Assembly (NCBI GenBank): GCA_903831085.1
Contig: CAIKWE010000044.1
Location: 89,138-153,137, forward strand
DNA: 64,000 nucleotides
Reading direction: 5' to 3'
Source of the DNA: an uncultured Verrucomicrobiota bacterium
Lineage (GTDB): Bacteria; Verrucomicrobiota; Kiritimatiellia; Kiritimatiellales; Tichowtungiaceae
In this document: piece by piece, positions 1 to 64,000 of the stretch
Numbering within the stretch: position 1 is the stretch's first letter
Layout of the letters: each line of letters starts with the position of its first letter
Translations under genes and position numbers: made by a program
Notes under the pieces: model-generated
Told to the model about the DNA's origin: nothing
Seen by the model: the letters and a program-made list of their open reading frames with translations, nothing else
The model's database searches: none

Positions 1-266
1 GCGGTGTGGCCGGTGGCGTGATCGGCAGCACCATTGGCGGCGGCAAAGGTTCCATACTGGCGGCGGTCGGCGGCGCGGCGCTTGGCGCGGTCGGCGGCGC
101 GGTGGCCGAAGAAAAACTCACCAAAAAGAACGGCCTTGAAATTACCGTCAAACTCGATAGCGGCGCAACGATTGCGGTTGTGCAAGAGGCGGATGTCATG
201 TATTCGGTCGGCGAGCGTGTCCGCGTATTGACCGGCTCCGACGGCACCACCCGCGTCGTACGATAG
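1..266 (+). CDS. Glycine-zipper protein, C-terminal part (truncated by window edge)
   Basis: The reading frame is open to the left edge, so the true start lies outside the window and the listed GTG at 6 is probably internal. The visible part begins with a Gly/Ala-rich segment of small-residue repeats (GGVIGSTIGGG, VGGAALGAVGGAVAEE) typical of the glycine-zipper 2TM domain of SlyB/17-kDa-antigen type envelope proteins. A charged beta-rich tail of about 45 residues follows (LEITVKLDSGATIAVVQ) and ends at VRVLTGSDGTTRVVR. Proteins of this type are usually outer-membrane lipoproteins; the signal peptide and lipobox cannot be seen here. The gene is followed by a terminator hairpin and converges on glgX. 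Confidence 0.6.
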   Translation, partial: GVAGGVIGSTIGGGKGSILAAVGGAALGAVGGAVAEEKLTKKNGLEITVKLDSGATIAVVQEADVMYSVGERVRVLTGSDGTTRVVR

Positions 267-285
267 GTTTCCTAGGATTGGAAAC

Positions 286-329
286 GCCGGCCCCGTTTTC
301 CAAACATTGAGAAGCGGGGTTTCTTTTTT
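286..329 (+). terminator. Rho-independent terminator with embedded palindrome
   Basis: A CCCCG...CGGGG stem (291-319) encloses TTTTCCAAACATTGA, a degraded copy of the dispersed TTCCAA-N3-TTGGAA palindrome, and is followed by TTTCTTTTTT. It ends the upstream glycine-zipper gene and lies directly before the stop of the convergent glgX gene. Another palindrome copy, TTTCCTAGGATTGGAAA, precedes it at 268-284. Confidence 0.7.
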
Positions 330-2239
330 CAGGCGCTGAGAACACAAACGGAATGCGCGGGAATCAGCACGGTGGAATCACTGCGGGCGGGCGCAACCGT
401 TGTCGGGTCGGTGACTAGCGCGGGATCCCAGTTGCCCTCCGGCAGTTCAAACGAAAGATCGACCGCTTCGTTATTGATCAGAATGAGCAGCGGGTCTGAC
501 CCTTTAATATGCATGCCAAGTGCGCGGTCGTTTTTCCAGTCGACCGCGAGGCCTTCCGGTCCGATCCACTCCACCTCGCCTTGGTCGCTATAGAAATTTC
601 CAGAGCAGAGCGCGAAATGTTTTTTGCGCAGGGCAATCAGCGTTTGAACAAATCCGAAGAGCTCTTTGTTTTTCTCAAGGAGCGACCAGTCGATCCATGA
701 GGTTTCGTTATCCTGGCAGTAGGCGTTATTATTTCCGGACTGTGTGCGGCCGAATTCATCGCCGGCGGTGAGCATGGGAACGCCGCGCGACAGAAACAGC
801 GTGGCGAGCAGGTTTTTCTGCTGTTTCAGGCGGCGGGCGCGGATGGCCGGATCGTCCGTCGGCCCTTCACAGCCGAAGCTGATGCTGTAGTTGTAGTTTT
901 CGCCGTCGCGATTCTGCTCCCCGTTGGCGTCATTATGTTTGCGTTCGTATGTGACGAGGTCGGCGAGGGTGAAGCCGTCGTGCGCCGTGACGAAGTTGAT
1001 GCTCTTGAGCGGCGAACCGTCGTTGTGCTGATAAAGGTCGGAGCTGCCACCCAGCCGCGTGGCGAACACGCCAGCCGTTTCGATCCCATTCCAGAAACGG
1101 CGGATGTCGTCGCGGAAGCGTCCGTTCCAGTCGGAAAAGCGTTTGCCGGGGAAGTAGCCGACCTGATAGCCGCCGAGCGCATCCCACGCTTCGGCGATCA
1201 GCTTAACCTTTTTGAGCGCGGGCTCGGTTTCAATGGCCTTGATGACCGGCGGCTGCTCGAGCAGTTCGCCGTTCGAGCCGCGGCATAGCACGGTGGCGAG
1301 GTCGAAGCGGAAGCCGTCCACGTGCATTTCTTGCGCCCAGTATTTGAGGCAGTCGACGATAAACTGTGTCGCGACAGGATGGTTGCAGTTGAACGTGTTG
1401 CCGCATCCGCTCCAGTCGGGATAGGAACCGTCATGGTTGATCATGTAGTAAGCGGCTTCATCGAGTCCGCGGAAACTGTACACCGGCCCATTGAACGGGC
1501 CTTCGGCGGTGTGGTTGAAGACGACATCGAGAATGACTTCGATGCCGGCGTTATGCAGCGCTTTGACGAGAGTTTTGAATTCAGTGATCGCCGCGCCGGG
1601 CTCGCGCGAAGCGGCGTAGCGGCTCATCGGCGCGAAAAAGGCGAGGGTGCTGTAGCCCCAGAAGTTGAGCAGATTTTTCCGCGCCGCGCCTTCGATGAAA
1701 AATTCCAGTTCGTTGAATTCAAACAACGGTAGAAATTCTGCGGTGGTGATGCCGAGCGATTTCAGATAGGGGATTTTTTCGATGAAATCGAGGTAGGTGC
1801 CGCCGCCTCCGTTGCGCGTGAAGCCGCGCAGATGGGCTTCATAGATGACGGTTTTTTCGAGCGGGATGTCCGGACGCTTTTCGCCGCGCCAGTCAAAATC
1901 GTTTTCAGTGACGACTCCTTTGGGGAAATGCTTTCCGGTCCGGATGTGCTGTTCCGGCTCGAGACCGGTCATTTCGCCCCAGGCCCGCGGAAAATGGACG
2001 GCGCGGGCATACGGATCCAGCAGCCATTGTTCAGGAACCGCGTCGGTTCGGTAGAGATAAAACGCGCCGGGCTTAAGATCGGCAACCGTTGTATGCCAGA
2101 GCGGGCCGCCGCTCATTTCAATTTCGCGTGTCGGCGTTTCCGCGTCGGCGCTGTCAAAAAGCAGCAGCCAGAGACGGTTGGCGTTGCTGTGAACAACGAA
2201 CACGGTTTCTTTTTTGCGGATGGTAACGCCGGGATTCAT
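329..2239 (-). CDS. glgX: GlgX/isoamylase-type glycogen debranching enzyme (GH13)
   Basis: Predicted to hydrolyse alpha-1,6 branch points of glycogen or limit dextrin in the cytoplasm. It has an N-terminal CBM48-like domain (about residues 10-90) and a GH13 barrel with all four conserved regions: DVVFNH (238-243), DGFRFDLA with nucleophile D313, AEAWD with acid E350, and TAHDGF with D421. The protein is 636 aa, a little short for GlgX (about 650-700 aa). I start at the ATG at 2239 (MNPGVTIRKK) because the longer ORF in the track runs over the divergent methyltransferase gene and its extra 210 residues look like antisense sequence. The two genes share a 96-bp divergent promoter region containing one palindrome copy (TCCAGATATTGGAAA). 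Assignment to GlgX rather than another isoamylase rests on overall form. Confidence 0.88.
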   Translation of the reverse strand: MNPGVTIRKKETVFVVHSNANRLWLLLFDSADAETPTREIEMSGGPLWHTTVADLKPGAFYLYRTDAVPEQWLLDPYARAVHFPRAWGEMTGLEPEQHIRTGKHFPKGVVTENDFDWRGEKRPDIPLEKTVIYEAHLRGFTRNGGGGTYLDFIEKIPYLKSLGITTAEFLPLFEFNELEFFIEGAARKNLLNFWGYSTLAFFAPMSRYAASREPGAAITEFKTLVKALHNAGIEVILDVVFNHTAEGPFNGPVYSFRGLDEAAYYMINHDGSYPDWSGCGNTFNCNHPVATQFIVDCLKYWAQEMHVDGFRFDLATVLCRGSNGELLEQPPVIKAIETEPALKKVKLIAEAWDALGGYQVGYFPGKRFSDWNGRFRDDIRRFWNGIETAGVFATRLGGSSDLYQHNDGSPLKSINFVTAHDGFTLADLVTYERKHNDANGEQNRDGENYNYSISFGCEGPTDDPAIRARRLKQQKNLLATLFLSRGVPMLTAGDEFGRTQSGNNNAYCQDNETSWIDWSLLEKNKELFGFVQTLIALRKKHFALCSGNFYSDQGEVEWIGPEGLAVDWKNDRALGMHIKGSDPLLILINNEAVDLSFELPEGNWDPALVTDPTTVAPARSDSTVLIPAHSVCVLSA

Positions 2240-2335
2240 CGCAGGCAGTGTACGCCCGCCGCTTTGGATTTCAACTGTCCAGATATTGGAAAAGCTTCGA
2301 CAGAACAGGGCGTTCCGTGGTTTAACAGCCCGCTC

Positions 2336-3763
2336 ATGTACAAAAAGGGACAGTTGATTGAGACGGAAATTTTCGATACGGCGGACAAAAACCGCTGTGT
2401 CGGGAAACTGGACGACGGCATCCGCGTGTTTGTCGAAGGAACCGCCGCCGTCGGCGACACCGTCCGCGCAGAAGTTTATAAAATCAAAAAGCGCTATCTG
2501 GTCGCTCACCTCACCGAAGTCCTGAAGTTTTCTGACCGGCGCACGGAGCCGCGCTGTAAATACTTCGGCATTTGCGGCGGATGCAAGTGGCAGCACCTCG
2601 ACTATGCCGAGCAGTTGCGCGTCAAACGCAAGCAGGTGGTCGATGCGCTTGAACATCTCGGTGGTTTCCAAAGTCCGGAAGTCGGCGAGTGCATTCCGGC
2701 GGAAGAGACCTTCAGCTACCGCAATAAAATCGACATGGATTTCACCGACCGGCGCTATCTGACCGCTGACGAAATGAATATTCCCGAAGCGGAATTGAAA
2801 AAGCCGCTCGATTTCGCGCTCGGCTTTCACGCGCCGGGCTGCTTCGCCAAGGCGATCGACATCGACCATTGCGATCTGGCGTCAGAGGAAATGAACCGGA
2901 CGGTTGAAACCGTCCGCCGCTTCTGCCTCGACCGGAAGCTGCCAGTCTATTCCACCTTCACGCACGAAGGGTTTCTGCGCAATCTCGTCGTCCGGCGCGG
3001 TCAACGCACCGGCGAGCTAATGATCAATTTGATCACCTTGACGCACGACGCGGCGCTGATGCGTGAACTGTGCGCGGAATTGCAGTCCGCGCTCGGCGCA
3101 AAGCTCACGACGTTCATCAACGCCACGACCGACCGGAAAAACATGGTGGCGTTCGGCGACAAGGAATATGTGCTGTGCGGCGAGGGGAGTATTTCGGACC
3201 GGCTTGGCGAATACATCTATCGCATTTCGCCCAACTCGTTTTTCCAGACCAACACCGTGCAGGCCGAAAAGCTCTATAACGAAATTCTGACCGCCGCGCG
3301 GTTCCAAGGTTCGGAAACCGTCTATGACCTTTTCTGCGGCACGGGTTCCATCGCGCTGTTCGCCGCGAAGCACTGCGCCCGCGTCCTCGGCATCGAGCTG
3401 GTCGAAGCGGCGGTGGCCGACGCGCGGAAAAACGCTGAAGAACACGGCGCGAAAAACTGCACCTTTCGGCAGATGGACTTGATGCACTTCGGGAAAATCC
3501 GCGCGGAACTGGAAGCCTTCGGCCTGCCGGATGTGGTCATTACCGATCCGCCGCGCGCCGGCATGCACCCTAAGGCGGTGGAGATGCTGCGCGAACTGGC
3601 GTCGCCGGTTGTGATTTATGTCAGTTGCAACCCGGCCTCACTGGCGCGCGATGGACAACTGCTTTGCGAAGGCGGACGTTACAAACTCATCAGCGCCCAG
3701 CCGGTTGATCTTTTTCCGCAAACCAACCATGTGGAGAGCGTCGCCCGTTTCGAGCGGGCCTGA
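2336..3763 (+). CDS. rlmD: RlmD/TrmA-family RNA (uracil-5-)-methyltransferase
   Basis: SAM-dependent enzyme that makes 5-methyluridine in 23S rRNA or tRNA. It has an N-terminal TRAM-like segment and an iron-sulfur cysteine motif C74-x5-C80-x2-C83 (CKYFGICGGC) with a fourth Cys near HAPGCFAK. The methyltransferase domain shows SAM motif VYDLFCGTGSIALF, DPPRAGMHP, and the catalytic-Cys motif VSCNPASLARD. At 475 aa it fits RlmD/RlmCD. The ATG at 2336 is chosen because the upstream ORF extension is antisense to glgX. The Fe-S motif argues for the RlmC/RlmD branch rather than TrmA; which uridine is modified cannot be read from sequence. Two palindrome variants lie inside the gene near 2666 and 3302. 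Confidence 0.88.
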   Translation: MYKKGQLIETEIFDTADKNRCVGKLDDGIRVFVEGTAAVGDTVRAEVYKIKKRYLVAHLTEVLKFSDRRTEPRCKYFGICGGCKWQHLDYAEQLRVKRKQVVDALEHLGGFQSPEVGECIPAEETFSYRNKIDMDFTDRRYLTADEMNIPEAELKKPLDFALGFHAPGCFAKAIDIDHCDLASEEMNRTVETVRRFCLDRKLPVYSTFTHEGFLRNLVVRRGQRTGELMINLITLTHDAALMRELCAELQSALGAKLTTFINATTDRKNMVAFGDKEYVLCGEGSISDRLGEYIYRISPNSFFQTNTVQAEKLYNEILTAARFQGSETVYDLFCGTGSIALFAAKHCARVLGIELVEAAVADARKNAEEHGAKNCTFRQMDLMHFGKIRAELEAFGLPDVVITDPPRAGMHPKAVEMLRELASPVVIYVSCNPASLARDGQLLCEGGRYKLISAQPVDLFPQTNHVESVARFERA

Positions 3764-3853
3764 TTTTTTGCCCTTCCCTTCGGTCAGTGCCTCGCATTTG
3801 CGAGGCCTCTCTCGCTTCGCTCGGGTCCAAGGTATGGAAAACAAATCAGGCCC
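3756..3853. repeat. Intergenic nested inverted repeats between convergent genes
   Basis: The end of the methyltransferase gene and the following 90 bp are bounded by GGGCCTGATTT (about 3756) and its complement AAATCAGGCCC (about 3843). Inside are a perfect hairpin, GCCTCGCA-TT-TGCGAGGC (3790-3807), and a palindrome copy TCCAAGGTATGGAAA (3826-3840). The block separates rlmD from the convergent 17-residue-repeat genes and may stop transcription from both sides, although no long T-run follows. Confidence 0.5.
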
Positions 3854-3865
3854 CCGGTGGAGTTT

Positions 3866-4576
3866 TTACTCGGCCATTTCTGTTCCTGTTCCTTCTTCTT
3901 CTGCCTCTACGGCTTCTGTTTCTTCATCAAGGAGCGTGTCGGTTTGAGCTCCAAGTATGCAGTAGAGAATAACATAATTTTTTAAATCGAAATCGTCTGG
4001 CGGGAGCACCGTCGCGAACCGATCAGTTCCTACCGCAAATCCTCCACCCGGGGGGATCGCTACCATGCGGCCATCCGGACCGGCAGTGGTGGTCCAGCCT
4101 TTCGGAACGGCAATTGTACGCTTGTCTTCACCGGTCTCCGTTGTTCCCTCTGGCGGGACAGCGACGACACGTCCATCGTCTCCCTCGACGGTCGTCCAGC
4201 CTTCCGGGATGGCAACCCGGCGCTTATCTTTTCCACTCTCAGACTTACCTCCGGGCGGGATCGCAACACCGCGACCATCCGATCCGCCTTTAAAAATCCA
4301 GCCCTTTGGAATAACAATCAGCCGGTTATCTTTTCCTCTTTGGACGCTTCCTTCCGGCGGAATAGCAACACCACGGCCATCCGGGCCCGTATTCTGCCCC
4401 CAGCCTAGGGGAACCGACACCGTCCGTCCGTCCTTTCCACAAAATCCGGTTCCGCCGGGGGCAATGGCGACAAGCCGGCCATCAGGACATGTTTGCGTTT
4501 GCCAAACGGCAAAGGCATTTGCCGCTGCGGAGGCAAGAACTAACAGGAGCATTGAAGTTTTCGTATGGTTTTTCAT
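3866..4576 (-). CDS. Secreted protein of ten 17-residue GxDGRxVAIP repeats, paralogue 2
   Basis: I do not recognise this family. After a signal peptide (MKNHTKTSMLLLVLASAAANAFA) the 236-aa protein is built almost entirely of 17-residue units, G-x-D-G/K-R-x-V-A-I-P-x-G-G/W-x4. Units ending in PPGG or PPEG alternate with units ending in PxGW, giving a 34-residue super-period. I count about ten units. The last one decays to GTDRFATVLPPDDFDLKNY, followed by a short hydrophobic stretch (VILYCIL) and a strongly acidic Glu-rich tail. It overlaps its upstream paralogue by 4 nt (ATGA), so the two are co-transcribed and probably translationally coupled. An extracytoplasmic location is likely; function is unknown. 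Confidence 0.75.
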   Translation of the reverse strand: MKNHTKTSMLLLVLASAAANAFAVWQTQTCPDGRLVAIAPGGTGFCGKDGRTVSVPLGWGQNTGPDGRGVAIPPEGSVQRGKDNRLIVIPKGWIFKGGSDGRGVAIPPGGKSESGKDKRRVAIPEGWTTVEGDDGRVVAVPPEGTTETGEDKRTIAVPKGWTTTAGPDGRMVAIPPGGGFAVGTDRFATVLPPDDFDLKNYVILYCILGAQTDTLLDEETEAVEAEEEGTGTEMAE

Positions 4577-5406
4577 TGTCCTTCGCTTTCGCTGTCCATC
4601 TCTGTGTCTGTGTCTGCGTCTGTAGCTTCTTCTTCTTCCTCCAGTGCCTCGCTTTGAGGCTCAAGTATACAGTAAAGAGTAAGGTAATCCGTTAAGTCGA
4701 AATTATCCGGCGGAAGAACAGTCGCATATCGATCGGGCCCCAAAATAAATGTTCCGCCCGGGGGAATCGCCACCTTGCGGCCATCAGGGCCCATTTTTTT
4801 ACCCCTCAGGCCGACCGCGGTTGTCCAGCCCTTCGGAACGGCAACGATGCGGCCGTCGCTGCCGGTCTCCGTTGTTCCCTCCGGCGGAACGGCGACGACA
4901 CGGCCGTCTTCTCCTACGACGCTTGTCCAGCCTTTCGGGATGGCAACCAGACGCTTATCCTTCCCGCTGATCGTTGTGCCTTCAGGCGGGATCGCAACAC
5001 CGCGATAGTCCCGTCCGATTTTAAAGCTCCATCCATTTGGAATAGCAAACACCCGACCGTCCCTGCCGCGCCTGCTACGTCCATCCGGCGGAATTGCAAC
5101 AAGACGGCCATCGGCACCCCGTTCCTTTTTCCAGCCCTTGGGAACCGACACCACCCGGCCGTCCTTTCCACGATATACGGTTCCGCCGGGAGCAAGGGCG
5201 ACAGTCCGTTTATCGGGGCCGGTTTGTGTTTGCCAGACTGCATTCGACGTCACACGGCCGTCCTTTCCACGATATACGGTTCCGCTGGGAGCAAGGGTGC
5301 CAGTCCGGTTGTCAGGGCCTGTTGGTGTTTGCCCAATGGCAAAGGTGTTTATCGCCGCAGACACGAAAACGAACAAGGTAATGAGAGCTTTCGTGCGGTT
5401 TTTCAT
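4573..5406 (-). CDS. Secreted protein of twelve 17-residue GxDGRxVAIP repeats, paralogue 1
   Basis: This is the upstream partner of the preceding gene and an evident tandem duplicate: both start MKN-TK, end with VLPPD-FDL plus a hydrophobic -LYCIL- segment, and finish in an acidic tail (EEEEEATDADTDTEMDSESEGQ). After a signal peptide (ALITLFVFVSAAINTFA) about twelve 17-residue units follow, such as GEDGRVVAVPPEGTTET and GKDKRLVAIPKGWTSVV. One unit near the N terminus is deviant (VTSNAVWQTQT) and a seven-residue insertion (GLRGKKM) interrupts the phase before the eleventh unit. At 277 aa it is longer by two units than its partner, which suggests unit gain or loss. The Trp in every second unit may form a stacked face. 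No enzyme motif is visible. Confidence 0.75.
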   Translation of the reverse strand: MKNRTKALITLFVFVSAAINTFAIGQTPTGPDNRTGTLAPSGTVYRGKDGRVTSNAVWQTQTGPDKRTVALAPGGTVYRGKDGRVVSVPKGWKKERGADGRLVAIPPDGRSRRGRDGRVFAIPNGWSFKIGRDYRGVAIPPEGTTISGKDKRLVAIPKGWTSVVGEDGRVVAVPPEGTTETGSDGRIVAVPKGWTTAVGLRGKKMGPDGRKVAIPPGGTFILGPDRYATVLPPDNFDLTDYLTLYCILEPQSEALEEEEEATDADTDTEMDSESEGQ

Positions 5407-5543
5407 AGCGGACTTTTCTTGTCAGGGGGATAAGACGATTTCCTAAACTTGCCTTTTTATAGCACTGGGATACTTAGGGTGCAAGCAGTGTCCTGCTATT
5501 GCTGAATCGGCAAAATCGTTTTTGCCGAGCGTGAGCGGAAACG

Positions 5544-8500
5544 TCACGGTTTGGCGGCGTCGGAGTCCTGATAGTCGGAGAACTTCATGGACATGGTGCG
5601 CGAGATGCCGCGGTTGGGCATGGTGACGCCGTAGATCACGTCGGCCGCCGAAATCGTCTGGCGGCTGTGGGTGATGAGGATGAACTGCGACTGCGTCAGG
5701 AAGCCTTTGACCATTTTCACGAATCGGCTGACGTTGGCTTCGTCGAGCGCCGCGTCCATTTCGTCGAGCACGCAGAACGGGCTCGGTTTGACTTTGAAAA
5801 GCGCGAACAGCAGTGCCACAGCCGTCATCGTGCGCTCGCCGCCGGAGAGCAGCGAAATGGTCTGAAGTTTTTTACCTGGAGGACGGGCGATGATCTCAAT
5901 GCCCGACTCGAGCACGTCGGTTTCGTCGACCAGCACCAGTTTGGCCGCGCCGCCGCCGAAGAGCTGTTCAAAGATGATGCCGAAGTTTTCGTTTACCTTG
6001 TTGAAGGTGTCGGCGAACAGTTCGGTAGTGGTCGCGTTGATTTTTTTAATCATTTCAACGAGCTGATCTTTGGCGCTGATCAGGTCGGCTTCCTGCTGGC
6101 TGAGGAAGGCGAAGCGCTCTTCGAGTTCCGCGTGCTCTTCAATGGCGACCAGATTGACCGGGCCCATGGATTCGAGTTTAGCGCGGTGTTCGGCCGCCTG
6201 AATTTCAATTTCCTCCATCGACGGTTCGACGCCTTCTTCCCATTTCGGAGCGGGTTCACGGGCGAGCTGGTCGGGCGTGATGTGCCAGGTGGCGGTCAGA
6301 CGGTCGAGCGAGTTTTGATGACGCATGCGCTGCTCAGCCAGTTCGACTTCAAGGCCGGTCTTGCCGGTTTGCATCTCTTCCAGTTCGTTCTGGAGCGTGC
6401 GCAGGCTCTGTTCGCGTCCGGAAAGGGCGGCGGTTTGCTTTTCGCGCACCTGCCGCGCCTCGGCCAGTTTTTGTTCGGCGGCGGCGACCGCTTTGCTGAG
6501 CGGAGCGATTTTTTCTTCGGCTTCGCTGCTGGCGGTCTTGAGCTGGGCGACCCGCTGCTGATAGGAGCTGACACCGCGGGTACGCTCTTCGATCAGTTCC
6601 TGCAGTTCTTTCAGCCGCGCTTCGAGCGGCTGGCGGCGGCTCTTGAGCGATTCAATGCGCTGCTCGTGCTGTGAATACTGCACGCGGCACTCGGAGGTTT
6701 CGGAAAGTACAACGGAGCGCTGTTCTTCAAGCGCATTGAGCGCCTCAGTCTGCGTGGAAATCTGCTGACGAACCTGCGCAAGCCGGTCGCGCGCCTCGGC
6801 ACCTTCGCGGGCGACGGCCGTACGGCGGTCTTCGCCGGAGCCGTGCTGTTGCATCAGCTTGTCAAATTCATAAGTAACGGTTTCGACCCGTTCACGCGCC
6901 TGCTTCAGTTCGCGGGCAATAACCTGGCTTTCACCTTCCTGCACGGCGAGGGAACGGCGACGGTCATCAAGTTCGCGCTGAGCGGCTTCGAGCGCGTCGC
7001 CCGTTCCGCTCTGCTCGGCGCGCAGTGCCTCAAGCATCTGCCGTTTACCGGAAAGCGATTTTTCCAAGGTTTGGATATCGCCTTGTAACTGTTCGCGCAG
7101 GTGGTGACGACCTAGCGGATTGACTTCGCCTTCTTCGGGTTTCCAAAGTTCGGCCGCGCCTTCGGCGGTCAGCAGTTCGCCGCGCTGAGTGACGAAAACT
7201 GAACCGGCGGGCAGGGTGAGGGGAATCGCCTGAAGATTTTCGGCGATGAAGACATTGGCAAGCAGACGCGCGGCCAGCGGACGGACTTCGTCGGCGCAGG
7301 AAATTTTTCCGAGCAGTGAATCTTCCTTGGCTTTGGGAGCATCGCCTTCGGCGGCGAGCAGGCGCACCGCGCCCTGATTGCTTTCGGCCAGCAGGGTGAG
7401 GACATTGCGGGCGCCGGAGCGGGTGCGGACGACCAGCGCGTCCATCCACGGACGGAGCACCGCTTCGAGCGCGGTTTCAAACCCGGGCGCGGCGGTGAAC
7501 TGTTCAGCCAACGGACCGATGACGTTTTTGTCGCCGCGGTCGAGCAGGTGCTGTGCACCGGCGGGGAAGCCTTCTTTACGGGCTTCAAAAACCATTTCAA
7601 GGCGGGCGTTTTTGTCGGCCAGCTGGCGCTGGAGCTCGGAAATTTCTTTTTCCAAGGTTTGGATTTTTTCTGCGGCGGAGGAGCGGCGGTCGCGCAGTTC
7701 GGCCATCGCGGTCTGCTGCGCGGTGACGGAAAGTTTCAGCTCCTCTGCTTTGGCGGCCATTTGCGTGCCGCGCTCCTGATAGGAGGCCAACGTCCGTTCG
7801 AGATTATTTTTCTCAGCGGCGAGCTGTTCCTTGCGGATAACACCGGCGCGCTCTTTGGCGTCGATTTCGGAAAGTTCGTTTTGCAGGCGGCCGATGCGCT
7901 GGTCGAGCGTCATCGATTCGTTGCGCAAGAGGTTCAGCGCTTCGCGGCCGGAGTGCACCTGTGCTTCGGTTTCGCGCTGGCGAGTGGTGGCGGTTTCAAG
8001 TTCGGTTTTGGCTTTCAGCCGTTCCGCTTCGGCCGACTGCATCATCTGCACCACTTCGTCGAGCGAGAGGCGATGCTGGGCCAGACGGCTTTTGGCTTCT
8101 TCAGATTCTTTGGTGTTCTGCTGCGCAAGCGTTTCGAGTTCGGTGATACGCTCGGCGTTGGTGCGGATGGTCTGTTGTGCGCGTTCGAGTTCGTTTTTGA
8201 CGCGCATTGCGTTATCCATCGCCGCGCCGATGGCGCTTTCGAGCTGCTGGAGTTCGGCGCGCAGGGCGTCGGTTTCGCCGTTGGCGGTGGCGATGCGCCG
8301 GTGAGTGTAATCCACTTTGATGCGGGATGTTTCGAGATGCGCACGGATTTCCTCAATGCGGTCGCCCAACTGTTTTAGACGGTGGCGCGTGGAATAGATG
8401 TCGAGCCCTCGCAATTCTTCCTGCAGGGTTTTGTAGCGCTGGGCTTTGCCCGCCTGCCGCTGGAGAGAAATAATCTGCCGCTTCACTTCGCGGATCACGT

Positions 8501-9077
8501 CGGCGAGACGTAGCAGGTTGGCCTCGGTCTGCTCCAGTTTGCGCAGCGCCTCCAGCTTGTCGGTTTTATATTTGGTGATACCGGAAGCTTCTTCAAAAAC
8601 GGCGCGGCGGTCGTCGGGACGCGAGGAAAGCACGCGGTCGATTTTGCCCTGTTCCATCACGGAATAGGCGTCGGTGCCGATACCGGTGTCCATGAAGAGG
8701 CGCTGGATGTCTTTGCGGCGGCAGGCTTTTTTGTTGATGAAATAATCGCTTTCGCCGGAGCGGAAAACGCGGCGGGTGATGCTGACTTCGTGCAGGCCGA
8801 GATCGAGTTCCTTTTCGCAGTCCGCGAGGGTGAGGGTGACTTCCGCCATGCCGAGCGGTTTGTGGGTGTCGGTGCCGTTGAAAATGCAGTCCTCCATCGA
8901 GGAGCCGCGGATGGCGGTGGGGCGGGATTCGCCGAGCACCCAGCGGATGGCATCCGAGACGTTGCTCTTGCCGCAGCCGTTAGGCCCGACGATGGCGGTC
9001 ATGCCCGGTTCAAACTCCAGACGGGTTTTTTCGGCGAAACTTTTAAAACCGACAAGCTCTACAGATTTCAAATACAT
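5544..9077 (-). CDS. smc: Chromosome segregation ATPase SMC
   Basis: Condensin ATPase that forms antiparallel coiled-coil dimers and organises and segregates the chromosome. Head half 1 opens with MYLKSVELVGFKSFAEKT and Walker A GPNGCGKSN. Long coiled coils flank a hinge at about residues 505-670 (GPLAEQFTAAPGFETALEAV). The C-terminal head has the signature LLSGGERTMTA and Walker B FCVLDEMDAALDEANV. At 1177 aa it is full length. Two palindrome copies (7061 and 7649) fall in the coiled coils flanking the hinge, each encoding an IQTLEK peptide. The partners scpA and scpB are not in the window. The gene is transcribed away from the divergent efflux genes. Confidence 0.97.
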   Translation of the reverse strand: MYLKSVELVGFKSFAEKTRLEFEPGMTAIVGPNGCGKSNVSDAIRWVLGESRPTAIRGSSMEDCIFNGTDTHKPLGMAEVTLTLADCEKELDLGLHEVSITRRVFRSGESDYFINKKACRRKDIQRLFMDTGIGTDAYSVMEQGKIDRVLSSRPDDRRAVFEEASGITKYKTDKLEALRKLEQTEANLLRLADVIREVKRQIISLQRQAGKAQRYKTLQEELRGLDIYSTRHRLKQLGDRIEEIRAHLETSRIKVDYTHRRIATANGETDALRAELQQLESAIGAAMDNAMRVKNELERAQQTIRTNAERITELETLAQQNTKESEEAKSRLAQHRLSLDEVVQMMQSAEAERLKAKTELETATTRQRETEAQVHSGREALNLLRNESMTLDQRIGRLQNELSEIDAKERAGVIRKEQLAAEKNNLERTLASYQERGTQMAAKAEELKLSVTAQQTAMAELRDRRSSAAEKIQTLEKEISELQRQLADKNARLEMVFEARKEGFPAGAQHLLDRGDKNVIGPLAEQFTAAPGFETALEAVLRPWMDALVVRTRSGARNVLTLLAESNQGAVRLLAAEGDAPKAKEDSLLGKISCADEVRPLAARLLANVFIAENLQAIPLTLPAGSVFVTQRGELLTAEGAAELWKPEEGEVNPLGRHHLREQLQGDIQTLEKSLSGKRQMLEALRAEQSGTGDALEAAQRELDDRRRSLAVQEGESQVIARELKQARERVETVTYEFDKLMQQHGSGEDRRTAVAREGAEARDRLAQVRQQISTQTEALNALEEQRSVVLSETSECRVQYSQHEQRIESLKSRRQPLEARLKELQELIEERTRGVSSYQQRVAQLKTASSEAEEKIAPLSKAVAAAEQKLAEARQVREKQTAALSGREQSLRTLQNELEEMQTGKTGLEVELAEQRMRHQNSLDRLTATWHITPDQLAREPAPKWEEGVEPSMEEIEIQAAEHRAKLESMGPVNLVAIEEHAELEERFAFLSQQEADLISAKDQLVEMIKKINATTTELFADTFNKVNENFGIIFEQLFGGGAAKLVLVDETDVLESGIEIIARPPGKKLQTISLLSGGERTMTAVALLFALFKVKPSPFCVLDEMDAALDEANVSRFVKMVKGFLTQSQFILITHSRQTISAADVIYGVTMPNRGISRTMSMKFSDYQDSDAAKP

Positions 9078-9184
9078 CGTGACTTGATAGCACGCGTGGC
9101 CCTATCGGCGCAATAATTCAGGGCGGCAAAAATTATTTGGTTTGGTAATTGAATATTCCGTGCCGGTTACAGGATGATGACGAC

Positions 9185-10429
9185 ATGAATCGGCTTTTGT
9201 TCAAAAAACGATTTCTGGCGGTTGCTGGACTGTGTCTGTTGTCTATAATTCAGGCTTCGCGGGCGGAAGAGGTCAATCTTCCCACGGCGTACGGACTGGC
9301 GCTGGCGAAAAGCGAGTCGCTTCAAATCAGTGTGGCGGAATGGCGCGCGGCGGAAGACCGTTACCGTCAGGCGCAAGGAGCCATGTGGCCGGAAATCAGC
9401 GCCAAAGGGGAATCTAAATGGCTTCCTAAACACAAAGACGATGCCCGTCAGGCGGGTGTCGGCGCAACCTGGACGGTGTTCGACGGTTTCCGGAACGCCC
9501 GCGCGGCCGACGCCAGACAGGCGGAAGGGCTTGCCCGTTCCCACGATGTAGAACAGGCGCGCCTGCTGCTCTACGAGGATGTCGCGGATGTTTTTTATCA
9601 GATCCGGTCGTTTCAGGATCAGCGGGCGGCAGTTCAGGAAGAGCTCAAAGCTCTGGAAACCCGAACCGGAGAGTTGGAACGCAGGATAAAACTCGGGCGA
9701 TCAAAGCCGTCCGACCTGTTGACGACGTTAAGCCAGATGGCGGAAGCGCGGCTAACGATTGAGCAGCTCAACCAGTTCTATGCTGCATCGCTGGAGCTGT
9801 TGGCGTTCATGACAGGACAGCCCGCACCCAGCCTCCAGGTGGTTGACCAGACACCGCTACCCGCAATCGGTGATGTGGATAAGTATCTTATGGCCGCAAC
9901 AGACCGGGCAGACATTAAGGCGGGCAAAGCCGGCGTGGAAGCCTCGCGATTCGATATGGAAGCGACCAAGTCGGATCGCGCACCCAAGGTGACGTTAGAT
10001 GCAAACAGATATCTTTACCGCGACCCGCGATCCCAGGACGAGTGGGATATTGTTCTGAGTCTGGAAATCCCTCTGTTCGACCACAGCAGGCGTGTGGCGC
10101 GGATTGCTGAGGCCGGACAGCAGCTCAGGATCAGTGAACTGCGGCTGGCGGAATTGCAGCGGTCTTCGGAGCGCGATGTCCGGCAGGCCTACCAGTCCCT
10201 GTTCTACGAACTGAAGCAGTGGTCTGAATTGCAGGCGGCGATCGGAGTCTCGGCCGATACGCTGGCGCTTCTCCAAAAAGACTATGAGCTGGGTCGTGTA
10301 AACAACCTCGATGTTCTTTCGGAATCAGTTCAGTACTGGAGCTTGCGCCGCCGTGAGGCGGCCCTGGCGAATCAACTGCGCGCCAGCATGATCCATCTCC
10401 ATGTGGCCGCCGGAAAGGTTTCGCCATGA
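9185..10429 (+). CDS. TolC-family outer membrane efflux protein
   Basis: Forms the trimeric outer-membrane channel and periplasmic tunnel of a tripartite pump. I choose the ATG at 9185 over the TTG at 9149 because it places a normal signal peptide (MNRLLFKKRFLAVAGLCLL...ASRA) at the N terminus. The mature protein shows the internally repeated helical organisation of the family: long Ala/Gln/Glu/Arg-rich helices (RQAEGLARSHDVEQARLLLYEDVADVFY; DVRQAYQSLFYELKQWSELQ) with the short membrane strands less obvious. At 414 aa it is of normal size. It overlaps the following RND gene by 4 nt (ATGA), so the two are coupled. No periplasmic adaptor gene lies between them. Confidence 0.85.
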   Translation: MNRLLFKKRFLAVAGLCLLSIIQASRAEEVNLPTAYGLALAKSESLQISVAEWRAAEDRYRQAQGAMWPEISAKGESKWLPKHKDDARQAGVGATWTVFDGFRNARAADARQAEGLARSHDVEQARLLLYEDVADVFYQIRSFQDQRAAVQEELKALETRTGELERRIKLGRSKPSDLLTTLSQMAEARLTIEQLNQFYAASLELLAFMTGQPAPSLQVVDQTPLPAIGDVDKYLMAATDRADIKAGKAGVEASRFDMEATKSDRAPKVTLDANRYLYRDPRSQDEWDIVLSLEIPLFDHSRRVARIAEAGQQLRISELRLAELQRSSERDVRQAYQSLFYELKQWSELQAAIGVSADTLALLQKDYELGRVNNLDVLSESVQYWSLRRREAALANQLRASMIHLHVAAGKVSP

Positions 10430-13400
10430 CCCTGTCGGACTTTTCCATCCGGCGTCCGGTCTTTGCCTGGATGCTCATGTTCGGGCTGATTGTCTTCGGT
10501 GCCATCAGTGTGGGCCGGATGGGGATCAGCCAGATGCCCGACATTGATTTTCCCGTGCTCGGAGTCCGCGTTTCCTGGGAAGGCGCCGCCCCCGAGATCA
10601 TGGAGGCCGAGCTGGTTGATCAAATTGAACAGCTCGTTATTTCTGTGGACGGACTGAAGGAGATTCGCTCGAGTATCCGGCAGGGATCGGCCTCCATCGA
10701 ACTGGAATTCGAACTCAGCCGCGACATTGATGCCGCCCTGCAGGAAGTCCAGGGGGCGCTGGCCGATCTTCGCCTGCCGCTGAATGTTAATCCTCCGACG
10801 GTCCAGAAGAATACGACCGAGGGGGAAGATATTCTCCGCATCGGGGTGTCCGGTACGCAATCGCCGCGCGAACTGATGGATTACGTCGAAACATTCCTGA
10901 CGGATCAGATTCAGGTCATTCCAGGTGTGGGCGAAGTCTCTCTTTACGGATACGGCCAGCGCAACCTGCGCCTCTGGGTGGACACGAAGAAACTCCAGGA
11001 ATACGAGCTGACCATTCTCGATCTCCAGCAGGCCGTTGAACAGGAACACACCGAACTGGCGGCCGGGTATATTGAAAACCCGGAAACCGAGATGAATCTC
11101 CGGGTTATGGGAGAAGGGCTTACCGTTGAGCAGGTCGCCAATATTCCCATTACGCACCGGGGCGGACAACCGATCCAGGATGCCGTCATTCTCCTAAAGG
11201 ACGTCTCCAGAGTGGAAGACGGGTTGAGCGACATCCGCCGCCTCGTGCGGGTTTCCGGCGAGCCGGGGGTGGCTATTGGAATCACCAAGCAGCGCGGTGC
11301 CAATGAAGTGGAAGTCGGACATCTGATCAGGGCGAAAATGGAAGAACTTCAACAGTCATTACCGGCTGGCATGAAGCTTCAGATCAATACAGACCTCACC
11401 CGGCCCGTGGAACAGGCCGTGAAAGCCACGGAACACGAACTGATGACCGCCGCCATTCTGACGGCTCTGATCTGTTTCCTGTTTCTCGGAACCTGGAGTT
11501 CGGGCTTCAACATTATTCTTTCCATTCCGACATCCATTATCGGCACGTTCACTATTCTCTATTTTTCGGGATTCACGCTCAACACGTTCACGCTGCTCGG
11601 TCTGGCGCTGGCCATCGGGATTGTCGTGGACGATTCGATCATGGTGCTGGAGAATATCGTCCGGCATTTCGAGATGGGGAAAGACAAGGTCAAAGCCGCC
11701 GAGGACGGATCCCGCGAAATTATCTTCGCGGCTGTCGCCACGACGGCCGCCGTCGTTGCGATCTTCCTGCCGGTGGCGTTCATGTCCGGTGTGATCGGCC
11801 GGTTCTTCTTCCAATTCGGCTTAACCATGACGGCGGCAGTGCTGTTGTCGCTGCTGGAAGCGGTCACGCTCACGCCCATGCGGCTTTCGATGATGATGTC
11901 ACGACGTGAGAACATCGGTCGGCTGGAGCGCTGTGCCGGCGCTGTGTTCAACCTGTTGAACCGCGCCTACGGCAAACTCCTCCCTGTTGTTTTGAGATGG
12001 CGCTGGTTCGTGCTGGTCGGCGCGGTTGCCGTCTTTGTTTCTTCCCTGTGGCTCGGGAAGAGCCTCCGTCGCGAATTCGTTCCGGCACAGGATCAGTCTT
12101 ACATATCCGTCAGCCTCCGGGCGCCCGTCGGATCATCTCTCGCATTGACCGATTCTCGAGTGCGGCAGGTGGAGGCGTACTTAAAAAACCGTCCCGAAAT
12201 TCTGCGTTCTTATACCTTGATCGGCAGCAGAGGCAGCGGCGGCGGACCGAACGAAGCATCGATGGGAGTCACGCTGGTGGAAAAAAATCAGCGCAATAAA
12301 ACCCAGGCCGAGCTGATGACCGAATTCCGGAAAGATCTAAAAAGTGTCAAAGGCCTGCGCATTTCATTTCAGGATAATTCGGCGCGCGGCCTCACGGCAC
12401 GGCGCAGTCAGCCGGTTGAGTTCAACGTTACCGGCCCCGACTACGTCGTACTTGAATCCTCCGTCCGGAAAATCATGGATGAGCTTGATCAAACCGGTCT
12501 AGTTGCCGACCTGGACAATAATTACCGTACCGGTATGCCCGAAGTCAGGATCTTTCCAGACCGGCAGGCCGCCGCCGCGCGAGGTGTCACAATGGAGGCT
12601 ATCGGCCGGACAGTAAACGCGGCGATGGGCGGCATTCGTCAGGGAAAATTCACCCGGGACGGACGCCGATATGATGTCCGGCTGCGGCTGACGCCCGAAG
12701 ACCGGCTGAGCGCGGAAGACGTAAAAACATTGATGGTTCGCAACTCATACGGGGAACTCATCCCGCTGGGAGACATGGTGCGCATAGAGAGCACGACGAC
12801 ACTGCAGAGCATCACTCGTATTAACCGCCAGCGTGCCATCTCGGTGACCGCCAATCTGGCGCCCGGCGCTTCACAGGCCACGGCGCTGGAGCAGGCGGCG
12901 AAAATTTCAAAAGAAATTCTGCCGCCCGGCTACACCTTCCATCTGGAGGGCGGCTCCAAAACCTTCAGCGAATCGGGCAGCGGGCTGTGGATTGCTTTTA
13001 TTCTGGGTATTCTGGTTGCCTACATGGTTCTGGCCTCGCAGTTCAACAGCTTCATCCATCCTTTCACAGTTCTGCTGGCTCTGCCGTTCAGCATCACCGG
13101 CGCGCTGGTGACGCTGTGGGCCACCAACCAGTCGCTGAACCTTTACAGCGCCATCGGGATCATCCTTTTGATGGGCGTGGTTAAGAAGAATTCGATTCTG
13201 CTGGTCGAGTTCATGAACCGGAAGCGTGCCGAGGGGATGCCGCTGAAAGAAGCCATCATAACCGCCGCCCCGATCCGGCTGAGACCGATCCTGATGACAT
13301 CCGCCGCGACGATTGCCGCGGCGGTTCCCATCGCGCTGGGCATCGGAGTCGGATCGGAAACCCGCCAACCCATGGCGCTGGCCATCATCGGCGGCGTTTT

Positions 13401-13488
13401 CGTTTCCACTTTGTTCACTCTGCTCGTCGTTCCCTGCGCCTACTACCTCATGGCCCGGTTCGAGCGCGGCAGTCATGTGAAATCTTAA
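10426..13488 (+). CDS. HAE1-type RND efflux transporter, inner membrane subunit
   Basis: Proton-driven resistance-nodulation-division pump of 1020 aa. It starts with the typical FSIRRPVFAWMLMFGLIVFG first helix and porter-domain opening ISQMPDIDFPVLGVRVSWEGA. The two halves each carry a periplasmic domain and six membrane helices. The proton-relay helix reads GLALAIGIVVDDSIMVLENI with the conserved Asp pair, and the second half has the matching LLMGVVKKNSILLVEFMNRK and RLRPILMTS motifs. Translationally coupled to the upstream TolC-like gene, it lacks a linked membrane-fusion protein. This pump is distinct from the AcrAB-type operon at the right end. Substrate is unknown; the HAE1-type Asp pair argues against a heavy-metal exporter. 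Confidence 0.92.
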   Translation: MTLSDFSIRRPVFAWMLMFGLIVFGAISVGRMGISQMPDIDFPVLGVRVSWEGAAPEIMEAELVDQIEQLVISVDGLKEIRSSIRQGSASIELEFELSRDIDAALQEVQGALADLRLPLNVNPPTVQKNTTEGEDILRIGVSGTQSPRELMDYVETFLTDQIQVIPGVGEVSLYGYGQRNLRLWVDTKKLQEYELTILDLQQAVEQEHTELAAGYIENPETEMNLRVMGEGLTVEQVANIPITHRGGQPIQDAVILLKDVSRVEDGLSDIRRLVRVSGEPGVAIGITKQRGANEVEVGHLIRAKMEELQQSLPAGMKLQINTDLTRPVEQAVKATEHELMTAAILTALICFLFLGTWSSGFNIILSIPTSIIGTFTILYFSGFTLNTFTLLGLALAIGIVVDDSIMVLENIVRHFEMGKDKVKAAEDGSREIIFAAVATTAAVVAIFLPVAFMSGVIGRFFFQFGLTMTAAVLLSLLEAVTLTPMRLSMMMSRRENIGRLERCAGAVFNLLNRAYGKLLPVVLRWRWFVLVGAVAVFVSSLWLGKSLRREFVPAQDQSYISVSLRAPVGSSLALTDSRVRQVEAYLKNRPEILRSYTLIGSRGSGGGPNEASMGVTLVEKNQRNKTQAELMTEFRKDLKSVKGLRISFQDNSARGLTARRSQPVEFNVTGPDYVVLESSVRKIMDELDQTGLVADLDNNYRTGMPEVRIFPDRQAAAARGVTMEAIGRTVNAAMGGIRQGKFTRDGRRYDVRLRLTPEDRLSAEDVKTLMVRNSYGELIPLGDMVRIESTTTLQSITRINRQRAISVTANLAPGASQATALEQAAKISKEILPPGYTFHLEGGSKTFSESGSGLWIAFILGILVAYMVLASQFNSFIHPFTVLLALPFSITGALVTLWATNQSLNLYSAIGIILLMGVVKKNSILLVEFMNRKRAEGMPLKEAIITAAPIRLRPILMTSAATIAAAVPIALGIGVGSETRQPMALAIIGGVFVSTLFTLLVVPCAYYLMARFERGSHVKS

Positions 13489-13520
13489 AACCGATCGGAC
13501 TTGTTTTATTCATCGGGAGC

Positions 13521-13548
13521 TTGCAGGGAGCGGTCTATTCACTAGAAT
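13521..13548 (+). promoter_or_regulatory. Possible promoter of the V-ATPase operon
   Basis: TTGCAG and TAGAAT are separated by 16 bp, about 40 bp upstream of the first ATPase gene. The -35 match is weak, so this is only a candidate within the 100-bp gap after the RND gene. Confidence 0.3.
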
Positions 13549-13588
13549 CGGGGCACTCGTTTTCTTACCAACCCGACTGGAGTGGACT

Positions 13589-14212
13589 ATGGCCGCAGAA
13601 TTGCAACCGTTACTCGAACAGATTCGCAAGGAAGGCGTTGAAAAGGCCGAAGCGCAGGCCGCCGAAATTCTTGCTCAAGCCAAAGCCAAGGCGGCGCAGA
13701 CCGTTCGCGAGGCTGAAGCCAAAGCCAAAGAACTCGTTGTGAAGGCGCAGGCTGATGCGGTGGTTTACACCGAACGCAGCACCGCCACTCTCGAACAGGC
13801 CGCCCGCGACCTGCTGATTACCGTCGGGCAGGGCATCGAGAATATTATCGCCGACATCGTCGCCGAATCCGTTGATTCCGTGCTGAAGATTGAGGTGCTC
13901 GAACAGATGATGATCAAAATGGCGCAGTCCTGCGCCGAGCGTCATGGCGAAACCCGCATCGAACTGCTGATCAGCAAACAGGATCAGGCCGATATGGTTA
14001 AATTTTTCGCCGGCAAGTACCGCGAGAAAATGGTGCAAGGCATCGAACTTCACGTGGACAACGAAATCCTCAAAGGCTTCCGCGTCAGCTTCGCCGACGA
14101 CCATGTCTATCTCGACTTCACGAACGAAGCCATCGCCGGTGCGCTGACCGCTTTCCTGCGACCCAAACTGGCCGAAATCGTCAGTCGCGTGGCGAAGGAA
14201 CCTGCGAAGTAA
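13589..14212 (+). CDS. atpE: V/A-type ATPase subunit E
   Basis: Peripheral stalk (stator) subunit that links the catalytic A3B3 head to the membrane sector. The first half is a long Ala/Lys/Glu-rich amphipathic helix (KAEAQAAEILAQAKAKAAQTVREAEAKAKEL) as in E subunits, followed by a compact C-terminal domain that binds the head. It is 207 aa, the usual size. It is the first gene of a seven-gene operon E-DUF2764-A-B-D-I-K, an order seen in chlamydiae, spirochaetes and Bacteroidetes. A GGAG precedes the ATG. Confidence 0.88.
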   Translation: MAAELQPLLEQIRKEGVEKAEAQAAEILAQAKAKAAQTVREAEAKAKELVVKAQADAVVYTERSTATLEQAARDLLITVGQGIENIIADIVAESVDSVLKIEVLEQMMIKMAQSCAERHGETRIELLISKQDQADMVKFFAGKYREKMVQGIELHVDNEILKGFRVSFADDHVYLDFTNEAIAGALTAFLRPKLAEIVSRVAKEPAK

Positions 14213-14222
14213 GCGGTAATTA

Positions 14223-14744
14223 ATGAACCACTGGTATCTAGTTGCCTCGCTTCCGTATCTGCGCTTCGGCGAAAAACCGCTGGTGAATCGCGCGGCGTTT
14301 TTAGCGGCTTGTACGGACTGGCTGGCAGAAGAAGATGTTGCGGTGCTTCGGGCGGTGTTCGACAACCGATGTTCACCGGACAGCGAAGTTGCGCGGCGCT
14401 GGTGGAACAGCGAGGTCGAGTTGCGTAATGCAGTGGTGCGGGTGCGCTCTAAAAATCGCAACACCGATGCCGCCCGGTTTATCCAGCCGTACGAAGGTTT
14501 CAGTCTGTCGATTGAGGAAATGGTGACAGATGCTCTTTCCCGTGCCAATCCGTTGGAGCAGGAAGCGGAACTGGATCGCGCCCGCTGGGCGCAGGCCGAT
14601 GACTTGGCGCTGACCGCTCCGTTCGGCTTCGCCGGAGTTTTTGCTTTTGCACTCAAACTGCGCATTGCGGAACGCTGGGCCGGTCTGGATGACACGGTCG
14701 GCCAGAGCAGAGTGGAAGAATTTATTGAACAGGCAACCGCTTAA
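14223..14744 (+). CDS. DUF2764 protein of bacterial V-ATPase operons
   Basis: This 173-aa protein starts MNHWYLVASLPYLRFGEKP and matches the DUF2764 family that sits between subunits E and A in V-type ATPase operons of chlamydiae, spirochaetes and Bacteroidetes. It is mostly helical and soluble, with no signal peptide or membrane segment. Its place in the operon and the absence of a subunit C gene suggest it acts as the C-like connector between central rotor and membrane ring; that role is inferred from context. It lies 10 bp after atpE and 15 bp before atpA. Confidence 0.82.
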   Translation: MNHWYLVASLPYLRFGEKPLVNRAAFLAACTDWLAEEDVAVLRAVFDNRCSPDSEVARRWWNSEVELRNAVVRVRSKNRNTDAARFIQPYEGFSLSIEEMVTDALSRANPLEQEAELDRARWAQADDLALTAPFGFAGVFAFALKLRIAERWAGLDDTVGQSRVEEFIEQATA

Positions 14745-14759
14745 AACAGGAACAGAATC

Positions 14760-16487
14760 ATGAATCTTGGAAAAATTGTCGGTGTAAACGGAAACCTGCT
14801 GACGGTGGAGTTTGAAAAACCCGTCATTCAGAACGAAACGGGTTTTGCGCGGCTCGGAGATATTCACTTGAAATCTGAGGTGATCCGTATCCGCAACCGC
14901 CACGCCGAACTGCAGGTGTTTGAATCCACCACTGGCCTCAAAGTGGGCGACCAAGTGGAGTTTACCGGAGCGCTGCTCTCGGTTGAACTCGGCCCGGGTC
15001 TGCTGACACAGATTTTTGACGGCTTGCAGAATCCGCTGCCCGCGCTGGCTGAACAGTGCGGCTTTTTTCTGCAGCGCGGAAAATATCTGCAGGCGCTTCC
15101 GCGCGACAAAAAATGGAAATTCACGCCGTCGGTAAAGATTGGTGATACCGTGCTGGCGGGTTCTGCTATCGGAACCGTTCCGGAAGGAATTTTTGACCAC
15201 CGGATCATGGTGCCATTCCGTATTCACGGGCGGTTGACCGTTAAAGAGATTTCTCCTGCCGGTGAATACACCGTCGAAAACACGGTTGCAAAAGTTGCCG
15301 ATGAAAAAGGCCGCGAGTACGACGTGAAGCTGATGCAGCTCTGGCCGGTCAAAGTTCCGATCAAATGCTACGCCGAGCGGTTGCGTCCGACCGAACCGCT
15401 CATCACCAAAGTGCGCATCGTGGACACCTTCTTTCCGGTGGCGCGCGGCGGAACCTATTGCATTCCCGGTCCGTTTGGTGCCGGCAAAACCGTTTTGCAA
15501 CAGATCACCAGCCGCCACGCCGACGTCGATATCGTGATCATCGCCGCCTGTGGCGAACGCGCCGGCGAGGTGGTCGAAACCCTGCGCGAATTTCCTGAAC
15601 TGACTGACCCGCGCACCGGCAAGAGCCTGATGGAGCGCACGCTCATTATCTGTAACACCAGTTCGATGCCGGTGGCCGCGCGCGAAGCGTCGGTGTACAC
15701 CGCCGTGACGATTGCGGAATATTACCGCCAGATGGGACTCAATGTTCTGCTGCTTGCTGACTCGACTTCCCGCTGGGCGCAGGCGCTGCGCGAAATGTCG
15801 GGCCGTCTCGAAGAAATTCCCGGCGAAGAAGCGTTTCCCGCCTATCTCGAATCGGTGATCGCCGCTTTCTACGAACGCGGCGGTGTGGTGCGTCTGCACG
15901 ACGGTTCGACCGGCTCGGTGACGGTCGGCGGAACGGTTTCGCCTGCGGGCGGTAACTTTGAGGAGCCGGTCACGCAATCCACGCTTAAAGTAGTTGGCGC
16001 GTTCCATGGTCTGTCACGCGCCCGTTCCGATGCCCGCCGCTATCCGGCCATCGACCCGCTCGACAGCTGGAGCAAATATCCGAGCGTGGTGGATGCCGAG
16101 GATCTGAAACTCGCACGCCGTTTCCTGCGCGAAGGCAGTGAAGTGAACCAGATGATGAAGGTGGTCGGTGAAGAAGGCACCTCGATTGAAGATTTTATCG
16201 TTTACCTGAAAGGCGAATACCTCGATGCGGTTTATCTGCAGCAGAATGCTTTCAGCGAAGTGGATGCCGCCACATCAGCCGAGCGCCAGCAGTATGTTTT
16301 CGGTGCGATCGCCAAGACTCTGCGCACGAAACTGAAGTTCGAGAACAAAGATGCCGCGCGGACGTTCTTCCATAAACTGACCCAGGCGACGCGCGACTGG
16401 AATAACGCCGCTTTCGAGAGCGAAGAATTTAAGAAACAGCAGGAGCGGATCAACGCGCTGCTCGCGGAGGTTACAGATTATGCATAA
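14760..16487 (+). CDS. atpA: V/A-type ATPase catalytic subunit A
   Basis: Catalytic nucleotide-binding subunit of the A3B3 head. It has a beta-barrel N terminus ([18 protein letters not shown]), the A-subunit-specific non-homologous insert, and the P-loop [12 protein letters not shown]. The ATPase core includes [18 protein letters not shown] and [26 protein letters not shown]. At 575 aa it is of normal length. Its end overlaps the start of atpB by 8 nt, so the two are coupled. Confidence 0.96.
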
Positions 16488-17775
16488 GGTTTATCACCGC
16501 ATCGAACAGATCGCCGGCAACGTCATCGTGGTCAGCGCCGACGGCATCAGCTACAACGAGCTGGCGCAGGTGACATCGGATATGGGCACCTCGCTCGCCC
16601 AGGTTATCCGCCTCGAAGGCGGGCGTGTCTACCTCCAGGTCTTTGCCGGCGGACGCGGCATCTCGACCGATTCACAGGTGCGCTTCCTCGGCCGCAACAT
16701 GCAGGTTTCCTTCTCTGACAACCTGATGGGCCGCGTTTTCAACGGTAGCGGCGTTCCGCGCGACCGCGGTCCGGTTATCAGTGAGAACATGATTGAGATC
16801 GGCGGGCCGTCGGTCAATCCGGCTAAGCGCATTATTCCGCGCAACATGGTGCGCACCGGGATTCCGATGATCGATGTGTTTAATACGCTGGTCGAATCGC
16901 AGAAGCTTCCGGTTTTCTCGGTTGCGGGCGAACCGTACAACGAACTGCTGGCGCGCATCGCACTGCAGGCTGAAGTGGATATCATCATTCTCGGCGGCAT
17001 GGGGCTCAAGCACGACGACTATCTGTACTTCCGCGACTACCTCGAAGAAAACGGCGCGCTGTCGCGTTCGATTCTTTTTGTGCACACCGCCGCCGACCCG
17101 ACGGTGGAATGTCTGCTGGTTCCGGATATTGCGCTGGCCGTCGCCGAGCAGTTCGCGCTGAAAGACAAGCGCGTGTTGGTGCTGCTGACCGATATGACTA
17201 ACTTCGCCGACGCGATGAAGGAAGTCGCCATTACGATGGAGCAGATTCCGTCCAACCGCGGTTATCCCGGCGACCTCTACAGTCAGTTGGCCTCGCGTTA
17301 CGAAAAGGCCGTGGACTTTGAAGGTGCGGGCTCCATCACGATTCTGGCGGTGACGACGATGCCCGGCGATGACGTGACGCATCCGGTGCCGGACAATACC
17401 GGCTACATCACCGAAGGGCAGTTTTATCTCAAGAACGGCCGCATTGAGCCGTTCGGTTCGCTCAGCCGCCTGAAACAGCAGGTGAATGGTAAAACGCGCG
17501 CCGACCACCGCACGATCATGGACACCATGATTCAGCTCTACGCTTCGTATAAGGAAACACTCGAGAAACAGTCGATGGGTTTCCGTATGAGCGGTTGGGA
17601 CAGCAAGCTCTTGAAATACGGCGAACGGTTTGAAAAGGAAATGATGGCGCTCTCCGTGAACATTCCGCTTGAAGGCGCGCTCGATCTCGGCTGGCAGATT
17701 CTGGCTGACTGCTTCGAGCCGCAGGAAACCGGTATTTCTTCTAAACTCACGAGTGCGTTTTGGCCGAAGGGATAG
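16480..17775 (+). CDS. atpB: V/A-type ATPase regulatory subunit B
   Basis: Non-catalytic partner of subunit A in the head. It has the N-terminal barrel ([27 protein letters not shown]) and an ATPase-like fold in which the P-loop is replaced by [15 protein letters not shown], as expected for [32 protein letters not shown] is the family's conserved segment, and [10 protein letters not shown] lies further on. At 431 aa it is typical. It overlaps atpA by 8 nt and is followed by atpD after 30 bp. Confidence 0.95.
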
Positions 17776-17805
17776 GACGGATTGGTCTGATCGGACAGAT
17801 CGAAA

Positions 17806-18411
17806 ATGGCAAAGATCAAATATACGAAGAACGAACTGAAGGCCCAGCGCGACGCGCTGACGCGCTTCCGGCGCTATTTGCCGACGCTGCTGCTCAAGAA
17901 GCAGCAGTTGCAGCTCGAACTGCGACTGCTTGAAGGGCAGATCGCCGCTAAGCGCAACGAAGAGGAAAAGGCGCGCACCGATCTTGCCGCGTGGGTGAAG
18001 CTTTTCTCCGAGCCGTTTGATTTCTCACCGTACATCAAAGTCGCCGAGATCAAACGCTCGAGCGGCAATATCGCGGGCGTCACCATTCCAATGTTTGAAA
18101 GCCTGCGTTTTGAGGAGGCTTTACCCGATCTGTTTGAAACCGCCGCGTGGGTCGACAGCGGGATTGATCTGCTCCGTCATCTCATCCGTCTGCGGATTGA
18201 GCGGCAGGTAATCGAAGAGCAGCACCGCCTGTTGTCCGATGAACTGCGCACAACGTCGCAGCGCGTCAATCTGTTTGAAAAGGTGAAGATTCCCGAGTGC
18301 CGCGAAAACATTCGCGTCATCCGTATTTTCATGGGCGACCAGCTGACCGCCGCCGTCGCCCGTTCCAAAATCGCCAAAAGCAAGAGCGTAGAAAAGGTTC
18401 GCTCCGCATGA
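17806..18411 (+). CDS. atpD: V/A-type ATPase central-shaft subunit D
   Basis: Rotor shaft subunit that turns inside the A3B3 head. The start (MAKIKYTKNELKAQRDALTRFRRYLPTLLLKKQQLQLEL) is the expected long N-terminal helix of subunit D and a second long helix closes the protein (IRVIRIFMGDQLTAAVARSKIAKSK). It is 201 aa. Its TGA overlaps the ATG of the next gene (ATGA). No separate subunit F gene is visible in the operon, which is common in this operon type. Confidence 0.92.
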   Translation: MAKIKYTKNELKAQRDALTRFRRYLPTLLLKKQQLQLELRLLEGQIAAKRNEEEKARTDLAAWVKLFSEPFDFSPYIKVAEIKRSSGNIAGVTIPMFESLRFEEALPDLFETAAWVDSGIDLLRHLIRLRIERQVIEEQHRLLSDELRTTSQRVNLFEKVKIPECRENIRVIRIFMGDQLTAAVARSKIAKSKSVEKVRSA

Positions 18412-20174
18412 TTGTGAAGATGAAAAAACTGACGCTGCTGTGCACGCGCTTCTCGCAGGAGAAGACGTTGGCGGCGTTGCGCGATCTCGGCGTGGTGCAT
18501 TTACAGCACGTTCAGCCGCCGGAGGGCGGCGATCTGGAAAAGGCGCACGACCATTTCGCCCACCTGCAGCGGGCGCTGGAAGTGCTGCCGAAGCATCCGC
18601 ACGCCGCGCCATCCGGAAAAACACCGGACGAAACGGTTGAGGCGGTTTGGAATTTGATTCACCGCAAACAGGCGCTGACCGAGCAGATTGAAACGCTCGA
18701 TATGGAAGTCCGCCGTTACGAACCGTTCGGCAGTTTTTCTCCAGAAGCGGTTCGCGAACTGGCGGCTAAAGGCATTAGTGTTAAACTGTACAAAGCGCCT
18801 GCGAAAGTGCGGCTGGAGATACCGGCCGACATTTCAATGGTTGAACTGAGCCGCACCCGTAACACAGTTTGTTTCGCGCTGATCGGGCGCGGTGGAATAA
18901 CGGTTGATGCCGAAGAGGTTGCTCTGCTGGCACGGTCGCTGGCGGAGATGCGCAAACAACTTGAAACACTTCGCGCGGAATCGGAACGGACGGATGCCGA
19001 ATTTCACAGCTATGCCGGCGATCACGACGCTGTCGCCGCGCTGGCCGAAGAGGCAATGGACAGCGTGCGTTATCTCGAAGCGCGAACCGGCATGGGTTCT
19101 GCCGAAGAGATTGTTTACCTGCGCGGCTTCTTCCCATGTGAAAGGGAATCCGCCGTCCGCCACGCGGCGGAGGCTGGCGGCTGGGCGGCGATGATTTACG
19201 ACATTGCCTCTGAAGATAATCCGCCGACCTTGCTGCGCAATCCGAAATGGGTCAGCCCGATTCAGGCGGTTTTCAAAATTATCGGCGTGACGCCCGGTTA
19301 CCATGAAGTGGATATCAGCGCGCTGTTCCTTATCTTCTTCAGCATCTTTTTTGCTATGCTGGTCGGCGATGCGGGATACGGGGCTCTTTTTATTCTTCTG
19401 ACGGCGTTCGGTAAACTCAAATTCCGCAAGGCTCCGCAGGAAGTGTTTAATCTGCTCCTGATCACCGGTGTCTGCACGGTTGTATGGGGCATACTGACCG
19501 GCTCATACTTCGGTCTATCCGATATTCCTGCTCCGCTTAGGCAGTTGCGGCTGGGCTGGCTGACCGGGCCGGGTGCGGACAAGAACCTCATGCTGCTCTG
19601 TTTTCTGCTGGGTACCGTGCATCTGACCATCGCTCATGTGTGGAATACGTTTCGAATGATTAACACCTGGCAGGCCTTGGCGCAGATCGGTTGGATCGGA
19701 TCGACCTGGACTATGTTTTTCGCCGCCCGTACGCTGGTGCTCAGCGCGCCGTTTCCTCTGGCCATGACTTGGGTGCTGGCCTTCAGCATCGTATTGATTG
19801 TGCTGTTCATGAATCCGGTGCAAAAAATCAAAAGTGAATGGTTTAACTACGTCATTCTTCCGCTGAATATCGTTAGCAACTTTGTGGATGTGGTTTCCTA
19901 TGTCCGTCTGTTTGCCGTCGGCGCGGCGTCTTTTGCTTTGGCGAATGCGTTTAATCAGATGGCGATGGACATTGGGTTCAGCAGTTTTCTGGGCGGGCTG
20001 GGCGCTTCGCTGATTCTTTTTATTGCGCATGCAGGAAATATTGCGTTGTCGGCGATGGGCGTCATGGTTCACGGCATCCGGTTGAACACGCTCGAATTCT
20101 CAGGGCATATCGGTGTGCAGTGGGCAGGCCGGAAATACAATCCGTTCCGAAAGATTTCAGAAATAAACGCATAA
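18408..20174 (+). CDS. atpI: V/A-type ATPase membrane subunit I (a-type)
   Basis: Membrane stator subunit that carries the ion half-channels. I start at the ATG at 18408 (MIVKMKKLTLLCTRFSQEKTL), which overlaps the atpD stop by 4 nt; the longer ORF reads back through atpD. Residues 1 to about 310 form the soluble coiled-coil arm. After this come seven or eight membrane helices, including FFSIFFAMLVGDAGYGALFILL and the channel helix VVSYVRLFAVGAASFALANAFNQMA with the conserved arginine that acts on the ring carboxylate. It is 588 aa, normal for bacterial subunit I. Confidence 0.93.
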   Translation: MIVKMKKLTLLCTRFSQEKTLAALRDLGVVHLQHVQPPEGGDLEKAHDHFAHLQRALEVLPKHPHAAPSGKTPDETVEAVWNLIHRKQALTEQIETLDMEVRRYEPFGSFSPEAVRELAAKGISVKLYKAPAKVRLEIPADISMVELSRTRNTVCFALIGRGGITVDAEEVALLARSLAEMRKQLETLRAESERTDAEFHSYAGDHDAVAALAEEAMDSVRYLEARTGMGSAEEIVYLRGFFPCERESAVRHAAEAGGWAAMIYDIASEDNPPTLLRNPKWVSPIQAVFKIIGVTPGYHEVDISALFLIFFSIFFAMLVGDAGYGALFILLTAFGKLKFRKAPQEVFNLLLITGVCTVVWGILTGSYFGLSDIPAPLRQLRLGWLTGPGADKNLMLLCFLLGTVHLTIAHVWNTFRMINTWQALAQIGWIGSTWTMFFAARTLVLSAPFPLAMTWVLAFSIVLIVLFMNPVQKIKSEWFNYVILPLNIVSNFVDVVSYVRLFAVGAASFALANAFNQMAMDIGFSSFLGGLGASLILFIAHAGNIALSAMGVMVHGIRLNTLEFSGHIGVQWAGRKYNPFRKISEINA

Positions 20175-20189
20175 AAAGGAGGAAGTGAT

Positions 20190-20639
20190 ATGGATGCAAC
20201 AATGATGAAAGCGTTGGCGGAGGCCGGTGGTGTGGCGGCTCTCTGTCTGGCGGCGATCGGTTCAGGGGTCGGTGCTGGTGTTGCGGGGATGTCCGCCGCC
20301 GGGTGCTGGAAAAAGTGTTATGCGCAGAACAAAGCGGCACCGTTTATTCTGGTCGTCTTTATCGGCGCGCCGCTGTCGCAGACCATCTACGGTATGATTC
20401 TGATGAACGCCATCCGGAATGCGCAGTCTTTTGTCAGCTGGCCCGCCATGATGATGACCGGCATACTGGGCGGCATTGCTCTGGGTGTTTCAGCCTGGTA
20501 TCAAGGTAAAGCTGGCGCGGCTTGCGCCGACGCGCAGGCCGAAACAGGACAGGGCTTTGGCAACTATCTGATGACGATTGGCATTGTTGAGACGGTCGCC
20601 CTTTTTGTGCTGGTATTCAGTCTGGGCACACTGAAATAA
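20190..20639 (+). CDS. atpK: V/A-type ATPase proteolipid subunit K (rotor ring), likely Na+-binding
   Basis: Rotor-ring subunit of 149 aa with four membrane helices, i.e. two fused hairpins. A strong AAGGAGG site precedes the ATG. The ring carboxylate is E134 (GIVETVALFVLV). Compared from memory with the Na+-binding Enterococcus hirae NtpK, Q64 (PLSQTIYG) matches NtpK Q65, Q105 (YQGKAGAA) matches Q110, and E134 matches E139; NtpK T64 is replaced by Ser. These are the side chains that coordinate Na+ there, so a sodium-coupled enzyme is likely. The first hairpin lacks its own carboxylate, as in NtpK. It is the last gene of the operon. Confidence 0.9.
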   Translation: MDATMMKALAEAGGVAALCLAAIGSGVGAGVAGMSAAGCWKKCYAQNKAAPFILVVFIGAPLSQTIYGMILMNAIRNAQSFVSWPAMMMTGILGGIALGVSAWYQGKAGAACADAQAETGQGFGNYLMTIGIVETVALFVLVFSLGTLK

Positions 20640-20641
20640 AA

Positions 20642-20695
20642 AGTGTGGCAGCGGAATCCCTGCCGCTGTGCAGAGGCTGGAAGCCTCTGCCACAT
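20642..20695. repeat. REP-like double hairpin after the V-ATPase operon
   Basis: Two adjacent hairpins, CAGCGG...CCGCTG and GCAGAGGCT-GGA-AGCCTCTGC, are framed by GTGGCA/TGCCAC. They start right after the atpK stop and probably end or attenuate the operon transcript. The form resembles a REP element. Confidence 0.6.
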
Positions 20696-20766
20696 TTTCC
20701 AATATTTGGAACAAAATATTCCAGACATTGGAAACTTTAATCAGTAGTTTGTCCGAACATTGGAAG
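20696..20766. repeat. Three palindrome copies in the pheS leader
   Basis: TTTTCCAATATTTGGAA (20696-20712, exact), TTCCAGACATTGGAA (20719-20733) and TCCGAACATTGGAAG (20752-20766) lie within 71 bp. The first two can pair with each other. The right arm of the third supplies the GGAAGAG that acts as ribosome-binding site for pheS, six bases before its ATG. Confidence 0.7.
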
Positions 20767-20770
20767 AGAT

Positions 20771-21757
20771 ATGAACCTGCAGGAACTCAATCAGATCAGA
20801 GAAACGGCGCTGACGGAAGCGCGCGGAGCGGCGGATGCCGCTACGCTCGAAGCCGTGCGCATTAAATACCTTGGCCGAAACGGACTGCTTCCCGACGTGA
20901 TGGCCCAGCTTAAAGAGGTGCCGAACGAAGAAAAGCCCGCCTTCGGCAAAGGAGCCAATGCCCTCAAGAATGAACTGGCCGAACTGATCAAAGAGCGGCA
21001 GGGCGCGCTGACTTCCGGCGTGAAATCCGGCGCGACTTTCGATCCGACGCTGCCGGGCCTCTGGCCGGAACTTGGCTCCGAGCATCCGATCAGCAAAGTG
21101 ACGGCGCGCATTGTTGAAATTTTTCAGTCGATCGGTTTCACCGTCGCCGACGGGCCGGATATTGAAACGGTCTGGAACAACTTCGACGCGCTCAATACGC
21201 CCGCCGACCATCCGTCGCGCGACGAGCAGGACACCTTTTATCTGAACAGCGGCGACCTGCTGCGCTGCCACACCTCGCCGGTGCAGGTGCGCTACATGGA
21301 AAGCCACCAGCCGCCGATCCGCATTATCGCGCCCGGACGCTGTTACCGCCGCGACACACCGGACGCCACGCACAGCGCCAACTTTCATCAGGTGGAAGGA
21401 CTCTTTGTGGCCGAAAAAGTTTCGATGGCCGACCTCAAGGGCACGCTGGCCTACTTCGCCAAACAGTTTCTCGGCGACGAAGTGAAAATCCGTTTCCGTC
21501 CGCATTTCTTTCCATTCACCGAACCGAGCTTTGAAGTGGACTTCTTTTTCGAAGTCGGCGGCAAGAGCCGCTGGATTGAAATTCTCGGCGCGGGCATGGT
21601 CGATCCGAACGTTTTCCGCAAAGTCGGCTACGATCCGGATAAAGTCACCGGCTTCGCCTTCGGCATGGGCATCGAGCGCCTCGCCATGATCATGTACGGC
21701 ATCAAAGATATTCGTATGCTCTACGAAAACGACGTGCGCTTCCTGTCGCAGTTTTAA
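20771..21757 (+). CDS. pheS: Phenylalanine-tRNA ligase alpha subunit
   Basis: Catalytic subunit of the alpha2-beta2 enzyme that charges tRNA-Phe. It has an N-terminal coiled-coil arm (MNLQELNQIRETALTEARGAAD). The class II core includes motif 2 GRCYRRDTPDATHSANFHQVEG, the FTEPSFEVDFFFE segment, and motif 3 GIERLAMIMYGIKDIRMLYENDVRFLSQF. At 328 aa it is full length. The beta subunit gene pheT, often next to pheS, is not here; a phosphofructokinase gene follows after 8 bp instead. Confidence 0.96.
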   Translation: MNLQELNQIRETALTEARGAADAATLEAVRIKYLGRNGLLPDVMAQLKEVPNEEKPAFGKGANALKNELAELIKERQGALTSGVKSGATFDPTLPGLWPELGSEHPISKVTARIVEIFQSIGFTVADGPDIETVWNNFDALNTPADHPSRDEQDTFYLNSGDLLRCHTSPVQVRYMESHQPPIRIIAPGRCYRRDTPDATHSANFHQVEGLFVAEKVSMADLKGTLAYFAKQFLGDEVKIRFRPHFFPFTEPSFEVDFFFEVGGKSRWIEILGAGMVDPNVFRKVGYDPDKVTGFAFGMGIERLAMIMYGIKDIRMLYENDVRFLSQF

Positions 21758-21765
21758 GGGACTCT

Positions 21766-23064
21766 ATGAGCAGAATGATTCCCATCGAAACGCTTGGCGA
21801 ATGCAAAGTGGATTCGCCGTTTCAGGCGCAGCGGCAGGAATTTTTTAATGACGACAACGGGATAATCTACCGGGTGCATTCGCTGGATTATCCGGCGGGA
21901 TCGTCGGCGGACGAAATTGAATACTTCCAGCGGGCGGGCGCCCGCGAAAAAATCTATTTCAAACCGGACGAAGTTACTGTCGGCGTGGTGACCTGCGGCG
22001 GGCTTTGTCCGGGGCTCAACGACGTTATCCGCGCGGTGACGTTCTGCGCACTCGAAGGCTACGGTGTCAAAAAAGTGCTCGGCTTTCAGTACGGCTATGA
22101 AGGACTGGTTGCCAAATATGCTCATCCGCCGGTCGAACTGGACACCGATAACACCGACGACATTCATGAAAAAGGCGGCACCATTCTGAAGACCTCACGC
22201 GGCCCGCAGGATGCCAAAGAGATGGTCCGCACGTTGCGCCAGTACAAGGTGGACATTCTCATCACGATCGGCGGCGACGGCACGCTGCGCGGGGCTCATG
22301 CCATTCAGGATGAGATTACTGCTCAAGGGCTGAAGATCGCCGTGATCGGTGTGCCCAAGACGATAGATAATGATATTGGCGTCATTGAGCGGTCGTTCGG
22401 TTATGAAACGGCTGTGCAAGGCGCCTGGGGCGTGGTCAACTGCGCGCATGTGGAGGCTAAGTCCAACCGCCACGGCGTCGGGCTGATCAAGCTGATGGGC
22501 CGCGAGTCGGGCTGGATCGCTTCTTCGACCGCCACCTCCAACAGCAACGTCAACTTCTGCCTGATTCCGGAAGTGCCGTTTGACCTCGACGGGCCGAATG
22601 GATTTTTTGAACATCTCCGGCAGCGGCTGGAACGCAAAGATCACGCCGTGGTGGTGGTCGCCGAGGGCGCGGGACAAAACCTGATTCCGCACAAAGAGAC
22701 CCAAGACAAATCCGGCAACAAAAAGCTGGCGGATATCGGGGTTTTCCTGCGCGACGAAATGCAGCGCTGGTTCGCCGAGAAGAACTGCGAAATTAATGTG
22801 AAATATTTTGATCCCAGTTATTTGATCCGCAGCACACCGGCCAACGCCAACGACGCGGAATACTGCCTCTTTCTCGGTTACAACGCGATGCACGCCGCGA
22901 TGGCCGGTAAAACCGGCATGGTGGTCGGGTTGCATAACAGCCGGCTGGTGCACATACCAATGTTTATGATTAACGAGCGCAAACTGGTTGATCCGCGCGG
23001 ATGGAACTGGCAGACGGTTCTGCAGACAACGTATCAGTCTGCCCGCATGGTGAATGAAAGGTAG
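21766..23064 (+). CDS. pfkA: 6-phosphofructokinase, ATP-type member of the PPi-PFK lineage
   Basis: Phosphorylates fructose 6-phosphate in glycolysis. The long N-terminal extension before VGVVTCGGLCPGLNDVIRA, and the total of 432 aa, place it with plant/trypanosome/TP0108-like enzymes rather than the 320-aa E. coli type. The phosphoryl-donor site reads GGDGT (169-173): Gly at the position equal to E. coli Gly104, which favours ATP, whereas PPi enzymes have Asp. The second site is PKTIDND (197-203) with Lys as in PPi-type ancestry. The Gly-Lys pair is that of ATP-dependent members of this lineage. Its stop abuts a short hairpin that separates it from convergent nnr. Confidence 0.88.
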   Translation: MSRMIPIETLGECKVDSPFQAQRQEFFNDDNGIIYRVHSLDYPAGSSADEIEYFQRAGAREKIYFKPDEVTVGVVTCGGLCPGLNDVIRAVTFCALEGYGVKKVLGFQYGYEGLVAKYAHPPVELDTDNTDDIHEKGGTILKTSRGPQDAKEMVRTLRQYKVDILITIGGDGTLRGAHAIQDEITAQGLKIAVIGVPKTIDNDIGVIERSFGYETAVQGAWGVVNCAHVEAKSNRHGVGLIKLMGRESGWIASSTATSNSNVNFCLIPEVPFDLDGPNGFFEHLRQRLERKDHAVVVVAEGAGQNLIPHKETQDKSGNKKLADIGVFLRDEMQRWFAEKNCEINVKYFDPSYLIRSTPANANDAEYCLFLGYNAMHAAMAGKTGMVVGLHNSRLVHIPMFMINERKLVDPRGWNWQTVLQTTYQSARMVNER

Positions 23065-23086
23065 GGACGCCTCGCCGAGGCGTCCG
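23062..23086. repeat. Short GC-rich hairpin between convergent pfkA and nnr
   Basis: TAGGGACGCCTCG-C-CGAGGCGTCC forms a 10-bp stem starting at the pfkA stop codon, nine bases before the end of nnr. It has the same style as hairpins at 20642 and 59749 and may work as a bidirectional terminator or REP element. Confidence 0.5.
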
Positions 23087-23094
23087 TCTATGAA

Positions 23095-24594
23095 TCAATG
23101 CGACTGCAGGAAGCGGAAAGCGTCGGGCAGAGCTTCAATGATGTCACTGGCAATCAGCGCGGACTGTGTGTAGTCGTGCGCGGCGATATCACCCGCAATG
23201 CCGTGCAGATAAACGGCCGTCATCGCCGCATCAAAGGCTTCCATTCCTTGGCCGAGAAAGCCGGTCAGTAGTCCGGCGAGCACATCGCCGGAGCCGCCGG
23301 TCGCCATGCCCGGATTGCCGGTCAGATTCACAGCCAGTTTATGTTCCAGCTCAGCAACGATGGTTCCGGCACCTTTCAGAACAATCGTCTTTCCGGTTTC
23401 TTCAGCGGCTTCCCGCGCTTGTGCCCAGCGGTCGGTGACCGGTTTGCCGAAGAGCCTTTCAAATTCGCCCGGATGGGGCGTGAGCACCACCGGACATTTT
23501 GCCTTGGCGATTTGTTTTGGTGTGACACAGAGCGCATCGGCATCGAGCACCAGAGGAACCTTACACTGTTTCAAAAGCCGTTCGATTGCTTCGGGAGATT
23601 GTCCGAGGCCGGGGCCGGCGAGCACCGCAGTTATTTTTTTCCAATGTTTGGAAAAATCTACGGTTAAAGTTCCAAGGTCTGGAAACGGATGAACCATCAC
23701 TTCAGGTCCGCAGGCTTTCGCGACAATCGGATAAACTTCTTCGGGCGTGAGAACGCTGACGAGTCCCGCGCCGGAGCGCAGCGCGGCGCGCGCCGCCATC
23801 GCAATGGCGCCGGTGAAACCTTTAGAGCCGCCGATGAGCAGAACGTGGCCGTAACTTCCTTTATGGCTGTCACGTTCGCGGCGCGGAATAAAAATATCGG
23901 AACGGTCAATCAGCGCCGCCTCTTCGCAACCTGCGGTATCTTCGATGAATTCGAACGGAATGCCGATGTCGATGACTTCAACGCTTCCGGTGTATGGAAG
24001 CGCCTCAGGGCGGATGAGTCCGGTTTTCGGCAGGCCGATGGTGAGAGTCATGTCGGCTTTAACGGCGGGACCGTCGGCGATGCCGCTGTCGGCGTCAATG
24101 CCGGACGGAATGTCGACGGCGAGCACAAAGGCGTGCTGTCCTTCAGCATTAATCCATTCGATGAGTTTGCTCATGAAACCGCGCGGCGCACCTTTAGATC
24201 CGGTGCCGAGCAGACCATCGATGATCAGGTCGGGATCTGTTTTCGGGATGAGGTCGTTGGCGCTGTGGACTTCTTTTGGAATGATTCCGGCCCGCACCAT
24301 TTTTTTGAGATGGAGCTGTGCGTCACCTTTGACCTGACTCTGCGATCCGCAGAGCCAGACTTCGATATCGAGGTCGGTTTGTGAAAGCTCCGTCGCGGCG
24401 GAAAAGATGTCGCCGCCATTGTTGCCGGTTCCGGCGATCAGCAGGATAGAGTGTCCGCCGCGGCTGGCGAGCGCGTCGCGGGCGATGTCGGCGACGCCTT
24501 GTCCGGCACGGCGCATGAGTTCCTCGCCCGTCACGCCGTCTTCAATCGTGTGGCGATCAAGCTCGCGCATTTCCGCTGCGGAAACGGTTTTCAT
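23095..24594 (-). CDS. nnr: Bifunctional NAD(P)H-hydrate epimerase / ADP-dependent dehydratase
   Basis: Repairs hydrated NAD(P)H. The N-terminal half is the YjeF epimerase domain (MKTVSAAEMRELDRHTIEDGVTGEELMRRAG, GNNGGD, VDIPSGIDADSG). The C-terminal half is the ribokinase-like ATP/ADP-dependent dehydratase (GHVLLIGGSKGFTGAIAMAARAALRSGAG, LTPHPGEFERL, NPGMATGGSGDVLAGLLTGFL). At 499 aa it is a normal fused Nnr. It is the last gene of the tol-pal-GGDEF-pdxJ-nnr cluster and overlaps pdxJ by 4 nt. Two palindrome copies (23639 exact, 23670 one mismatch) lie in frame and encode the stretch FPDLGTLTVDFSKHWKK between the two dehydratase motifs. Confidence 0.95.
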   Translation of the reverse strand: MKTVSAAEMRELDRHTIEDGVTGEELMRRAGQGVADIARDALASRGGHSILLIAGTGNNGGDIFSAATELSQTDLDIEVWLCGSQSQVKGDAQLHLKKMVRAGIIPKEVHSANDLIPKTDPDLIIDGLLGTGSKGAPRGFMSKLIEWINAEGQHAFVLAVDIPSGIDADSGIADGPAVKADMTLTIGLPKTGLIRPEALPYTGSVEVIDIGIPFEFIEDTAGCEEAALIDRSDIFIPRRERDSHKGSYGHVLLIGGSKGFTGAIAMAARAALRSGAGLVSVLTPEEVYPIVAKACGPEVMVHPFPDLGTLTVDFSKHWKKITAVLAGPGLGQSPEAIERLLKQCKVPLVLDADALCVTPKQIAKAKCPVVLTPHPGEFERLFGKPVTDRWAQAREAAEETGKTIVLKGAGTIVAELEHKLAVNLTGNPGMATGGSGDVLAGLLTGFLGQGMEAFDAAMTAVYLHGIAGDIAAHDYTQSALIASDIIEALPDAFRFLQSH

Positions 24595-25313
24595 GCTTTG
24601 TATTCTGACATAGCGGCGAGCATTTCGCGAACCGCATTTTCCAGCCCTTGGAAGACGGCGCGGGCGATGATGCTGTGGCCGATATTAAGCGTGTCCAGAT
24701 GCGGGATTTTCAGGATGGATGTGATGTTGTCGAGGTTGATGCCGTGGCCGGCGTTGACCTGCAGACCAAGGGCGTGAGCGCACTTCGCGCCGGCGATCAG
24801 TTTTTGCAGAAGCCGTTCCGCTTTTTCCGGATCGGTTGCGTCGCAGAACGAACCGGTATGCAGTTCGACGACACGCGCCCCGGTTTTTGCGGAAGACGCG
24901 ATAATTTTTTCGTCCGGTTCAACAAACAGGCTGACGACGGAGCCGTTGTCCTGGAGCCGCTTGACGGTTTTTTCCAATGCTTGGAAATTTCCGATGACAT
25001 CGAGGCCGCCCTCCGTGGTGAGCTCCTGCCGCTTTTCAGGAACGAGGCAGACTTCAGCCGGTTTGACATCGAGCGCGATGCGGACAATCTCTTCCGAGTT
25101 GGCCATCTCGAGGTTGATAGGGATCGGGCAGGCTTTGCTGAGAAGGTAAACGTCGGAATCCTGAATGTGACGGCGGTCTTCGCGCAGGTGAACCGTGATG
25201 CTGACGGCTCCGGCTTTCGCACAGATCTTCGCGGCGGCGAGCGGGTCGGGATAGCTGGTGCCACGCGCCTGACGCAGGGTTGCAACGTGATCAATGTTTA
25301 CGCCGAGTTTCAT
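24591..25313 (-). CDS. pdxJ: Pyridoxine 5'-phosphate synthase PdxJ
   Basis: Condenses 3-amino-2-oxopropyl phosphate with 1-deoxyxylulose 5-phosphate in vitamin B6 synthesis. I start at the ATG at 25313 because MKLGVNIDHVATLRQARGTSYPDP is the standard PdxJ start. HLREDRRHIQDSD, NLEMAN, CLVPEKRQELTTEGGLD and VNAGHGINLDN are all present. At 240 aa it is full length. It overlaps the upstream GGDEF gene by 23 nt and nnr by 4 nt. Two palindrome copies (24639, 24972) encode FQGLENA and FQALEKT. Confidence 0.97.
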   Translation of the reverse strand: MKLGVNIDHVATLRQARGTSYPDPLAAAKICAKAGAVSITVHLREDRRHIQDSDVYLLSKACPIPINLEMANSEEIVRIALDVKPAEVCLVPEKRQELTTEGGLDVIGNFQALEKTVKRLQDNGSVVSLFVEPDEKIIASSAKTGARVVELHTGSFCDATDPEKAERLLQKLIAGAKCAHALGLQVNAGHGINLDNITSILKIPHLDTLNIGHSIIARAVFQGLENAVREMLAAMSEYKA

Positions 25314-26505
25314 GTTTGGCCTTTTCCGCATGTTGCGCGGGATCGTAAACCAGACAGGCGGCGGTGTTCCAGCCGCGAATCACTTCAAGCGCGCGGTAGG
25401 CGCCGCTGAAGAGAACACCCAGGGTACGCCCGTGTTCCGGATACGCGGTGATACCAACGCTGATGGCGGTTTTGATTTGTTTGCCGCCGGAAATAAAAAC
25501 CTCTTTTTGTACAGCTTCGCGCAGACGGGTCGCGATCATTTCACCCTGTTGCAGGGTGCAGCGAGCGAGGATGAGAAAGTCGTCGCGGTGGTAGCGTCCG
25601 ATCAGGTCGCAGTCGCGGGTGAGCTTCTGGAGGATTTTGCCGACACCGGCGATTACACCGTCGGCGGACTCCTCGCCGTGCAGTTTGATGATATGGTCAA
25701 TACGGCTTATACCGACGCAGAGCAGAGCGGCCTGTCCCTTTTTCATGCGGATTTCAGCGAGGTATTTGCGTATGTAAGAACCAATGAGGTCGGGCCGGAG
25801 CACGCCGGTGAGCGGATCGAGCGAGGAATTTTTGGTTTCCCTGCCGAGTTCGCCGACGACTTCTTCTTCGGGTGTATCCTTCTTTTCCTCTACGATGGCC
25901 GGTGCCGGCGCGATGGCAAACGGAAGCGGATTGTCAAAATCGACGGTTTCGAGCGCCTGAGTGGCGGCGTCAACGAGAGCTGGTGTATGGAGGCCGTGCA
26001 GGGGGAAACTGCTGACACCGGCGCGGAAGGTCTTCACGCCGGGCACGGCGGCGACTGCTTTTTTCAGATCGATCATCATGTGCCGGGCCACTGAGGGTAC
26101 GTTTTCCTCTTCGGTATCGATGATTGCGGCCACACAGTCTTCACGGAACAGGCAGGCTTTATCTGAAACGTGCCGGATCGTATTTTTGAGTGCGGCGAGC
26201 AGTTCTTCCTGCACCTTCCGCTTGTCAGGCTCTTCGGTGTCGAACTGCACGATGAGAACGCCGAAGCCGGAGGATACGCGGTTAATTTTGCTGAGGTAGC
26301 GGGAGACCTGAATGAAAAAGAAATAGTTGCAGTCTTCAACCGTTGTGAGGGCGTCTTCACCCACCATGATCATTCGGTGGAAGCGGTAGGTGCTGCTGAT
26401 CAGGGTGATGATTGCAAATGAAATGACCACCACAAACAACAGCTGCCCGGCTTGCGCCAAGGGCAGCTGTGCGATCAGTGAGAGCTGTAGAATGGAACAC
26501 AGCAT
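25291..26505 (-). CDS. Membrane protein with two degenerate GGDEF domains
   Basis: One membrane helix (about 19-41) anchors two tandem GGDEF-fold domains. Domain 1 (about 78-190) keeps the fold motifs (FGVLIVQFD, RAGVSSFPLHG) but has LFREDCVAAI where the active-site signature belongs. Domain 2 (about 228-372) opens with DPLTGVLRPDLIGSYI and ends with SVGITAYPEHG, but its signature is RYHRDDF (304-310) instead of RYGGDEF. Both are therefore unlikely to make c-di-GMP and may bind GTP, c-di-GMP or a protein. The gene follows pal in the tol-pal cluster and overlaps pdxJ, so its job may lie in the envelope or cell division; that is inference. Confidence 0.8.
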   Translation of the reverse strand: MLCSILQLSLIAQLPLAQAGQLLFVVVISFAIITLISSTYRFHRMIMVGEDALTTVEDCNYFFFIQVSRYLSKINRVSSGFGVLIVQFDTEEPDKRKVQEELLAALKNTIRHVSDKACLFREDCVAAIIDTEEENVPSVARHMMIDLKKAVAAVPGVKTFRAGVSSFPLHGLHTPALVDAATQALETVDFDNPLPFAIAPAPAIVEEKKDTPEEEVVGELGRETKNSSLDPLTGVLRPDLIGSYIRKYLAEIRMKKGQAALLCVGISRIDHIIKLHGEESADGVIAGVGKILQKLTRDCDLIGRYHRDDFLILARCTLQQGEMIATRLREAVQKEVFISGGKQIKTAISVGITAYPEHGRTLGVLFSGAYRALEVIRGWNTAACLVYDPAQHAEKAKHETRRKH

Positions 26506-26539
26506 GTAAAGGTCGCTTCAGGCGGATGCGACGCTGTGC

Positions 26540-27052
26540 CTAGTAGTAAAGCACAAATTCGCCGCGACGGTTGGCGGCCCAGGCCGCTTCGTCATGTCCC
26601 GGGTTGGCGGGTTTTTCTTCACCGTAGCTCTTGGTCTGAATACGGTCGGCGCCGATGCCAAGACCGGCCAAATAGTCGCGGATAGCCTGTGCGCGGCGTT
26701 CGCCGAGCGCAAGGTTGTACTCGTTGCTTCCACGTTCATCGCAGTTGCCTTCGATGATGACGGCGACGGAGTTGTTCTGTTTGAGGTGCTGTGAAACGGT
26801 TTCGATTTTCGAGCGTTCACTTCCGTTCACCTGTGAGCTGTCATAATCGAAATAAACCGGGGCAAACATGCCGGGGTGTTCCGTGCCGCCCGTGAAACGG
26901 CTGCCCATAGCCAGCCCGCCGCCCATGCCGTCACCGTAAAGACCGCCCGAGCCGACGCCGGCCGGATTCTTCTTCATGCTTTTGCAACCGGTGAGAGAGG
27001 AGAGGGTCAGCAACACACAGATACCCGCAACGACAGAGATAATTTTTTTCAT
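26540..27052 (-). CDS. pal: Peptidoglycan-associated lipoprotein Pal
   Basis: Outer-membrane lipoprotein that holds peptidoglycan and receives the Tol system. I start at the ATG at 27052 because it gives a lipoprotein signal with lipobox LTGC (MKKIISVVAGICVLLTLSSLTGC). A short Gly-rich linker precedes the OmpA-like domain with YFDYDSSQVNGSERSKIE, GNCDERGSNEYNLALGERRAQAIRDYL and KSYGEEKP. Mature size fits Pal. It is downstream of tolB as usual. Confidence 0.95.
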   Translation of the reverse strand: MKKIISVVAGICVLLTLSSLTGCKSMKKNPAGVGSGGLYGDGMGGGLAMGSRFTGGTEHPGMFAPVYFDYDSSQVNGSERSKIETVSQHLKQNNSVAVIIEGNCDERGSNEYNLALGERRAQAIRDYLAGLGIGADRIQTKSYGEEKPANPGHDEAAWAANRRGEFVLYY

Positions 27053-27083
27053 GACGACGAAACCTCGCTTTTGACTTTTTCCA

Positions 27084-28277
27084 CTACGGCGAGCAAGCCG
27101 GCGCATACCAGCCTCCGCCACCACTGAGTAAAGCTACCGGACGGTCGCTGACTGTGTCAAGGAGGTAGAGGGACGATTGGTAGTTGGATGAGCGTGCCGC
27201 GACGATATGCCGCCCGTCCGGTGCCCAGGATGGATCTTCATAATCGGCGCCATCGCAGTTTAAATAGAATGTTTGGCCGTTGGACGGCTGGATGACGGCA
27301 ATCATGTACTGTCCGCCGTTCCGGCTGGCGCAGGCGATCAGGCCGTTGCGTCCCCAGTCGGGAGCGACATTTTCGGTTCCGCGGCTGCTGATGCGCCTCG
27401 GAGCGCCGCCGTCGCGAGAGATAATGTAAAGCTGGGGTCTGCCGACGCCGTTCTGGTCGGAGGCATACACAATCTGACTGCCGTCCGGCGACCAGGACGG
27501 GCTGGCTTCGGCGGCGCGGGGCGTTGCCGTCAGGCGGGTCAGTTTACCGCTACGCAGATTTTTAATGTAGAGCTCGGGATTGCCGTCTTTGGAGAGGATC
27601 AGCGCCAGATCTTTGCCGTCCGGCGAAATCGCCGCGCCGGTGTTCAGTCCGCCGTAGTTGGCCAGTATTTCCCATCGATTGCGGGTCAGATCAAGCCGGT
27701 AGAGGTCCGGGAAACCCCGCTTGAATGAGGTGTAAACAATGCTGTTGCCGTCCGGCCCCCAGTTAGGCCCCACCACAATTCCATTTTCACCGGTGAGTTG
27801 CCGGACACCGCCGCCGTCTGAATCGCATAGATAGAGCTCCTTCTTTCCGGTGCGGTTTCCGGTCAGCACGATGCGCATCGAGGCGATGCCCTTGTGTCCG
27901 GTGACGGCTTCGACGATGTCATCCGCCATCTGGTGGGCGATCGCGCGGGTCTGGCCGTTGTAGCTTTTGGAGAGCAGGACGGACTGATCGTTCAGCCGCA
28001 GAACCTGACAGCCGGCTTTCAGTTCACTGCCGGAGGGTGTGACGGTCCCATTCACACGGATCGCGCCGCCGGCGCGCACCGGGTCGAACCAGCCGGAGAG
28101 TCGCAGATCTTTTTCCAAGGTTTGGAAGAACATCTGCGAAGCGGAATCACCTGCCGTTTTGATACCGGAAAGATCAATGGCGATCTTGCTGTCGGCGGAC
28201 TTCACAACACGCACTTGAGCCGCAGCCCATGAAGCGGACAGCGCAATGCAAAGGATCGGAAGGAGAATTTTTTTCAT
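27084..28277 (-). CDS. tolB: Tol-Pal system beta-propeller protein TolB
   Basis: Periplasmic protein with an N-terminal TolB domain (VRVVKSADSKIAIDLSGIKTAGD) and a six-bladed PD40/WD-like propeller, recognisable by repeated W(S/A)PDG units (NWGPDGNSIVYTS, SWSPDGSQIVYAS, SWAPDGRHIVAAR). A signal peptide ends at SWAAAQ. At 397 aa it is slightly shorter than the proteobacterial protein. An exact palindrome copy at 28113 encodes FFQTLEKDL in the N-terminal domain. It lies between tolA and pal. Confidence 0.95.
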   Translation of the reverse strand: MKKILLPILCIALSASWAAAQVRVVKSADSKIAIDLSGIKTAGDSASQMFFQTLEKDLRLSGWFDPVRAGGAIRVNGTVTPSGSELKAGCQVLRLNDQSVLLSKSYNGQTRAIAHQMADDIVEAVTGHKGIASMRIVLTGNRTGKKELYLCDSDGGGVRQLTGENGIVVGPNWGPDGNSIVYTSFKRGFPDLYRLDLTRNRWEILANYGGLNTGAAISPDGKDLALILSKDGNPELYIKNLRSGKLTRLTATPRAAEASPSWSPDGSQIVYASDQNGVGRPQLYIISRDGGAPRRISSRGTENVAPDWGRNGLIACASRNGGQYMIAVIQPSNGQTFYLNCDGADYEDPSWAPDGRHIVAARSSNYQSSLYLLDTVSDRPVALLSGGGGWYAPACSP

Positions 28278-28321
28278 GATGCACTATGCTTAACGCAATG
28301 TTCCGAAGTTTGGAAGCCGAT

Positions 28322-29176
28322 TTAGTCGGAGAGTACAAACTCGATCTCGATTGTGCGGCTGGGCAGGTCGGGAGGCGGTACAGGCAGTTGGGTGGTGGCG
28401 TTCAGGGCATTTTGCACCGACTGGTCGAACTGTGCATTACCGGAGCGGCGGGAGAGGGATTTCGAGGAAACGGTTCCGTTACGTTCAATCTGGATGGTGG
28501 CGGTGGCGGCCAGACCGATTGGTGCGCCTCCGGGCTGCTGCCAGACGCTGTACATCTGTTGTTTAACGCTGTCGTAATATCCACCAAACGGGCTGTAAAC
28601 ACCGCCGCCCGAACCTGAACCGGAACCCGAGCTTGATCCTGATGCGGAGCCTGATCCGGCGGCCGAGCTGTTAAGAGCTGATTTTAGTCCGCTGAAGTCG
28701 AGTTGAGGACCTGGCTTCGGACCCGGCTTGGCGGCCACAGGTTTTCCGCCTTTTAATACGGCGGCTATTCTTTCCGCTTCTGTCCTTGTCTTCGGCGGAG
28801 CGTTGGTCTCGGCTTTTTTAGGCGGGGCATTAGTGACAGCTGCTTTTTTAGGCGGAGCGTTGGTCTTAACCGTCTCAGGTGGTTTATTGGTGGCGACCGG
28901 CTTGGGGATCAGTTTTTTTTCCGGCTTCGGCTCGGGTTTGGGTTCCGGTTTCGGTTTCGGTTTCTCAGATTTTATTTCTGGTGTTGGTTCAGGAACCGCT
29001 TCGGGTTCGGAGGCTGGTGCCGGGGCCGAGTCGTCTTGAAGACCAACGGATGCCACCAACTTAAAAGGTTTTTTACGGGTGAAACTATAGGTCGACAGAA
29101 CAAGGGTCAGCAGGATGATGATTCCATGTGCAATGGAAACCCGTCCAAATACTTTTTTTATCAAGGAATTTTTCAC
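28322..29176 (-). CDS. tolA: TolA/TonB-like energy-transducing protein
   Basis: Links the TolQR motor in the inner membrane with TolB/Pal. It has a cytoplasmic start, one membrane helix (SIAHGIIILLTLVLSTYSF), a long Pro/Lys/Glu-rich periplasmic spacer (EKPKPKPEPKPEPKPEKK; NAPPKKAAVTNAPPKKAE), a Gly/Ser-rich hinge, and a C-terminal TonB/TolA domain (VWQQPGGAPIGLAATATIQIERNGTVSS, ending PSRTIEIEFVLSD). Position between tolR and tolB supports TolA. Sequence alone would also allow TonB. Confidence 0.85.
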   Translation of the reverse strand: MKNSLIKKVFGRVSIAHGIIILLTLVLSTYSFTRKKPFKLVASVGLQDDSAPAPASEPEAVPEPTPEIKSEKPKPKPEPKPEPKPEKKLIPKPVATNKPPETVKTNAPPKKAAVTNAPPKKAETNAPPKTRTEAERIAAVLKGGKPVAAKPGPKPGPQLDFSGLKSALNSSAAGSGSASGSSSGSGSGSGGGVYSPFGGYYDSVKQQMYSVWQQPGGAPIGLAATATIQIERNGTVSSKSLSRRSGNAQFDQSVQNALNATTQLPVPPPDLPSRTIEIEFVLSD

Positions 29177-29192
29177 GGGTTTAATGCGGCGT

Positions 29193-29609
29193 TCATTCAG
29201 CCTGCGTCACCAGTCCCATGGCTTCGATCCTGGCGCTTTTCAAAACCTGGATAACTTCCACGACCTGGCCGTAATCAATTTTTTCGTCAGCCCGCACATA
29301 AACGGTGACCTTCGGGTCGGCCCTGCCGATATCTCCCATTTTTTCTCCCAGCCGCTGTATGGACATCGCCGTGCCGTCCAGCGTTAATCCGTTTTTCAGT
29401 GAGATTTCGATGGTGTGGTGCTTTTTGCTTAAATCCATCGCGCCAGCCTTGCCCTTCGGCAGGTCGACCGAGAGGCTTTGCTCGATGATGGGCATGGTGA
29501 TGATGAAAACGAACAGCAGAAGAACAACGATGTCCATCAGGGACGTGATGTTAATCTCGTTGCTTTCCCGGAGCGCGATCAGACTGGTTTTTCTTCTTCT
29601 TCTTCTCAC
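29193..29609 (-). CDS. tolR: TolR/ExbD-family biopolymer transport protein
   Basis: Stator component of the Tol motor. An Arg-rich cytoplasmic start (MRRRRRKTSLIALRES) leads to NEINITSLMDIVVLLLFVFIITMP, whose membrane Asp is the proton-path residue of ExbD/TolR. The periplasmic domain (VYVRADEKIDYGQVVEVIQVLKSARIEAMGLV) is typical. It is 138 aa. The gene sits 12 bp after tolQ and 16 bp before tolA. Confidence 0.93.
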   Translation of the reverse strand: MRRRRRKTSLIALRESNEINITSLMDIVVLLLFVFIITMPIIEQSLSVDLPKGKAGAMDLSKKHHTIEISLKNGLTLDGTAMSIQRLGEKMGDIGRADPKVTVYVRADEKIDYGQVVEVIQVLKSARIEAMGLVTQAE

Positions 29610-29621
29610 ACGCGACTCCTT

Positions 29622-30371
29622 TTATTTTGAATAATCCAGCATGAACTCCTGCTGAACACGTCCCGTGAATTCCTGCGCGAAGTTATCCATTTGCACCGAG
29701 AGATAGCGGATGCGGGTCGCCAGCAGGCTGTATCCGATTGTGGCGGGTAGCGCCACCAGCAGTCCGGCTACGGTGCACAGCAGCGCGCCCGAAATGCCGG
29801 GCGCCACGGCGGAAAGCGTGGCGGAACCGGCAGTCGCCATTCCGCTGAACGTTCCCATCACACCCCAGACGGTTCCCAGCAGGCCGAGGAACGGACCAAC
29901 ACTGACAGCGGTCCCCAGCAGACCCATCAGGCTTTCCAGTTCAAGCGCCTTGTCGGCCAGCGCACAATCCGCCGCATCGCGGATGACATCCATCTGGTGC
30001 GTATCGAGCCGCCGCTCTCCCTGAGGATAGACATTACCCAGAAGAATTTCGTCGCGGTCGGCACCGATCAGAATGAGTTGATCAATCAGCGCCTTGCATC
30101 CCGCCGTATAGATCGCATCAAGCGGGGTTTCAGGCATGTGCTGTTTTTTTACAAACAGATTGGTCGCGCGGGCCTGTTCGCGGAAATTTTTTACGAAACG
30201 GTTGCTCGCCAGCCGGGCGGCACGCAACTGGGCGAATTTTGTCAGCATCACGGTCCAGGCGCCAACCGAAATAAGCACCAGGATAAGCACAATCACTTTT
30301 CCGTTCAGCTCGCTTTGGCGGAACGCCAATCCGATATTGGCCGTCATCAGGGGGAACAGCAGTCCGTTCAT
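29622..30371 (-). CDS. tolQ: TolQ/ExbB-family motor protein
   Basis: Three-helix inner-membrane subunit of the Tol proton-driven motor. It shows an N-terminal helix (VIVLILVLISVGAWTVMLTKFAQL), a cytoplasmic loop, and the MotA/ExbB core GLLGTVWGVMGTFSGMATAGSATLSAVAPGISGALLCTVAGLLVALPATIGY. At 249 aa it is normal. It is the first gene of the tol-pal operon, divergent from the GHL10 gene. Confidence 0.93.
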   Translation of the reverse strand: MNGLLFPLMTANIGLAFRQSELNGKVIVLILVLISVGAWTVMLTKFAQLRAARLASNRFVKNFREQARATNLFVKKQHMPETPLDAIYTAGCKALIDQLILIGADRDEILLGNVYPQGERRLDTHQMDVIRDAADCALADKALELESLMGLLGTAVSVGPFLGLLGTVWGVMGTFSGMATAGSATLSAVAPGISGALLCTVAGLLVALPATIGYSLLATRIRYLSVQMDNFAQEFTGRVQQEFMLDYSK

Positions 30372-30421
30372 AATTTATGATCTCCGTTATTTTTCAAAGC
30401 CTGGGTGAAAACCGGCTGTAT

Positions 30422-30468
30422 TCTCCAGTGTTTGGAAAAACAGTACAGTTTTTTTTCCAAACATCGTA
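30422..30468. repeat. Two palindrome copies in the tolQ/GHL10 divergent region
   Basis: TCTCCAGTGTTTGGAA (30422-30437) and TTTTCCAAACATCG (30455-30468) face each other across 17 bp, so CCA-TGTTTGGAAAA can pair with TTTTCCAAACA. They fill much of the 107-bp region that must hold both promoters. Confidence 0.6.
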
Positions 30469-30478
30469 AAAATCAACT

Positions 30479-31651
30479 ATGCTCCGCCGAATGAAAAAAA
30501 GATCAACGATCCTCTTTGCCCTTCTTCCGCTTCTGATTTCGCTGCTTTTAACCGGCACCTCGCAAGTGAGCACGCCAGAAGTGCGCGCCATCTGGGTGAC
30601 CCGTTTTGACTACCAAAAACCAGCTGATGTGGAGGCCATCGTTGCCAACTGCGCCCGGTTCGGATTTACGGACATCTTCTTTCAGATTCGCGGCAACGGC
30701 ACCGTGTCGTATCCCAGTCAGGTCGAACCGTGGGCTTTTGAACTGACGGGCACAGACCCTTCCTCAACCGGACGAAATCCAGGCTGGGATCCGTTGAAAG
30801 TCGCGGCGGACAGCGCCAAAAAGAGGGGCATCCGGCTGCATGCCTATATGAATGTACTGCCCGGCTGGCGGGGTGTTAAAGACCCGCCGCGCTCTGCGGG
30901 CCAGAACTGGACCGCGCACCCGGATTGGTTCATGGTTGATTCTCTCGGCCAGCGCATGCGCCCGACCAGCGGCTGGTATTCTTTTCTGAATCCGGCACTG
31001 CCGGACGTTCAGCAGCATTTGAAGCAACTGGCCGCCGAACTGGCCCGCTATGATATCGCAGGGCTTCATTTGGACTACATCCGCTTTCCTTACGATTACA
31101 AAGACGTGGCGCCTCAGCTTTATCCAAAGGCTTCGGCGGCGGAGATCAGCCGGAGGTCGGACTTCTCCTATGACCGGTTTTCAATGGAACAGGTCCGCCA
31201 GCGTTACAGCGGCAACTGGGGCGCATTTCGCCGCGCCGCGGTTTCGCAGGTTGTTGCGGAGTTGAACCAGACCTTCAAGGCGCAGCGCGGCCCTCAGTGT
31301 ATAATTTCTTCCAGTGTGCTGGCCGATTTCGACAAGGGGTACGGCACGGCGTTTCAGGACAGCCGCCGCTGGGCCAAAGATCAGATGGTCGATTGGCTGG
31401 TGCCTATGAATTATAACCCGAAGCTTTTTGATGAACAGCTCAGCAAAATGCGCAAATCGCTGGGCCGCCGCGCGACCGCCGCACAGCTGGTGGTGGGAAT
31501 TGACTGTAAAGCCTCTCCGGCTGAAATCCGCCGACAGATTGATGCGGTGCGCAAGGCGGGCTGCCACGGCTATGCTTTGTTTGCCTATTCCTACCTTTTT
31601 GAAAACCATCGTCCGACAGCGAAAGGACTGGCGCTGGCCGGTATCCGATAA
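30479..31651 (+). CDS. Secreted GHL10-type glycoside hydrolase-like protein
   Basis: Belongs to the glycosyl hydrolase-like 10 family (PF02638, YngK type), TIM-barrel proteins whose substrates are mostly unknown. Landmarks are RAIWVTRFDYQKPADVEAIV, FTDIFFQIRGNGTVSYPS, HAYMNVLPGWRG, GWYSFLNPALPDVQQHL and GLHLDYIRFPYDYKD, where LDYIRFP is the family's most conserved segment. A signal peptide (MKKRSTILFALLPLLISLLLTG) precedes it. No clear ribosome-binding site separates the ATG at 30479 from the one at 30491; both leave the signal peptide intact. A strong terminator follows the stop codon. Confidence 0.85.
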   Translation: MLRRMKKRSTILFALLPLLISLLLTGTSQVSTPEVRAIWVTRFDYQKPADVEAIVANCARFGFTDIFFQIRGNGTVSYPSQVEPWAFELTGTDPSSTGRNPGWDPLKVAADSAKKRGIRLHAYMNVLPGWRGVKDPPRSAGQNWTAHPDWFMVDSLGQRMRPTSGWYSFLNPALPDVQQHLKQLAAELARYDIAGLHLDYIRFPYDYKDVAPQLYPKASAAEISRRSDFSYDRFSMEQVRQRYSGNWGAFRRAAVSQVVAELNQTFKAQRGPQCIISSSVLADFDKGYGTAFQDSRRWAKDQMVDWLVPMNYNPKLFDEQLSKMRKSLGRRATAAQLVVGIDCKASPAEIRRQIDAVRKAGCHGYALFAYSYLFENHRPTAKGLALAGIR

Positions 31652-31652
31652 A

Positions 31653-31680
31653 AAAACGCCTCCTGTTCAGGAGGCGTTTT
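31653..31680. terminator. Bidirectional Rho-independent terminator
   Basis: AAAACGCCTCCTG-TT-CAGGAGGCGTTTT is a perfect 13-bp stem that starts two bases after the GHL10 stop. The A and T ends let it serve this gene and the convergent TPR membrane gene. Confidence 0.9.
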
Positions 31681-31701
31681 GAATCCGGCATGATTCGGAG
31701 A

Positions 31702-33699
31702 TTATTTCTTAAGCTCGGCCGGCAGATCCATTGTTGATTCGGGCTTCTGCGCAGGTTTTTTGGCCGGTTTTTTCTGTTCCTGAGTGACAGCCTGTTCCTC
31801 AACCGTTGCCTTTTCCGCCTTATGGAACTTGTTGAGCTGGTCGATGGCGGCGCTCGCTTTGGCTTCATCGCCTTTCAGGCGGTAGGCTTGGAACAGGCCC
31901 ATCCAGACACGGCCGTTGCGCGGAGTGATTTCAGCCGCCTTTTCCATGTACTCAATGCCTTTGGATATCTGTTTTTGCATAATCAAACTCTGTCCAAGAC
32001 CAAGCCATGCGCCAGCCGTGTCCGGGCTGTTCTTGACGATGATGCTGTAAACGGCTTCCGCTTCCTGCGGACGATTAAGAGCAAGATAGATGCCGCCTGC
32101 GCCAAGCAACCGTGATGAATTGCCGGCTTTGAAAAATCCCTTGCTCTGTTCAAGGCAGTCGCGACGGGCCTTTTCGAGAACCGTCATGCCGTACTTCTGA
32201 ATAGCGGGGTCGTTAATGAGTGTCGCGTATTCCGGCAGGTCAGCCACCATAATGATGGTTGATCCATCGAAATAGACCAGCTTCCAAGCCTTGGAAGCAA
32301 GCAGTCGATTTGCCAATGCGCCGGCATCCGGCCAGCATCCGTTCAGGACGACTGCCTGAGGGCCCCAGTCCGAGCGTATTTTATTCCATGCGCCCGGCTG
32401 ACCGAGCAGGGCGCGGTTCAGGGTCTGGTAGAATTCGGTCCCGTAGAACGATGCGCGAGTGTCGCAGAAAATTTTGTTCGAAGGATTCTGCAGGGCAATG
32501 TAACCGCCGTCGTGGGCGATATTGATGATTTTTTTCGGGAAGTCGGCGCGGGACAGGATTCCAGCGGCGGCAACCGGGAAGGAGTCTTCTTCAACACCCA
32601 ATCCGAAATGCGAGGCGCTGCCGATGCGGGTGTAGGCGCGGTTGGTGACCAGCGAGATCGTCGAGATGATCATCAAACCCAGCGCAATAGCCACAATCAG
32701 ATCATGCTGTTTGGAAGCAGCGTCCGTGGAGCGAGTCAGGTATCCGCTGATGGCGTTGAAGCTCAGAATCATAAAGGGGAAGGCGAGAAAGGCGAACAGG
32801 TGCAGTGTGCCGATGGAGCGCACGGTGAGAAACGCGCCGACCAGCGCCAGCGTGGTGAGCATGGCCGGGAGCCGTTTCTGCAGAGTGATCAGTCCCCCGG
32901 CGCCGAGGATCAGCGTGAAGACGGTCAGGCTGCTAATGATGCCTTGCGGGAAGCTACTGCTGAAGAGCGATATCCACTCCAGATTTTCCGTGCCGGTCAG
33001 CAGAACCCAGTTAGCAAAAATATGTCGGTGCAGGTTGACGAAGTTCGGATTAATCAATGTCACAAGCAGTGCGACGGCGGAGAGTCCGAGCAGTTTAGTG
33101 GTCAGCGGAGTTGCCATCGAGCGCGAGGTCTTCCGGGTTTCCTGCCAGTTTTCGATGGCGAAGAAAAGGATCAGCGCCGGACCAAAAAGGAACGACGGGT
33201 GTATATTGGTCCAGAGCACCTGCAGAACCAGCAGCAGAACCGCCAGTAGATTGAAATTTTTGACGCGGTAAAGCAGCGTCAGGAAGGTCGCGGTGAAAAG
33301 CATGAAGAAGGCACTCGGGTCAGGATTAAATACCGGGAGCATCAGCCGTGCGCAGAGCAGCAGCGCCAGCCCCTGACTTAGCGGGCCGCCCCACTTTTTG
33401 CCGAAATTGAACATCATGAAGAATGCCGCCAGCACAACCAGAACGTGAACCAGCGTGACGAGTCCGGCGCCGCCCAGCGACCAGAGAAGATAGACCAGGC
33501 TGTTATAGAGCGGATTCATGTTGACCCACGGCTTGCCGGCCATGGTGTAGGAGATCGTATCAGCTTTGACGCTGTGTGCCTGTCCCAGCGCGATATGCGT
33601 GAAGATGTCAGGACTGCTGATCGTGCGTATGCCGGTGAGGGCAAGAAGGACGAATCCGAAGATAACCAGAGCAAGGCCGAGCGATTTTTTGTTACTCAT
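31702..33699 (-). CDS. Polytopic membrane protein with C-terminal TPR domain
   Basis: The N-terminal 390 residues or so hold about ten membrane helices. The first periplasmic loop reads SPDIFTHIALGQAHSVKADTISYTMAGKPWVNMNPLY, resembling a widespread family of membrane proteins with a D-x-x-HxxxG...DxxSYTxxGxPW motif, distantly like PMT/GT39-type glycosyltransferases. A soluble middle domain follows (FCDTRASFYGTEFYQ), then at least three TPRs (GAWLGLGQSLIMQKQISKGIEYMEKAAEITPRN), and a Lys/Pro-rich tail. I start at the ATG at 33699, just before the first helix (MSNKKSLGLALVIFGFV). An exact palindrome copy at 32282 encodes SKAWK. A role in envelope polysaccharide or protein modification is possible but unproven. 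Confidence 0.7.
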   Translation of the reverse strand: MSNKKSLGLALVIFGFVLLALTGIRTISSPDIFTHIALGQAHSVKADTISYTMAGKPWVNMNPLYNSLVYLLWSLGGAGLVTLVHVLVVLAAFFMMFNFGKKWGGPLSQGLALLLCARLMLPVFNPDPSAFFMLFTATFLTLLYRVKNFNLLAVLLLVLQVLWTNIHPSFLFGPALILFFAIENWQETRKTSRSMATPLTTKLLGLSAVALLVTLINPNFVNLHRHIFANWVLLTGTENLEWISLFSSSFPQGIISSLTVFTLILGAGGLITLQKRLPAMLTTLALVGAFLTVRSIGTLHLFAFLAFPFMILSFNAISGYLTRSTDAASKQHDLIVAIALGLMIISTISLVTNRAYTRIGSASHFGLGVEEDSFPVAAAGILSRADFPKKIINIAHDGGYIALQNPSNKIFCDTRASFYGTEFYQTLNRALLGQPGAWNKIRSDWGPQAVVLNGCWPDAGALANRLLASKAWKLVYFDGSTIIMVADLPEYATLINDPAIQKYGMTVLEKARRDCLEQSKGFFKAGNSSRLLGAGGIYLALNRPQEAEAVYSIIVKNSPDTAGAWLGLGQSLIMQKQISKGIEYMEKAAEITPRNGRVWMGLFQAYRLKGDEAKASAAIDQLNKFHKAEKATVEEQAVTQEQKKPAKKPAQKPESTMDLPAELKK

Positions 33700-33791
33700 A
33701 GAAAAAAACTCCCTGTTTGAAACAATGGCTGGGATTTTAGTGGCCCAAGCATTTTTTACAAGCAGGAATCCCTGCAAACCCCGTTTGATGT

Positions 33792-36281
33792 TTAAAAAAG
33801 ATCCATTTGCGAATCATCAGCTTTTTTACGCCGCGAACGGTGCTGGGCGATTTTCGGTGCGCCCTCGGCTTCGAATTCACCTTCTTCAAGGTTGTGCAGA
33901 ATTTCCGTGGCCCGTTCGAGGACAGAGGCAGGCAGCCCGGCCAGCCGCGCGACGTGAATTCCGTAGCTCTTGTCGGCCGCGCCGGGAACAATCTTGCGCA
34001 GAAACGTAATCCGGTCTCCATGCTCCTTCACCAGCACATTGGCGTTCTGCACGCCCGGCATCGTCAGACTCAAGTCAGTCAGCTCATGATAATGCGTCGC
34101 AAACAGCGTCTTGGCCCGCACGGCCGGATTGGTGCAGAGAAACTCCGCGACGGACCACGCAATACTGATCCCGTCGAAGGTGCTGGTTCCGCGCCCGATC
34201 TCATCGAGCACGATCAGACTCTTCGGCGTCGCGTTATTCAGAATATTCGCCGTCTCCTGCATCTCTACCATAAATGTGCTGCGTCCGCGCGCCAGATCAT
34301 CGCTGGCGCCGACGCGTGTGAAAACACGATCCACCAGTCCGATCTTCGCTTCGCTCGCCGGAACAAACGAGCCGACGTGCGCCATAATTGTGATCAGCGC
34401 CACTTGCCGGATATACGTTGATTTACCCGCCATGTTCGGGCCGGTAATCACGATCAGCTGATGATCGGAACAGTTGAGCGTTGTGTCATTCGGCACAAAT
34501 CGTTCGGCGTCCGGCATCTGCTCGACCACCGCATGGCGACCGTCACGAATAATCAGTTCGTCGCCGTCGCTCATCGCGGGACGCACATAGCGGCGCGTCA
34601 GCGCGTTTTCAGCGAACGCCGCCAGCACGTCGGCTTCGGCGACGGCGCGCGCGTTGCGCTGAATTTCATCAATGTGTTTCACCACCTCATCGCGGATCTG
34701 CGCGAATAATTCAAATTCGAGCGCGACGGCCCGTTCCTGCGCTCCGAGAATTTTATTTTCGTATTCTTTCAGCTCCGGCGTGATGAACCGCTCGGCGTTC
34801 GTCATCGTCTGCTTGCGGGTATAGGTTTCCGGCACCATCGCAAGATTGCTGTTGGTGATCTCAATAAAATATCCGAACACCTGATTGAAGCGCACCTTGA
34901 GCGACTTGATGCCGGTGCGTTCCTGTTCCGATGCTTGGAATTCCGCCAGCCACTGCTTGCCTTTACCGGCCGCGTCGCGCAACTCGTCCAGCTCCGCCGA
35001 AAAGCCGCGCCGGATCATGCCGCCTTCTTTAGTCGAAACGGCGGGTTCGTCGTCGATCGCCTCATCGATCATTCTTCCAATGCTCGGAAGTTCGGTCAGC
35101 GATTTTTCCAAGGCCTGTAAATTTTTATTTTCCGACAGCAGTTTTTTTAGCTTCGGCAGTTGATCAAGCGATTCGCCGACGGCGCGCAGGTCGCGGGCAT
35201 TGCCGCCGCCCGAGCCGAGCCGCGACATCATCCGCTCAAGGTCGCGCATTTCGCCGAGCAGTTCGCGTGTCTGCGCCAGGAGAGTTCGGTTTCCTGTGAA
35301 AGCCTGCACGGCGTCGAGCCGCGCGTTAATAGAGGAGAGGTCGCTCAGCGGACGGACAATCCAGTCGCGGAGCATCCGCGCGCCCATCGCCGTCTTTGTC
35401 GTGTCCAGCACCGAAAGAAGCGTCGACTTCGGGCCCTGCCGCGCCGGATTGAGCGGCGCGACCAGTTCAAGATTCATCACCGTCGTTTCGTCGAGCAGCA
35501 GATAGTCGTCCGGATTTTTTACCTGAATGCGGCGGACGTGCGCGAGATTGCGGCGCAGTCCGGTGTTTACATAATAAAGCACCGCGCCCGCCGCGCGCAG
35601 ACCGAGCGGCGAATTTTCGCAGCCGAACCCTTTCAGCGAATGCACTTTGAAATGGCGCAGCAGAACGTCTTCGGCGCTGGCGGACTCAAACGTCCAGTCT
35701 TCACAAACGGTTTTGAGCGTGTTTCCAAGGATTGGAAGAACCGCGTCGTCCTCCGCCGCGGCCTCGGCGATGATGCATTCCTGCGGCGCGTAGCGCGCCA
35801 GATTGCCGGAAAGCGATTCCGCGCTGTTCGACTCTTCAATCCAGAACGCGCCGGTCGAGAGATCGAGCATCGCGAGGCCGAAACGGTCGCCGTCGCGGAC
35901 GAGGCCTGCCAGATAATTGTTCTTTGTGCGGTCGAGCGCGGTTTCGTCGAGAATGGTTCCGGGCGTCACCACGCGGGTGATTTCGCGCTTCACAATTCCT
36001 TTGGCGGCGGCGGGATCTTCAACCTGCTCGCAGATGGCGACTTTTTTGCCCGCCGCAATCAGCTGGGCGAGATAGCCTTCGGCCGCGTGATAAGGCACGC
36101 CGCACATCGGCACGTCGTGGCGTTTGGTCAGCGTAATGTCGAGAATTCGCGCCGCTTCTTTGGCGTCCTCCATAAACATTTCGTAAAAATCGCCGAGGCG
36201 GAAGAAGAGCAGGGTGTTTTCGGGCAGTTCGCGGCGAATGCGCCGGTACTGATCCATCATCGGTGTGCTCTTGTCTGCCAT
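33792..36281 (-). CDS. mutS: DNA mismatch repair protein MutS
   Basis: Recognises mismatches as a dimer. Domain I has the mismatch-reading motif LFFRLGDFYEMF. The connector, lever and clamp domains are present, and the ATPase has Walker A GPNMAGKSTYIRQ, DDLARGRSTFMVEM and Walker B SLIVLDEIGRGTSTFDG. The C terminus ends in QMDLF, a sliding-clamp (DnaN) binding motif. I start at the ATG at 36281 (MADKSTPMMDQYRRIR), giving 829 aa. Four palindrome copies (34926, 35075, 35106, 35723) lie in the lever/clamp and connector regions and encode EFQASEQ, LPSIGRM, NLQALEKSL and LPILGNTL. Confidence 0.97.
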   Translation of the reverse strand: MADKSTPMMDQYRRIRRELPENTLLFFRLGDFYEMFMEDAKEAARILDITLTKRHDVPMCGVPYHAAEGYLAQLIAAGKKVAICEQVEDPAAAKGIVKREITRVVTPGTILDETALDRTKNNYLAGLVRDGDRFGLAMLDLSTGAFWIEESNSAESLSGNLARYAPQECIIAEAAAEDDAVLPILGNTLKTVCEDWTFESASAEDVLLRHFKVHSLKGFGCENSPLGLRAAGAVLYYVNTGLRRNLAHVRRIQVKNPDDYLLLDETTVMNLELVAPLNPARQGPKSTLLSVLDTTKTAMGARMLRDWIVRPLSDLSSINARLDAVQAFTGNRTLLAQTRELLGEMRDLERMMSRLGSGGGNARDLRAVGESLDQLPKLKKLLSENKNLQALEKSLTELPSIGRMIDEAIDDEPAVSTKEGGMIRRGFSAELDELRDAAGKGKQWLAEFQASEQERTGIKSLKVRFNQVFGYFIEITNSNLAMVPETYTRKQTMTNAERFITPELKEYENKILGAQERAVALEFELFAQIRDEVVKHIDEIQRNARAVAEADVLAAFAENALTRRYVRPAMSDGDELIIRDGRHAVVEQMPDAERFVPNDTTLNCSDHQLIVITGPNMAGKSTYIRQVALITIMAHVGSFVPASEAKIGLVDRVFTRVGASDDLARGRSTFMVEMQETANILNNATPKSLIVLDEIGRGTSTFDGISIAWSVAEFLCTNPAVRAKTLFATHYHELTDLSLTMPGVQNANVLVKEHGDRITFLRKIVPGAADKSYGIHVARLAGLPASVLERATEILHNLEEGEFEAEGAPKIAQHRSRRKKADDSQMDLF

Positions 36282-36307
36282 AGACCGCACAAGCTAACAA
36301 AGCACGC

Positions 36308-36346
36308 TTCCGATGTCTGGAACAATTTTTTCCCAATGTTTGGAAA
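36308..36346. repeat. Palindrome pair upstream of mutS and the EF-G-like gene
   Basis: TTCCGATGTCTGGAA (36308-36322) and TCCCAATGTTTGGAAA (36331-36346) are separated by an A/T-rich 8-bp spacer in the 170-bp divergent region between mutS and the EF-G-like gene. The rest of this region shows no clear promoter to me. Confidence 0.65.
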
Positions 36347-36451
36347 ATTAATTGCGACCATTTGCAAAGCCGTGTACCTTGGCATCCTCATGCGCCGCGT
36401 TTTGCGCGGAGCCGGTTTTGACTTAAAAAATTAAATCCAAGGAGAGTTGCG

Positions 36452-38497
36452 ATGAAGGGTATTCCGATCTCAGGTGTCCGCAATTTTGCACTGATGGGCC
36501 ACACGGGCAGCGGCAAGACGTCTTTGCTGGATGTGATGCTCAATATCCTTGGAACCAATGAACGCGTCGGCTCGGTGGACGACAAGAGCAGTATGGCCGA
36601 CTGGACGCCCGAAGAGCAGGAGCACGAAATCTCCATCTGGGCGAAACCCTTCGACGGCGTTTACACCGCCGCCAGCGGCAAACAGCGCCGCTTCGTAGTT
36701 CTGGACACTCCCGGCTACGCCGACTTTATCGGCCAGCTCATGGCCGCCGCGGAAATCACCGACGCCGGACTGATTGTGGTGGATGCCATCTCCGGTATTC
36801 AGGTTGGCACCAGCCGCGCATGGAAGGTCTGCGAAAAACGCAACCTGCCGCGCGGTATTGTCATCACCGGCCTCGATAAGCCGGATGCCGACTTCAACAA
36901 AGCGCTGGCCGCTATTAAGGAGATGTGGGGCGATGTGCGCTGTGTGCCGGTTGTTCTACCGACCGCCGACGGTAAGTCGGAAGTGGATATTCTCGACATG
37001 CCGACCGACGCCGTGCCCGCCGATATGGCCGACACCGTGAAGGCGATCCGCGACCACCTGATTGAGCTGGCCGCCGAAACCGACGACAAGATGATGGAAA
37101 AATATTTTAACGGCGAGGAACTAACCGCCGACGAATTTTCCAACGGCCTGCGCAAGGCGGTTCACGAAGCGCACCTGATTCCCGTTTTTGCTTGCTCGGC
37201 CAAAACGAAAATCGGCGTGAAGGAAACGATGGACTCCATCAGCCGTCTCTTCCCGTCGCCGGAAGACTATCCGGTTAAATGCGCCGACGGCCATGAAGTG
37301 GCCACCGGCGAAAACGAGCCGTTCGCTGGACTCGTCTGGCGCTCGGTGAACGATGCGTTCACCGGTCAGATCAGCTTTGTGCGCGTCTATCGCGGCTCGC
37401 TCAAGCCCAACTCCGAAGTGCTCAACGTCACCAAAGGCGAAAAGGAGCGCATCGGCAGTATTTTCTATATCAACGGCAAAAAGCAGACCGACTGTCAGGA
37501 AGCCAAGGCGGGCGACATTATCGCGCTGCCCAAACTGAAAAACACCTTCCTCAACGACACGCTTTGCGCGCCGGCCGAAAAGATCACCTTCAAGCCGATT
37601 GAGTTTCCGCATCCGGTGAGCGCCTACGCCGTCGAGCCCAAGACCAAAGGCGACGAAGACAAAATCGGCACAGCGCTGCACCGCGCGGCGGACGAAGATC
37701 CGTCCATCCGCGTCGAGCGCAACACCGAAACGCGCGAAACGCTGCTGTGGGGCATGGGCGACATGCACCTCGACGTCACGCTCGAGCACATCCGGAACCG
37801 CAGTAAAGTGGACATCACCCACCACACGCCGAAAGTCGCTTACCGCGAAACCATCACCGGCAACGGCGAAGGCCACTACAAACACAAAAAGCAGTCCGGC
37901 GGCCGCGGCCAGTACGGCGAATGCTACGTGAGGGTTCATCCGCGCGCTCCGGGCGACGACGAATGGTTCGCCAACAAAGTGGTCGGCGGAACCATTCCGC
38001 ACAACTTCATTCCCGCCTGCCAGAAAGGCTTTGTGGAAGGCATGTCCAAAGGCCCGCTGGTCGGTGCCGAAGTGAGCAACCTCAAAGTGGAACTCTACGA
38101 CGGCTCCTACCACGACGTGGACTCGTCTGAAGTCGCCTTCAAAATCGCCGGCTCGCGCGCCCTGCACGAAGCGATTGAAAAAGCGCGGCCGGTTCTGCTC
38201 GAACCGATCATGACCATCGCCATCACCGTGCCCGACGAGTACATGGGCGACATCACCGGTATCCTCAACACCAAGCGCGGCCGTATTCTCGGCATGGGCG
38301 TGGACGAAGGGATGCAGGTCATCACCGCCGAAGTGCCGCAGGTCGAAACCTTCAAATTCTGTTCCGAACTGCGCTCCATCACCGGCGGACGCGGCTCGTT
38401 CGAGCTGACCTTTGCCCGCTACGAACAGGTCGCCGCCAACATCGCCCAGAAAGTCATCGCCGCCGCCCAGAAAGACAAAGTCGCCGTCGAGGATTGA
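36452..38497 (+). CDS. EF-G-like translational GTPase with altered G4 motif
   Basis: 681-aa protein with the full EF-G domain order (G, II, III, IV, V) and a good AAGGAGAG site before the ATG. G1 reads GHTGSGKT (16-23), as in the EF-G-2/FusA2 group rather than the AHIDAGKT of canonical EF-G. G3 is DTPGY (85-89). Where the guanine-specificity motif NKxD should be, the protein has VITGLDKPDADF (TGLD, 139-142), so the Asn and Lys are missing. Domain IV (GHYKHKKQSGGRGQYGECYVRV) and V (PDEYMGDITGILNTKRGRILGM) are well kept. It is likely an accessory EF-G-like factor; canonical fusA would lie elsewhere. A palindrome-pair hairpin follows. Confidence 0.88.
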   Translation: MKGIPISGVRNFALMGHTGSGKTSLLDVMLNILGTNERVGSVDDKSSMADWTPEEQEHEISIWAKPFDGVYTAASGKQRRFVVLDTPGYADFIGQLMAAAEITDAGLIVVDAISGIQVGTSRAWKVCEKRNLPRGIVITGLDKPDADFNKALAAIKEMWGDVRCVPVVLPTADGKSEVDILDMPTDAVPADMADTVKAIRDHLIELAAETDDKMMEKYFNGEELTADEFSNGLRKAVHEAHLIPVFACSAKTKIGVKETMDSISRLFPSPEDYPVKCADGHEVATGENEPFAGLVWRSVNDAFTGQISFVRVYRGSLKPNSEVLNVTKGEKERIGSIFYINGKKQTDCQEAKAGDIIALPKLKNTFLNDTLCAPAEKITFKPIEFPHPVSAYAVEPKTKGDEDKIGTALHRAADEDPSIRVERNTETRETLLWGMGDMHLDVTLEHIRNRSKVDITHHTPKVAYRETITGNGEGHYKHKKQSGGRGQYGECYVRVHPRAPGDDEWFANKVVGGTIPHNFIPACQKGFVEGMSKGPLVGAEVSNLKVELYDGSYHDVDSSEVAFKIAGSRALHEAIEKARPVLLEPIMTIAITVPDEYMGDITGILNTKRGRILGMGVDEGMQVITAEVPQVETFKFCSELRSITGGRGSFELTFARYEQVAANIAQKVIAAAQKDKVAVED

Positions 38498-38502
38498 TCT
38501 GA

Positions 38503-38543
38503 TTTTCCAAGGGCTGGAAGAAATTCTTCCAACCCTTGGAAAT
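38503..38543. terminator. Long hairpin from two fused palindromes after the EF-G-like gene
   Basis: TTCCAAGGGCTGGAAGAA is followed after two bases by its near-perfect complement TTCTTCCAACCCTTGGAA (one G-T pair). The two palindrome copies thus make one long stem that starts about 8 bp after the stop codon. A terminator role is likely although no T-run follows. Confidence 0.55.
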
Positions 38544-38576
38544 TGGAGCGGATACAACAGACGAAAATTGCTGGAT

Positions 38577-38590
38577 TGAAGGATCCTTCA
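38577..38590. repeat. 14-bp perfect palindrome TGAAGGATCCTTCA
   Basis: A perfect palindrome, TGAAGGATCCTTCA, lies 41 bp upstream of the AT-rich orphan membrane gene at 38631. It is unlike the TTCCAA family and is seen once; it could be an operator for that gene. Confidence 0.4.
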
Positions 38591-38630
38591 TATAAAGCCA
38601 TGGGATGTTTGTGAAAAGTATGGGGGCACA

Positions 38631-39029
38631 ATGATGAGAAAATTAAACCTGATATTTTTTGCGATAAGTATTTTGATTTTTTCTTTTTTGAATTTTATTC
38701 CGCCGGCCTTTTATTCTGCGCATAGTTTAGTTGTCTATGCGGCGGTTTCAGTTTTGATGGTTGTTGTCTACATCACCACAATAGTTCTTTTAGTAGAGGA
38801 ACCTTTTAGGGCGTGGAAAAGATTCATCACAGTGTTGGTTTTCATGAGCTCTGGGCTATTGAGTGAGTATGTGATTTATCTTGTGAAAACAAACGGCTTC
38901 AGTCCCCTTGATTGGATGGGTACGGTGTTCTTTTGCGTTGATTTCGCATATATACTGCTTTTTAGCTCCGTCACATTTTGGCTGGTTTTTTTGCTCCTGA
39001 AAAGAAAAGGGGTCCGTCCTGTAAATTAA
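38631..39029 (+). CDS. AT-rich orphan small membrane protein (four helices)
   Basis: Not recognised. The 132-aa product has four hydrophobic helices (LIFFAISILIFSFLNFI; LVVYAAVSVLMVVVYITTIVLLV; FITVLVFMSSGLLSEYVIYLV; VDFAYILLFSSVTFWLVFLLL) with short charged loops. Its coding DNA is visibly richer in A and T than all neighbours except the lipoprotein gene at 58875, suggesting recent acquisition. The last codons (KRKGVRPVN) and stop are formed by the dispersed TCCTATAAATTAATGA repeat element that begins inside the gene, so the original 3' end may have been replaced. ATG codons at 38631 and 38634 are both possible. Confidence 0.6.
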   Translation: MMRKLNLIFFAISILIFSFLNFIPPAFYSAHSLVVYAAVSVLMVVVYITTIVLLVEEPFRAWKRFITVLVFMSSGLLSEYVIYLVKTNGFSPLDWMGTVFFCVDFAYILLFSSVTFWLVFLLLKRKGVRPVN

Positions 39030-39110
39030 TGATTTTGCCGCGCGGGCTGATTTTAAGATTTCCCGCGTCGCTCGCCTACGCGAGCAAGCGGCAGGCAAAC
39101 CTTGGAAGAA
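39010..39110 (+). repeat. TCCTATAAATTAATGA repeat element, copy 1
   Basis: Starts with GGGGTCCGTCCTGTAAATTAATGA, continues ATTTTGCCGCGCGGGCTGAT and TCCCGCGTCGCTCGC, and ends GCGAGCAAGCGGCAGGCAAACCTTGGAA. Copy 2 at 39881 has the same blocks in the same order, and copy 3 at 58779 (minus) shares the first block. The element ends in a half palindrome and merges with the leader of pcm. Confidence 0.65.
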
Positions 39111-39125
39111 TTCGCGGAGGGTTCC

Positions 39126-39779
39126 GTGAAGAAGAGCGAAGCAGACTGGGCGGAGGAACGCCAGGAGATGGTACGGCTGCTGGCGGGGTTTTACCGTATT
39201 CACGACGAACGGATACTTCGCGCGATGGAGGAGATTCCCCGTCATCTTTTTGTCCCTGAACGGTTCCGTCTGATCGCCGATCCGTACGGCGATCATCCTT
39301 GTCCGATCGGATGCGGCCAGACCATTTCCCAGCCCTATATCGTGGTGTACATGACGGAGAAGCTGAATCCGCAGCTGGGCGAAAAGGTGCTGGAGATCGG
39401 TACCGGTTCGGGTTATCAGGCGGCGGTGCTGGCGGCGACGGGCGCGGAGGTTTATACCATCGAAACAGTTCCCGAACTGGCGGAGCACGCTCGGCAGGTT
39501 CTTAAGGAAAACGGTTTTGACAAGGTGCAGGTGCGCTGCGGCGACGGCTATGCGGGCTGGCCGGAAGCCGCACCGTTCGATGTGATTATCGGCACCTGCG
39601 CGCCGGAGGCGGTTCCGCTGGTACTGGTCGAGCAGTTGGCCGAAGGCGGGCGGATGATGCTTCCGGTCGGCACAGGAATCCAGCGGCTGGTGATTTTACG
39701 GCGGCGCGGCGGAGTGCTGACTCAGGAGGATGATCTTCCGGTCCGTTTTGTGCCGATGGTTCATACCAAAACCGTATGA
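39126..39779 (+). CDS. pcm: Protein-L-isoaspartate O-methyltransferase
   Basis: Methylates L-isoaspartyl residues with SAM to start repair of aged proteins. It has the family motif GCGQTISQPYIVVYMTE, SAM motif VLEIGTGSGYQAAVLA, and FDVIIGTCAPEAVPLVLVEQLAEGGRMMLPVG. The TTG at 39102 lies in the repeat element, so I choose the GTG at 39126, which has GGAGG five bases upstream and gives 217 aa, the usual size. The leader is derived from the intergenic repeat, so its promoter may lie in or before that element. Confidence 0.92.
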   Translation: MKKSEADWAEERQEMVRLLAGFYRIHDERILRAMEEIPRHLFVPERFRLIADPYGDHPCPIGCGQTISQPYIVVYMTEKLNPQLGEKVLEIGTGSGYQAAVLAATGAEVYTIETVPELAEHARQVLKENGFDKVQVRCGDGYAGWPEAAPFDVIIGTCAPEAVPLVLVEQLAEGGRMMLPVGTGIQRLVILRRRGGVLTQEDDLPVRFVPMVHTKTV

Positions 39780-39785
39780 CATTCG

Positions 39786-39857
39786 GTACAGGCGCGGCCA
39801 CCGTCCGCACCCACAGTAAGAACGATTTTCTGTAGCCGCGTCCGTTGGGCGCGGTAA
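39786..39857. repeat. GCGCGGCCACCGT repeat family, copy 1
   Basis: ACAGGCGCGGCCACCGTCCG (from 39787) and TGTAGCCGCGTCCGTTGGGC (from 39831) form an imperfect inverted repeat directly after pcm. Copies recur at 46678 and 58664. It looks like a REP-type element. Confidence 0.65.
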
Positions 39858-39880
39858 TAAAAACCGGAAGCGGAACGGGG

Positions 39881-40038
39881 CCCATCCTATAAAATTAATG
39901 ATTTTGCCGAGCAGGCTGATCTTGAAAGTTCCCGCGTCGCTCGCTTACCGCGTCCCTTGCGCCAGCCGCTGCCCGAGCGGCAGCGAGCGGCGCGGGAAGC
40001 GACGGGGCGCGAGCAAGCGGCAGGCATGCCTTGGAAAT
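39881..40038 (+). repeat. TCCTATAAATTAATGA repeat element, copy 2 (with insertion)
   Basis: Fills most of the 386-bp gap between pcm and yebC together with the copy-1 GCGCGG repeat. It reads CCATCCTATAAAATTAATGA, TTTTGCCGAGCAGGCTGATC, TCCCGCGTCGCTCGCTTACC, then about 60 bp of extra GC-rich sequence not in copy 1, and ends GCGAGCAAGCGGCAGGCATGCCTTGGAA. A further palindrome variant (TTCCAATGTCTGGAG) lies at 40113. The remaining gap shows nothing else I can name. Confidence 0.65.
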
Positions 40039-40165
40039 CTGTCGGGTGAGCAGTCGGCTCGAAGCGTGAGAAAACGGTTTATTTCGGTGTGCCGGTTGTG
40101 TATAAAGCGCGGTTCCAATGTCTGGAGAGACGGACGGTTTATTGTGATTTAGACGGGAGGTTTTC

Positions 40166-40915
40166 ATGTCAGGACATAGTAAGTGGGCCAATATTAAGAT
40201 CAGAAAAGGCAAAGCGGATGCCGTGCGCGGCAAGGTGTTCAGCAAGATTGCCAAGGAAATGACCGTGTCAGCGCGGATGGGCGGCGGCGATCCGGCGGGC
40301 AATATTACGCTGCGTTCGCTGATCGTGAAGGCCAAGTCTGTGAATATGCCCAACGACAACATTGACCGTGCCATCAAAAAAGGAACCGGTGAGCTTGAGG
40401 GCGGCGCGTTGGAAGAGCTGATGTACGAAGCCTACGCACCGGGCGGAGTTGGTATTCTCGTTCAGGCTCTGACTGATAATAAAAACCGTGCGGCTTCCGA
40501 GATTCGGAATGCGTTCACCAAGAACGGCGCGAGTCTGGCCCAGCAGGGGGCCGTCAGCCGCAGTTTCCAGCGCAAGGGACAGATTTATATTGATGCCGCC
40601 GGAGTGGATGAAGACACTCTGATGAATATCGTGCTCGAAGCGGGCGCTGAGGATATGCGCCGAGACGGCGACCAGTTTGAAGTGCTGACGGCGTTCACCG
40701 ACTATTCCGCCGTGTGCGAGGCGATTTCGAAAGCCAGCATTGCCACCGCCTCGTCGGAGCTGACGATGCTTCCCGAAATGCCGACCGAGATTAAGGATAA
40801 GGCCAAGGCCCAGCAGGTGATGAAGCTGATCGAAGCCTTGGAAGAACTCGACGATGTCCAGAATGTCTACGGCGCATTTGAAATTCCCGACGCCATTCTG
40901 GCGGAAATGGAATGA
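40166..40915 (+). CDS. yebC: YebC/PmpR (TACO1) family protein
   Basis: Begins with the family hallmark MSGHSKWANIKIRKGKADAVRGKVFSKIAKEM and continues GGDPAGNITLRSLIVKAKSVNMPNDNIDRAIKKGTGE and YEAYAPGGVGILVQALTDNKNRAASEIRNAFTKNG. At 249 aa it is full length. Family members are described as DNA-binding regulators or as translation factors that relieve ribosome stalling. The ATG follows GGGAGG. Placement before ruvC, with a 4-nt overlap, is common and suggests co-expression. Confidence 0.96.
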   Translation: MSGHSKWANIKIRKGKADAVRGKVFSKIAKEMTVSARMGGGDPAGNITLRSLIVKAKSVNMPNDNIDRAIKKGTGELEGGALEELMYEAYAPGGVGILVQALTDNKNRAASEIRNAFTKNGASLAQQGAVSRSFQRKGQIYIDAAGVDEDTLMNIVLEAGAEDMRRDGDQFEVLTAFTDYSAVCEAISKASIATASSELTMLPEMPTEIKDKAKAQQVMKLIEALEELDDVQNVYGAFEIPDAILAEME

Positions 40916-41418
40916 ATAAAGTCCGTATCTTAGGCGTCGACACCTCGCTGCGCTCGTCGGGCGTGGCGGTGATTGAGGTTTCTGGCCAGAAAATGCGCGC
41001 GCTGGCTTACGGCCGGATTCAGAATAAGCCGTCTTTGCCGCACACCGGCTGTCTGGCGGCGATTCATCAGGAGATCGATAAGCTGATTACCGAATTTTCC
41101 CCCGACGAAGCCGCCATTGAGGGCGCCTTTTTCGCCAAGAACGCCAAAACGGCGATGATTCTCGGCCAGGCGCGCGGCGTGGTGCTGGCCGCCTGCGCAC
41201 TGCGCAGTCTGCCGGTCTATGAATACTCGCCGCGCTCGATAAAGCAGGCGACGGTCGGGGCTGGAGCCGCCACCAAAGAGCAGGTGGCCAAGATGGTAAT
41301 GCGTTTGCTGGGACTGGCCGAACAGTCACAAGAGGATGCGGCGGATGCACTTGCGGCGGCGATCTGCCACGCCCACCAACGCGGCCTGCCGGAAGCCTTG
41401 CGTTCAAAACCGGTTTAA
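40912..41418 (+). CDS. ruvC: Holliday junction resolvase RuvC
   Basis: Endonuclease that cuts Holliday junctions. The RNase H-like fold shows the first catalytic Asp in ILGVDTSLRSSGVAVIE, the Glu in DEAAIEGAFFAKNAKTAMILGQARG, SPRSIKQATVGAGAATKEQVAKMV and the final Asp pair in QEDAADALAAAICHAH. At 168 aa it is complete. It overlaps yebC by 4 nt. ruvA and ruvB are not in the window. Confidence 0.94.
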   Translation: MNKVRILGVDTSLRSSGVAVIEVSGQKMRALAYGRIQNKPSLPHTGCLAAIHQEIDKLITEFSPDEAAIEGAFFAKNAKTAMILGQARGVVLAACALRSLPVYEYSPRSIKQATVGAGAATKEQVAKMVMRLLGLAEQSQEDAADALAAAICHAHQRGLPEALRSKPV

Positions 41419-41463
41419 TGTAGTTTCCGAACCCTGTTTAAGAAACAAAAGGAGAATCACCTG

Positions 41464-41934
41464 ATGGAACTCAAGGAAATCAAGAAAATCGTCGAGATGA
41501 TGACCGAGAACGACCTCGCGGAATTTTTGCTCGAAGAAGAGGCTTTTACCCTGCAGCTCAAACGCGGTACCGCTGGCATCACCCAGATCGTTTCCGCCCC
41601 GCACCAGATGGTGGCCGCTCCGGCCGCCGCTCCGGCTCCTGCCGCGGCCCCGGCCGCCGCTCCCGCCGCGCCTGCCGCTAACGGGAATGAAGGGCTGATT
41701 GAAATCAAGTCCCCGATGGTCGGCACCTTCTACCGTTCGCCGTCGCCGGATGCCGATTCCTTCGTGCAGATCGGTCAGGATATCACGGCTGACAGCGTCG
41801 TCTGTATTATCGAGGCCATGAAGGTGATGAACGAGATTCAGGCTGAGGTGAAGGGCAAGATTAAGAAGATCCTTGTGGATAACGCCACACCCGTACAGTT
41901 TGGTCAGGCGCTCTTCCTCGTCGAACCGGCTTAG
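41464..41934 (+). CDS. accB: Biotin carboxyl carrier protein of acetyl-CoA carboxylase
   Basis: Carries biotin between the carboxylase and transferase sites in fatty-acid synthesis. The N-terminal domain (MELKEIKKIVEMMTENDLAEFLLEEE) is joined by an Ala/Pro-rich linker (about residues 53-72) to the biotinyl domain, whose biotin lysine is in EAMKVMNEI. The thumb-type segment SPMVGTFYRSPSPDADSF is present. At 156 aa it is typical. AAGGAG precedes the ATG, and accC follows after 48 bp. Confidence 0.97.
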   Translation: MELKEIKKIVEMMTENDLAEFLLEEEAFTLQLKRGTAGITQIVSAPHQMVAAPAAAPAPAAAPAAAPAAPAANGNEGLIEIKSPMVGTFYRSPSPDADSFVQIGQDITADSVVCIIEAMKVMNEIQAEVKGKIKKILVDNATPVQFGQALFLVEPA

Positions 41935-41982
41935 TCAAATCGACTGCCGACTGAATCTGATATCTGAACCACGGGATTTCCT

Positions 41983-43347
41983 ATGTTCGAAAAAGTACTG
42001 ATTGCCAATCGCGGCGAAATTGCGCTACGGATTATCCGGGCCTGCAAAGAGCTGGGCATCCGCTCGGTCGCGGTTTATTCGGAAGCGGATGAGGAATCGC
42101 TCCACGTTCAGATGGCCGACGAGGCCATTTGTATCGGACCGGCCGCCTCCTCTTCCAGTTACCTCAAAATGGCTAACATTATCAGTGCCGCCGAGGTGGC
42201 GGATGTGGACGCCATTCACCCCGGCTACGGCTTTCTGGCCGAAAACGCGCACTTCGCCGAAATCTGCCGGGACTGCAACATCACCTTTATCGGGCCCGAT
42301 CCGGAAATTATCCGCAAAATGGGCGACAAGGCCATTGCGCGCGACACGATGAAAGCGGCCGGCGTGCCGATCACTCCCGGCAGCGACGGGATTCTCGCCA
42401 CCAAGGAAGAAGCGCTGGAACTGGCTCATAAAATGGGTTATCCGGTGCTGATCAAAGCGGTCGCTGGCGGTGGCGGCAAAGGGATGCGCGTGGCGCATAA
42501 CGACGTCAGTCTGGCGCAGGGTTTTATGATGGCCAGCGCCGAAGCCGGGAGTGCGTTTGGGAATCCCGATGTGTTCATGGAAAAATATATCGAGTCCGCC
42601 CGGCACGTCGAAGTACAGATCATCGGCGATAAGCACGGCAACGTGGTTCACCTTGGCGAACGCGACTGCAGTATTCAGCGCCGCCACCAGAAGCTGGTGG
42701 AAGAGTCGCCCTGTCCGGCGCTTTCTCCCGAAGAGCGTAAAGCGCTCGGCGACGCCGGCGTGAAGGCCGCTAAGTCCGTGGGATACAACAGCGCCGGCAC
42801 GCTGGAGTTCCTGTACGACGAAAAGGCCAAAAAGTTTTACTTCATGGAAATGAACACCCGTATTCAGGTGGAACATACCGTCAGCGAAGAAGTGACCGGC
42901 ATCGATTTGGTGAAGGAGCAGATTCTGGTCGCGGCCGGCAGAAAGCTTTCCTTCACGCAGGACGATGTGAAGGTTCGCTATCACGCCATCGAATTTCGTG
43001 TGAACGCCGAAGATCCCTATAAGAACTTCACTCCGTCGCCCGGCAAAGTCGAAGCGGTGCATTTTCCAGGAGGTCCCGGCATCCGGATTGATTCACATGT
43101 CTACAGCGGCTGCACCATTTCGCCTTATTACGACAGTATGATCGCCAAAATCATTGCCCGCGGCGCCACGCGCGAAGAGGCGCTCCAACGCCTGCACCGC
43201 GCACTCGAGGAGTTCACCATCAATGGTCCGCACACCACGGTGCCGGTCGGTATGGCGCTGTTGAAGGACAACCGCTTCCGCCGCGGCGAGTACAACACCG
43301 CTTTCCTTGAAAAATTCATGCGCGAAAACTTTATGGTCGACCGGTGA
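41983..43347 (+). CDS. accC: Biotin carboxylase of acetyl-CoA carboxylase
   Basis: ATP-dependent carboxylation of biotin on AccB. ATP-grasp enzyme of 454 aa with [26 protein letters not shown], the Gly-rich loop [59 protein letters not shown], and [25 protein letters not shown]. All key motifs are intact. It is downstream of accB; the transferase genes accA/accD are elsewhere. Confidence 0.97.
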
Positions 43348-43362
43348 TAAGGAGAGCCCGCT

Positions 43363-43788
43363 ATGAGCAGTAAAAACATGAATGTTCCTCCTTCCCGCAA
43401 CTGGCCCATTCCGGAGGAGAAATCCGACGACGCCGGGCTCGGGACAGTGCGGATTCATAATAATGTCATCGCGGTGATTGCTCATGAAGCGGCTGATCGC
43501 GTGCCTGGCGTGGTTGAACTTTCCGGAACGCTCGTTGATGAAATTGTCGACATTATCGGCAAGCGTCGCGACCGCGGCGTTCGTGTCGCGCTCGAAGCCG
43601 AAAACACCATTGTGGTCGAGTTGACCGCGGTCCTCGAATACGGCGTGCATATTCCTGAAGTTTGTGGAAAATTGCAGTTGGAAGTTCGCAAGGCGGTCGA
43701 GGAAATGACCGGTAAGCGGGTGCAGGCCGTCAATATTTCGGTGCAGAGCATTCGCCGCCCGGTGAAGGATTCCGCAGGAGGGAAATAA
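43363..43788 (+). CDS. Asp23/Gls24-family envelope stress protein
   Basis: 141-aa member of the Asp23/DUF322 family: LGTVRIHNNVIAVIAHEAADRVPGVVELSG is the usual start of the domain and YGVHIPEVCGKLQLEVRKAVEEMTGKRVQAVNISVQSIR its conserved end. In Gram-positives these proteins are membrane-tethered by AmaP and linked to cell-envelope stress. Here the next gene, 1 bp away, encodes an AmaP-like anchor, so the same pairing is likely. The gene follows accC by 15 bp with GGAGA before the ATG. Confidence 0.88.
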   Translation: MSSKNMNVPPSRNWPIPEEKSDDAGLGTVRIHNNVIAVIAHEAADRVPGVVELSGTLVDEIVDIIGKRRDRGVRVALEAENTIVVELTAVLEYGVHIPEVCGKLQLEVRKAVEEMTGKRVQAVNISVQSIRRPVKDSAGGK

Positions 43789-43789
43789 A

Positions 43790-44332
43790 ATGACAAGGTT
43801 TCTCCATGTATTGTCCGGAATAGTGATCTGGTTTCTTTTCGCCGCGGCCGGCGGCGCGCTGATTTATGCCAACGGCCTTCGTGTGGATGAAGGGCAAAGT
43901 ATTCTCCGCTTATTCTATTTCGGCGAAAACTGGCTTCAAGCGATGGGTGTTGGCGGCATCATAGTTCTGCTGTCGCTTCTTTATCTTGTCACCTTCGGGC
44001 CGCGCCGCCCGAAAGCGCGTTACATCTCCTTTGATTCCGGTAACGGCTCTGTCTCCATCAGCGTCAATGCGGTGCGCGAATATATCCGTAAGCTCAGCGG
44101 CGAATTCAGCGCCGTCGTCAGCATCGACCCGAAAATCCGGCCCGAAAAAGACAGCATCAGCATTGATCTGAACGTTAATTTGGTGGCCGGTGCCCGTATT
44201 CCCGAGCTTTCTCAGGCGCTTCAGATGCGGGTTCGCGAAAGCCTGCGCGACGGACTGGGCATTGATGATGTCAAAGAAGTCAAAGTGCTCGTTCAGGAAA
44301 TCACCGTTGAACCGCGCTCTTCCCGCCGGTAA
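43790..44332 (+). CDS. AmaP-like membrane anchor with Asp23-like domain
   Basis: Two N-terminal helices (LHVLSGIVIWFLFAAAGGALIYA; AMGVGGIIVLLSLLYLVTFG) are followed by a cytoplasmic domain (SVSISVNAVREYIRKLSGEFSAVVSIDPKIRP...ISIDLNVNLVAGARIPELSQALQMRVRESL) that resembles Asp23/DUF322. This is the architecture of AmaP, which anchors Asp23 to the membrane. A GGAGGG site overlaps the end of the asp23-like gene. Product is 180 aa. Confidence 0.8.
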   Translation: MTRFLHVLSGIVIWFLFAAAGGALIYANGLRVDEGQSILRLFYFGENWLQAMGVGGIIVLLSLLYLVTFGPRRPKARYISFDSGNGSVSISVNAVREYIRKLSGEFSAVVSIDPKIRPEKDSISIDLNVNLVAGARIPELSQALQMRVRESLRDGLGIDDVKEVKVLVQEITVEPRSSRR

Positions 44333-44340
44333 TTGAACTC

Positions 44341-45261
44341 ATGAAGAAATCAACCTCTCCCCAGCTCGTTATCGTCGGCTCCATCGGCATCGACACCATT
44401 GAAACACCCCGCGAAAAGCGCGTCGAAATTCTCGGCGGCTCTGTCAGCTATGCCTGCGCCGCCGCTTCTTTCTTCGTCAAAACCGGCATGGTCGGCGTGG
44501 TCGGCACCGACTTTCCGCCCGAACACCGCGCTCTTTGGGAAAAAATGGGCATCGACCTGGCCGGACTGCAGACGGCCGAAGGGAAAACTTTCCGCTGGTC
44601 GGGCATCTATGAAGCCAACATGGACAACCGCCGCACACTTCTCACCGAGCTCAATGTATTCGAACGTTTCACGCCCGAGTTGCCGGAAGCCTACCGCGAC
44701 GCGCCTTTCCTTTTTCTCGGCAACATCGCTCCCGAACTTCAGCTTCATGTCCTTGAACAGGTGCGCTCACCGGAGTTTGTTTTGATCGACACCATGGATC
44801 TCTGGATCAACATCGCCCGCGAAAAACTGGTCGAGGTGGTCGGAAAATGCGACATGCTCACTCTCAACGAATCCGAAGCGCGTCTTTTCACCGGCGCGCA
44901 CTCTCTCATGGACGCCGCCGAAACTCTGCTCGCGATGGGGCCGGAATTTGTCCTGATCAAAAAAGGGGCCGCCGGCAGTATGCTTTTTTCCAAAAACGGA
45001 ATTTTCCTGCTTCACGCTTTTCCGCTGGCCGACTTCAAAGACCCGACCGGCGCAGGCGACACGTTTGCTGGCGGCCTGATGGGTGCGCTGGCCGAATCCG
45101 GCCGGACAGACGAAAAATCCATCCGCCGCGCCATGCTTTACGGCAGCGTCACTGCCGCCTTCGGGGTCGAGGAATTCAGTTTAGAGCGTCTGGCAACGAT
45201 TGACCGTCAGCAGATCGAAGCCCGCGCCGACACACTTAAGTCCATGTGCCGCATGGAGTAG
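44341..45261 (+). CDS. PfkB-family carbohydrate/nucleoside kinase
   Basis: 306-aa ribokinase-fold kinase. The N terminus has VIVGSIGIDTIETP and the Gly-rich GGSVSYACAAASFF. The catalytic anion-hole motif is DPTGAGDTFAGG with the base Asp, and LNESEARLFTG and VLIKKGAAGSML are also typical. The substrate cannot be assigned; nucleoside or ribose-like sugars are possible. It lies 8 bp after the AmaP-like gene in the acc-asp23 cluster. Confidence 0.85.
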   Translation: MKKSTSPQLVIVGSIGIDTIETPREKRVEILGGSVSYACAAASFFVKTGMVGVVGTDFPPEHRALWEKMGIDLAGLQTAEGKTFRWSGIYEANMDNRRTLLTELNVFERFTPELPEAYRDAPFLFLGNIAPELQLHVLEQVRSPEFVLIDTMDLWINIAREKLVEVVGKCDMLTLNESEARLFTGAHSLMDAAETLLAMGPEFVLIKKGAAGSMLFSKNGIFLLHAFPLADFKDPTGAGDTFAGGLMGALAESGRTDEKSIRRAMLYGSVTAAFGVEEFSLERLATIDRQQIEARADTLKSMCRME

Positions 45262-45325
45262 CGGAATTTTCAAATCTCCGGAGCTCTTCCAAACGTTTTT
45301 TAACGCTTCTGAAGGCCCGTCGGGT

Positions 45326-45354
45326 TTGACAGCCCCTTGCCGTATTGTTAAATT
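45326..45354 (+). promoter_or_regulatory. Sigma-70-type promoter upstream of ispD-like gene
   Basis: TTGACA (45326-45331), a 17-bp spacer and TAAATT (45349-45354) lie about 49 bp upstream of the ATG at 45403. The perfect -35 box and ideal spacing make this the best promoter match in the left and middle part of the window. Confidence 0.65.
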
Positions 45355-45402
45355 CCTGCCATCTCGCAAGTTGCATTTGCCGCAACGAAAGGAGCGCGAA
45401 TC

Positions 45403-46089
45403 ATGTCAGTATGGGCGATTGTTCTAGCATGCGGTAAGGATCAGGAAATCGGAGCAGGGATCGATGTCGCGTTTCTTGCGCTCGGTTCCCGGCCGGTCGT
45501 GGCGCGTTCCATTCAGACACTGGAACAGAATCCGCTCATTGAAGGAATCGTTCTCGTGGTTCGCAAAGAACGGGTGGACAGCGCGTTGCATACCGTCCGG
45601 TCCTTCGGCTGCCGGAAAATTTCCGCCATCGTTTGCGGCGGTCCGGTGCGTTTGACCAACTTGAAGAATGCTTTGGAAAAAATTCCGGACGATGCCACTG
45701 CCGTGTTGATTCACGAAGCGGCCCGTCCGTTCCTGAATGATGAAATCATCACGGAAACCATCAAAGCCGGAAAGCGCTACGGTGCCGCCATTGCCGCCGT
45801 GAAAAGTTCCGAGGCGGTCAAGTTTGCCGAAAAGGGGCAGAAGGTTGATAAATCGCTCGATCGCAACAGCATCTGGCTGGTGCAAAGCCCGCAGGTTTAT
45901 AAAATAGACGTCTTCAAAAAAATGCTCAAAGGCTCCGGCAAACTGCTCGACGACGATTCCGAACTGCTGGCTAAAGGAAAGCAGGAGATTCATCTGGTGG
46001 CCGGTTCAACGGGCAATATGAAAATCCGTACTCCTGACGACCTGCAGATCGCCTCCGCCATTCTTAGTGTCGCACGCCAAAACCCGTAA
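45403..46089 (+). CDS. ispD: IspD-like cytidylyltransferase with altered nucleotide loop
   Basis: 228-aa protein of the IspD family, which makes CDP-methylerythritol in isoprenoid synthesis. Recognisable parts are VCGGPVRLTNLKNAL, IHEAARPFL (104-112), LDRNSIW (153-154 = DR) and NMKIRTPDDLQIASAIL with Lys207. The N-terminal CTP loop is abnormal: instead of AAGxGxRM...PKQ it reads LACGKDQEIGAGIDVAFLAL, so the usual Arg and Lys are missing, and HDAARP has become HEAARP. It is either a divergent true IspD or a relative with another substrate. AAGGAG precedes the ATG. Its 3' end overlaps convergent acyP by 26 nt. Confidence 0.7.
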   Translation: MSVWAIVLACGKDQEIGAGIDVAFLALGSRPVVARSIQTLEQNPLIEGIVLVVRKERVDSALHTVRSFGCRKISAIVCGGPVRLTNLKNALEKIPDDATAVLIHEAARPFLNDEIITETIKAGKRYGAAIAAVKSSEAVKFAEKGQKVDKSLDRNSIWLVQSPQVYKIDVFKKMLKGSGKLLDDDSELLAKGKQEIHLVAGSTGNMKIRTPDDLQIASAILSVARQNP

Positions 46090-46339
46090 ACTCACCGGTT
46101 GCGGCCGACCGGCGCACCAGTTCGTTGGTAATATATTTTCCAAGGTTCGAACGGCGAATCGCTGAAAGAAGTTCCATTAGTTGATCTTCCGCGCCTTCTG
46201 TCACCAGTGACACGCTGCCGTCGAACTCATTCTTCACCCAGCCGGTCAGGTCTAAATTTTGTGCCAGACTCACCGCCGTGTACCGAAACCCCACGCCCTG
46301 CACCCGGCCTTCATAACGGACTGTGATTCGCTGGTTCAT
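46064..46339 (-). CDS. acyP: Acylphosphatase
   Basis: Small 91-aa enzyme that hydrolyses acyl phosphates. It has the signature RYEGRVQGVGFRYTAVSLAQNLDLTGWVKNEFDGSV with the phosphate-binding Arg in QGVGFRY and the catalytic Asn in KNEFDG. It is convergent with ispD and overlaps it by 26 nt at the 3' end. A palindrome variant (TTTTCCAAGGTTCGAA, 46137) lies in frame. Confidence 0.93.
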   Translation of the reverse strand: MNQRITVRYEGRVQGVGFRYTAVSLAQNLDLTGWVKNEFDGSVSLVTEGAEDQLMELLSAIRRSNLGKYITNELVRRSAATGEFTGFGVRH

Positions 46340-46372
46340 TTTAGGCTGCGCAGACTTGCCTGCGCTATTCTT

Positions 46373-46513
46373 TTAGACGACAGGCGACTGGGGCGCGGCA
46401 TTCGTCGGAAGTTCGTTCGGGGCTCCGGCTTTCCGCAGGCGCTTTTCTTCCTTCTTCCGTTTCTTGGCCATCTCTTTTTGACGTTTTTCGAATGAGTAAT
46501 TGGGTTTTGCCAT
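46373..46513 (-). CDS. 46-aa Lys/Arg/Glu-rich small protein (MAKPNYSFEKRQKE type)
   Basis: This short gene is missing from the ORF track. It encodes MAKPNYSFEKRQKEMAKKRK and then a KEEKRLRK stretch and a Pro/Ala-rich end (46 aa). I recognise the start as that of a small conserved protein found in many bacteria, often unannotated, of unknown function. The very high Lys/Arg/Glu content suggests a helix that binds RNA or protein. AGGAAACCCC precedes the ATG. It lies upstream of acyP in the same direction, 33 bp away, so the two may be co-transcribed. Confidence 0.75.
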   Translation of the reverse strand: MAKPNYSFEKRQKEMAKKRKKEEKRLRKAGAPNELPTNAAPQSPVV

Positions 46514-46584
46514 GGGGTTTCCTTAATTTGGTTTGAGCTTTATAGCACGCCTGAGCGGCCGTTCTCTCACCAAAAGCGCAATTT

Positions 46585-46660
46585 AGGTGGAGCGTGATCT
46601 CCGAGCACGCTTGCTTGTCCGCCGCAGGAGGAAACGCGCCCGGAGGTCGCGTTCCACCTT
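46585..46660. repeat. Inverted pair of GGTGGAGCRCGACCTCCGG repeats
   Basis: GGTGGAGCGTGATCTCCGAG (from 46587) faces GCGCCCGGAGGTCGCGTTCC (from 46636), i.e. two inverted copies of one unit around 25 bp. A third copy, GGTGGAGCACGACCTCCGGG, is at 58630. The style is that of a REP doublet. The pair fills the gap between the small gene and metH together with the next repeat. Confidence 0.6.
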
Positions 46661-46677
46661 ACCAAAAAAGGCCCAGT

Positions 46678-46750
46678 AACAGGCGCGGCCACCGTCCGCA
46701 CCCTCAGTAGGGCTGTTTTCTGTAGCCGCGCACGGTGGGCGCGGTTTTTA
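46678..46750. repeat. GCGCGGCCACCGT repeat family, copy 2
   Basis: AACAGGCGCGGCCACCGTCC and TGTAGCCGCGCACGGTGGGC form an inverted repeat that overlaps the metH stop codon (GCGGTTTTTACAG). The arrangement matches copy 1 almost word for word over both arms. Confidence 0.65.
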
Positions 46751-49700
46751 CAGATCAAAATAATACGCCTGCGGGTGGTGAGTGATCAGCGCGAAGGTGG
46801 AAACCTCTGGGTCGGCCATGAAGAGTTCAGTGACGTTCAGGCCGATACGGTCGGTATCGAGCAGGTCGCAGCAGACTTTGTTCATCGCCAGATCGGGGCA
46901 GAGCGCGTAGCCGAAGCCGAAGCGGCTCTGGTCGAGTTTGCGTTTCCAAATCTCGGAAAGCGTCAGCTCGCCTTCGTCCGAACCCCACAGCAGACGGATC
47001 TGCCTGTGCCAGGTTTCCGCGAGAGCCTCGGCAGTCATAACGGCCAAGCCGTGGAAGAGCAGGTAGTCGTGGTAGCGGTCGGCGTCGCGCAGTTCGTGCT
47101 CTTTGGTCATCACCTTGTTTCCAAGCGTGACGGCCATCAGTGCGCAGACATCGCGATCAGGGCGGAAGAAGTCGGTCAGGCAAAGCTTCGCTCCTTTTTT
47201 ACTGCGCGGGAAGGGCATGAGAATTTCTTCACCGGCCGGATTTTCGAGATAGAAGGTGTCGCCTTTGGAATGGCAGTTGAAAAAGCCGTGGATGACTTTT
47301 GGCTCAAACACCTTGCGGGCAATCTGCTTCATCTCTTCGAGCTTCTGATAAACCTCGTCGTCGAGCAGTTTCCGGTATTTGGCGTCCGAAAGCTTGCCCT
47401 GTTTGTAGCCCCACGCGCCTTTGATCATGCCGTTCAGGTCTAGATATTTCCAGATATCGTCGAGCGGAATATTTTCAGTCACCGTTGTTCCAATACTGAC
47501 TTTCGGAACCGGAACATCTTTAGCGATCGGTTCGGCCGGATTTTCATCTTTTCCAATGTTTGGAACTTCACAGCCAACGCCGTCGCGGGTCGGTGCGACA
47601 TATTCCGGTAGCTTTCCTGTGTCTTTGAGCGTCTGCATCGCGGCCAGTCCGGCGAAGGCGTCTTTACAGTAGACCACCTGTCCCGAATAGTGCGGACGGC
47701 AGGCCGCATCAACAAACTCTTCCGAGAGCGCCGCGCCGCCGAGCAGTACCGGCGTTTTAAAGCCGGCGTGTTCGAGAATCTTCATGTTTTCGGCCATGAC
47801 GGCGGTGGATTTCACCAGCAGTCCGCTCATGCCGAGCGCGGCGGCGTTATGTTTCTTCACCGCCTCCATCATCTGCTCAACCGGAACCTTGATGCCGAGG
47901 TCAACCGTATCGAAGCCGTTGTTGGAAAGAATAATGCCGACCAGATTTTTGCCGATGTCGTGTACATCGCCCGCCACGGTCGCTAGGACAACCAGCGGCG
48001 CAACATCACCCGCCGCGCTCTTTTTCATGAACGGCTTGATCATATCCACCGCGCGTTTCATCACCTCGGCTGACTTCAGAACGAAAGGAAGTTGCATCGT
48101 GCCGTCGTTAAAGAGGCGTCCAACCTCTTTCATCGCCGGAAGCATGATAGCGTTGAGAATATCTTCGGCGGTTTTTTCTTTCAGCAGATCGGGGATTGCG
48201 GGCGTCAGCCACGGCGACTTGCCGCGGATAATCGCGTCGGTCAACACATCCGTCGCCGGACGGCTCTCAACGGTAACTTCGGCGGTTTCCTGCACGTCCT
48301 CAAACAGGTTGATGTAGTTTTCAAGCGGGTCGCCGTTCGAGCGGTCGTTATTCAGCAGGGCTTCGGCGCCTTTGCGCAGGTTATCCGGAATTTCATTCAG
48401 CGGAACGATTGCCGCGACGTTGATGATGCAGGCGTCCATCCCGGCCTGTACCGCCTGATGCAGAAAAACCGCATTGATCACTTTACGCAGGGCCGGTTTG
48501 AGGCCGAATGAAATATTGGAAAGTCCGAGCATCGTCTGGACGCCCGGCAGTTCCGCTTTAATTCTCCGGATCGCTTCCAAGGTTTGGAATGCCGCATCCC
48601 GCAGCGTCTTGTCGCCGCTGCAGATGGTGAAGGTCAGCGGGTCGATCAGAATCTCTTCGGCTTTCAGTCCGCGCTCGACGCAGAACTTCACCAGTCGCTT
48701 GGCGACAGCGACTTTTTCGTCCGCATTCATCGCCATGCCTTTTTCGTCAATGGTCAGTGCAACCATCGCCGCGCCGTAGCGCCGCGCCATCGGAACGACC
48801 TGTTCGGCGCGCTTGCCGCCGTCTTCAAAATTGATGGAGTTGATCAGCGCCCGGCCGCCGTAGAGCTTCAGCGCCTGCTCGATCACATCGGCGGAAGTGG
48901 AGTCAATCATCATCGGAATCTTGCACTCGCGTGCCATACGCGGAACCAGCACGGCGACATCCTTGCTCTCGTCGCGTCCGGCGTAGCCGCAGCTCAGGTC
49001 GAGAACGTGCGCGCCGGTTTCTTCCTGTTCGGTCAAAATGTGGAAGGCGTTTTCATAATCGTTCGCCAGCAGGGTGTCACGGAATTTTTTTGAACCGGTC
49101 GCGTTGGCGCGCTCGCCGATATAAAGCGGCGCAGGTTCTTGCGTCAGATCAACCGCGCTGAAAAGACTGGAGACTTGCGCGGGTGCCTTCACCGGCTGCC
49201 GGATTTTCCAACCCTTGGAAACTTTTTCGCGCAGTTCACGGATATGTTCCGGCGTGGTGCCGCAGCAGCCGCCGACAATCGAAAGCCCATGTTCTTTGGC
49301 GAGCGCGGCGACTTTTTCCGCGAACGGCTTCGGCTCCAGCGGATAGCGGACGGTTCCATCGACGCGCGCTTCGGGCATCCCGGCATTGGGCATGCAGGCC
49401 AGACGGGTCGGCCAGACTTCGCTTAGTGTGTCGAGATGATGCTCCATCGCATCGGGGCCGGTCGCGCAGTTGAGGCCGAGCACATCGATCGGGTAGGGCG
49501 CAAGAATCGCGGCGGCGGCGGAAACGCTGGTGCCGACCAGCATCGTGCCGGTGGCTTCGACTGTGATGGAAACATAGCGAACGATGTCGCTGTCCGGGCC
49601 GAGGATGTCATCGGCCGCCGCCAGCGCCGCTTTGATCTGAAGCGGATCCTGGCAGGTTTCAATAATCAGTCCATCCGCGCCGCCGTCGAGCAGTCCTCGG

Positions 49701-50125
49701 ATCTGGACTTTGTAGGCCTCACAGAGTGAATCGAATTCGATATGTCCCAGCGACGGCAGTTTGGTGCCGGGGCCGATTGAGCCGAAGACGTAACGTGGCT
49801 GTTCCGGCGTCGAAAATTCATCGGCGCATCCGCGGGCGATTTGCGCGGCGGCCTTATTGATTTCATAAGCGCGGTCGGCAAGTCCGTATTCGCCGAGCGT
49901 CACCGGCGACGCGCCGAAGCTATTGGTTTCGACCGCGTCCGATCCGGCTTCCAGATAAGCGCGGTGCAGGCCGCGGATGACATCGGGTGCGGAGAGGTTC
50001 AGCCACTCATTGCAACCTTCGACCGAGCCCCACTGTTTTGCTGAGATGGTTTGTCCCTGCAACCAGGTTCCCGCCGCGCCGTCGAGAAGCAGGGGGCCGG
50101 TCTTCAGTTTTTCTCTCAGAGTCAT
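46748..50125 (-). CDS. metH: Cobalamin-dependent methionine synthase
   Basis: Transfers methyl from methyltetrahydrofolate through cobalamin to homocysteine. All modules are present in 1125 aa: homocysteine/Zn domain (LLLDGAAGTWLQ, zinc cysteines in GLNCATGP and GGCCGTTP), pterin domain (LYIGERANATGSKKFRDTL, SINFEDGGKRAEQV), B12 cap, B12 domain with DVHDIGKNLVG lower-ligand motif, and C-terminal reactivation domain (RFGFGYALCPDL, ending SVSTFAL-like and HHPQAYYFDL). I start at the ATG at 50125 because the upstream extension is out of family. Exact palindrome copies at 47551, 48575 and 49206 lie in linkers. No cobalamin or SAM riboswitch is visible upstream. Confidence 0.97.
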   Translation of the reverse strand: MTLREKLKTGPLLLDGAAGTWLQGQTISAKQWGSVEGCNEWLNLSAPDVIRGLHRAYLEAGSDAVETNSFGASPVTLGEYGLADRAYEINKAAAQIARGCADEFSTPEQPRYVFGSIGPGTKLPSLGHIEFDSLCEAYKVQIRGLLDGGADGLIIETCQDPLQIKAALAAADDILGPDSDIVRYVSITVEATGTMLVGTSVSAAAAILAPYPIDVLGLNCATGPDAMEHHLDTLSEVWPTRLACMPNAGMPEARVDGTVRYPLEPKPFAEKVAALAKEHGLSIVGGCCGTTPEHIRELREKVSKGWKIRQPVKAPAQVSSLFSAVDLTQEPAPLYIGERANATGSKKFRDTLLANDYENAFHILTEQEETGAHVLDLSCGYAGRDESKDVAVLVPRMARECKIPMMIDSTSADVIEQALKLYGGRALINSINFEDGGKRAEQVVPMARRYGAAMVALTIDEKGMAMNADEKVAVAKRLVKFCVERGLKAEEILIDPLTFTICSGDKTLRDAAFQTLEAIRRIKAELPGVQTMLGLSNISFGLKPALRKVINAVFLHQAVQAGMDACIINVAAIVPLNEIPDNLRKGAEALLNNDRSNGDPLENYINLFEDVQETAEVTVESRPATDVLTDAIIRGKSPWLTPAIPDLLKEKTAEDILNAIMLPAMKEVGRLFNDGTMQLPFVLKSAEVMKRAVDMIKPFMKKSAAGDVAPLVVLATVAGDVHDIGKNLVGIILSNNGFDTVDLGIKVPVEQMMEAVKKHNAAALGMSGLLVKSTAVMAENMKILEHAGFKTPVLLGGAALSEEFVDAACRPHYSGQVVYCKDAFAGLAAMQTLKDTGKLPEYVAPTRDGVGCEVPNIGKDENPAEPIAKDVPVPKVSIGTTVTENIPLDDIWKYLDLNGMIKGAWGYKQGKLSDAKYRKLLDDEVYQKLEEMKQIARKVFEPKVIHGFFNCHSKGDTFYLENPAGEEILMPFPRSKKGAKLCLTDFFRPDRDVCALMAVTLGNKVMTKEHELRDADRYHDYLLFHGLAVMTAEALAETWHRQIRLLWGSDEGELTLSEIWKRKLDQSRFGFGYALCPDLAMNKVCCDLLDTDRIGLNVTELFMADPEVSTFALITHHPQAYYFDL

Positions 50126-50197
50126 GCCGCGCAACCTAACAAACGGCCGCCAAGGCGGCAACAGTAATCCTTCAATCCGGATAAACGGATTTTATAG

Positions 50198-50243
50198 TTC
50201 CGGTCATTGGAAAAAACCGATTTGAATTTTCCAATGTTTTGAA
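50198..50243. repeat. Palindrome pair upstream of metH
   Basis: TTCCGGTCATTGGAA (50198-50212) and TTCCAATGTTTTGAAG (50229-50244) lie in the 180-bp region between tRNA-Ser and metH. CCGGTCATTGGAA can pair with TTCCAATG across the spacer. Confidence 0.6.
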
Positions 50244-50269
50244 GCCGGATTGTAACCCTCATTGTAAGC

Positions 50270-50302
50270 AAAACGCCGATCCGGTCTGGATCGGCGTTTT
50301 TT
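50270..50302. terminator. Terminator after tRNA-Ser
   Basis: AAAACGCCGATCC-GGTCT-GGATCGGCGTTTT is a perfect 13-bp stem with A/T tails on both sides, five bases after the tRNA 3' end in its direction of transcription. It can act on both strands. Confidence 0.88.
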
Positions 50303-50307
50303 AAAAG

Positions 50308-50400
<93 letters not shown>

Positions 50401-50455
50401 GCAGGAGCGTTTTATGTATGATATTAAGTTCGAAAGGGCAAGCGGCAAAAGCCAT

Positions 50456-51670
50456 TTATCCCGCTTTGCGCTGCTGTTCCCACCATTCGAGCTCGGCGGT
50501 GTGGCGTCCGGCGGTCCGGGCGGCGAATTTAAAGTAGAGGAATGCGTCGAGAAAACAGCGGTGGCGCATAATCCGCTGGGCGTTTTTGGACGTCATTTTC
50601 AGGAAACGCGGCTGTCCGCTCATGATTTCGGCGATGTGATGGGTGATGGCCTTTGGAATGCGGATGCGGTCGAGCTGGCGGATGTGGCGATGAGTCGCTT
50701 CGATGAGGGCATCGGCGTACGGCAGATCTTCATTTTGCATAATCTGCGATGCGACCCATTCGTGATATTCGCCGAAGATCAGGGAGAAGAGCAGTGCCGG
50801 ATCAACATTAAAGCCAGCGGCGCGCCAGCGGTCGATCTGCGCGAAACTTTTTTTAAGCCAGTGTGTTTTGCCTTCGCCATCGGGCGCGTTGAGCCAGGCG
50901 CCGAGCTCGGGGAAAATATGCTCAAAGGCCTCGAGTTCACAGCAGAGGTTGAAAACCTGTTCGGCTTTTCCGCAACTGAGAAGCTTTTGAATCTCCTCGT
51001 ACAGGCGCGAGGAGGAACAGTCTTCGAGCCGGGCGGCGTGACGGCGGATGGCTTCACGGGCGGACGGTTCGATGTCGAACCCGAGGGCGGCGGAAAAGCG
51101 GATGGCGCGCAGGATGCGCACCGGGTCTTCGGTGAAGCGCTGGTCGGGATCGCCAATGACCCGGAGGATGCGATTCTCAAGGTCGCGCCGGCCGTTGACA
51201 TAGTCGATGATCGAAAAGTCGGCGATGTTGTAAAAGAGGGCATTGACGGTGAAATCGCGGCGCAGGGCGTCCTCTTCAGGCGTGCCGAAGAGGTTGTCGC
51301 GTAGGACGAGCCCGTCTTTGGCGAGGAAGGTATTGTCCTCGGCGGGCGGAGCTTCGTCGGCGGGCGGAGCGGGAGCCCGGAAGGTGGAGACTTCGATATT
51401 TTCGTTATGAAAGTAAACATGAGCGAGCCGGAAGCGGCGGCCGATGATGCGGCAGTTGCGGAATATTTTTCTTACTTCTTCAGGCGTGGCGTTGGTGGCG
51501 ACGTCGAAATCTTTCGGATTACGTCCGAGCAACAGGTCGCGCACACCGCCGCCGGCGAGATAGGCGGTGTATCCGGCATCTTTGAGCCCGTAGAGAACTT
51601 TAAGCGCGGCGTCGCTGATCTGCTTGCGGCTGATATTGTGGTCGGGGCGGGCTGTGATTTGAGGTTCCAT
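50456..51670 (-). CDS. pcnB: Poly(A) polymerase / tRNA nucleotidyltransferase family protein (PcnB type)
   Basis: Class II nucleotidyltransferase that adds A or CCA to RNA 3' ends. The head domain reads NISRKQISDAALKVLYGLKDAGYTAYLAGGGVRDLLLGRNPKDFDVATNATPEEV with GG and DxD catalytic motifs, then GRRFRLAHVYF, DNLFGTPEEDALRRDFTVNALFYNI and the RNA-binding ERFTEDPVRILRAIRFSAALGFDIEPS. The N-terminal style (ISRKQIS...) is that of PcnB rather than Cca. I start at the ATG at 51670 (MEPQITARPD), giving 404 aa; the listed upstream extension reads antisense-like and crosses into the DUF4186 gene. Confidence 0.88.
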   Translation of the reverse strand: MEPQITARPDHNISRKQISDAALKVLYGLKDAGYTAYLAGGGVRDLLLGRNPKDFDVATNATPEEVRKIFRNCRIIGRRFRLAHVYFHNENIEVSTFRAPAPPADEAPPAEDNTFLAKDGLVLRDNLFGTPEEDALRRDFTVNALFYNIADFSIIDYVNGRRDLENRILRVIGDPDQRFTEDPVRILRAIRFSAALGFDIEPSAREAIRRHAARLEDCSSSRLYEEIQKLLSCGKAEQVFNLCCELEAFEHIFPELGAWLNAPDGEGKTHWLKKSFAQIDRWRAAGFNVDPALLFSLIFGEYHEWVASQIMQNEDLPYADALIEATHRHIRQLDRIRIPKAITHHIAEIMSGQPRFLKMTSKNAQRIMRHRCFLDAFLYFKFAARTAGRHTAELEWWEQQRKAG

Positions 51671-51746
51671 AAGATTTAGAGGCCGGGGGAAATGTAATCG
51701 GCGCGGCGGGCGGGGGAAAGAAGTTTTTTCCAAACCCTGAAGAAAA

Positions 51747-52124
51747 TCAAACGGGTTCTCCAACCTGTTCCTGAATCCAACGGAGGATGACGCTGACAAT
51801 GTAGGCGACTTCTTTTTCGGTGAGTTCAATGCCGGTTTTTATGCCGTGAAATTTTTCCAGTTTAGCCCGGTCACTGGTGCCGGTGGCGTGCTGGGCGATA
51901 AAGACGGGGTGCCCTTTCAGGGGGGTCTGGCGTCCGTCGTTCTTCGGATCGGCCGGCGCGAGCCGTTTGTTGACAAAATCGGTGGCATGCAACCGGAGGA
52001 TTTCAACTCCTCGTGACAAGACGTATTCTTTCTCAGGTTCGCCCATGGATGGCGACGTGATCTGTTTGGAGCGGGCGAGTTTCTGTTTCAGTGTTTTCCA
52101 CTGTTTTTCATCGATATTCTGCAT
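51747..52124 (-). CDS. DUF4186 family protein
   Basis: 125-aa soluble protein matching DUF4186: SRGVEILRLHATDFVNKRLAPADPKNDGRQTPLKGHPVFIAQHATGTS followed by LEKFHGIKTGIELTEKEVAYIVSVILRWIQEQ. The family is widespread, uncharacterised, and usually has Cys residues after QHAT; here they are replaced (SDRAKLEK). I start at the ATG at 52124 because GGAGG lies 11 bases upstream in the minus direction (AAAGGAGGTGGGGCGGGTG). It precedes pcnB on the same strand. Function is unknown. Confidence 0.8.
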   Translation of the reverse strand: MQNIDEKQWKTLKQKLARSKQITSPSMGEPEKEYVLSRGVEILRLHATDFVNKRLAPADPKNDGRQTPLKGHPVFIAQHATGTSDRAKLEKFHGIKTGIELTEKEVAYIVSVILRWIQEQVGEPV

Positions 52125-52284
52125 CACCCGCCCCACCTCCTTTCCTTTGAGAAAACCAGCTACAGCACAAGCCAAAGTATATGCTGTAAGCCTGTTGGTG
52201 GCAAGGGGCAAAGAAAATCGTTTTTGAAACCGTTGACTTTGTTAAAAGTTCCTGTTTAATACGCGCTCCGTTTTTGCGGAAAAT

Positions 52285-52369
52285 GCGCTCGTGGTGGAAT
52301 TGGTAGACACGCAAGATTCAGGTTCTTGTGCCGCGAGGTGTGGAGGTTCGAGTCCTCTCGAGCGCACCA
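52285..52369 (+). tRNA. tRNA-Leu (anticodon CAG)
   Basis: Starts GCGCTCGTGGTGGAATTGGT and ends CGAGCGC-A-CCA, with CCA encoded. The anticodon arm is CAAGA-TTCAGGT-TCTTG, giving anticodon CAG. A long variable arm (GTGCCGCGAGGTGT) and the 85-nt length fit leucine. A terminator follows after about 40 bp. Confidence 0.97.
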
Positions 52370-52407
52370 GTCTTCGCTCCTTGGATCTGCGGCTGGCAGG
52401 CTAAATG

Positions 52408-52440
52408 AAAAAAGCGTTCCGATGAAGGAACGCTTTTTTC
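52408..52440. terminator. Bidirectional terminator between tRNA-Leu and the PpiC-type gene
   Basis: AAAAAAGCGTTCC-GATGAAG-GAACGCTTTTTTC forms a strong stem with A and T tails on each side. It ends tRNA-Leu on the plus strand and the convergent peptidyl-prolyl isomerase gene on the minus strand. Confidence 0.92.
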
Positions 52441-52460
52441 TTTGCGCATGCGAAGTCGGT

Positions 52461-53588
52461 TTATTTAACGGCTTCAGTCTTGGCGGCGGAGTCGAGATCG
52501 GGCTTTTTAATCTCCACGTTGGATTTTTTCTTCAGATCATCAATATAGGCCATCAGAGCGTCCTGCTTTTTCTTGCCGGTCAGGTATTCCTGAAGCTGGT
52601 CTTTTACTTCGGTCAGCGAGCGGATACCCGCCTGTTCATGTTTGGTGGTTTTGATAAGATGATATCCGAACTGGGTTTCAACCACATCGCCGACTTTGCC
52701 GACTTCCTGAGAGAAAGCAGCTGTTTCAAATTCAGGAACCATCTGCCCGCGGGCGAAGGTGCCGAGCGATCCGCCCTGCTTGCTGCTGGGGCAGTCTGAT
52801 TTTGCTGCGGCGATGGTTGCGAAATCGCCGCCGGAAAGAATGTCAGCGCGGATTTTTTCAATATCTTTTTTCTTCTGAGCTTTGGTGGCGTCGGTGTCTT
52901 CGGGGGTGAATTTCAGCAGGATGTGGCTGGCGGTTACAGTTTCCGGCACCTTGAAGGAATCGACGTTTTCTTCGTAGAATTTGGCGATTTCGGCGGGAGA
53001 GGCGACTGCGACATCAGCAGTTTTCTCTTCAACCAGTTTGCGAACCAGCATCTGTTTGCGCAGGTCGGTTTTCCATTCGGCAAAGTCGATCTTGTTTTCA
53101 GCCAGAGCCTCTTTCAGCGAGGTGCCTTTCGGCGCATCCGCCTCAATCGTCGCGATCTCTTTAGCCAGTTCTGCGTCGTTAACGGTCAGGCTGGATTTTT
53201 CAGCCGCCTTGGTGAGCAGAATATTAGCCACCAGCGTATCGGTGACGTTCTGGTAGATTTTTCCATACATCTGAGAAAGCTGCTGCGGCGGAACCTTGCG
53301 GCTTAACCGCATGAGGTTCATCTGTACGCCCTGCATGATTTCGCCATGGGTGATTTTTTCGCCGTCAACGGTCACGACGACATCCTCGGCGGCAAGCGCC
53401 AGCGGATTGGGTTTGAGCGGCTGTTCGAAAAGATCCGGAGTTTGCTGGGCCAAATCAACGGTTTGGACAGCCGGAGCGGCTTTGACCGTTTCCTTCGGAG
53501 TTTCTTTTGAGCAGGCGGTGAATACAGCCAGTACAGCGATAGCGGCAAAGAGACCGGCGATTTTTGTTTTCTTGACGAGTGTGGTCAT
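52461..53588 (-). CDS. Periplasmic peptidyl-prolyl isomerase lipoprotein (SurA/PpiC/PrsA type)
   Basis: Folding helper for envelope proteins. I start at the ATG at 53588, which follows GAGGGAG and gives a lipoprotein signal with lipobox FTAC (MTTLVKKTKIAGLFAAIAVLAVFTAC). An N-terminal helical chaperone region (VTVDGEKITHGEIMQGVQMNLMRL...QMYGKIYQNVTDTLVANILL) is followed by one parvulin domain (VTASHILLKFTPEDTDATKAQKK, GGDFATIAAAKSDCPSSKQGGSLGTFARGQMVPEFETAAF, VVETQFGYHLIKTTKHEQAG). It is 375 aa with one parvulin domain, as in PrsA. Lipidation suggests membrane attachment. Confidence 0.9.
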   Translation of the reverse strand: MTTLVKKTKIAGLFAAIAVLAVFTACSKETPKETVKAAPAVQTVDLAQQTPDLFEQPLKPNPLALAAEDVVVTVDGEKITHGEIMQGVQMNLMRLSRKVPPQQLSQMYGKIYQNVTDTLVANILLTKAAEKSSLTVNDAELAKEIATIEADAPKGTSLKEALAENKIDFAEWKTDLRKQMLVRKLVEEKTADVAVASPAEIAKFYEENVDSFKVPETVTASHILLKFTPEDTDATKAQKKKDIEKIRADILSGGDFATIAAAKSDCPSSKQGGSLGTFARGQMVPEFETAAFSQEVGKVGDVVETQFGYHLIKTTKHEQAGIRSLTEVKDQLQEYLTGKKKQDALMAYIDDLKKKSNVEIKKPDLDSAAKTEAVK

Positions 53589-53720
53589 GTTCAGAATTCT
53601 CCCTCTGATTGTTAATCCTTTGCCGCGCATCCCTATCGGCGGGCAAGGGCGGCATATTTATATTTAAGGGCTTTTGTGTCAATCCAAACGCCTTTAAATA
53701 ACATTCGGGGAACATTGACC

Positions 53721-54056
53721 ATGGATTCGACGGAACGTTCATTTAAATGCCAACAATGCGGCACCTGCTGCCGCTGGTTCGGGCACGTCCTGCTCACAGA
53801 GTCCGATATTGCCCGGCTGGCCGCAGCGGCGGGCCTTTCTGAAGAGACCTTTATTTCCCGTTACACCGCACTGGCGGCCAACCGCAGCCAGCTGAGTCTG
53901 GCCGACGGGCCGGACGGCAGTTGCATACTTCTTAAAGACGGCATTTGCGCCCTTTATGAAGCGCGTCCCGCCCAGTGCCGCGACTTCCCGCATGGCTGGC
54001 GCGTGGCTGAGGGCTGCCCTGCGCTCGAATCGCGGGATAAAACCGGCGCAGTTTAA
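53721..54056 (+). CDS. YkgJ-type cysteine-cluster protein
   Basis: Small protein (111 aa) with the metal-binding pattern CQQCGTCCRWFG near the N terminus, LTESDIARLAAAAGLSEETFISRY, and CILLKDGICALYEARPAQCRDFP. These are the conserved cysteines of the YkgJ/UPF0153 family, thought to hold a zinc or Fe-S site; function is unclear. I choose the ATG at 53721 (MDSTERSFKCQQC), as the upstream start gives an unlikely extension. It stands just before fabZ. Confidence 0.82.
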   Translation: MDSTERSFKCQQCGTCCRWFGHVLLTESDIARLAAAAGLSEETFISRYTALAANRSQLSLADGPDGSCILLKDGICALYEARPAQCRDFPHGWRVAEGCPALESRDKTGAV

Positions 54057-54125
54057 TCGTTGAACAGGAACCCTGTTTCCAAGATAATCACCAGCCTTAA
54101 CCCGTTTAAAGAGGAGACCCGTAGA

Positions 54126-54557
54126 ATGTCCGTAATCGAAGCCAATGAAATTCTGAACATCCTGCCGCATCGCTATCCCTTTATGCTCGTGGATCGCATC
54201 ATCGAGATCGAAGAAGGCAAGCGGATCGTTGGCATCAAGAACCTGACCTTCAACGAACCGTTTTTTCAGGGACACTTTCCCGGACGTCCGGTTATGCCCG
54301 GCGTTTTGCAGATGGAAGCCATGGCGCAGGTCGCCGGCATTCTGCTCAACAAAATGTTCGGCGGTGAGGGGAAGATTTCTTTCTTCGCGGCCATTGATAA
54401 CGCCCGCTTCCGCCGGCCCGTTGTGCCGGGCGACCAGCTCCGCATGGAAATTGAAATCATTAATGCTAAGCCGCGTCTCTCTAAAGTAAACGCCAAGGCG
54501 TTTGTCGAAGACAAACTGGTTTCAGAAGCCGACCTGATGTTCAGCTCCGCGGGGTAA
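54126..54557 (+). CDS. fabZ: 3-hydroxyacyl-ACP dehydratase FabZ
   Basis: Dehydrates 3-hydroxyacyl-ACP in fatty-acid elongation and balances flux with LpxA. It has EILNILPHRYPFMLVDRI with the catalytic His and GHFPGRPVMPGVLQMEAMAQVAG with the catalytic Glu. I start at the ATG at 54126 (MSVIEANEIL), preceded by GAGGAG, giving 143 aa. It lies 8 bp before lpxA, the usual pairing in LPS-making bacteria. Confidence 0.96.
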   Translation: MSVIEANEILNILPHRYPFMLVDRIIEIEEGKRIVGIKNLTFNEPFFQGHFPGRPVMPGVLQMEAMAQVAGILLNKMFGGEGKISFFAAIDNARFRRPVVPGDQLRMEIEIINAKPRLSKVNAKAFVEDKLVSEADLMFSSAG

Positions 54558-54565
54558 TAAAAAAC

Positions 54566-55339
54566 ATGAGCAGTATTCATCCCACAGCAATTGTCGGCGC
54601 AGGCGCCGTGCTCGGCGCAGACGTTAAACTGGGTCCGTACAGCGTGGTCGGCTCCGACGTGAAAATCGGTGGCGGCGCCGAGCTGATGGCTCACGCCGTT
54701 GTCGACGGAAATACCACCATCGGGGCAGGGTGTGTTATTCACCCCTTTGCCCGCGTTGGTGGACCAACCCAGGATCTCAAATTTAAGGGCGGCTCGCCTG
54801 GCGTAATTGTCGGCGACAAAACCGTCATCCGCGAATGCGTCACCATCAATGCGGGAACGCACGACGGCGAAATGACGGAAGTCGGCTCCGGTTGCCTGCT
54901 CATGGCCTACAGCCACGTCGCTCACGCCTGCAAAGTCGGCAACGGTGTTATCATCGCCAACGGCACTCAGCTTGCCGGCGACGTCATTATCGAAGATTTT
55001 GCCATCATCGAAGGACTTTGCGGGGTTGTTCAGTTCCGTCGCATCGGGACGATGGCGTTTCTTGGCGGCTACACCAAGGCCACCAAAGACGTGCCGCCGT
55101 ACATGATCGCGGATGGGCTTGATATCGAGATCCGCGGTTTCAACAAAATTGGCATGGAGCGACGAGGTGTGTCCGAGGAGTCGCGCAACGCCATCAAAGA
55201 AGCCTACCGCATCCTCTATCGCCAGAAACTTTCAGTTGCCGAAGCGCTTGAACAGATGGAGAAGGAGTTGCCCTCCACGCCGGAAGTGCAGCACCTGATG
55301 AATTTTATTCGTACTTCTAAAGTCGGAATCGTGCGCTAA
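54566..55339 (+). CDS. lpxA: UDP-N-acetylglucosamine acyltransferase LpxA
   Basis: First enzyme of lipid A synthesis. The left-handed beta-helix is seen in repeated hexapeptides (AIVGAGAVLGADVKLGPYSVVGSDVKIG). The catalytic His lies in CLLMAYSHVAHACKVGNGV, with GVVQFRRIGTMAFLGGYTK following. The C-terminal helical part (NKIGMERRGVSEESRNAIKEAYRILYRQ) is typical. At 257 aa it is complete. It shows that the organism makes lipid A. Confidence 0.97.
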   Translation: MSSIHPTAIVGAGAVLGADVKLGPYSVVGSDVKIGGGAELMAHAVVDGNTTIGAGCVIHPFARVGGPTQDLKFKGGSPGVIVGDKTVIRECVTINAGTHDGEMTEVGSGCLLMAYSHVAHACKVGNGVIIANGTQLAGDVIIEDFAIIEGLCGVVQFRRIGTMAFLGGYTKATKDVPPYMIADGLDIEIRGFNKIGMERRGVSEESRNAIKEAYRILYRQKLSVAEALEQMEKELPSTPEVQHLMNFIRTSKVGIVR

Positions 55340-55354
55340 GCCTAGAGAACCGCC

Positions 55355-57073
<1,719 letters not shown>

Positions 57074-57111
57074 ATCCTTTGGACGACGGCCGGGCGTAAA
57101 CAGGTTCCGCT

Positions 57112-57471
57112 TTATGCCGGGAAGGAACAGCCAAAGTGGGCTTCAAAAGCGGTTCGCACTGCGGACATTTCTTTGCGGATTTCCTGCATTCTCTCTGGAG
57201 CATCCGCTGGCATGCTTTGCGCGCTTGCCTTCTCAAGATCCTTTAGCATAACGGCCAGGACAGGCATCCCGCAGGAGACGCTCGATCCGGCGCATTTATG
57301 GGCAACAGCGGAGGTAGTTGCTGAATCCCCCGTGCGAATAGCTTCCTCGAGTTTGGCGATCTCGCTGCCCGTCAGCTCAAAGTAAAGGCTGACCAGACTC
57401 ATGGCGATTTCCCGGTCTCCGCCGGACGCATCCATCAGATTGCCGACATTAATAGTTTCTAAAGCAGACAT
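57112..57471 (-). CDS. Hpt (histidine phosphotransfer) domain protein
   Basis: 119-aa protein made up of one Hpt four-helix bundle: LYFELTGSEIAKLEEAIRTGDSATTSAVAHKCAGSSVSCGMPVLAVMLKDLE. The phosphorylated His is in AHKCAGSS, aligned with the AHxLKGSS motif. I start at the ATG at 57471 (MSALETINVGNLMDASGGDREIAMSL), which is the usual Hpt opening. It would pass phosphate between a hybrid kinase and response regulator located elsewhere. It is convergent with the GspE/PilB gene. Confidence 0.85.
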   Translation of the reverse strand: MSALETINVGNLMDASGGDREIAMSLVSLYFELTGSEIAKLEEAIRTGDSATTSAVAHKCAGSSVSCGMPVLAVMLKDLEKASAQSMPADAPERMQEIRKEMSAVRTAFEAHFGCSFPA

Positions 57472-57651
57472 GTGGTTTGGAATATAAGAGGAGAGGAAGG
57501 GGGTGCGCAACAGCAAAAAGAATTTTAATGCCTCTGCACAGACCCGCGTCGGAACCTTTCGTCTGCTGGTTGCATTTTCCTCAGAAAGAGTTAATGTGTG
57601 GCTCGAAAGGAAGTCGTACCCGGTCAACAGCCCGTGGTGCGCGGTCAAATT

Positions 57652-57948
57652 ATGCAGAAAAAAGATTGGATTGCAGTAGGAACCAAATTATTGGGGATTT
57701 ATATCGCGGTGCTGGCCTTAATCGGAGCGGGCTCAGCGGTGCTGAACACAATAGTATCGCTTATTTTTTTCCCCGATCATCCTGTCAGCGTCAGTGTTGG
57801 CAAAGTAGTTGGTATGATTCTGGGCAAGGTTTTGCTGGGCGGGCTGATTGTTCCGGCCGTGCAGGGCGCTGTTGCCTGGTTGCTGTTGAAACGCACTTGC
57901 TGGTGCCTCAATAAAGCCGGACTGGGCTGTGAGCCGCCGCAGATGTAG
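57652..57948 (+). CDS. Small membrane protein with two helices
   Basis: 98-aa hypothetical protein. MQKKDWIAVGTKLLGIYIAVLALIGAGSAVLNTIVSLIFF holds the first helix and VVGMILGKVLLGGLIVPAVQGAVAWLLL the second, with a Cys-containing end (KRTCWCLNKAGLGCEPPQM). The ORF could start at 57598, but the ATG at 57652 gives the more usual short cytoplasmic start. No function can be assigned. It lies 28 bp before the ferritin-like gene. Confidence 0.6.
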   Translation: MQKKDWIAVGTKLLGIYIAVLALIGAGSAVLNTIVSLIFFPDHPVSVSVGKVVGMILGKVLLGGLIVPAVQGAVAWLLLKRTCWCLNKAGLGCEPPQM

Positions 57949-57976
57949 TCGATAAACAAAAAACTGGAGGTGTGCC

Positions 57977-58483
57977 ATGGGCAGTCGCGGAATCGCACTC
58001 GTAGGGATGGACGTCAAGAAACTGCTGACGCTACTCAACAAAGCGCTCGCCGATGAATGGTTGGCGCACTACCAGTACTGGGTCGGCTCCAAAGTCGTCG
58101 CCGGCCCGATGAAAGACGCGGTGATTGCCGAACTGTTACTGCATGCCACCGAAGAAATGGCGCATGCGGAACTGCTCACAACCCGCATCGTCCAGCTCGG
58201 CGGGACGCCGATCCTCACTCCGGCGGACTGGTTCAAGTTCACCAACTGCAAATACGAAGCGCCGGTAGATCCGTTCGTTCAGAAAGTGCTTGAACAGAAT
58301 ATCGCGGGCGAACAGTGCGCCATCGGCGTTTACGAAAAACTGATGAAAGTGACCAAGGATGCCGACCCGGTCACTTACAACATCGCGCTCCAGATCATCA
58401 CACAGGAGGTCGAACACGAAGAAGACCTCCAGTGTCTGCTCGAAGATCTGAAGTTAATGTTTAAACACTCCGCGAAGAAATAA
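57977..58483 (+). CDS. Ferritin-like di-iron protein (bacterioferritin/Dps-like)
   Basis: 168-aa four-helix bundle. Metal ligands of the ferritin type are visible: ADEWLAHYQYWVG (Glu), HATEEMAHAELL (Glu-x-x-His), EQNIAGEQCAIGVYEKLM (Glu) and ITQEVEHEEDLQ (Glu-x-x-His). A clear GGAGG lies seven bases before the ATG (CTGGAGGTGTGCC). It probably stores iron or detoxifies peroxide; whether it binds heme cannot be told. A terminator follows. Confidence 0.85.
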   Translation: MGSRGIALVGMDVKKLLTLLNKALADEWLAHYQYWVGSKVVAGPMKDAVIAELLLHATEEMAHAELLTTRIVQLGGTPILTPADWFKFTNCKYEAPVDPFVQKVLEQNIAGEQCAIGVYEKLMKVTKDADPVTYNIALQIITQEVEHEEDLQCLLEDLKLMFKHSAKK

Positions 58484-58516
58484 TTTACCCCTCGCGCATC
58501 ATTCATTGGCTCAACG

Positions 58517-58549
58517 ACAAACCCGCCCGCAACGGCGGGTTTGTTTTGC
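58517..58549 (+). terminator. Terminator after the ferritin-like gene
   Basis: AAACCCGCC-CGCAAC-GGCGGGTTT followed by GTTTT, about 35 bp after the stop codon. A textbook Rho-independent terminator. Confidence 0.9.
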
Positions 58550-58587
58550 AAAGCCGACGCGCTGAAGTTTGAAGAGAAATAAGAATG

Positions 58588-58734
58588 TTCAACCGCGAAT
58601 GAACGCGAATTGACGCGAATGAATTGGAAGGTGGAGCACGACCTCCGGGCGTGCTTGGTATTTCTGTAGCCGGGGCCGGTGGCCCCGGGAAACCGCGCCC
58701 ACCGTGCGCGGCCACAGCAATAGCCGGCTTCGAA
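58588..58734. repeat. Repeat-rich gap: CGCGAAT array, GGTGGAGC and GCGCGG family copies
   Basis: The 391-bp gap 58484-58874 is mostly repeats. AACCGCGAATGAACGCGAAT plus TGACGCGAAT (58591-58620) is matched in inverted orientation at 59776. GGTGGAGCACGACCTCCGGG (58630) belongs to the family at 46587. TGTAGCCGGGGCCGGTGGCC and AAACCGCGCCCACCGTGCGC (58665-58711) form copy 3 of the GCGCGGCCACCGT family. Confidence 0.6.
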
Positions 58735-58778
58735 AATTGCGGCGCGACAAGATGTTCGGAATCTTCGGGATGAAATCT

Positions 58779-58830
58779 TCCGGGGTTTGGAATGGAGTCA
58801 TTAATTTATAGGACTGACACCTTTTTCCGA
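58779..58830 (-). repeat. TCCTATAAATTAATGA repeat element, copy 3 (partial, inverted)
   Basis: On the minus strand this reads GGAAAAAGGTGTCAGTCCTA then TAAATTAATGA, and it ends in a palindrome variant TTCCAAACCCCGGAA. It lies about 45 bp past the 3' end of the AT-rich lipoprotein gene, in the same orientation as that gene, just as copy 1 lies at the 3' end of the AT-rich gene at 38631. Confidence 0.6.
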
Positions 58831-58874
58831 GGCGTATATGGAGAAAGTGGGAAAGGACTGTTGAACGTTATACG

Positions 58875-59411
58875 TCACTCTGAGCTGGCGGAGCCTGCGA
58901 TAGAGTGAATGCGGTGTGGTTGGATGGATGGATTATTTATTGTTATTTTAACTCGATAGAATGCATTTGTTTTTAGTTTTCTCTCTGGTCTATCTAACTG
59001 ATGAACGTACGCTAAATGCTTATTGCTATTCTCTTCGTATTGAGGGGTTAGCCACGACCCATACTCTGGAGAGTTTGTTGTATATAGGCTTAAATCAAAT
59101 AAAGTTATGTGAGATACGTCGCTATCGATACTGGATATTGAAAACATTACGACCTGATCCGTCGGAATATTTTCAGTTATAGTAAATATCGACCCTTTTC
59201 TTAATCGACCGTTGTCTTCTTTGAAATTATCGAGTCTTGAGCCAACAAATCTTTCTCTCCACGTAATGTCCATTACGTATTTATCGGGCTTTTCGATTAT
59301 ATCAGAAGACATCGGTTCAAATTGAAATGTAACCGGAATGGATGGGGCTGTTCTTGTTGTACAGGATATGCAGAAAAGTCCCAAAAATAGTGATAAAAAA
59401 ATATTTTTCAT
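58875..59411 (-). CDS. AT-rich orphan lipoprotein
   Basis: Not recognised. MKNIFLSLFLGLFCISC is a lipoprotein signal with lipobox CISC. The mature part (about 160 aa) looks beta-rich and soluble (VTFQFEPMSSDIIEKPDKYVMDITWRERFVGSRL; ITENIPTDQVVMFSISSIDSDVSHITLFDLSLYTT). The coding DNA is much richer in A and T than flanking genes, and the gene lies between inverted CGCGAAT repeats (58591 and 59776) with the TCCTATAAATTAATGA element downstream. Recent acquisition is likely. Membrane attachment is inferred from the lipobox. Confidence 0.65.
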   Translation of the reverse strand: MKNIFLSLFLGLFCISCTTRTAPSIPVTFQFEPMSSDIIEKPDKYVMDITWRERFVGSRLDNFKEDNGRLRKGSIFTITENIPTDQVVMFSISSIDSDVSHITLFDLSLYTTNSPEYGSWLTPQYEENSNKHLAYVHQLDRPERKLKTNAFYRVKITINNPSIQPHRIHSIAGSASSE

Positions 59412-59804
59412 ATCAAATCCAATAGTGGTATTGAACGTACTTCAAGTTAGTTGTTTCAGGTGACATCGTTTTCAGTTGGGCTGTATGCTAAAGAGTTCCC
59501 GAGGGGCGCTCAATCTGAAATAACAGTTTCACACTCGGAAAAATTTTCATGGGTAGCCCAAGCGCGGGGTGTAAAAGCCGAAAGTTTTGCAGCGGATTTT
59601 TCCTCGCAGAGAGGTGGAGGGCGCAGAGGTGGGAAAGGAAATCTCTGCGGCCTTTGCGAGGGAACGGTTCTTTGGGTGCGGGCGGCAAAGAATTTTCCAA
59701 CCATTGGAATCAGCCTTCGCTAAAGCTTCGGCGGACGTGAAAATAAAAGGCGGGGTCTTGGACCCCGCCCTACAGATTCGCGTTCATTTGCGTCTATTCG
59801 CGGT
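59412..59804. repeat. Gene-free 390-bp stretch with inverted repeats and palindrome
   Basis: No credible gene. CCTCGCAGAGAGG...GCGCAGAGG (about 59604-59630) faces CTCTGCGGCCTTTGCGAGG (about 59643-59661) as an imperfect inverted repeat. An exact palindrome copy TTCCAACCATTGGAA is at 59695-59709. GGCGGGGTC-TTG-GACCCCGCC (59749-59769) is a tight hairpin of the style seen at 23065. ATTCGCGTTCATTTGCGTCT (59776) is the inverted partner of the CGCGAAT array at 58591 and reaches the glyS stop codon. Confidence 0.6.
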
Positions 59805-61328
59805 TTAAAACTTCACACGCTCTTCGACGATGCGTTCGAGTTCGTCGATGCTGACGCGGATCTGCTGCATGGTGTCGCGGTCGCGCAGGGTGACGGTGTT
59901 GTCTTCCAATGTTTGGAAGTCGATGGTGACGCCGCACGGCGTGCCGATTTCGTCCTGACGGCGGTAGCGGCGGCCGATGGCGCCGGCGTGGTCGTAGAAG
60001 CAGTTCCAACGGCGGTTGAGTTTCTCGAAAACCTCGCGCGCTTTGCCGACGAGTTCCTCTTTGTTTTTGAGCAGCGGGAAGACGGCGACTTTGTACGGCG
60101 CGATGCACGGCGCGAAGCGCAGGACGGTGCGGGCTTCGTAGCCTTCCGGAGCCTGTTTGCCCGGCTCGGCGGTGAGGACGGGGCCTTCTTTGGGAATCCA
60201 TTCTTCGCGGTAGGCTTCGCAGAGCAGGGCGAGGGCGATACGGTCGACCCCGGCGGACGGCTCGACAACGTGCGGCAGGAATTTTTCTTTGGTTTCTTCG
60301 TCGAAGTATTCGAGCGATTTGCCGCTGGCGTTCTGGTGCTGGGTGAGGTCGAAGTTGCCGCGCGCGGCGATGCCTTCGAGTTCCTGCGTGCCGAAGGGGA
60401 AGTCGTAGAGAATGTCGGTGCAGGCACTAGCATAGTGAGCCAGTTTGTCTTTTTCGTGGACGTCGCGGTGCATACGGCCTTCGGGCAGTCCGACGGTTTC
60501 GTACCATTTCAGCCGTTCGGAAACCCAGTATTCATGCCATTCGGCATCGGTGCCGGGCTTGATGAAGAATTCGAGTTCCATCTGTTCAAACTCGCGGGAG
60601 CGGAAGGTGTAGTTGCGCGGGTTGATTTCGTTGCGGAAGGCTTTGCCGATCTGCGCGATGCCGAACGGTACTTTCTGGCGCGAGACGGAAAGGACGTTGG
60701 CGAACTGCGCAAAAATTCCCTGCGCGGTTTCGGGGCGGAGCCAGGCGACGTTGGAGCTGTCTTCCATCGGGCCGACGAACGTTTTAAACATCAGGTTGAA
60801 CGAGCGCGGCTCGGTGAGTGTGCCGGGCTTGTCGGTGTCGGGGCCGACGAGTTTGTCGTAGGTATCAAGTGCGATGGCGGAAAGCGGGACGGATTCGTAG
60901 TCGGCGGCGTTTACTTTGGCTTTTTTCGCCTTCTTCTCCGGAGCTTCTTCGTCTTCGGGGTAGGCAAACATCAGCGCGGAGGCGTCGGTTTTGTGTTTGA
61001 AAACGAGGAGCTGGTCGGCGCGGTAGCGGCTCTTAGTTTCGCGGCAGTCGATCATCGGGTCTTTAAAGTTGCCGATATGGCCGGACGCTTCCCAGACTTT
61101 CGGGTGCATGATGATGGCGCTGTCGAGGCCGACGACGTTTTCGCGGCTCTGGACGGTGGCTTTCCACCAGCTTTCCTTGATGTTGCGCTTCAGTTCGACG
61201 CCGAGCGGGCCGTAGTCCCAGAAGCCGTTGATGCCTCCGTAGATTTCTGAGGTTTGGAAAATAAAGCCGCGGCGCTTGCAGAGCGAGGCGAGGGCATCCA
61301 TCGAGACTGAGTAATCGTTAGCTTTCAT
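59805..61328 (-). CDS. glyS: Glycine-tRNA ligase, homodimeric class II type
   Basis: Charges tRNA-Gly. I start at the ATG at 61328 (MKANDYSVSMDALASLCKRRGFIFQTSEIYGGINGFWDYGPLG), the family's conserved opening, giving 507 aa; the listed longer ORF is antisense to the next gene. Motif 2 is FGIAQIGKAFRNEINPRNYTFRSREFEQMELEFF and motif 3 VEPSAGVDRIALALLCEAY. The anticodon domain begins VLRFAPCIAPYKVAVFPLL and contains YDHAGAIGRRYRRQDEIGTPCGVTIDF. An exact palindrome at 59904 encodes DFQTLEDN in the anticodon domain. Confidence 0.96.
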   Translation of the reverse strand: MKANDYSVSMDALASLCKRRGFIFQTSEIYGGINGFWDYGPLGVELKRNIKESWWKATVQSRENVVGLDSAIIMHPKVWEASGHIGNFKDPMIDCRETKSRYRADQLLVFKHKTDASALMFAYPEDEEAPEKKAKKAKVNAADYESVPLSAIALDTYDKLVGPDTDKPGTLTEPRSFNLMFKTFVGPMEDSSNVAWLRPETAQGIFAQFANVLSVSRQKVPFGIAQIGKAFRNEINPRNYTFRSREFEQMELEFFIKPGTDAEWHEYWVSERLKWYETVGLPEGRMHRDVHEKDKLAHYASACTDILYDFPFGTQELEGIAARGNFDLTQHQNASGKSLEYFDEETKEKFLPHVVEPSAGVDRIALALLCEAYREEWIPKEGPVLTAEPGKQAPEGYEARTVLRFAPCIAPYKVAVFPLLKNKEELVGKAREVFEKLNRRWNCFYDHAGAIGRRYRRQDEIGTPCGVTIDFQTLEDNTVTLRDRDTMQQIRVSIDELERIVEERVKF

Positions 61329-61397
61329 AAGGCCGCAGAGGATGCCCGAAACGGTTTGGAGTTGAAAGTTAAAATTTAAAAGTCGAGACTGCGCCGC

Positions 61398-61730
61398 GTG
61401 AAAGAAAAACGGACATATAAGCGGTTCGATCTCCTCGCCATTCTGGCCATACTGGGCTGTATCGGCATGCTGCTGTTCGAGTGCTTCTTTATTTTTGAAC
61501 TCTACGACCGCGTTCCTCTTCAACCGGAAGCTCCGGTTGTGGTGCAGCCCGTACCAGAAGTTAAGGTTTCTACCGTTCCTGCTATTGAAAAATCTGTCGC
61601 GCCGGAAACCAATGCGCCGCCCGTAACGAATGCCGCGCCTGTTCGTCAGGATCTATCCAAACCGGTTGAAAACGAAAAGACTCCCGCTGATCGTGGGTTT
61701 GCCGAACCGGTCGTTGTGCCCGCCGGCTGA
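61398..61730 (+). CDS. Small single-pass membrane protein with Pro/Val-rich tail
   Basis: 110-aa hypothetical protein. A short basic start (MKEKRTYKRFD) and one membrane helix (LLAILAILGCIGMLLFECFFIFELY) are followed by a Pro/Val/Glu-rich tail (PEAPVVVQPVPEVKVSTVPAIEKS) without repeats, probably unfolded and periplasmic. The start is a GTG without a clear ribosome-binding site, so the gene is less certain than its neighbours. It is divergent from glyS with a 69-bp gap. No function can be named. Confidence 0.5.
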   Translation: MKEKRTYKRFDLLAILAILGCIGMLLFECFFIFELYDRVPLQPEAPVVVQPVPEVKVSTVPAIEKSVAPETNAPPVTNAAPVRQDLSKPVENEKTPADRGFAEPVVVPAG

Positions 61731-61779
61731 TTTTCAAACAGGAAATCACCCCAACTGTTAAAACATTCTATTTATCGGC

Positions 61780-61809
61780 TTGATATACATTCACGAATGT
61801 ATGTATAAG
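61780..61809 (+). promoter_or_regulatory. Promoter overlapped by an AcrR-like operator
   Basis: TTGATA (61780-61785), an 18-bp spacer and TATAAG (61804-61809) form a promoter 28 bp before the TetR gene. Its spacer is an operator, TACATTC-AC-GAATGTA with flanking TGTAT. Read on the minus strand it is ACATACATTCGTGAATGTAT, almost the same as the E. coli AcrR site (TACATACATTTGTGAATGTATGTA, from memory). Binding there would block RNA polymerase, giving autorepression and control of the pump. Confidence 0.75.
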
Positions 61810-61837
61810 TGCGCCGTCAGATCAACGGAGAGGTTTC

Positions 61838-62461
61838 ATGGCCAGGAAAACAAAAGAAGATGCGCAGGCAACCAGGGAAGGCGTACTGATTGCGGCGCTG
61901 GATCTGTTCAGCGAAAAAGGCTACTCCCGCACAACCTTCAGCGACATCGCCAAAAAGATCGGCATGACTCGCGGTGCGGTCTATTGGCACTTCGACGACA
62001 AACCGGTACTGCTCGCCGCCATGGTTGATTATTTTTGCACCCTGCGGGAGGAGCGGGTGGAGCATCATTTTTCTGAAATTAATTCGCTCGAAGAGCTGCG
62101 AGAGGCTTTTGTGGAACATGCCCGGGCGGTGGCGGAAGATAAGCGGCTCAAGAAATTTGAGTTTTTCATGGCCTTCCAGATGGAGTGGTCGGAGGAACTG
62201 CTGACGGAGACGCATAAGATACTCGATAAAATCCGCAAGGATCCGTTTGAAAAACTGGTCGCGGTTCTCAGTTCGCCACCGATCGCGGGCCGGTTCCGTA
62301 AAGATATTGATCCGGAAAAACTGGCCGTCACGCTGGCGGGGCTGTGGGTCGGGCTGTGTAAAATTTATCTCGGATCCTGTCCGAAGATTGATTTGGCATC
62401 CGCCGCGGCGGATGGATTTGATTGCATGATGAAAGGGGCTTTAAAGAAAGAGGGTCTATGA
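61838..62461 (+). CDS. TetR/AcrR-family repressor of the efflux operon
   Basis: 207 aa. The N-terminal DNA-binding domain reads MARKTKEDAQATREGVLIAALDLFSEKGYSRTTFSDIAKKIGMTRGAVYWHFDDKPVLL, very close to AcrR/TtgR-type repressors, with the recognition helix TRGAVYWHF. The C-terminal ligand-binding part (about 60-207) is divergent. GGAGAGG lies upstream of the ATG. The stop overlaps the ATG of the adaptor gene (ATGA), so repressor, adaptor and pump form one autoregulated operon. The matching AcrR-like operator upstream supports the role. Confidence 0.92.
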   Translation: MARKTKEDAQATREGVLIAALDLFSEKGYSRTTFSDIAKKIGMTRGAVYWHFDDKPVLLAAMVDYFCTLREERVEHHFSEINSLEELREAFVEHARAVAEDKRLKKFEFFMAFQMEWSEELLTETHKILDKIRKDPFEKLVAVLSSPPIAGRFRKDIDPEKLAVTLAGLWVGLCKIYLGSCPKIDLASAAADGFDCMMKGALKKEGL

Positions 62462-63609
62462 ATAAAAAACTAATCGCAGTATGTGGAATTGTCATCGTGT
62501 CCGGCCTGGCTGGCTGGTTTATCCACGGGATGTTTGGCGGAAAAGGCGGCGGCATGGCGGCACGAATGGGCGGACGTCCGCCGATGCCGCCTGCGGCGGT
62601 CGTCGTTCAGGTATTGAAAGAGCAGTCGCTTCAGCCGGTCGATGAATATATCGCTCAGGTGGAGCCGATGCAGCAGGTGACGATCCGTCCGCAGATTTCA
62701 GGGACGATCGCGGCGGTTCACTTTAAGGAAGGCGATCCGGTCAAGGAAGGCGACCTGCTTTTCACGATTGAGCCGGATCCGTATCAGGCCGCCGTGGCCG
62801 TTCGTGAAGCGGAGCTGGCACAGGCGAACGCGGCGCTGGTTCGCGCTCAGAAGTTTTATGACCGGATGAAAAGCGCGGACATTCGCAGTATCTCAAAGAC
62901 CGATTTTGATAAAGCAGAGAGCGATTATCTTCAGGCGCAGGCGGGCGTGAAGCAGGGCGAAGCCGGCTTGAATCTCGCTCGTATTAATCTGGGCTACACG
63001 GAAATCAAGGCGCCGATCAGCGGACGGATCGGGGCGGCGAAGATAACCAAAGGCAATTATGTGACGCCTGCGGCTTCCATGCTGGCGAGCATCGTGCAGA
63101 CCGATCCGGTTCGGGTCGTGTTTTCCGTAACAGACCGCACCTATCTGACACTGCGTCAGCAGGAGTTGGCCGGGACTTCGTCTCCGCTGGCGGCGCGAGT
63201 CCGCCTGCCGAACGGCGCGGTTCTTCCAATCATTGGAAAAAAAGATTTTGACGACAATGCGATGAACGATAAAACCGGAACTCTGGCGGTCCGGTTCGCC
63301 TTTGACAATGCGAATGGACTGCTGGTCGCCGGCAGTTACGTGAAGATCCTGCTCGAAAATCAGGAAACCTTGATGGGAATAAAAATTCCGCAGCGAGCGG
63401 TGCTGGCGGATCAGCAGGGTTCGTATGTTTTGACCGCAGACGACGCCGGCGTGGTTTCCACAATACGCATTAAGCCGGGCGTGCAGTTCGGCGCCGACGT
63501 GATCGTGCTGTCCGGTCTGAAAGTCGGCGACCGGATCGTGACCGATGGCTTGCAGCGGGCCGTTCCCGGTTCCACCGTGAAAGTGACTGTAGCGGAGGAC
63601 GCCCAATGA
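62458..63609 (+). CDS. RND efflux periplasmic adaptor (AcrA/MexA type)
   Basis: Connects the pump to the outer-membrane channel. I start at the ATG at 62458 (MNKKLIAVCGIVIVSGLAGWFIHG), which overlaps the repressor stop. The lipoyl domain (VEPMQQVTIRPQISGTIAAVHFKEGDPVKEGDLLFTIEPDPYQAAV), alpha-hairpin (REAELAQANAALVRAQKFYDRMK), beta-barrel (YTEIKAPISGRIGAAKITKGNYV) and membrane-proximal domain are all present in 383 aa. The N terminus is an uncleaved anchor without lipobox Cys. An exact palindrome at 63224 encodes VLPIIGKKDF. It overlaps the pump gene by 4 nt. Confidence 0.95.
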   Translation: MNKKLIAVCGIVIVSGLAGWFIHGMFGGKGGGMAARMGGRPPMPPAAVVVQVLKEQSLQPVDEYIAQVEPMQQVTIRPQISGTIAAVHFKEGDPVKEGDLLFTIEPDPYQAAVAVREAELAQANAALVRAQKFYDRMKSADIRSISKTDFDKAESDYLQAQAGVKQGEAGLNLARINLGYTEIKAPISGRIGAAKITKGNYVTPAASMLASIVQTDPVRVVFSVTDRTYLTLRQQELAGTSSPLAARVRLPNGAVLPIIGKKDFDDNAMNDKTGTLAVRFAFDNANGLLVAGSYVKILLENQETLMGIKIPQRAVLADQQGSYVLTADDAGVVSTIRIKPGVQFGADVIVLSGLKVGDRIVTDGLQRAVPGSTVKVTVAEDAQ

Positions 63610-64000
63610 TTTCCCGCGTGTTTATTGACCGCCCGCGGCTGGCGGGTGTGATTTCCATCGTGCTGATGCTGGCCGGTATTATTTCGATTTTCTCGCTGCC
63701 GGTTGCGCAGTATCCGATGGTGACGCCGCCGCAAATCACCGTTACGGCGAATTATCCCGGTGCCAGCGCGGAAGTGCTGGCCGACACCGTGGCCGGTCCG
63801 CTCGAGGACGCGGTCAACGGCGTGGACGACATGATTTATATGTCATCCACGTCCGACAGTTCGGGCAATTATGCCCTGACTGTTTCTTTCGCCGTCGGAA
63901 CCGACATCGATATCTCTCAGGTTAAAGTGCAGAACCGCGTTGCGCAGGCCACGCCGCTGCTGCCGGCGGAAGTGGTTCAGAAGGGCGTGGCCGTGCAGAA
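63606..64000 (+). CDS. RND efflux pump (AcrB/MexB type), N-terminal part cut by window edge
   Basis: This frame has no stop before the window ends and is absent from the ORF track. It starts MISRVFIDRPRLAGVISIVLMLAG, the cytoplasmic start and first helix of AcrB-type pumps, and continues into the porter domain (LPVAQYPMVTPPQITVTANYPGASAEVLADTVAGPLEDAVNGVDDMIYMSSTSDSSGNYALTVSF). The ATG overlaps the adaptor stop (ATGA). About 130 of the expected 1040 residues are visible. An outer-membrane channel gene may follow; otherwise the TolC-like protein at 9185 could serve. Confidence 0.95.
   Translation, partial: MISRVFIDRPRLAGVISIVLMLAGIISIFSLPVAQYPMVTPPQITVTANYPGASAEVLADTVAGPLEDAVNGVDDMIYMSSTSDSSGNYALTVSFAVGTDIDISQVKVQNRVAQATPLLPAEVVQKGVAVQ

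Follow-up and report, generated by a model that had tools for sequence, protein, structure and literature searches.

A tandem pair of putative exported proteins built from 17-residue repeats in a Verrucomicrobiota genome

Two overlapping genes in the 64,000-nucleotide stretch of Verrucomicrobiota DNA that was analysed here (the window) encode proteins, P1 and P2, that consist almost entirely of a 17-residue repeat. The explanation that we tentatively favour is that each protein is an exported rod of stacked beta-hairpins with a regular tryptophan ridge, which may serve as a scaffold or a multivalent binding module of the envelope. As part of this explanation, P1 and P2 are possibly tandem paralogues, and the family of exported repeat proteins to which they belong would be new. 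Repeat proteins that combine a very short period with a stacked-hairpin fold are rare. If the explanation is true, the compact, regular and apparently orphan unit, which has exact spacing and occurs in both secreted and mobile-element proteins, would be a new type of scaffold, useful for tests of structure prediction and for protein design, and proteins without a name in any library would gain a family. The repeat proteins also offer a good natural case for testing whether AlphaFold2 models of repeats are correct when their confidence is high.

The gene pair and its repeat unit

The features of the locus are the following (window positions, all on the minus strand):

4573-5406, minus: open reading frame of P2, a putative exported repeat protein of 277 residues with 12 units
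3866-4576, minus: open reading frame of P1, a putative exported repeat protein of 236 residues with 10 units
5544..9077, minus: SMC ATPase gene, identified by eye, with a 137-base gap upstream of P2
5140..5337, minus: N-terminal duplication in P2 of its first two units, residues 24-56 and 57-89, from DNA comparison
3869..4000, minus: C-terminal cap and tail of P1, approximately residues 193-236, from conservation, predicted helices and the acidic tail
4082..4387, minus: residues 64-165 of P1, the six-unit core from which the second structure model was built

The original prediction, made from the sequence alone, had described a tandem pair of almost pure repeats overlapping by ATGA, with about ten and about twelve units, signal peptides and acidic tails, and all of this was borne out. 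The two reading frames share the 4-base overlap. Self-identity in P1 peaked at lag 17 (0.27) and lag 34 (0.35), far above the maximum of 0.16 over 500 shuffles and all lags, and in P2 the corresponding values were 0.28 and 0.26 against 0.14. The P1 array has ten units, each spaced by exactly 17 residues. The P2 array has twelve, the last of which is degenerate and was counted by eye; one of its spacings is 16 residues, and it carries a 7-residue insertion. Putative Sec-type signal peptides, as judged by eye, occupy approximately residues 1-23 of P1 and of P2 (MKNHTKTSMLLLVLASAAANAFA, MKNRTKALITLFVFVSAAINTFA), and 12 (P1) and 15 (P2) of the last 40 residues are D or E.

Each unit consists of a four-residue stretch A, the sequence G-x-D-G-R, a four-residue stretch B (x-V-A-I/V), and either P-x-G-G or P-x-G-W. 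It had been proposed that the true period is 34 residues with one tryptophan each. In P1, units that lie two apart are 50% identical, compared to 37% for adjacent units. When eight proteins were pooled (P1, the third paralogue P3 and six from other genomes, with P2 left out), 32 of 40 even units ended in W and 35 of 40 odd units ended in G; the even units without a terminal W were the final ones of the eight proteins. The 34-residue super-period, in which GG and GW endings alternate, is real in the Verrucomicrobiota members. The basic unit is nevertheless 17 residues, because the relatives in mobile elements described below lack strict alternation, and 34 is a refinement found in the Verrucomicrobiota members.

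The two duplicated blocks of P2, 33 residues each, are identical at 81 of 99 bases. Cysteines C30, C46 and C206 recur in most members in the genus, while P2 retains only the last of them and has a basic instead of an acidic pI. With its duplicated units, its insertion, the loss of the first two cysteines and the basic pI, P2 looks like a diverging copy. The cap region of P1 contains a conserved C-terminal motif, PPDNFDLxDYxxxYCIL, for which other proteins of the genus gave chance matches only.

In terms of surroundings, the SMC ATPase also precedes the homologue in genome G005, where it is 92% identical to the window copy; it is a positional marker that lies outside the repeat-protein system. 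A convergent RNA methyltransferase gene, identified by eye, lies downstream of the pair. No conserved gene neighbourhood that points to a function and no operon was found around the homologues, the SMC gene being common only to G005. A promoter scan at P1/P2 found none, and terminator-like matches were near chance. Long plus-strand open frames lie opposite the repeat genes (window 4065-4625 and 4775-5008) and are probably a by-product of repetitive GC-rich coding sequence, not genes. A secretin-domain protein (PF00263, L030:2328-4076) is encoded near the homologue in G008, and a secretin-like gene that is 59% identical to it (L017:4363-5001) lies near P3.

Predicted structure and comparison with known folds

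The statement that no family is known for this unit held: P1 and P2 reached no curated cut-off in Pfam or NCBIfam and matched no PHROGs family and no PDB sequence, and a literature search found no 17-residue hairpin repeat. A short stretch around PKGW scored against MbtH-like (PF03621), with an E-value down to 1.5e-7 in one member. This candidate was rejected, as P1 (23.2 bits) and P2 (22.9 bits) stay below the gathering cut-off of 27 and match at 16-17 of 53 positions; MbtH proteins are not repeats, and the resemblance is a coincidence of motif. NPCBM_assoc (Pfam) was also rejected, with short motif overlaps below the cut-off for both proteins.

AlphaFold2 models were obtained for whole P1 (pLDDT 84, pTM 0.74) and for its six-unit core (pLDDT 96.1, pTM 0.82), from shallow alignments of nine and twelve sequences, respectively, and strand pairing was read from DSSP strings. 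The whole-P1 model contains 20 four-residue strands and C-terminal helices. In the core model, every set of A, G-x-D-G-R and B forms a strand pair, and the leading B stretch, which has no A partner, was not assigned as a strand despite high confidence. In all family members, A is the first stretch and B the last. From these two observations, the strandless lone B and the order of the stretches in the members, the A-B hairpin across the G-x-D-G-R turn is likely the building block, and P-x-G-G/W would be a linker and not a hairpin turn, as the strands flanking it seem to be unpaired in the core model. AlphaFold2 over-predicts solenoids on perfect repeats (PMC11795689), so the model is taken as evidence and not as proof; the repeats here are imperfect.

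In Foldseek searches of the PDB, no E-value fell below 0.2 for whole P1 or below 0.9 for the core. The matches were weak throughout, with TM below 0.25, and the best among those listed for the core had a TM of 0.23. The suggestion that the regular turns give a solenoid-like or propeller-like stack stands in part: the models contain tandem hairpins, but the listed propellers (3hxj and 4a2m) had TM below 0.2 and an rmsd of 12-17 A, which led to their rejection, and no match to a classical beta-solenoid was found. A library of viral structures gave adenovirus fibre matches with E-values down to 0.017, but their TM was below 0.2 and they were set aside as well.

The hairpin rod that we favour would be assembled as follows. 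A and B are predicted to pair across the G-x-D-G-R turn as a beta-hairpin, and consecutive hairpins, connected by the short P-x-G-[GW] linker, would stack to form a rigid rod. Each turn of the stack would comprise two hairpins, tryptophans would thereby recur on one side every 34 residues, and the C-terminal helix would close the rod. In P1, the stack would hold ten hairpins and keep four tryptophans in register. After Sec export, the capped rod may act as a scaffold or a multivalent binding module in the periplasm or at the cell surface, binding perhaps in the manner of the choline-binding ββ-solenoids.

Among solved structures, the CPAP TCP10 sheet and the choline-binding ββ-solenoid come nearest as analogues. 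The repeat proteins were filed under neither, because the CPAP matches are marginal, the hhalign probability is 3% and there is no match to Tcp10_C or to the Pfam cell-wall-binding repeat. Choline-binding modules are ββ-solenoids made of a hairpin plus a linker (PMC4471590), and modules of the LytA type (CW_binding) resemble the predicted arrangement of P1 and P2, being tandem units of one beta-hairpin and a short linker in exported proteins, with a Gly-Trp pair at the hairpin start. Here, in contrast, Trp is present in every second unit only, strand B is the non-aromatic V-A-I, and there is a C-terminal helical motif. The choline-binding repeat is about 20 residues long, compared to 17 for the present unit. 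Pfam CW_binding gave no match for P1 or P2 at E up to 10 and was absent among the matches listed at E up to 1 for ten members. Five LytA-type choline-binding chains were among the weak Foldseek matches of whole P1, and no choline-binding domain was among those listed for the core. The predicted secondary structure agrees with a repeat of one hairpin and a short linker, and the global TM to LytA domains is at most 0.17.

A different, and in our judgement unlikely, explanation is that the array corresponds, in an exported bacterial protein, to the CPAP TCP10 (G-box) domain, a free-standing single-layer antiparallel meander in which all neighbouring strands pair and the exposed sheet would bind peptides along an edge. 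The CPAP domain is a free-standing meander of approximately 20 strands with type I turns, PDG motifs and one hairpin per repeat, and has been called unique among natural proteins for related architecture (PMC3776556). P1 resembles it in its short-period hairpins, its x-D-G turns, its 20 predicted strands and the small hydrophobic core to be expected. CPAP chains were the best PDB matches of the family profile (E 0.06-0.1) and of a mobile-element relative (E 0.006), and they ranked second and third in the Foldseek search with whole P1. All of these E-values are marginal, and CPAP was absent among the matches listed for the six-unit model; the 3% came from hhalign against the CPAP domain itself. 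Tcp10_C (PF07202) matched no family member above its gathering score, although it easily detects true members (CPAP at 2.6e-39 and a Streptomyces AAWKG protein at 6e-20). The period, counted on the printed CPAP sequence, is approximately 18 and not 17, and TCP10 is a continuous single-layer meander in a eukaryotic centriole protein, whereas the P-x-G linker here appears, from DSSP only, to leave its flanking strands unpaired.

The AAWKG-annotated control is encoded on a plasmid of Streptomyces sp. NBC_01176 (L065:1-2984). It was rejected as a relative, as its G-box-like hairpin repeats are true Tcp10_C repeats and not the 17-residue unit.

It is improbable that the arrays are largely disordered or elastic Pro/Gly-rich spacers in which AlphaFold2 predicts strands merely as an artefact of the repetition. 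Gly and Pro make up approximately a quarter of residues and charged residues another quarter, and the bias of AlphaFold2 on repeats is documented (PMC11795689). The exact spacing across species, the near-invariant D, R, A, P, G and W positions, the unit-specific conservation and the hydrophobic residues (24-25%) at fixed positions nevertheless indicate a fold, and the imperfection of the repeats also argues against an artefact. The checks returned neither a known family nor predicted disorder over the whole length.

Relatives in the genus, the class and mobile elements

A third paralogue, P3, is present in the same genome (contig C10, L017:3309-4007, minus). Of the 14 genomes of the genus, 7 contain the family; besides the present genome, homologues or fragments were found in G002, G005, G008, G009, G010 (two copies) and G011; none was found in the seven remaining genomes, including G003 (98% complete) and G006 (93%). 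When the search was extended to 388 genomes of the phylum and 346 of the class, it gave one more clear member, in Verrucomicrobia bacterium UBA6053, which belongs to another family of the class. This member has six units that are almost identical and alternate strictly between GW and GG, and its C-terminal motif is shortened. A weak match in G558 (E 8.6e-5) was not accepted, as no repeat open reading frame could be recognised around it.

In every homologue the recognised units are exactly 17 residues apart, with the sole exception of P2. For 8 or 9 of the ten P1 units, the best match in the closer homologues (P3, G011, G008 and G005) was the unit of the same rank, and the array is therefore old and stable. 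When P1 is compared with its homologues in other genomes, third codon positions differ at 0.54-0.72 of sites and the first two at 0.19-0.43, which supports coding under constraint. The G002 copy (L035:3354-3824 and following; G002:C130) does not stay in one reading frame and includes an N, and is either a broken gene or an assembly error. A relic of 42-48 residues of repeat (G008:C3:362070-362219, L016), on the strand opposite a short open reading frame, is apparently a decayed copy.

When the family alignment was used to scan viral contigs, three loci were found (L058, L059 and L060), and the scan of the genome collection for relatives used a single sequence as query. L058 is a Mu-like prophage that encodes a 115-residue protein of six to seven units, immediately after the Mu-like portal, gpF and virion-morphogenesis genes. 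L059 and L060 encode an identical protein of 136 residues on the strand opposite a series of HK97-type capsid and portal genes; phage records from Escherichia, Klebsiella and Salmonella share 85-87% identity with the capsid-portal DNA, and the gene order, in our own reading, resembles that of a capsid-forming satellite. P1 and the 136-residue protein are 45% identical over 133 residues without gaps and are likely homologous, judging by their sequences, though so short a unit could also converge. Neither mobile-element protein has a signal peptide or alternates strictly in its GW endings, and a surface role is therefore not valid for the family as a whole. An inovirus match was rejected as a relative, as it has a different Pro/Arg-rich repeat that matched by composition.

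We consider it doubtful, but possible, that the unit is a new beta-hairpin-repeat fold without a solved relative, with two hairpins per turn, common to exported Verrucomicrobiota proteins and unsecreted prophage or satellite proteins of other bacteria. If that reading holds, the unit would have moved or been reinvented across very different settings.

There is little likelihood that the unit is a cargo module of mobile elements, such as a protein with which satellites and prophages interfere or interact with the host, and that the Verrucomicrobiota lineage captured it and added a signal peptide: the signal-less relatives beside prophage head genes and inside an enterobacterial capsid-encoding element, the identity of the latter to P1 and the patchy distribution in the genus are consistent with it, but the mobile-element cases number only two that are independent, no phage or satellite marker was seen beside the chromosomal copies, the repeat proteins have no PADLOC match, and short repeats can converge.

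Next to the Mu-like prophage copy, the region L058:5457-10427 encodes an HSP90-like ATPase with weak matches to restriction-enzyme profiles, a Vsr endonuclease and an apparent DNA methylase, and it resembles a defence island.
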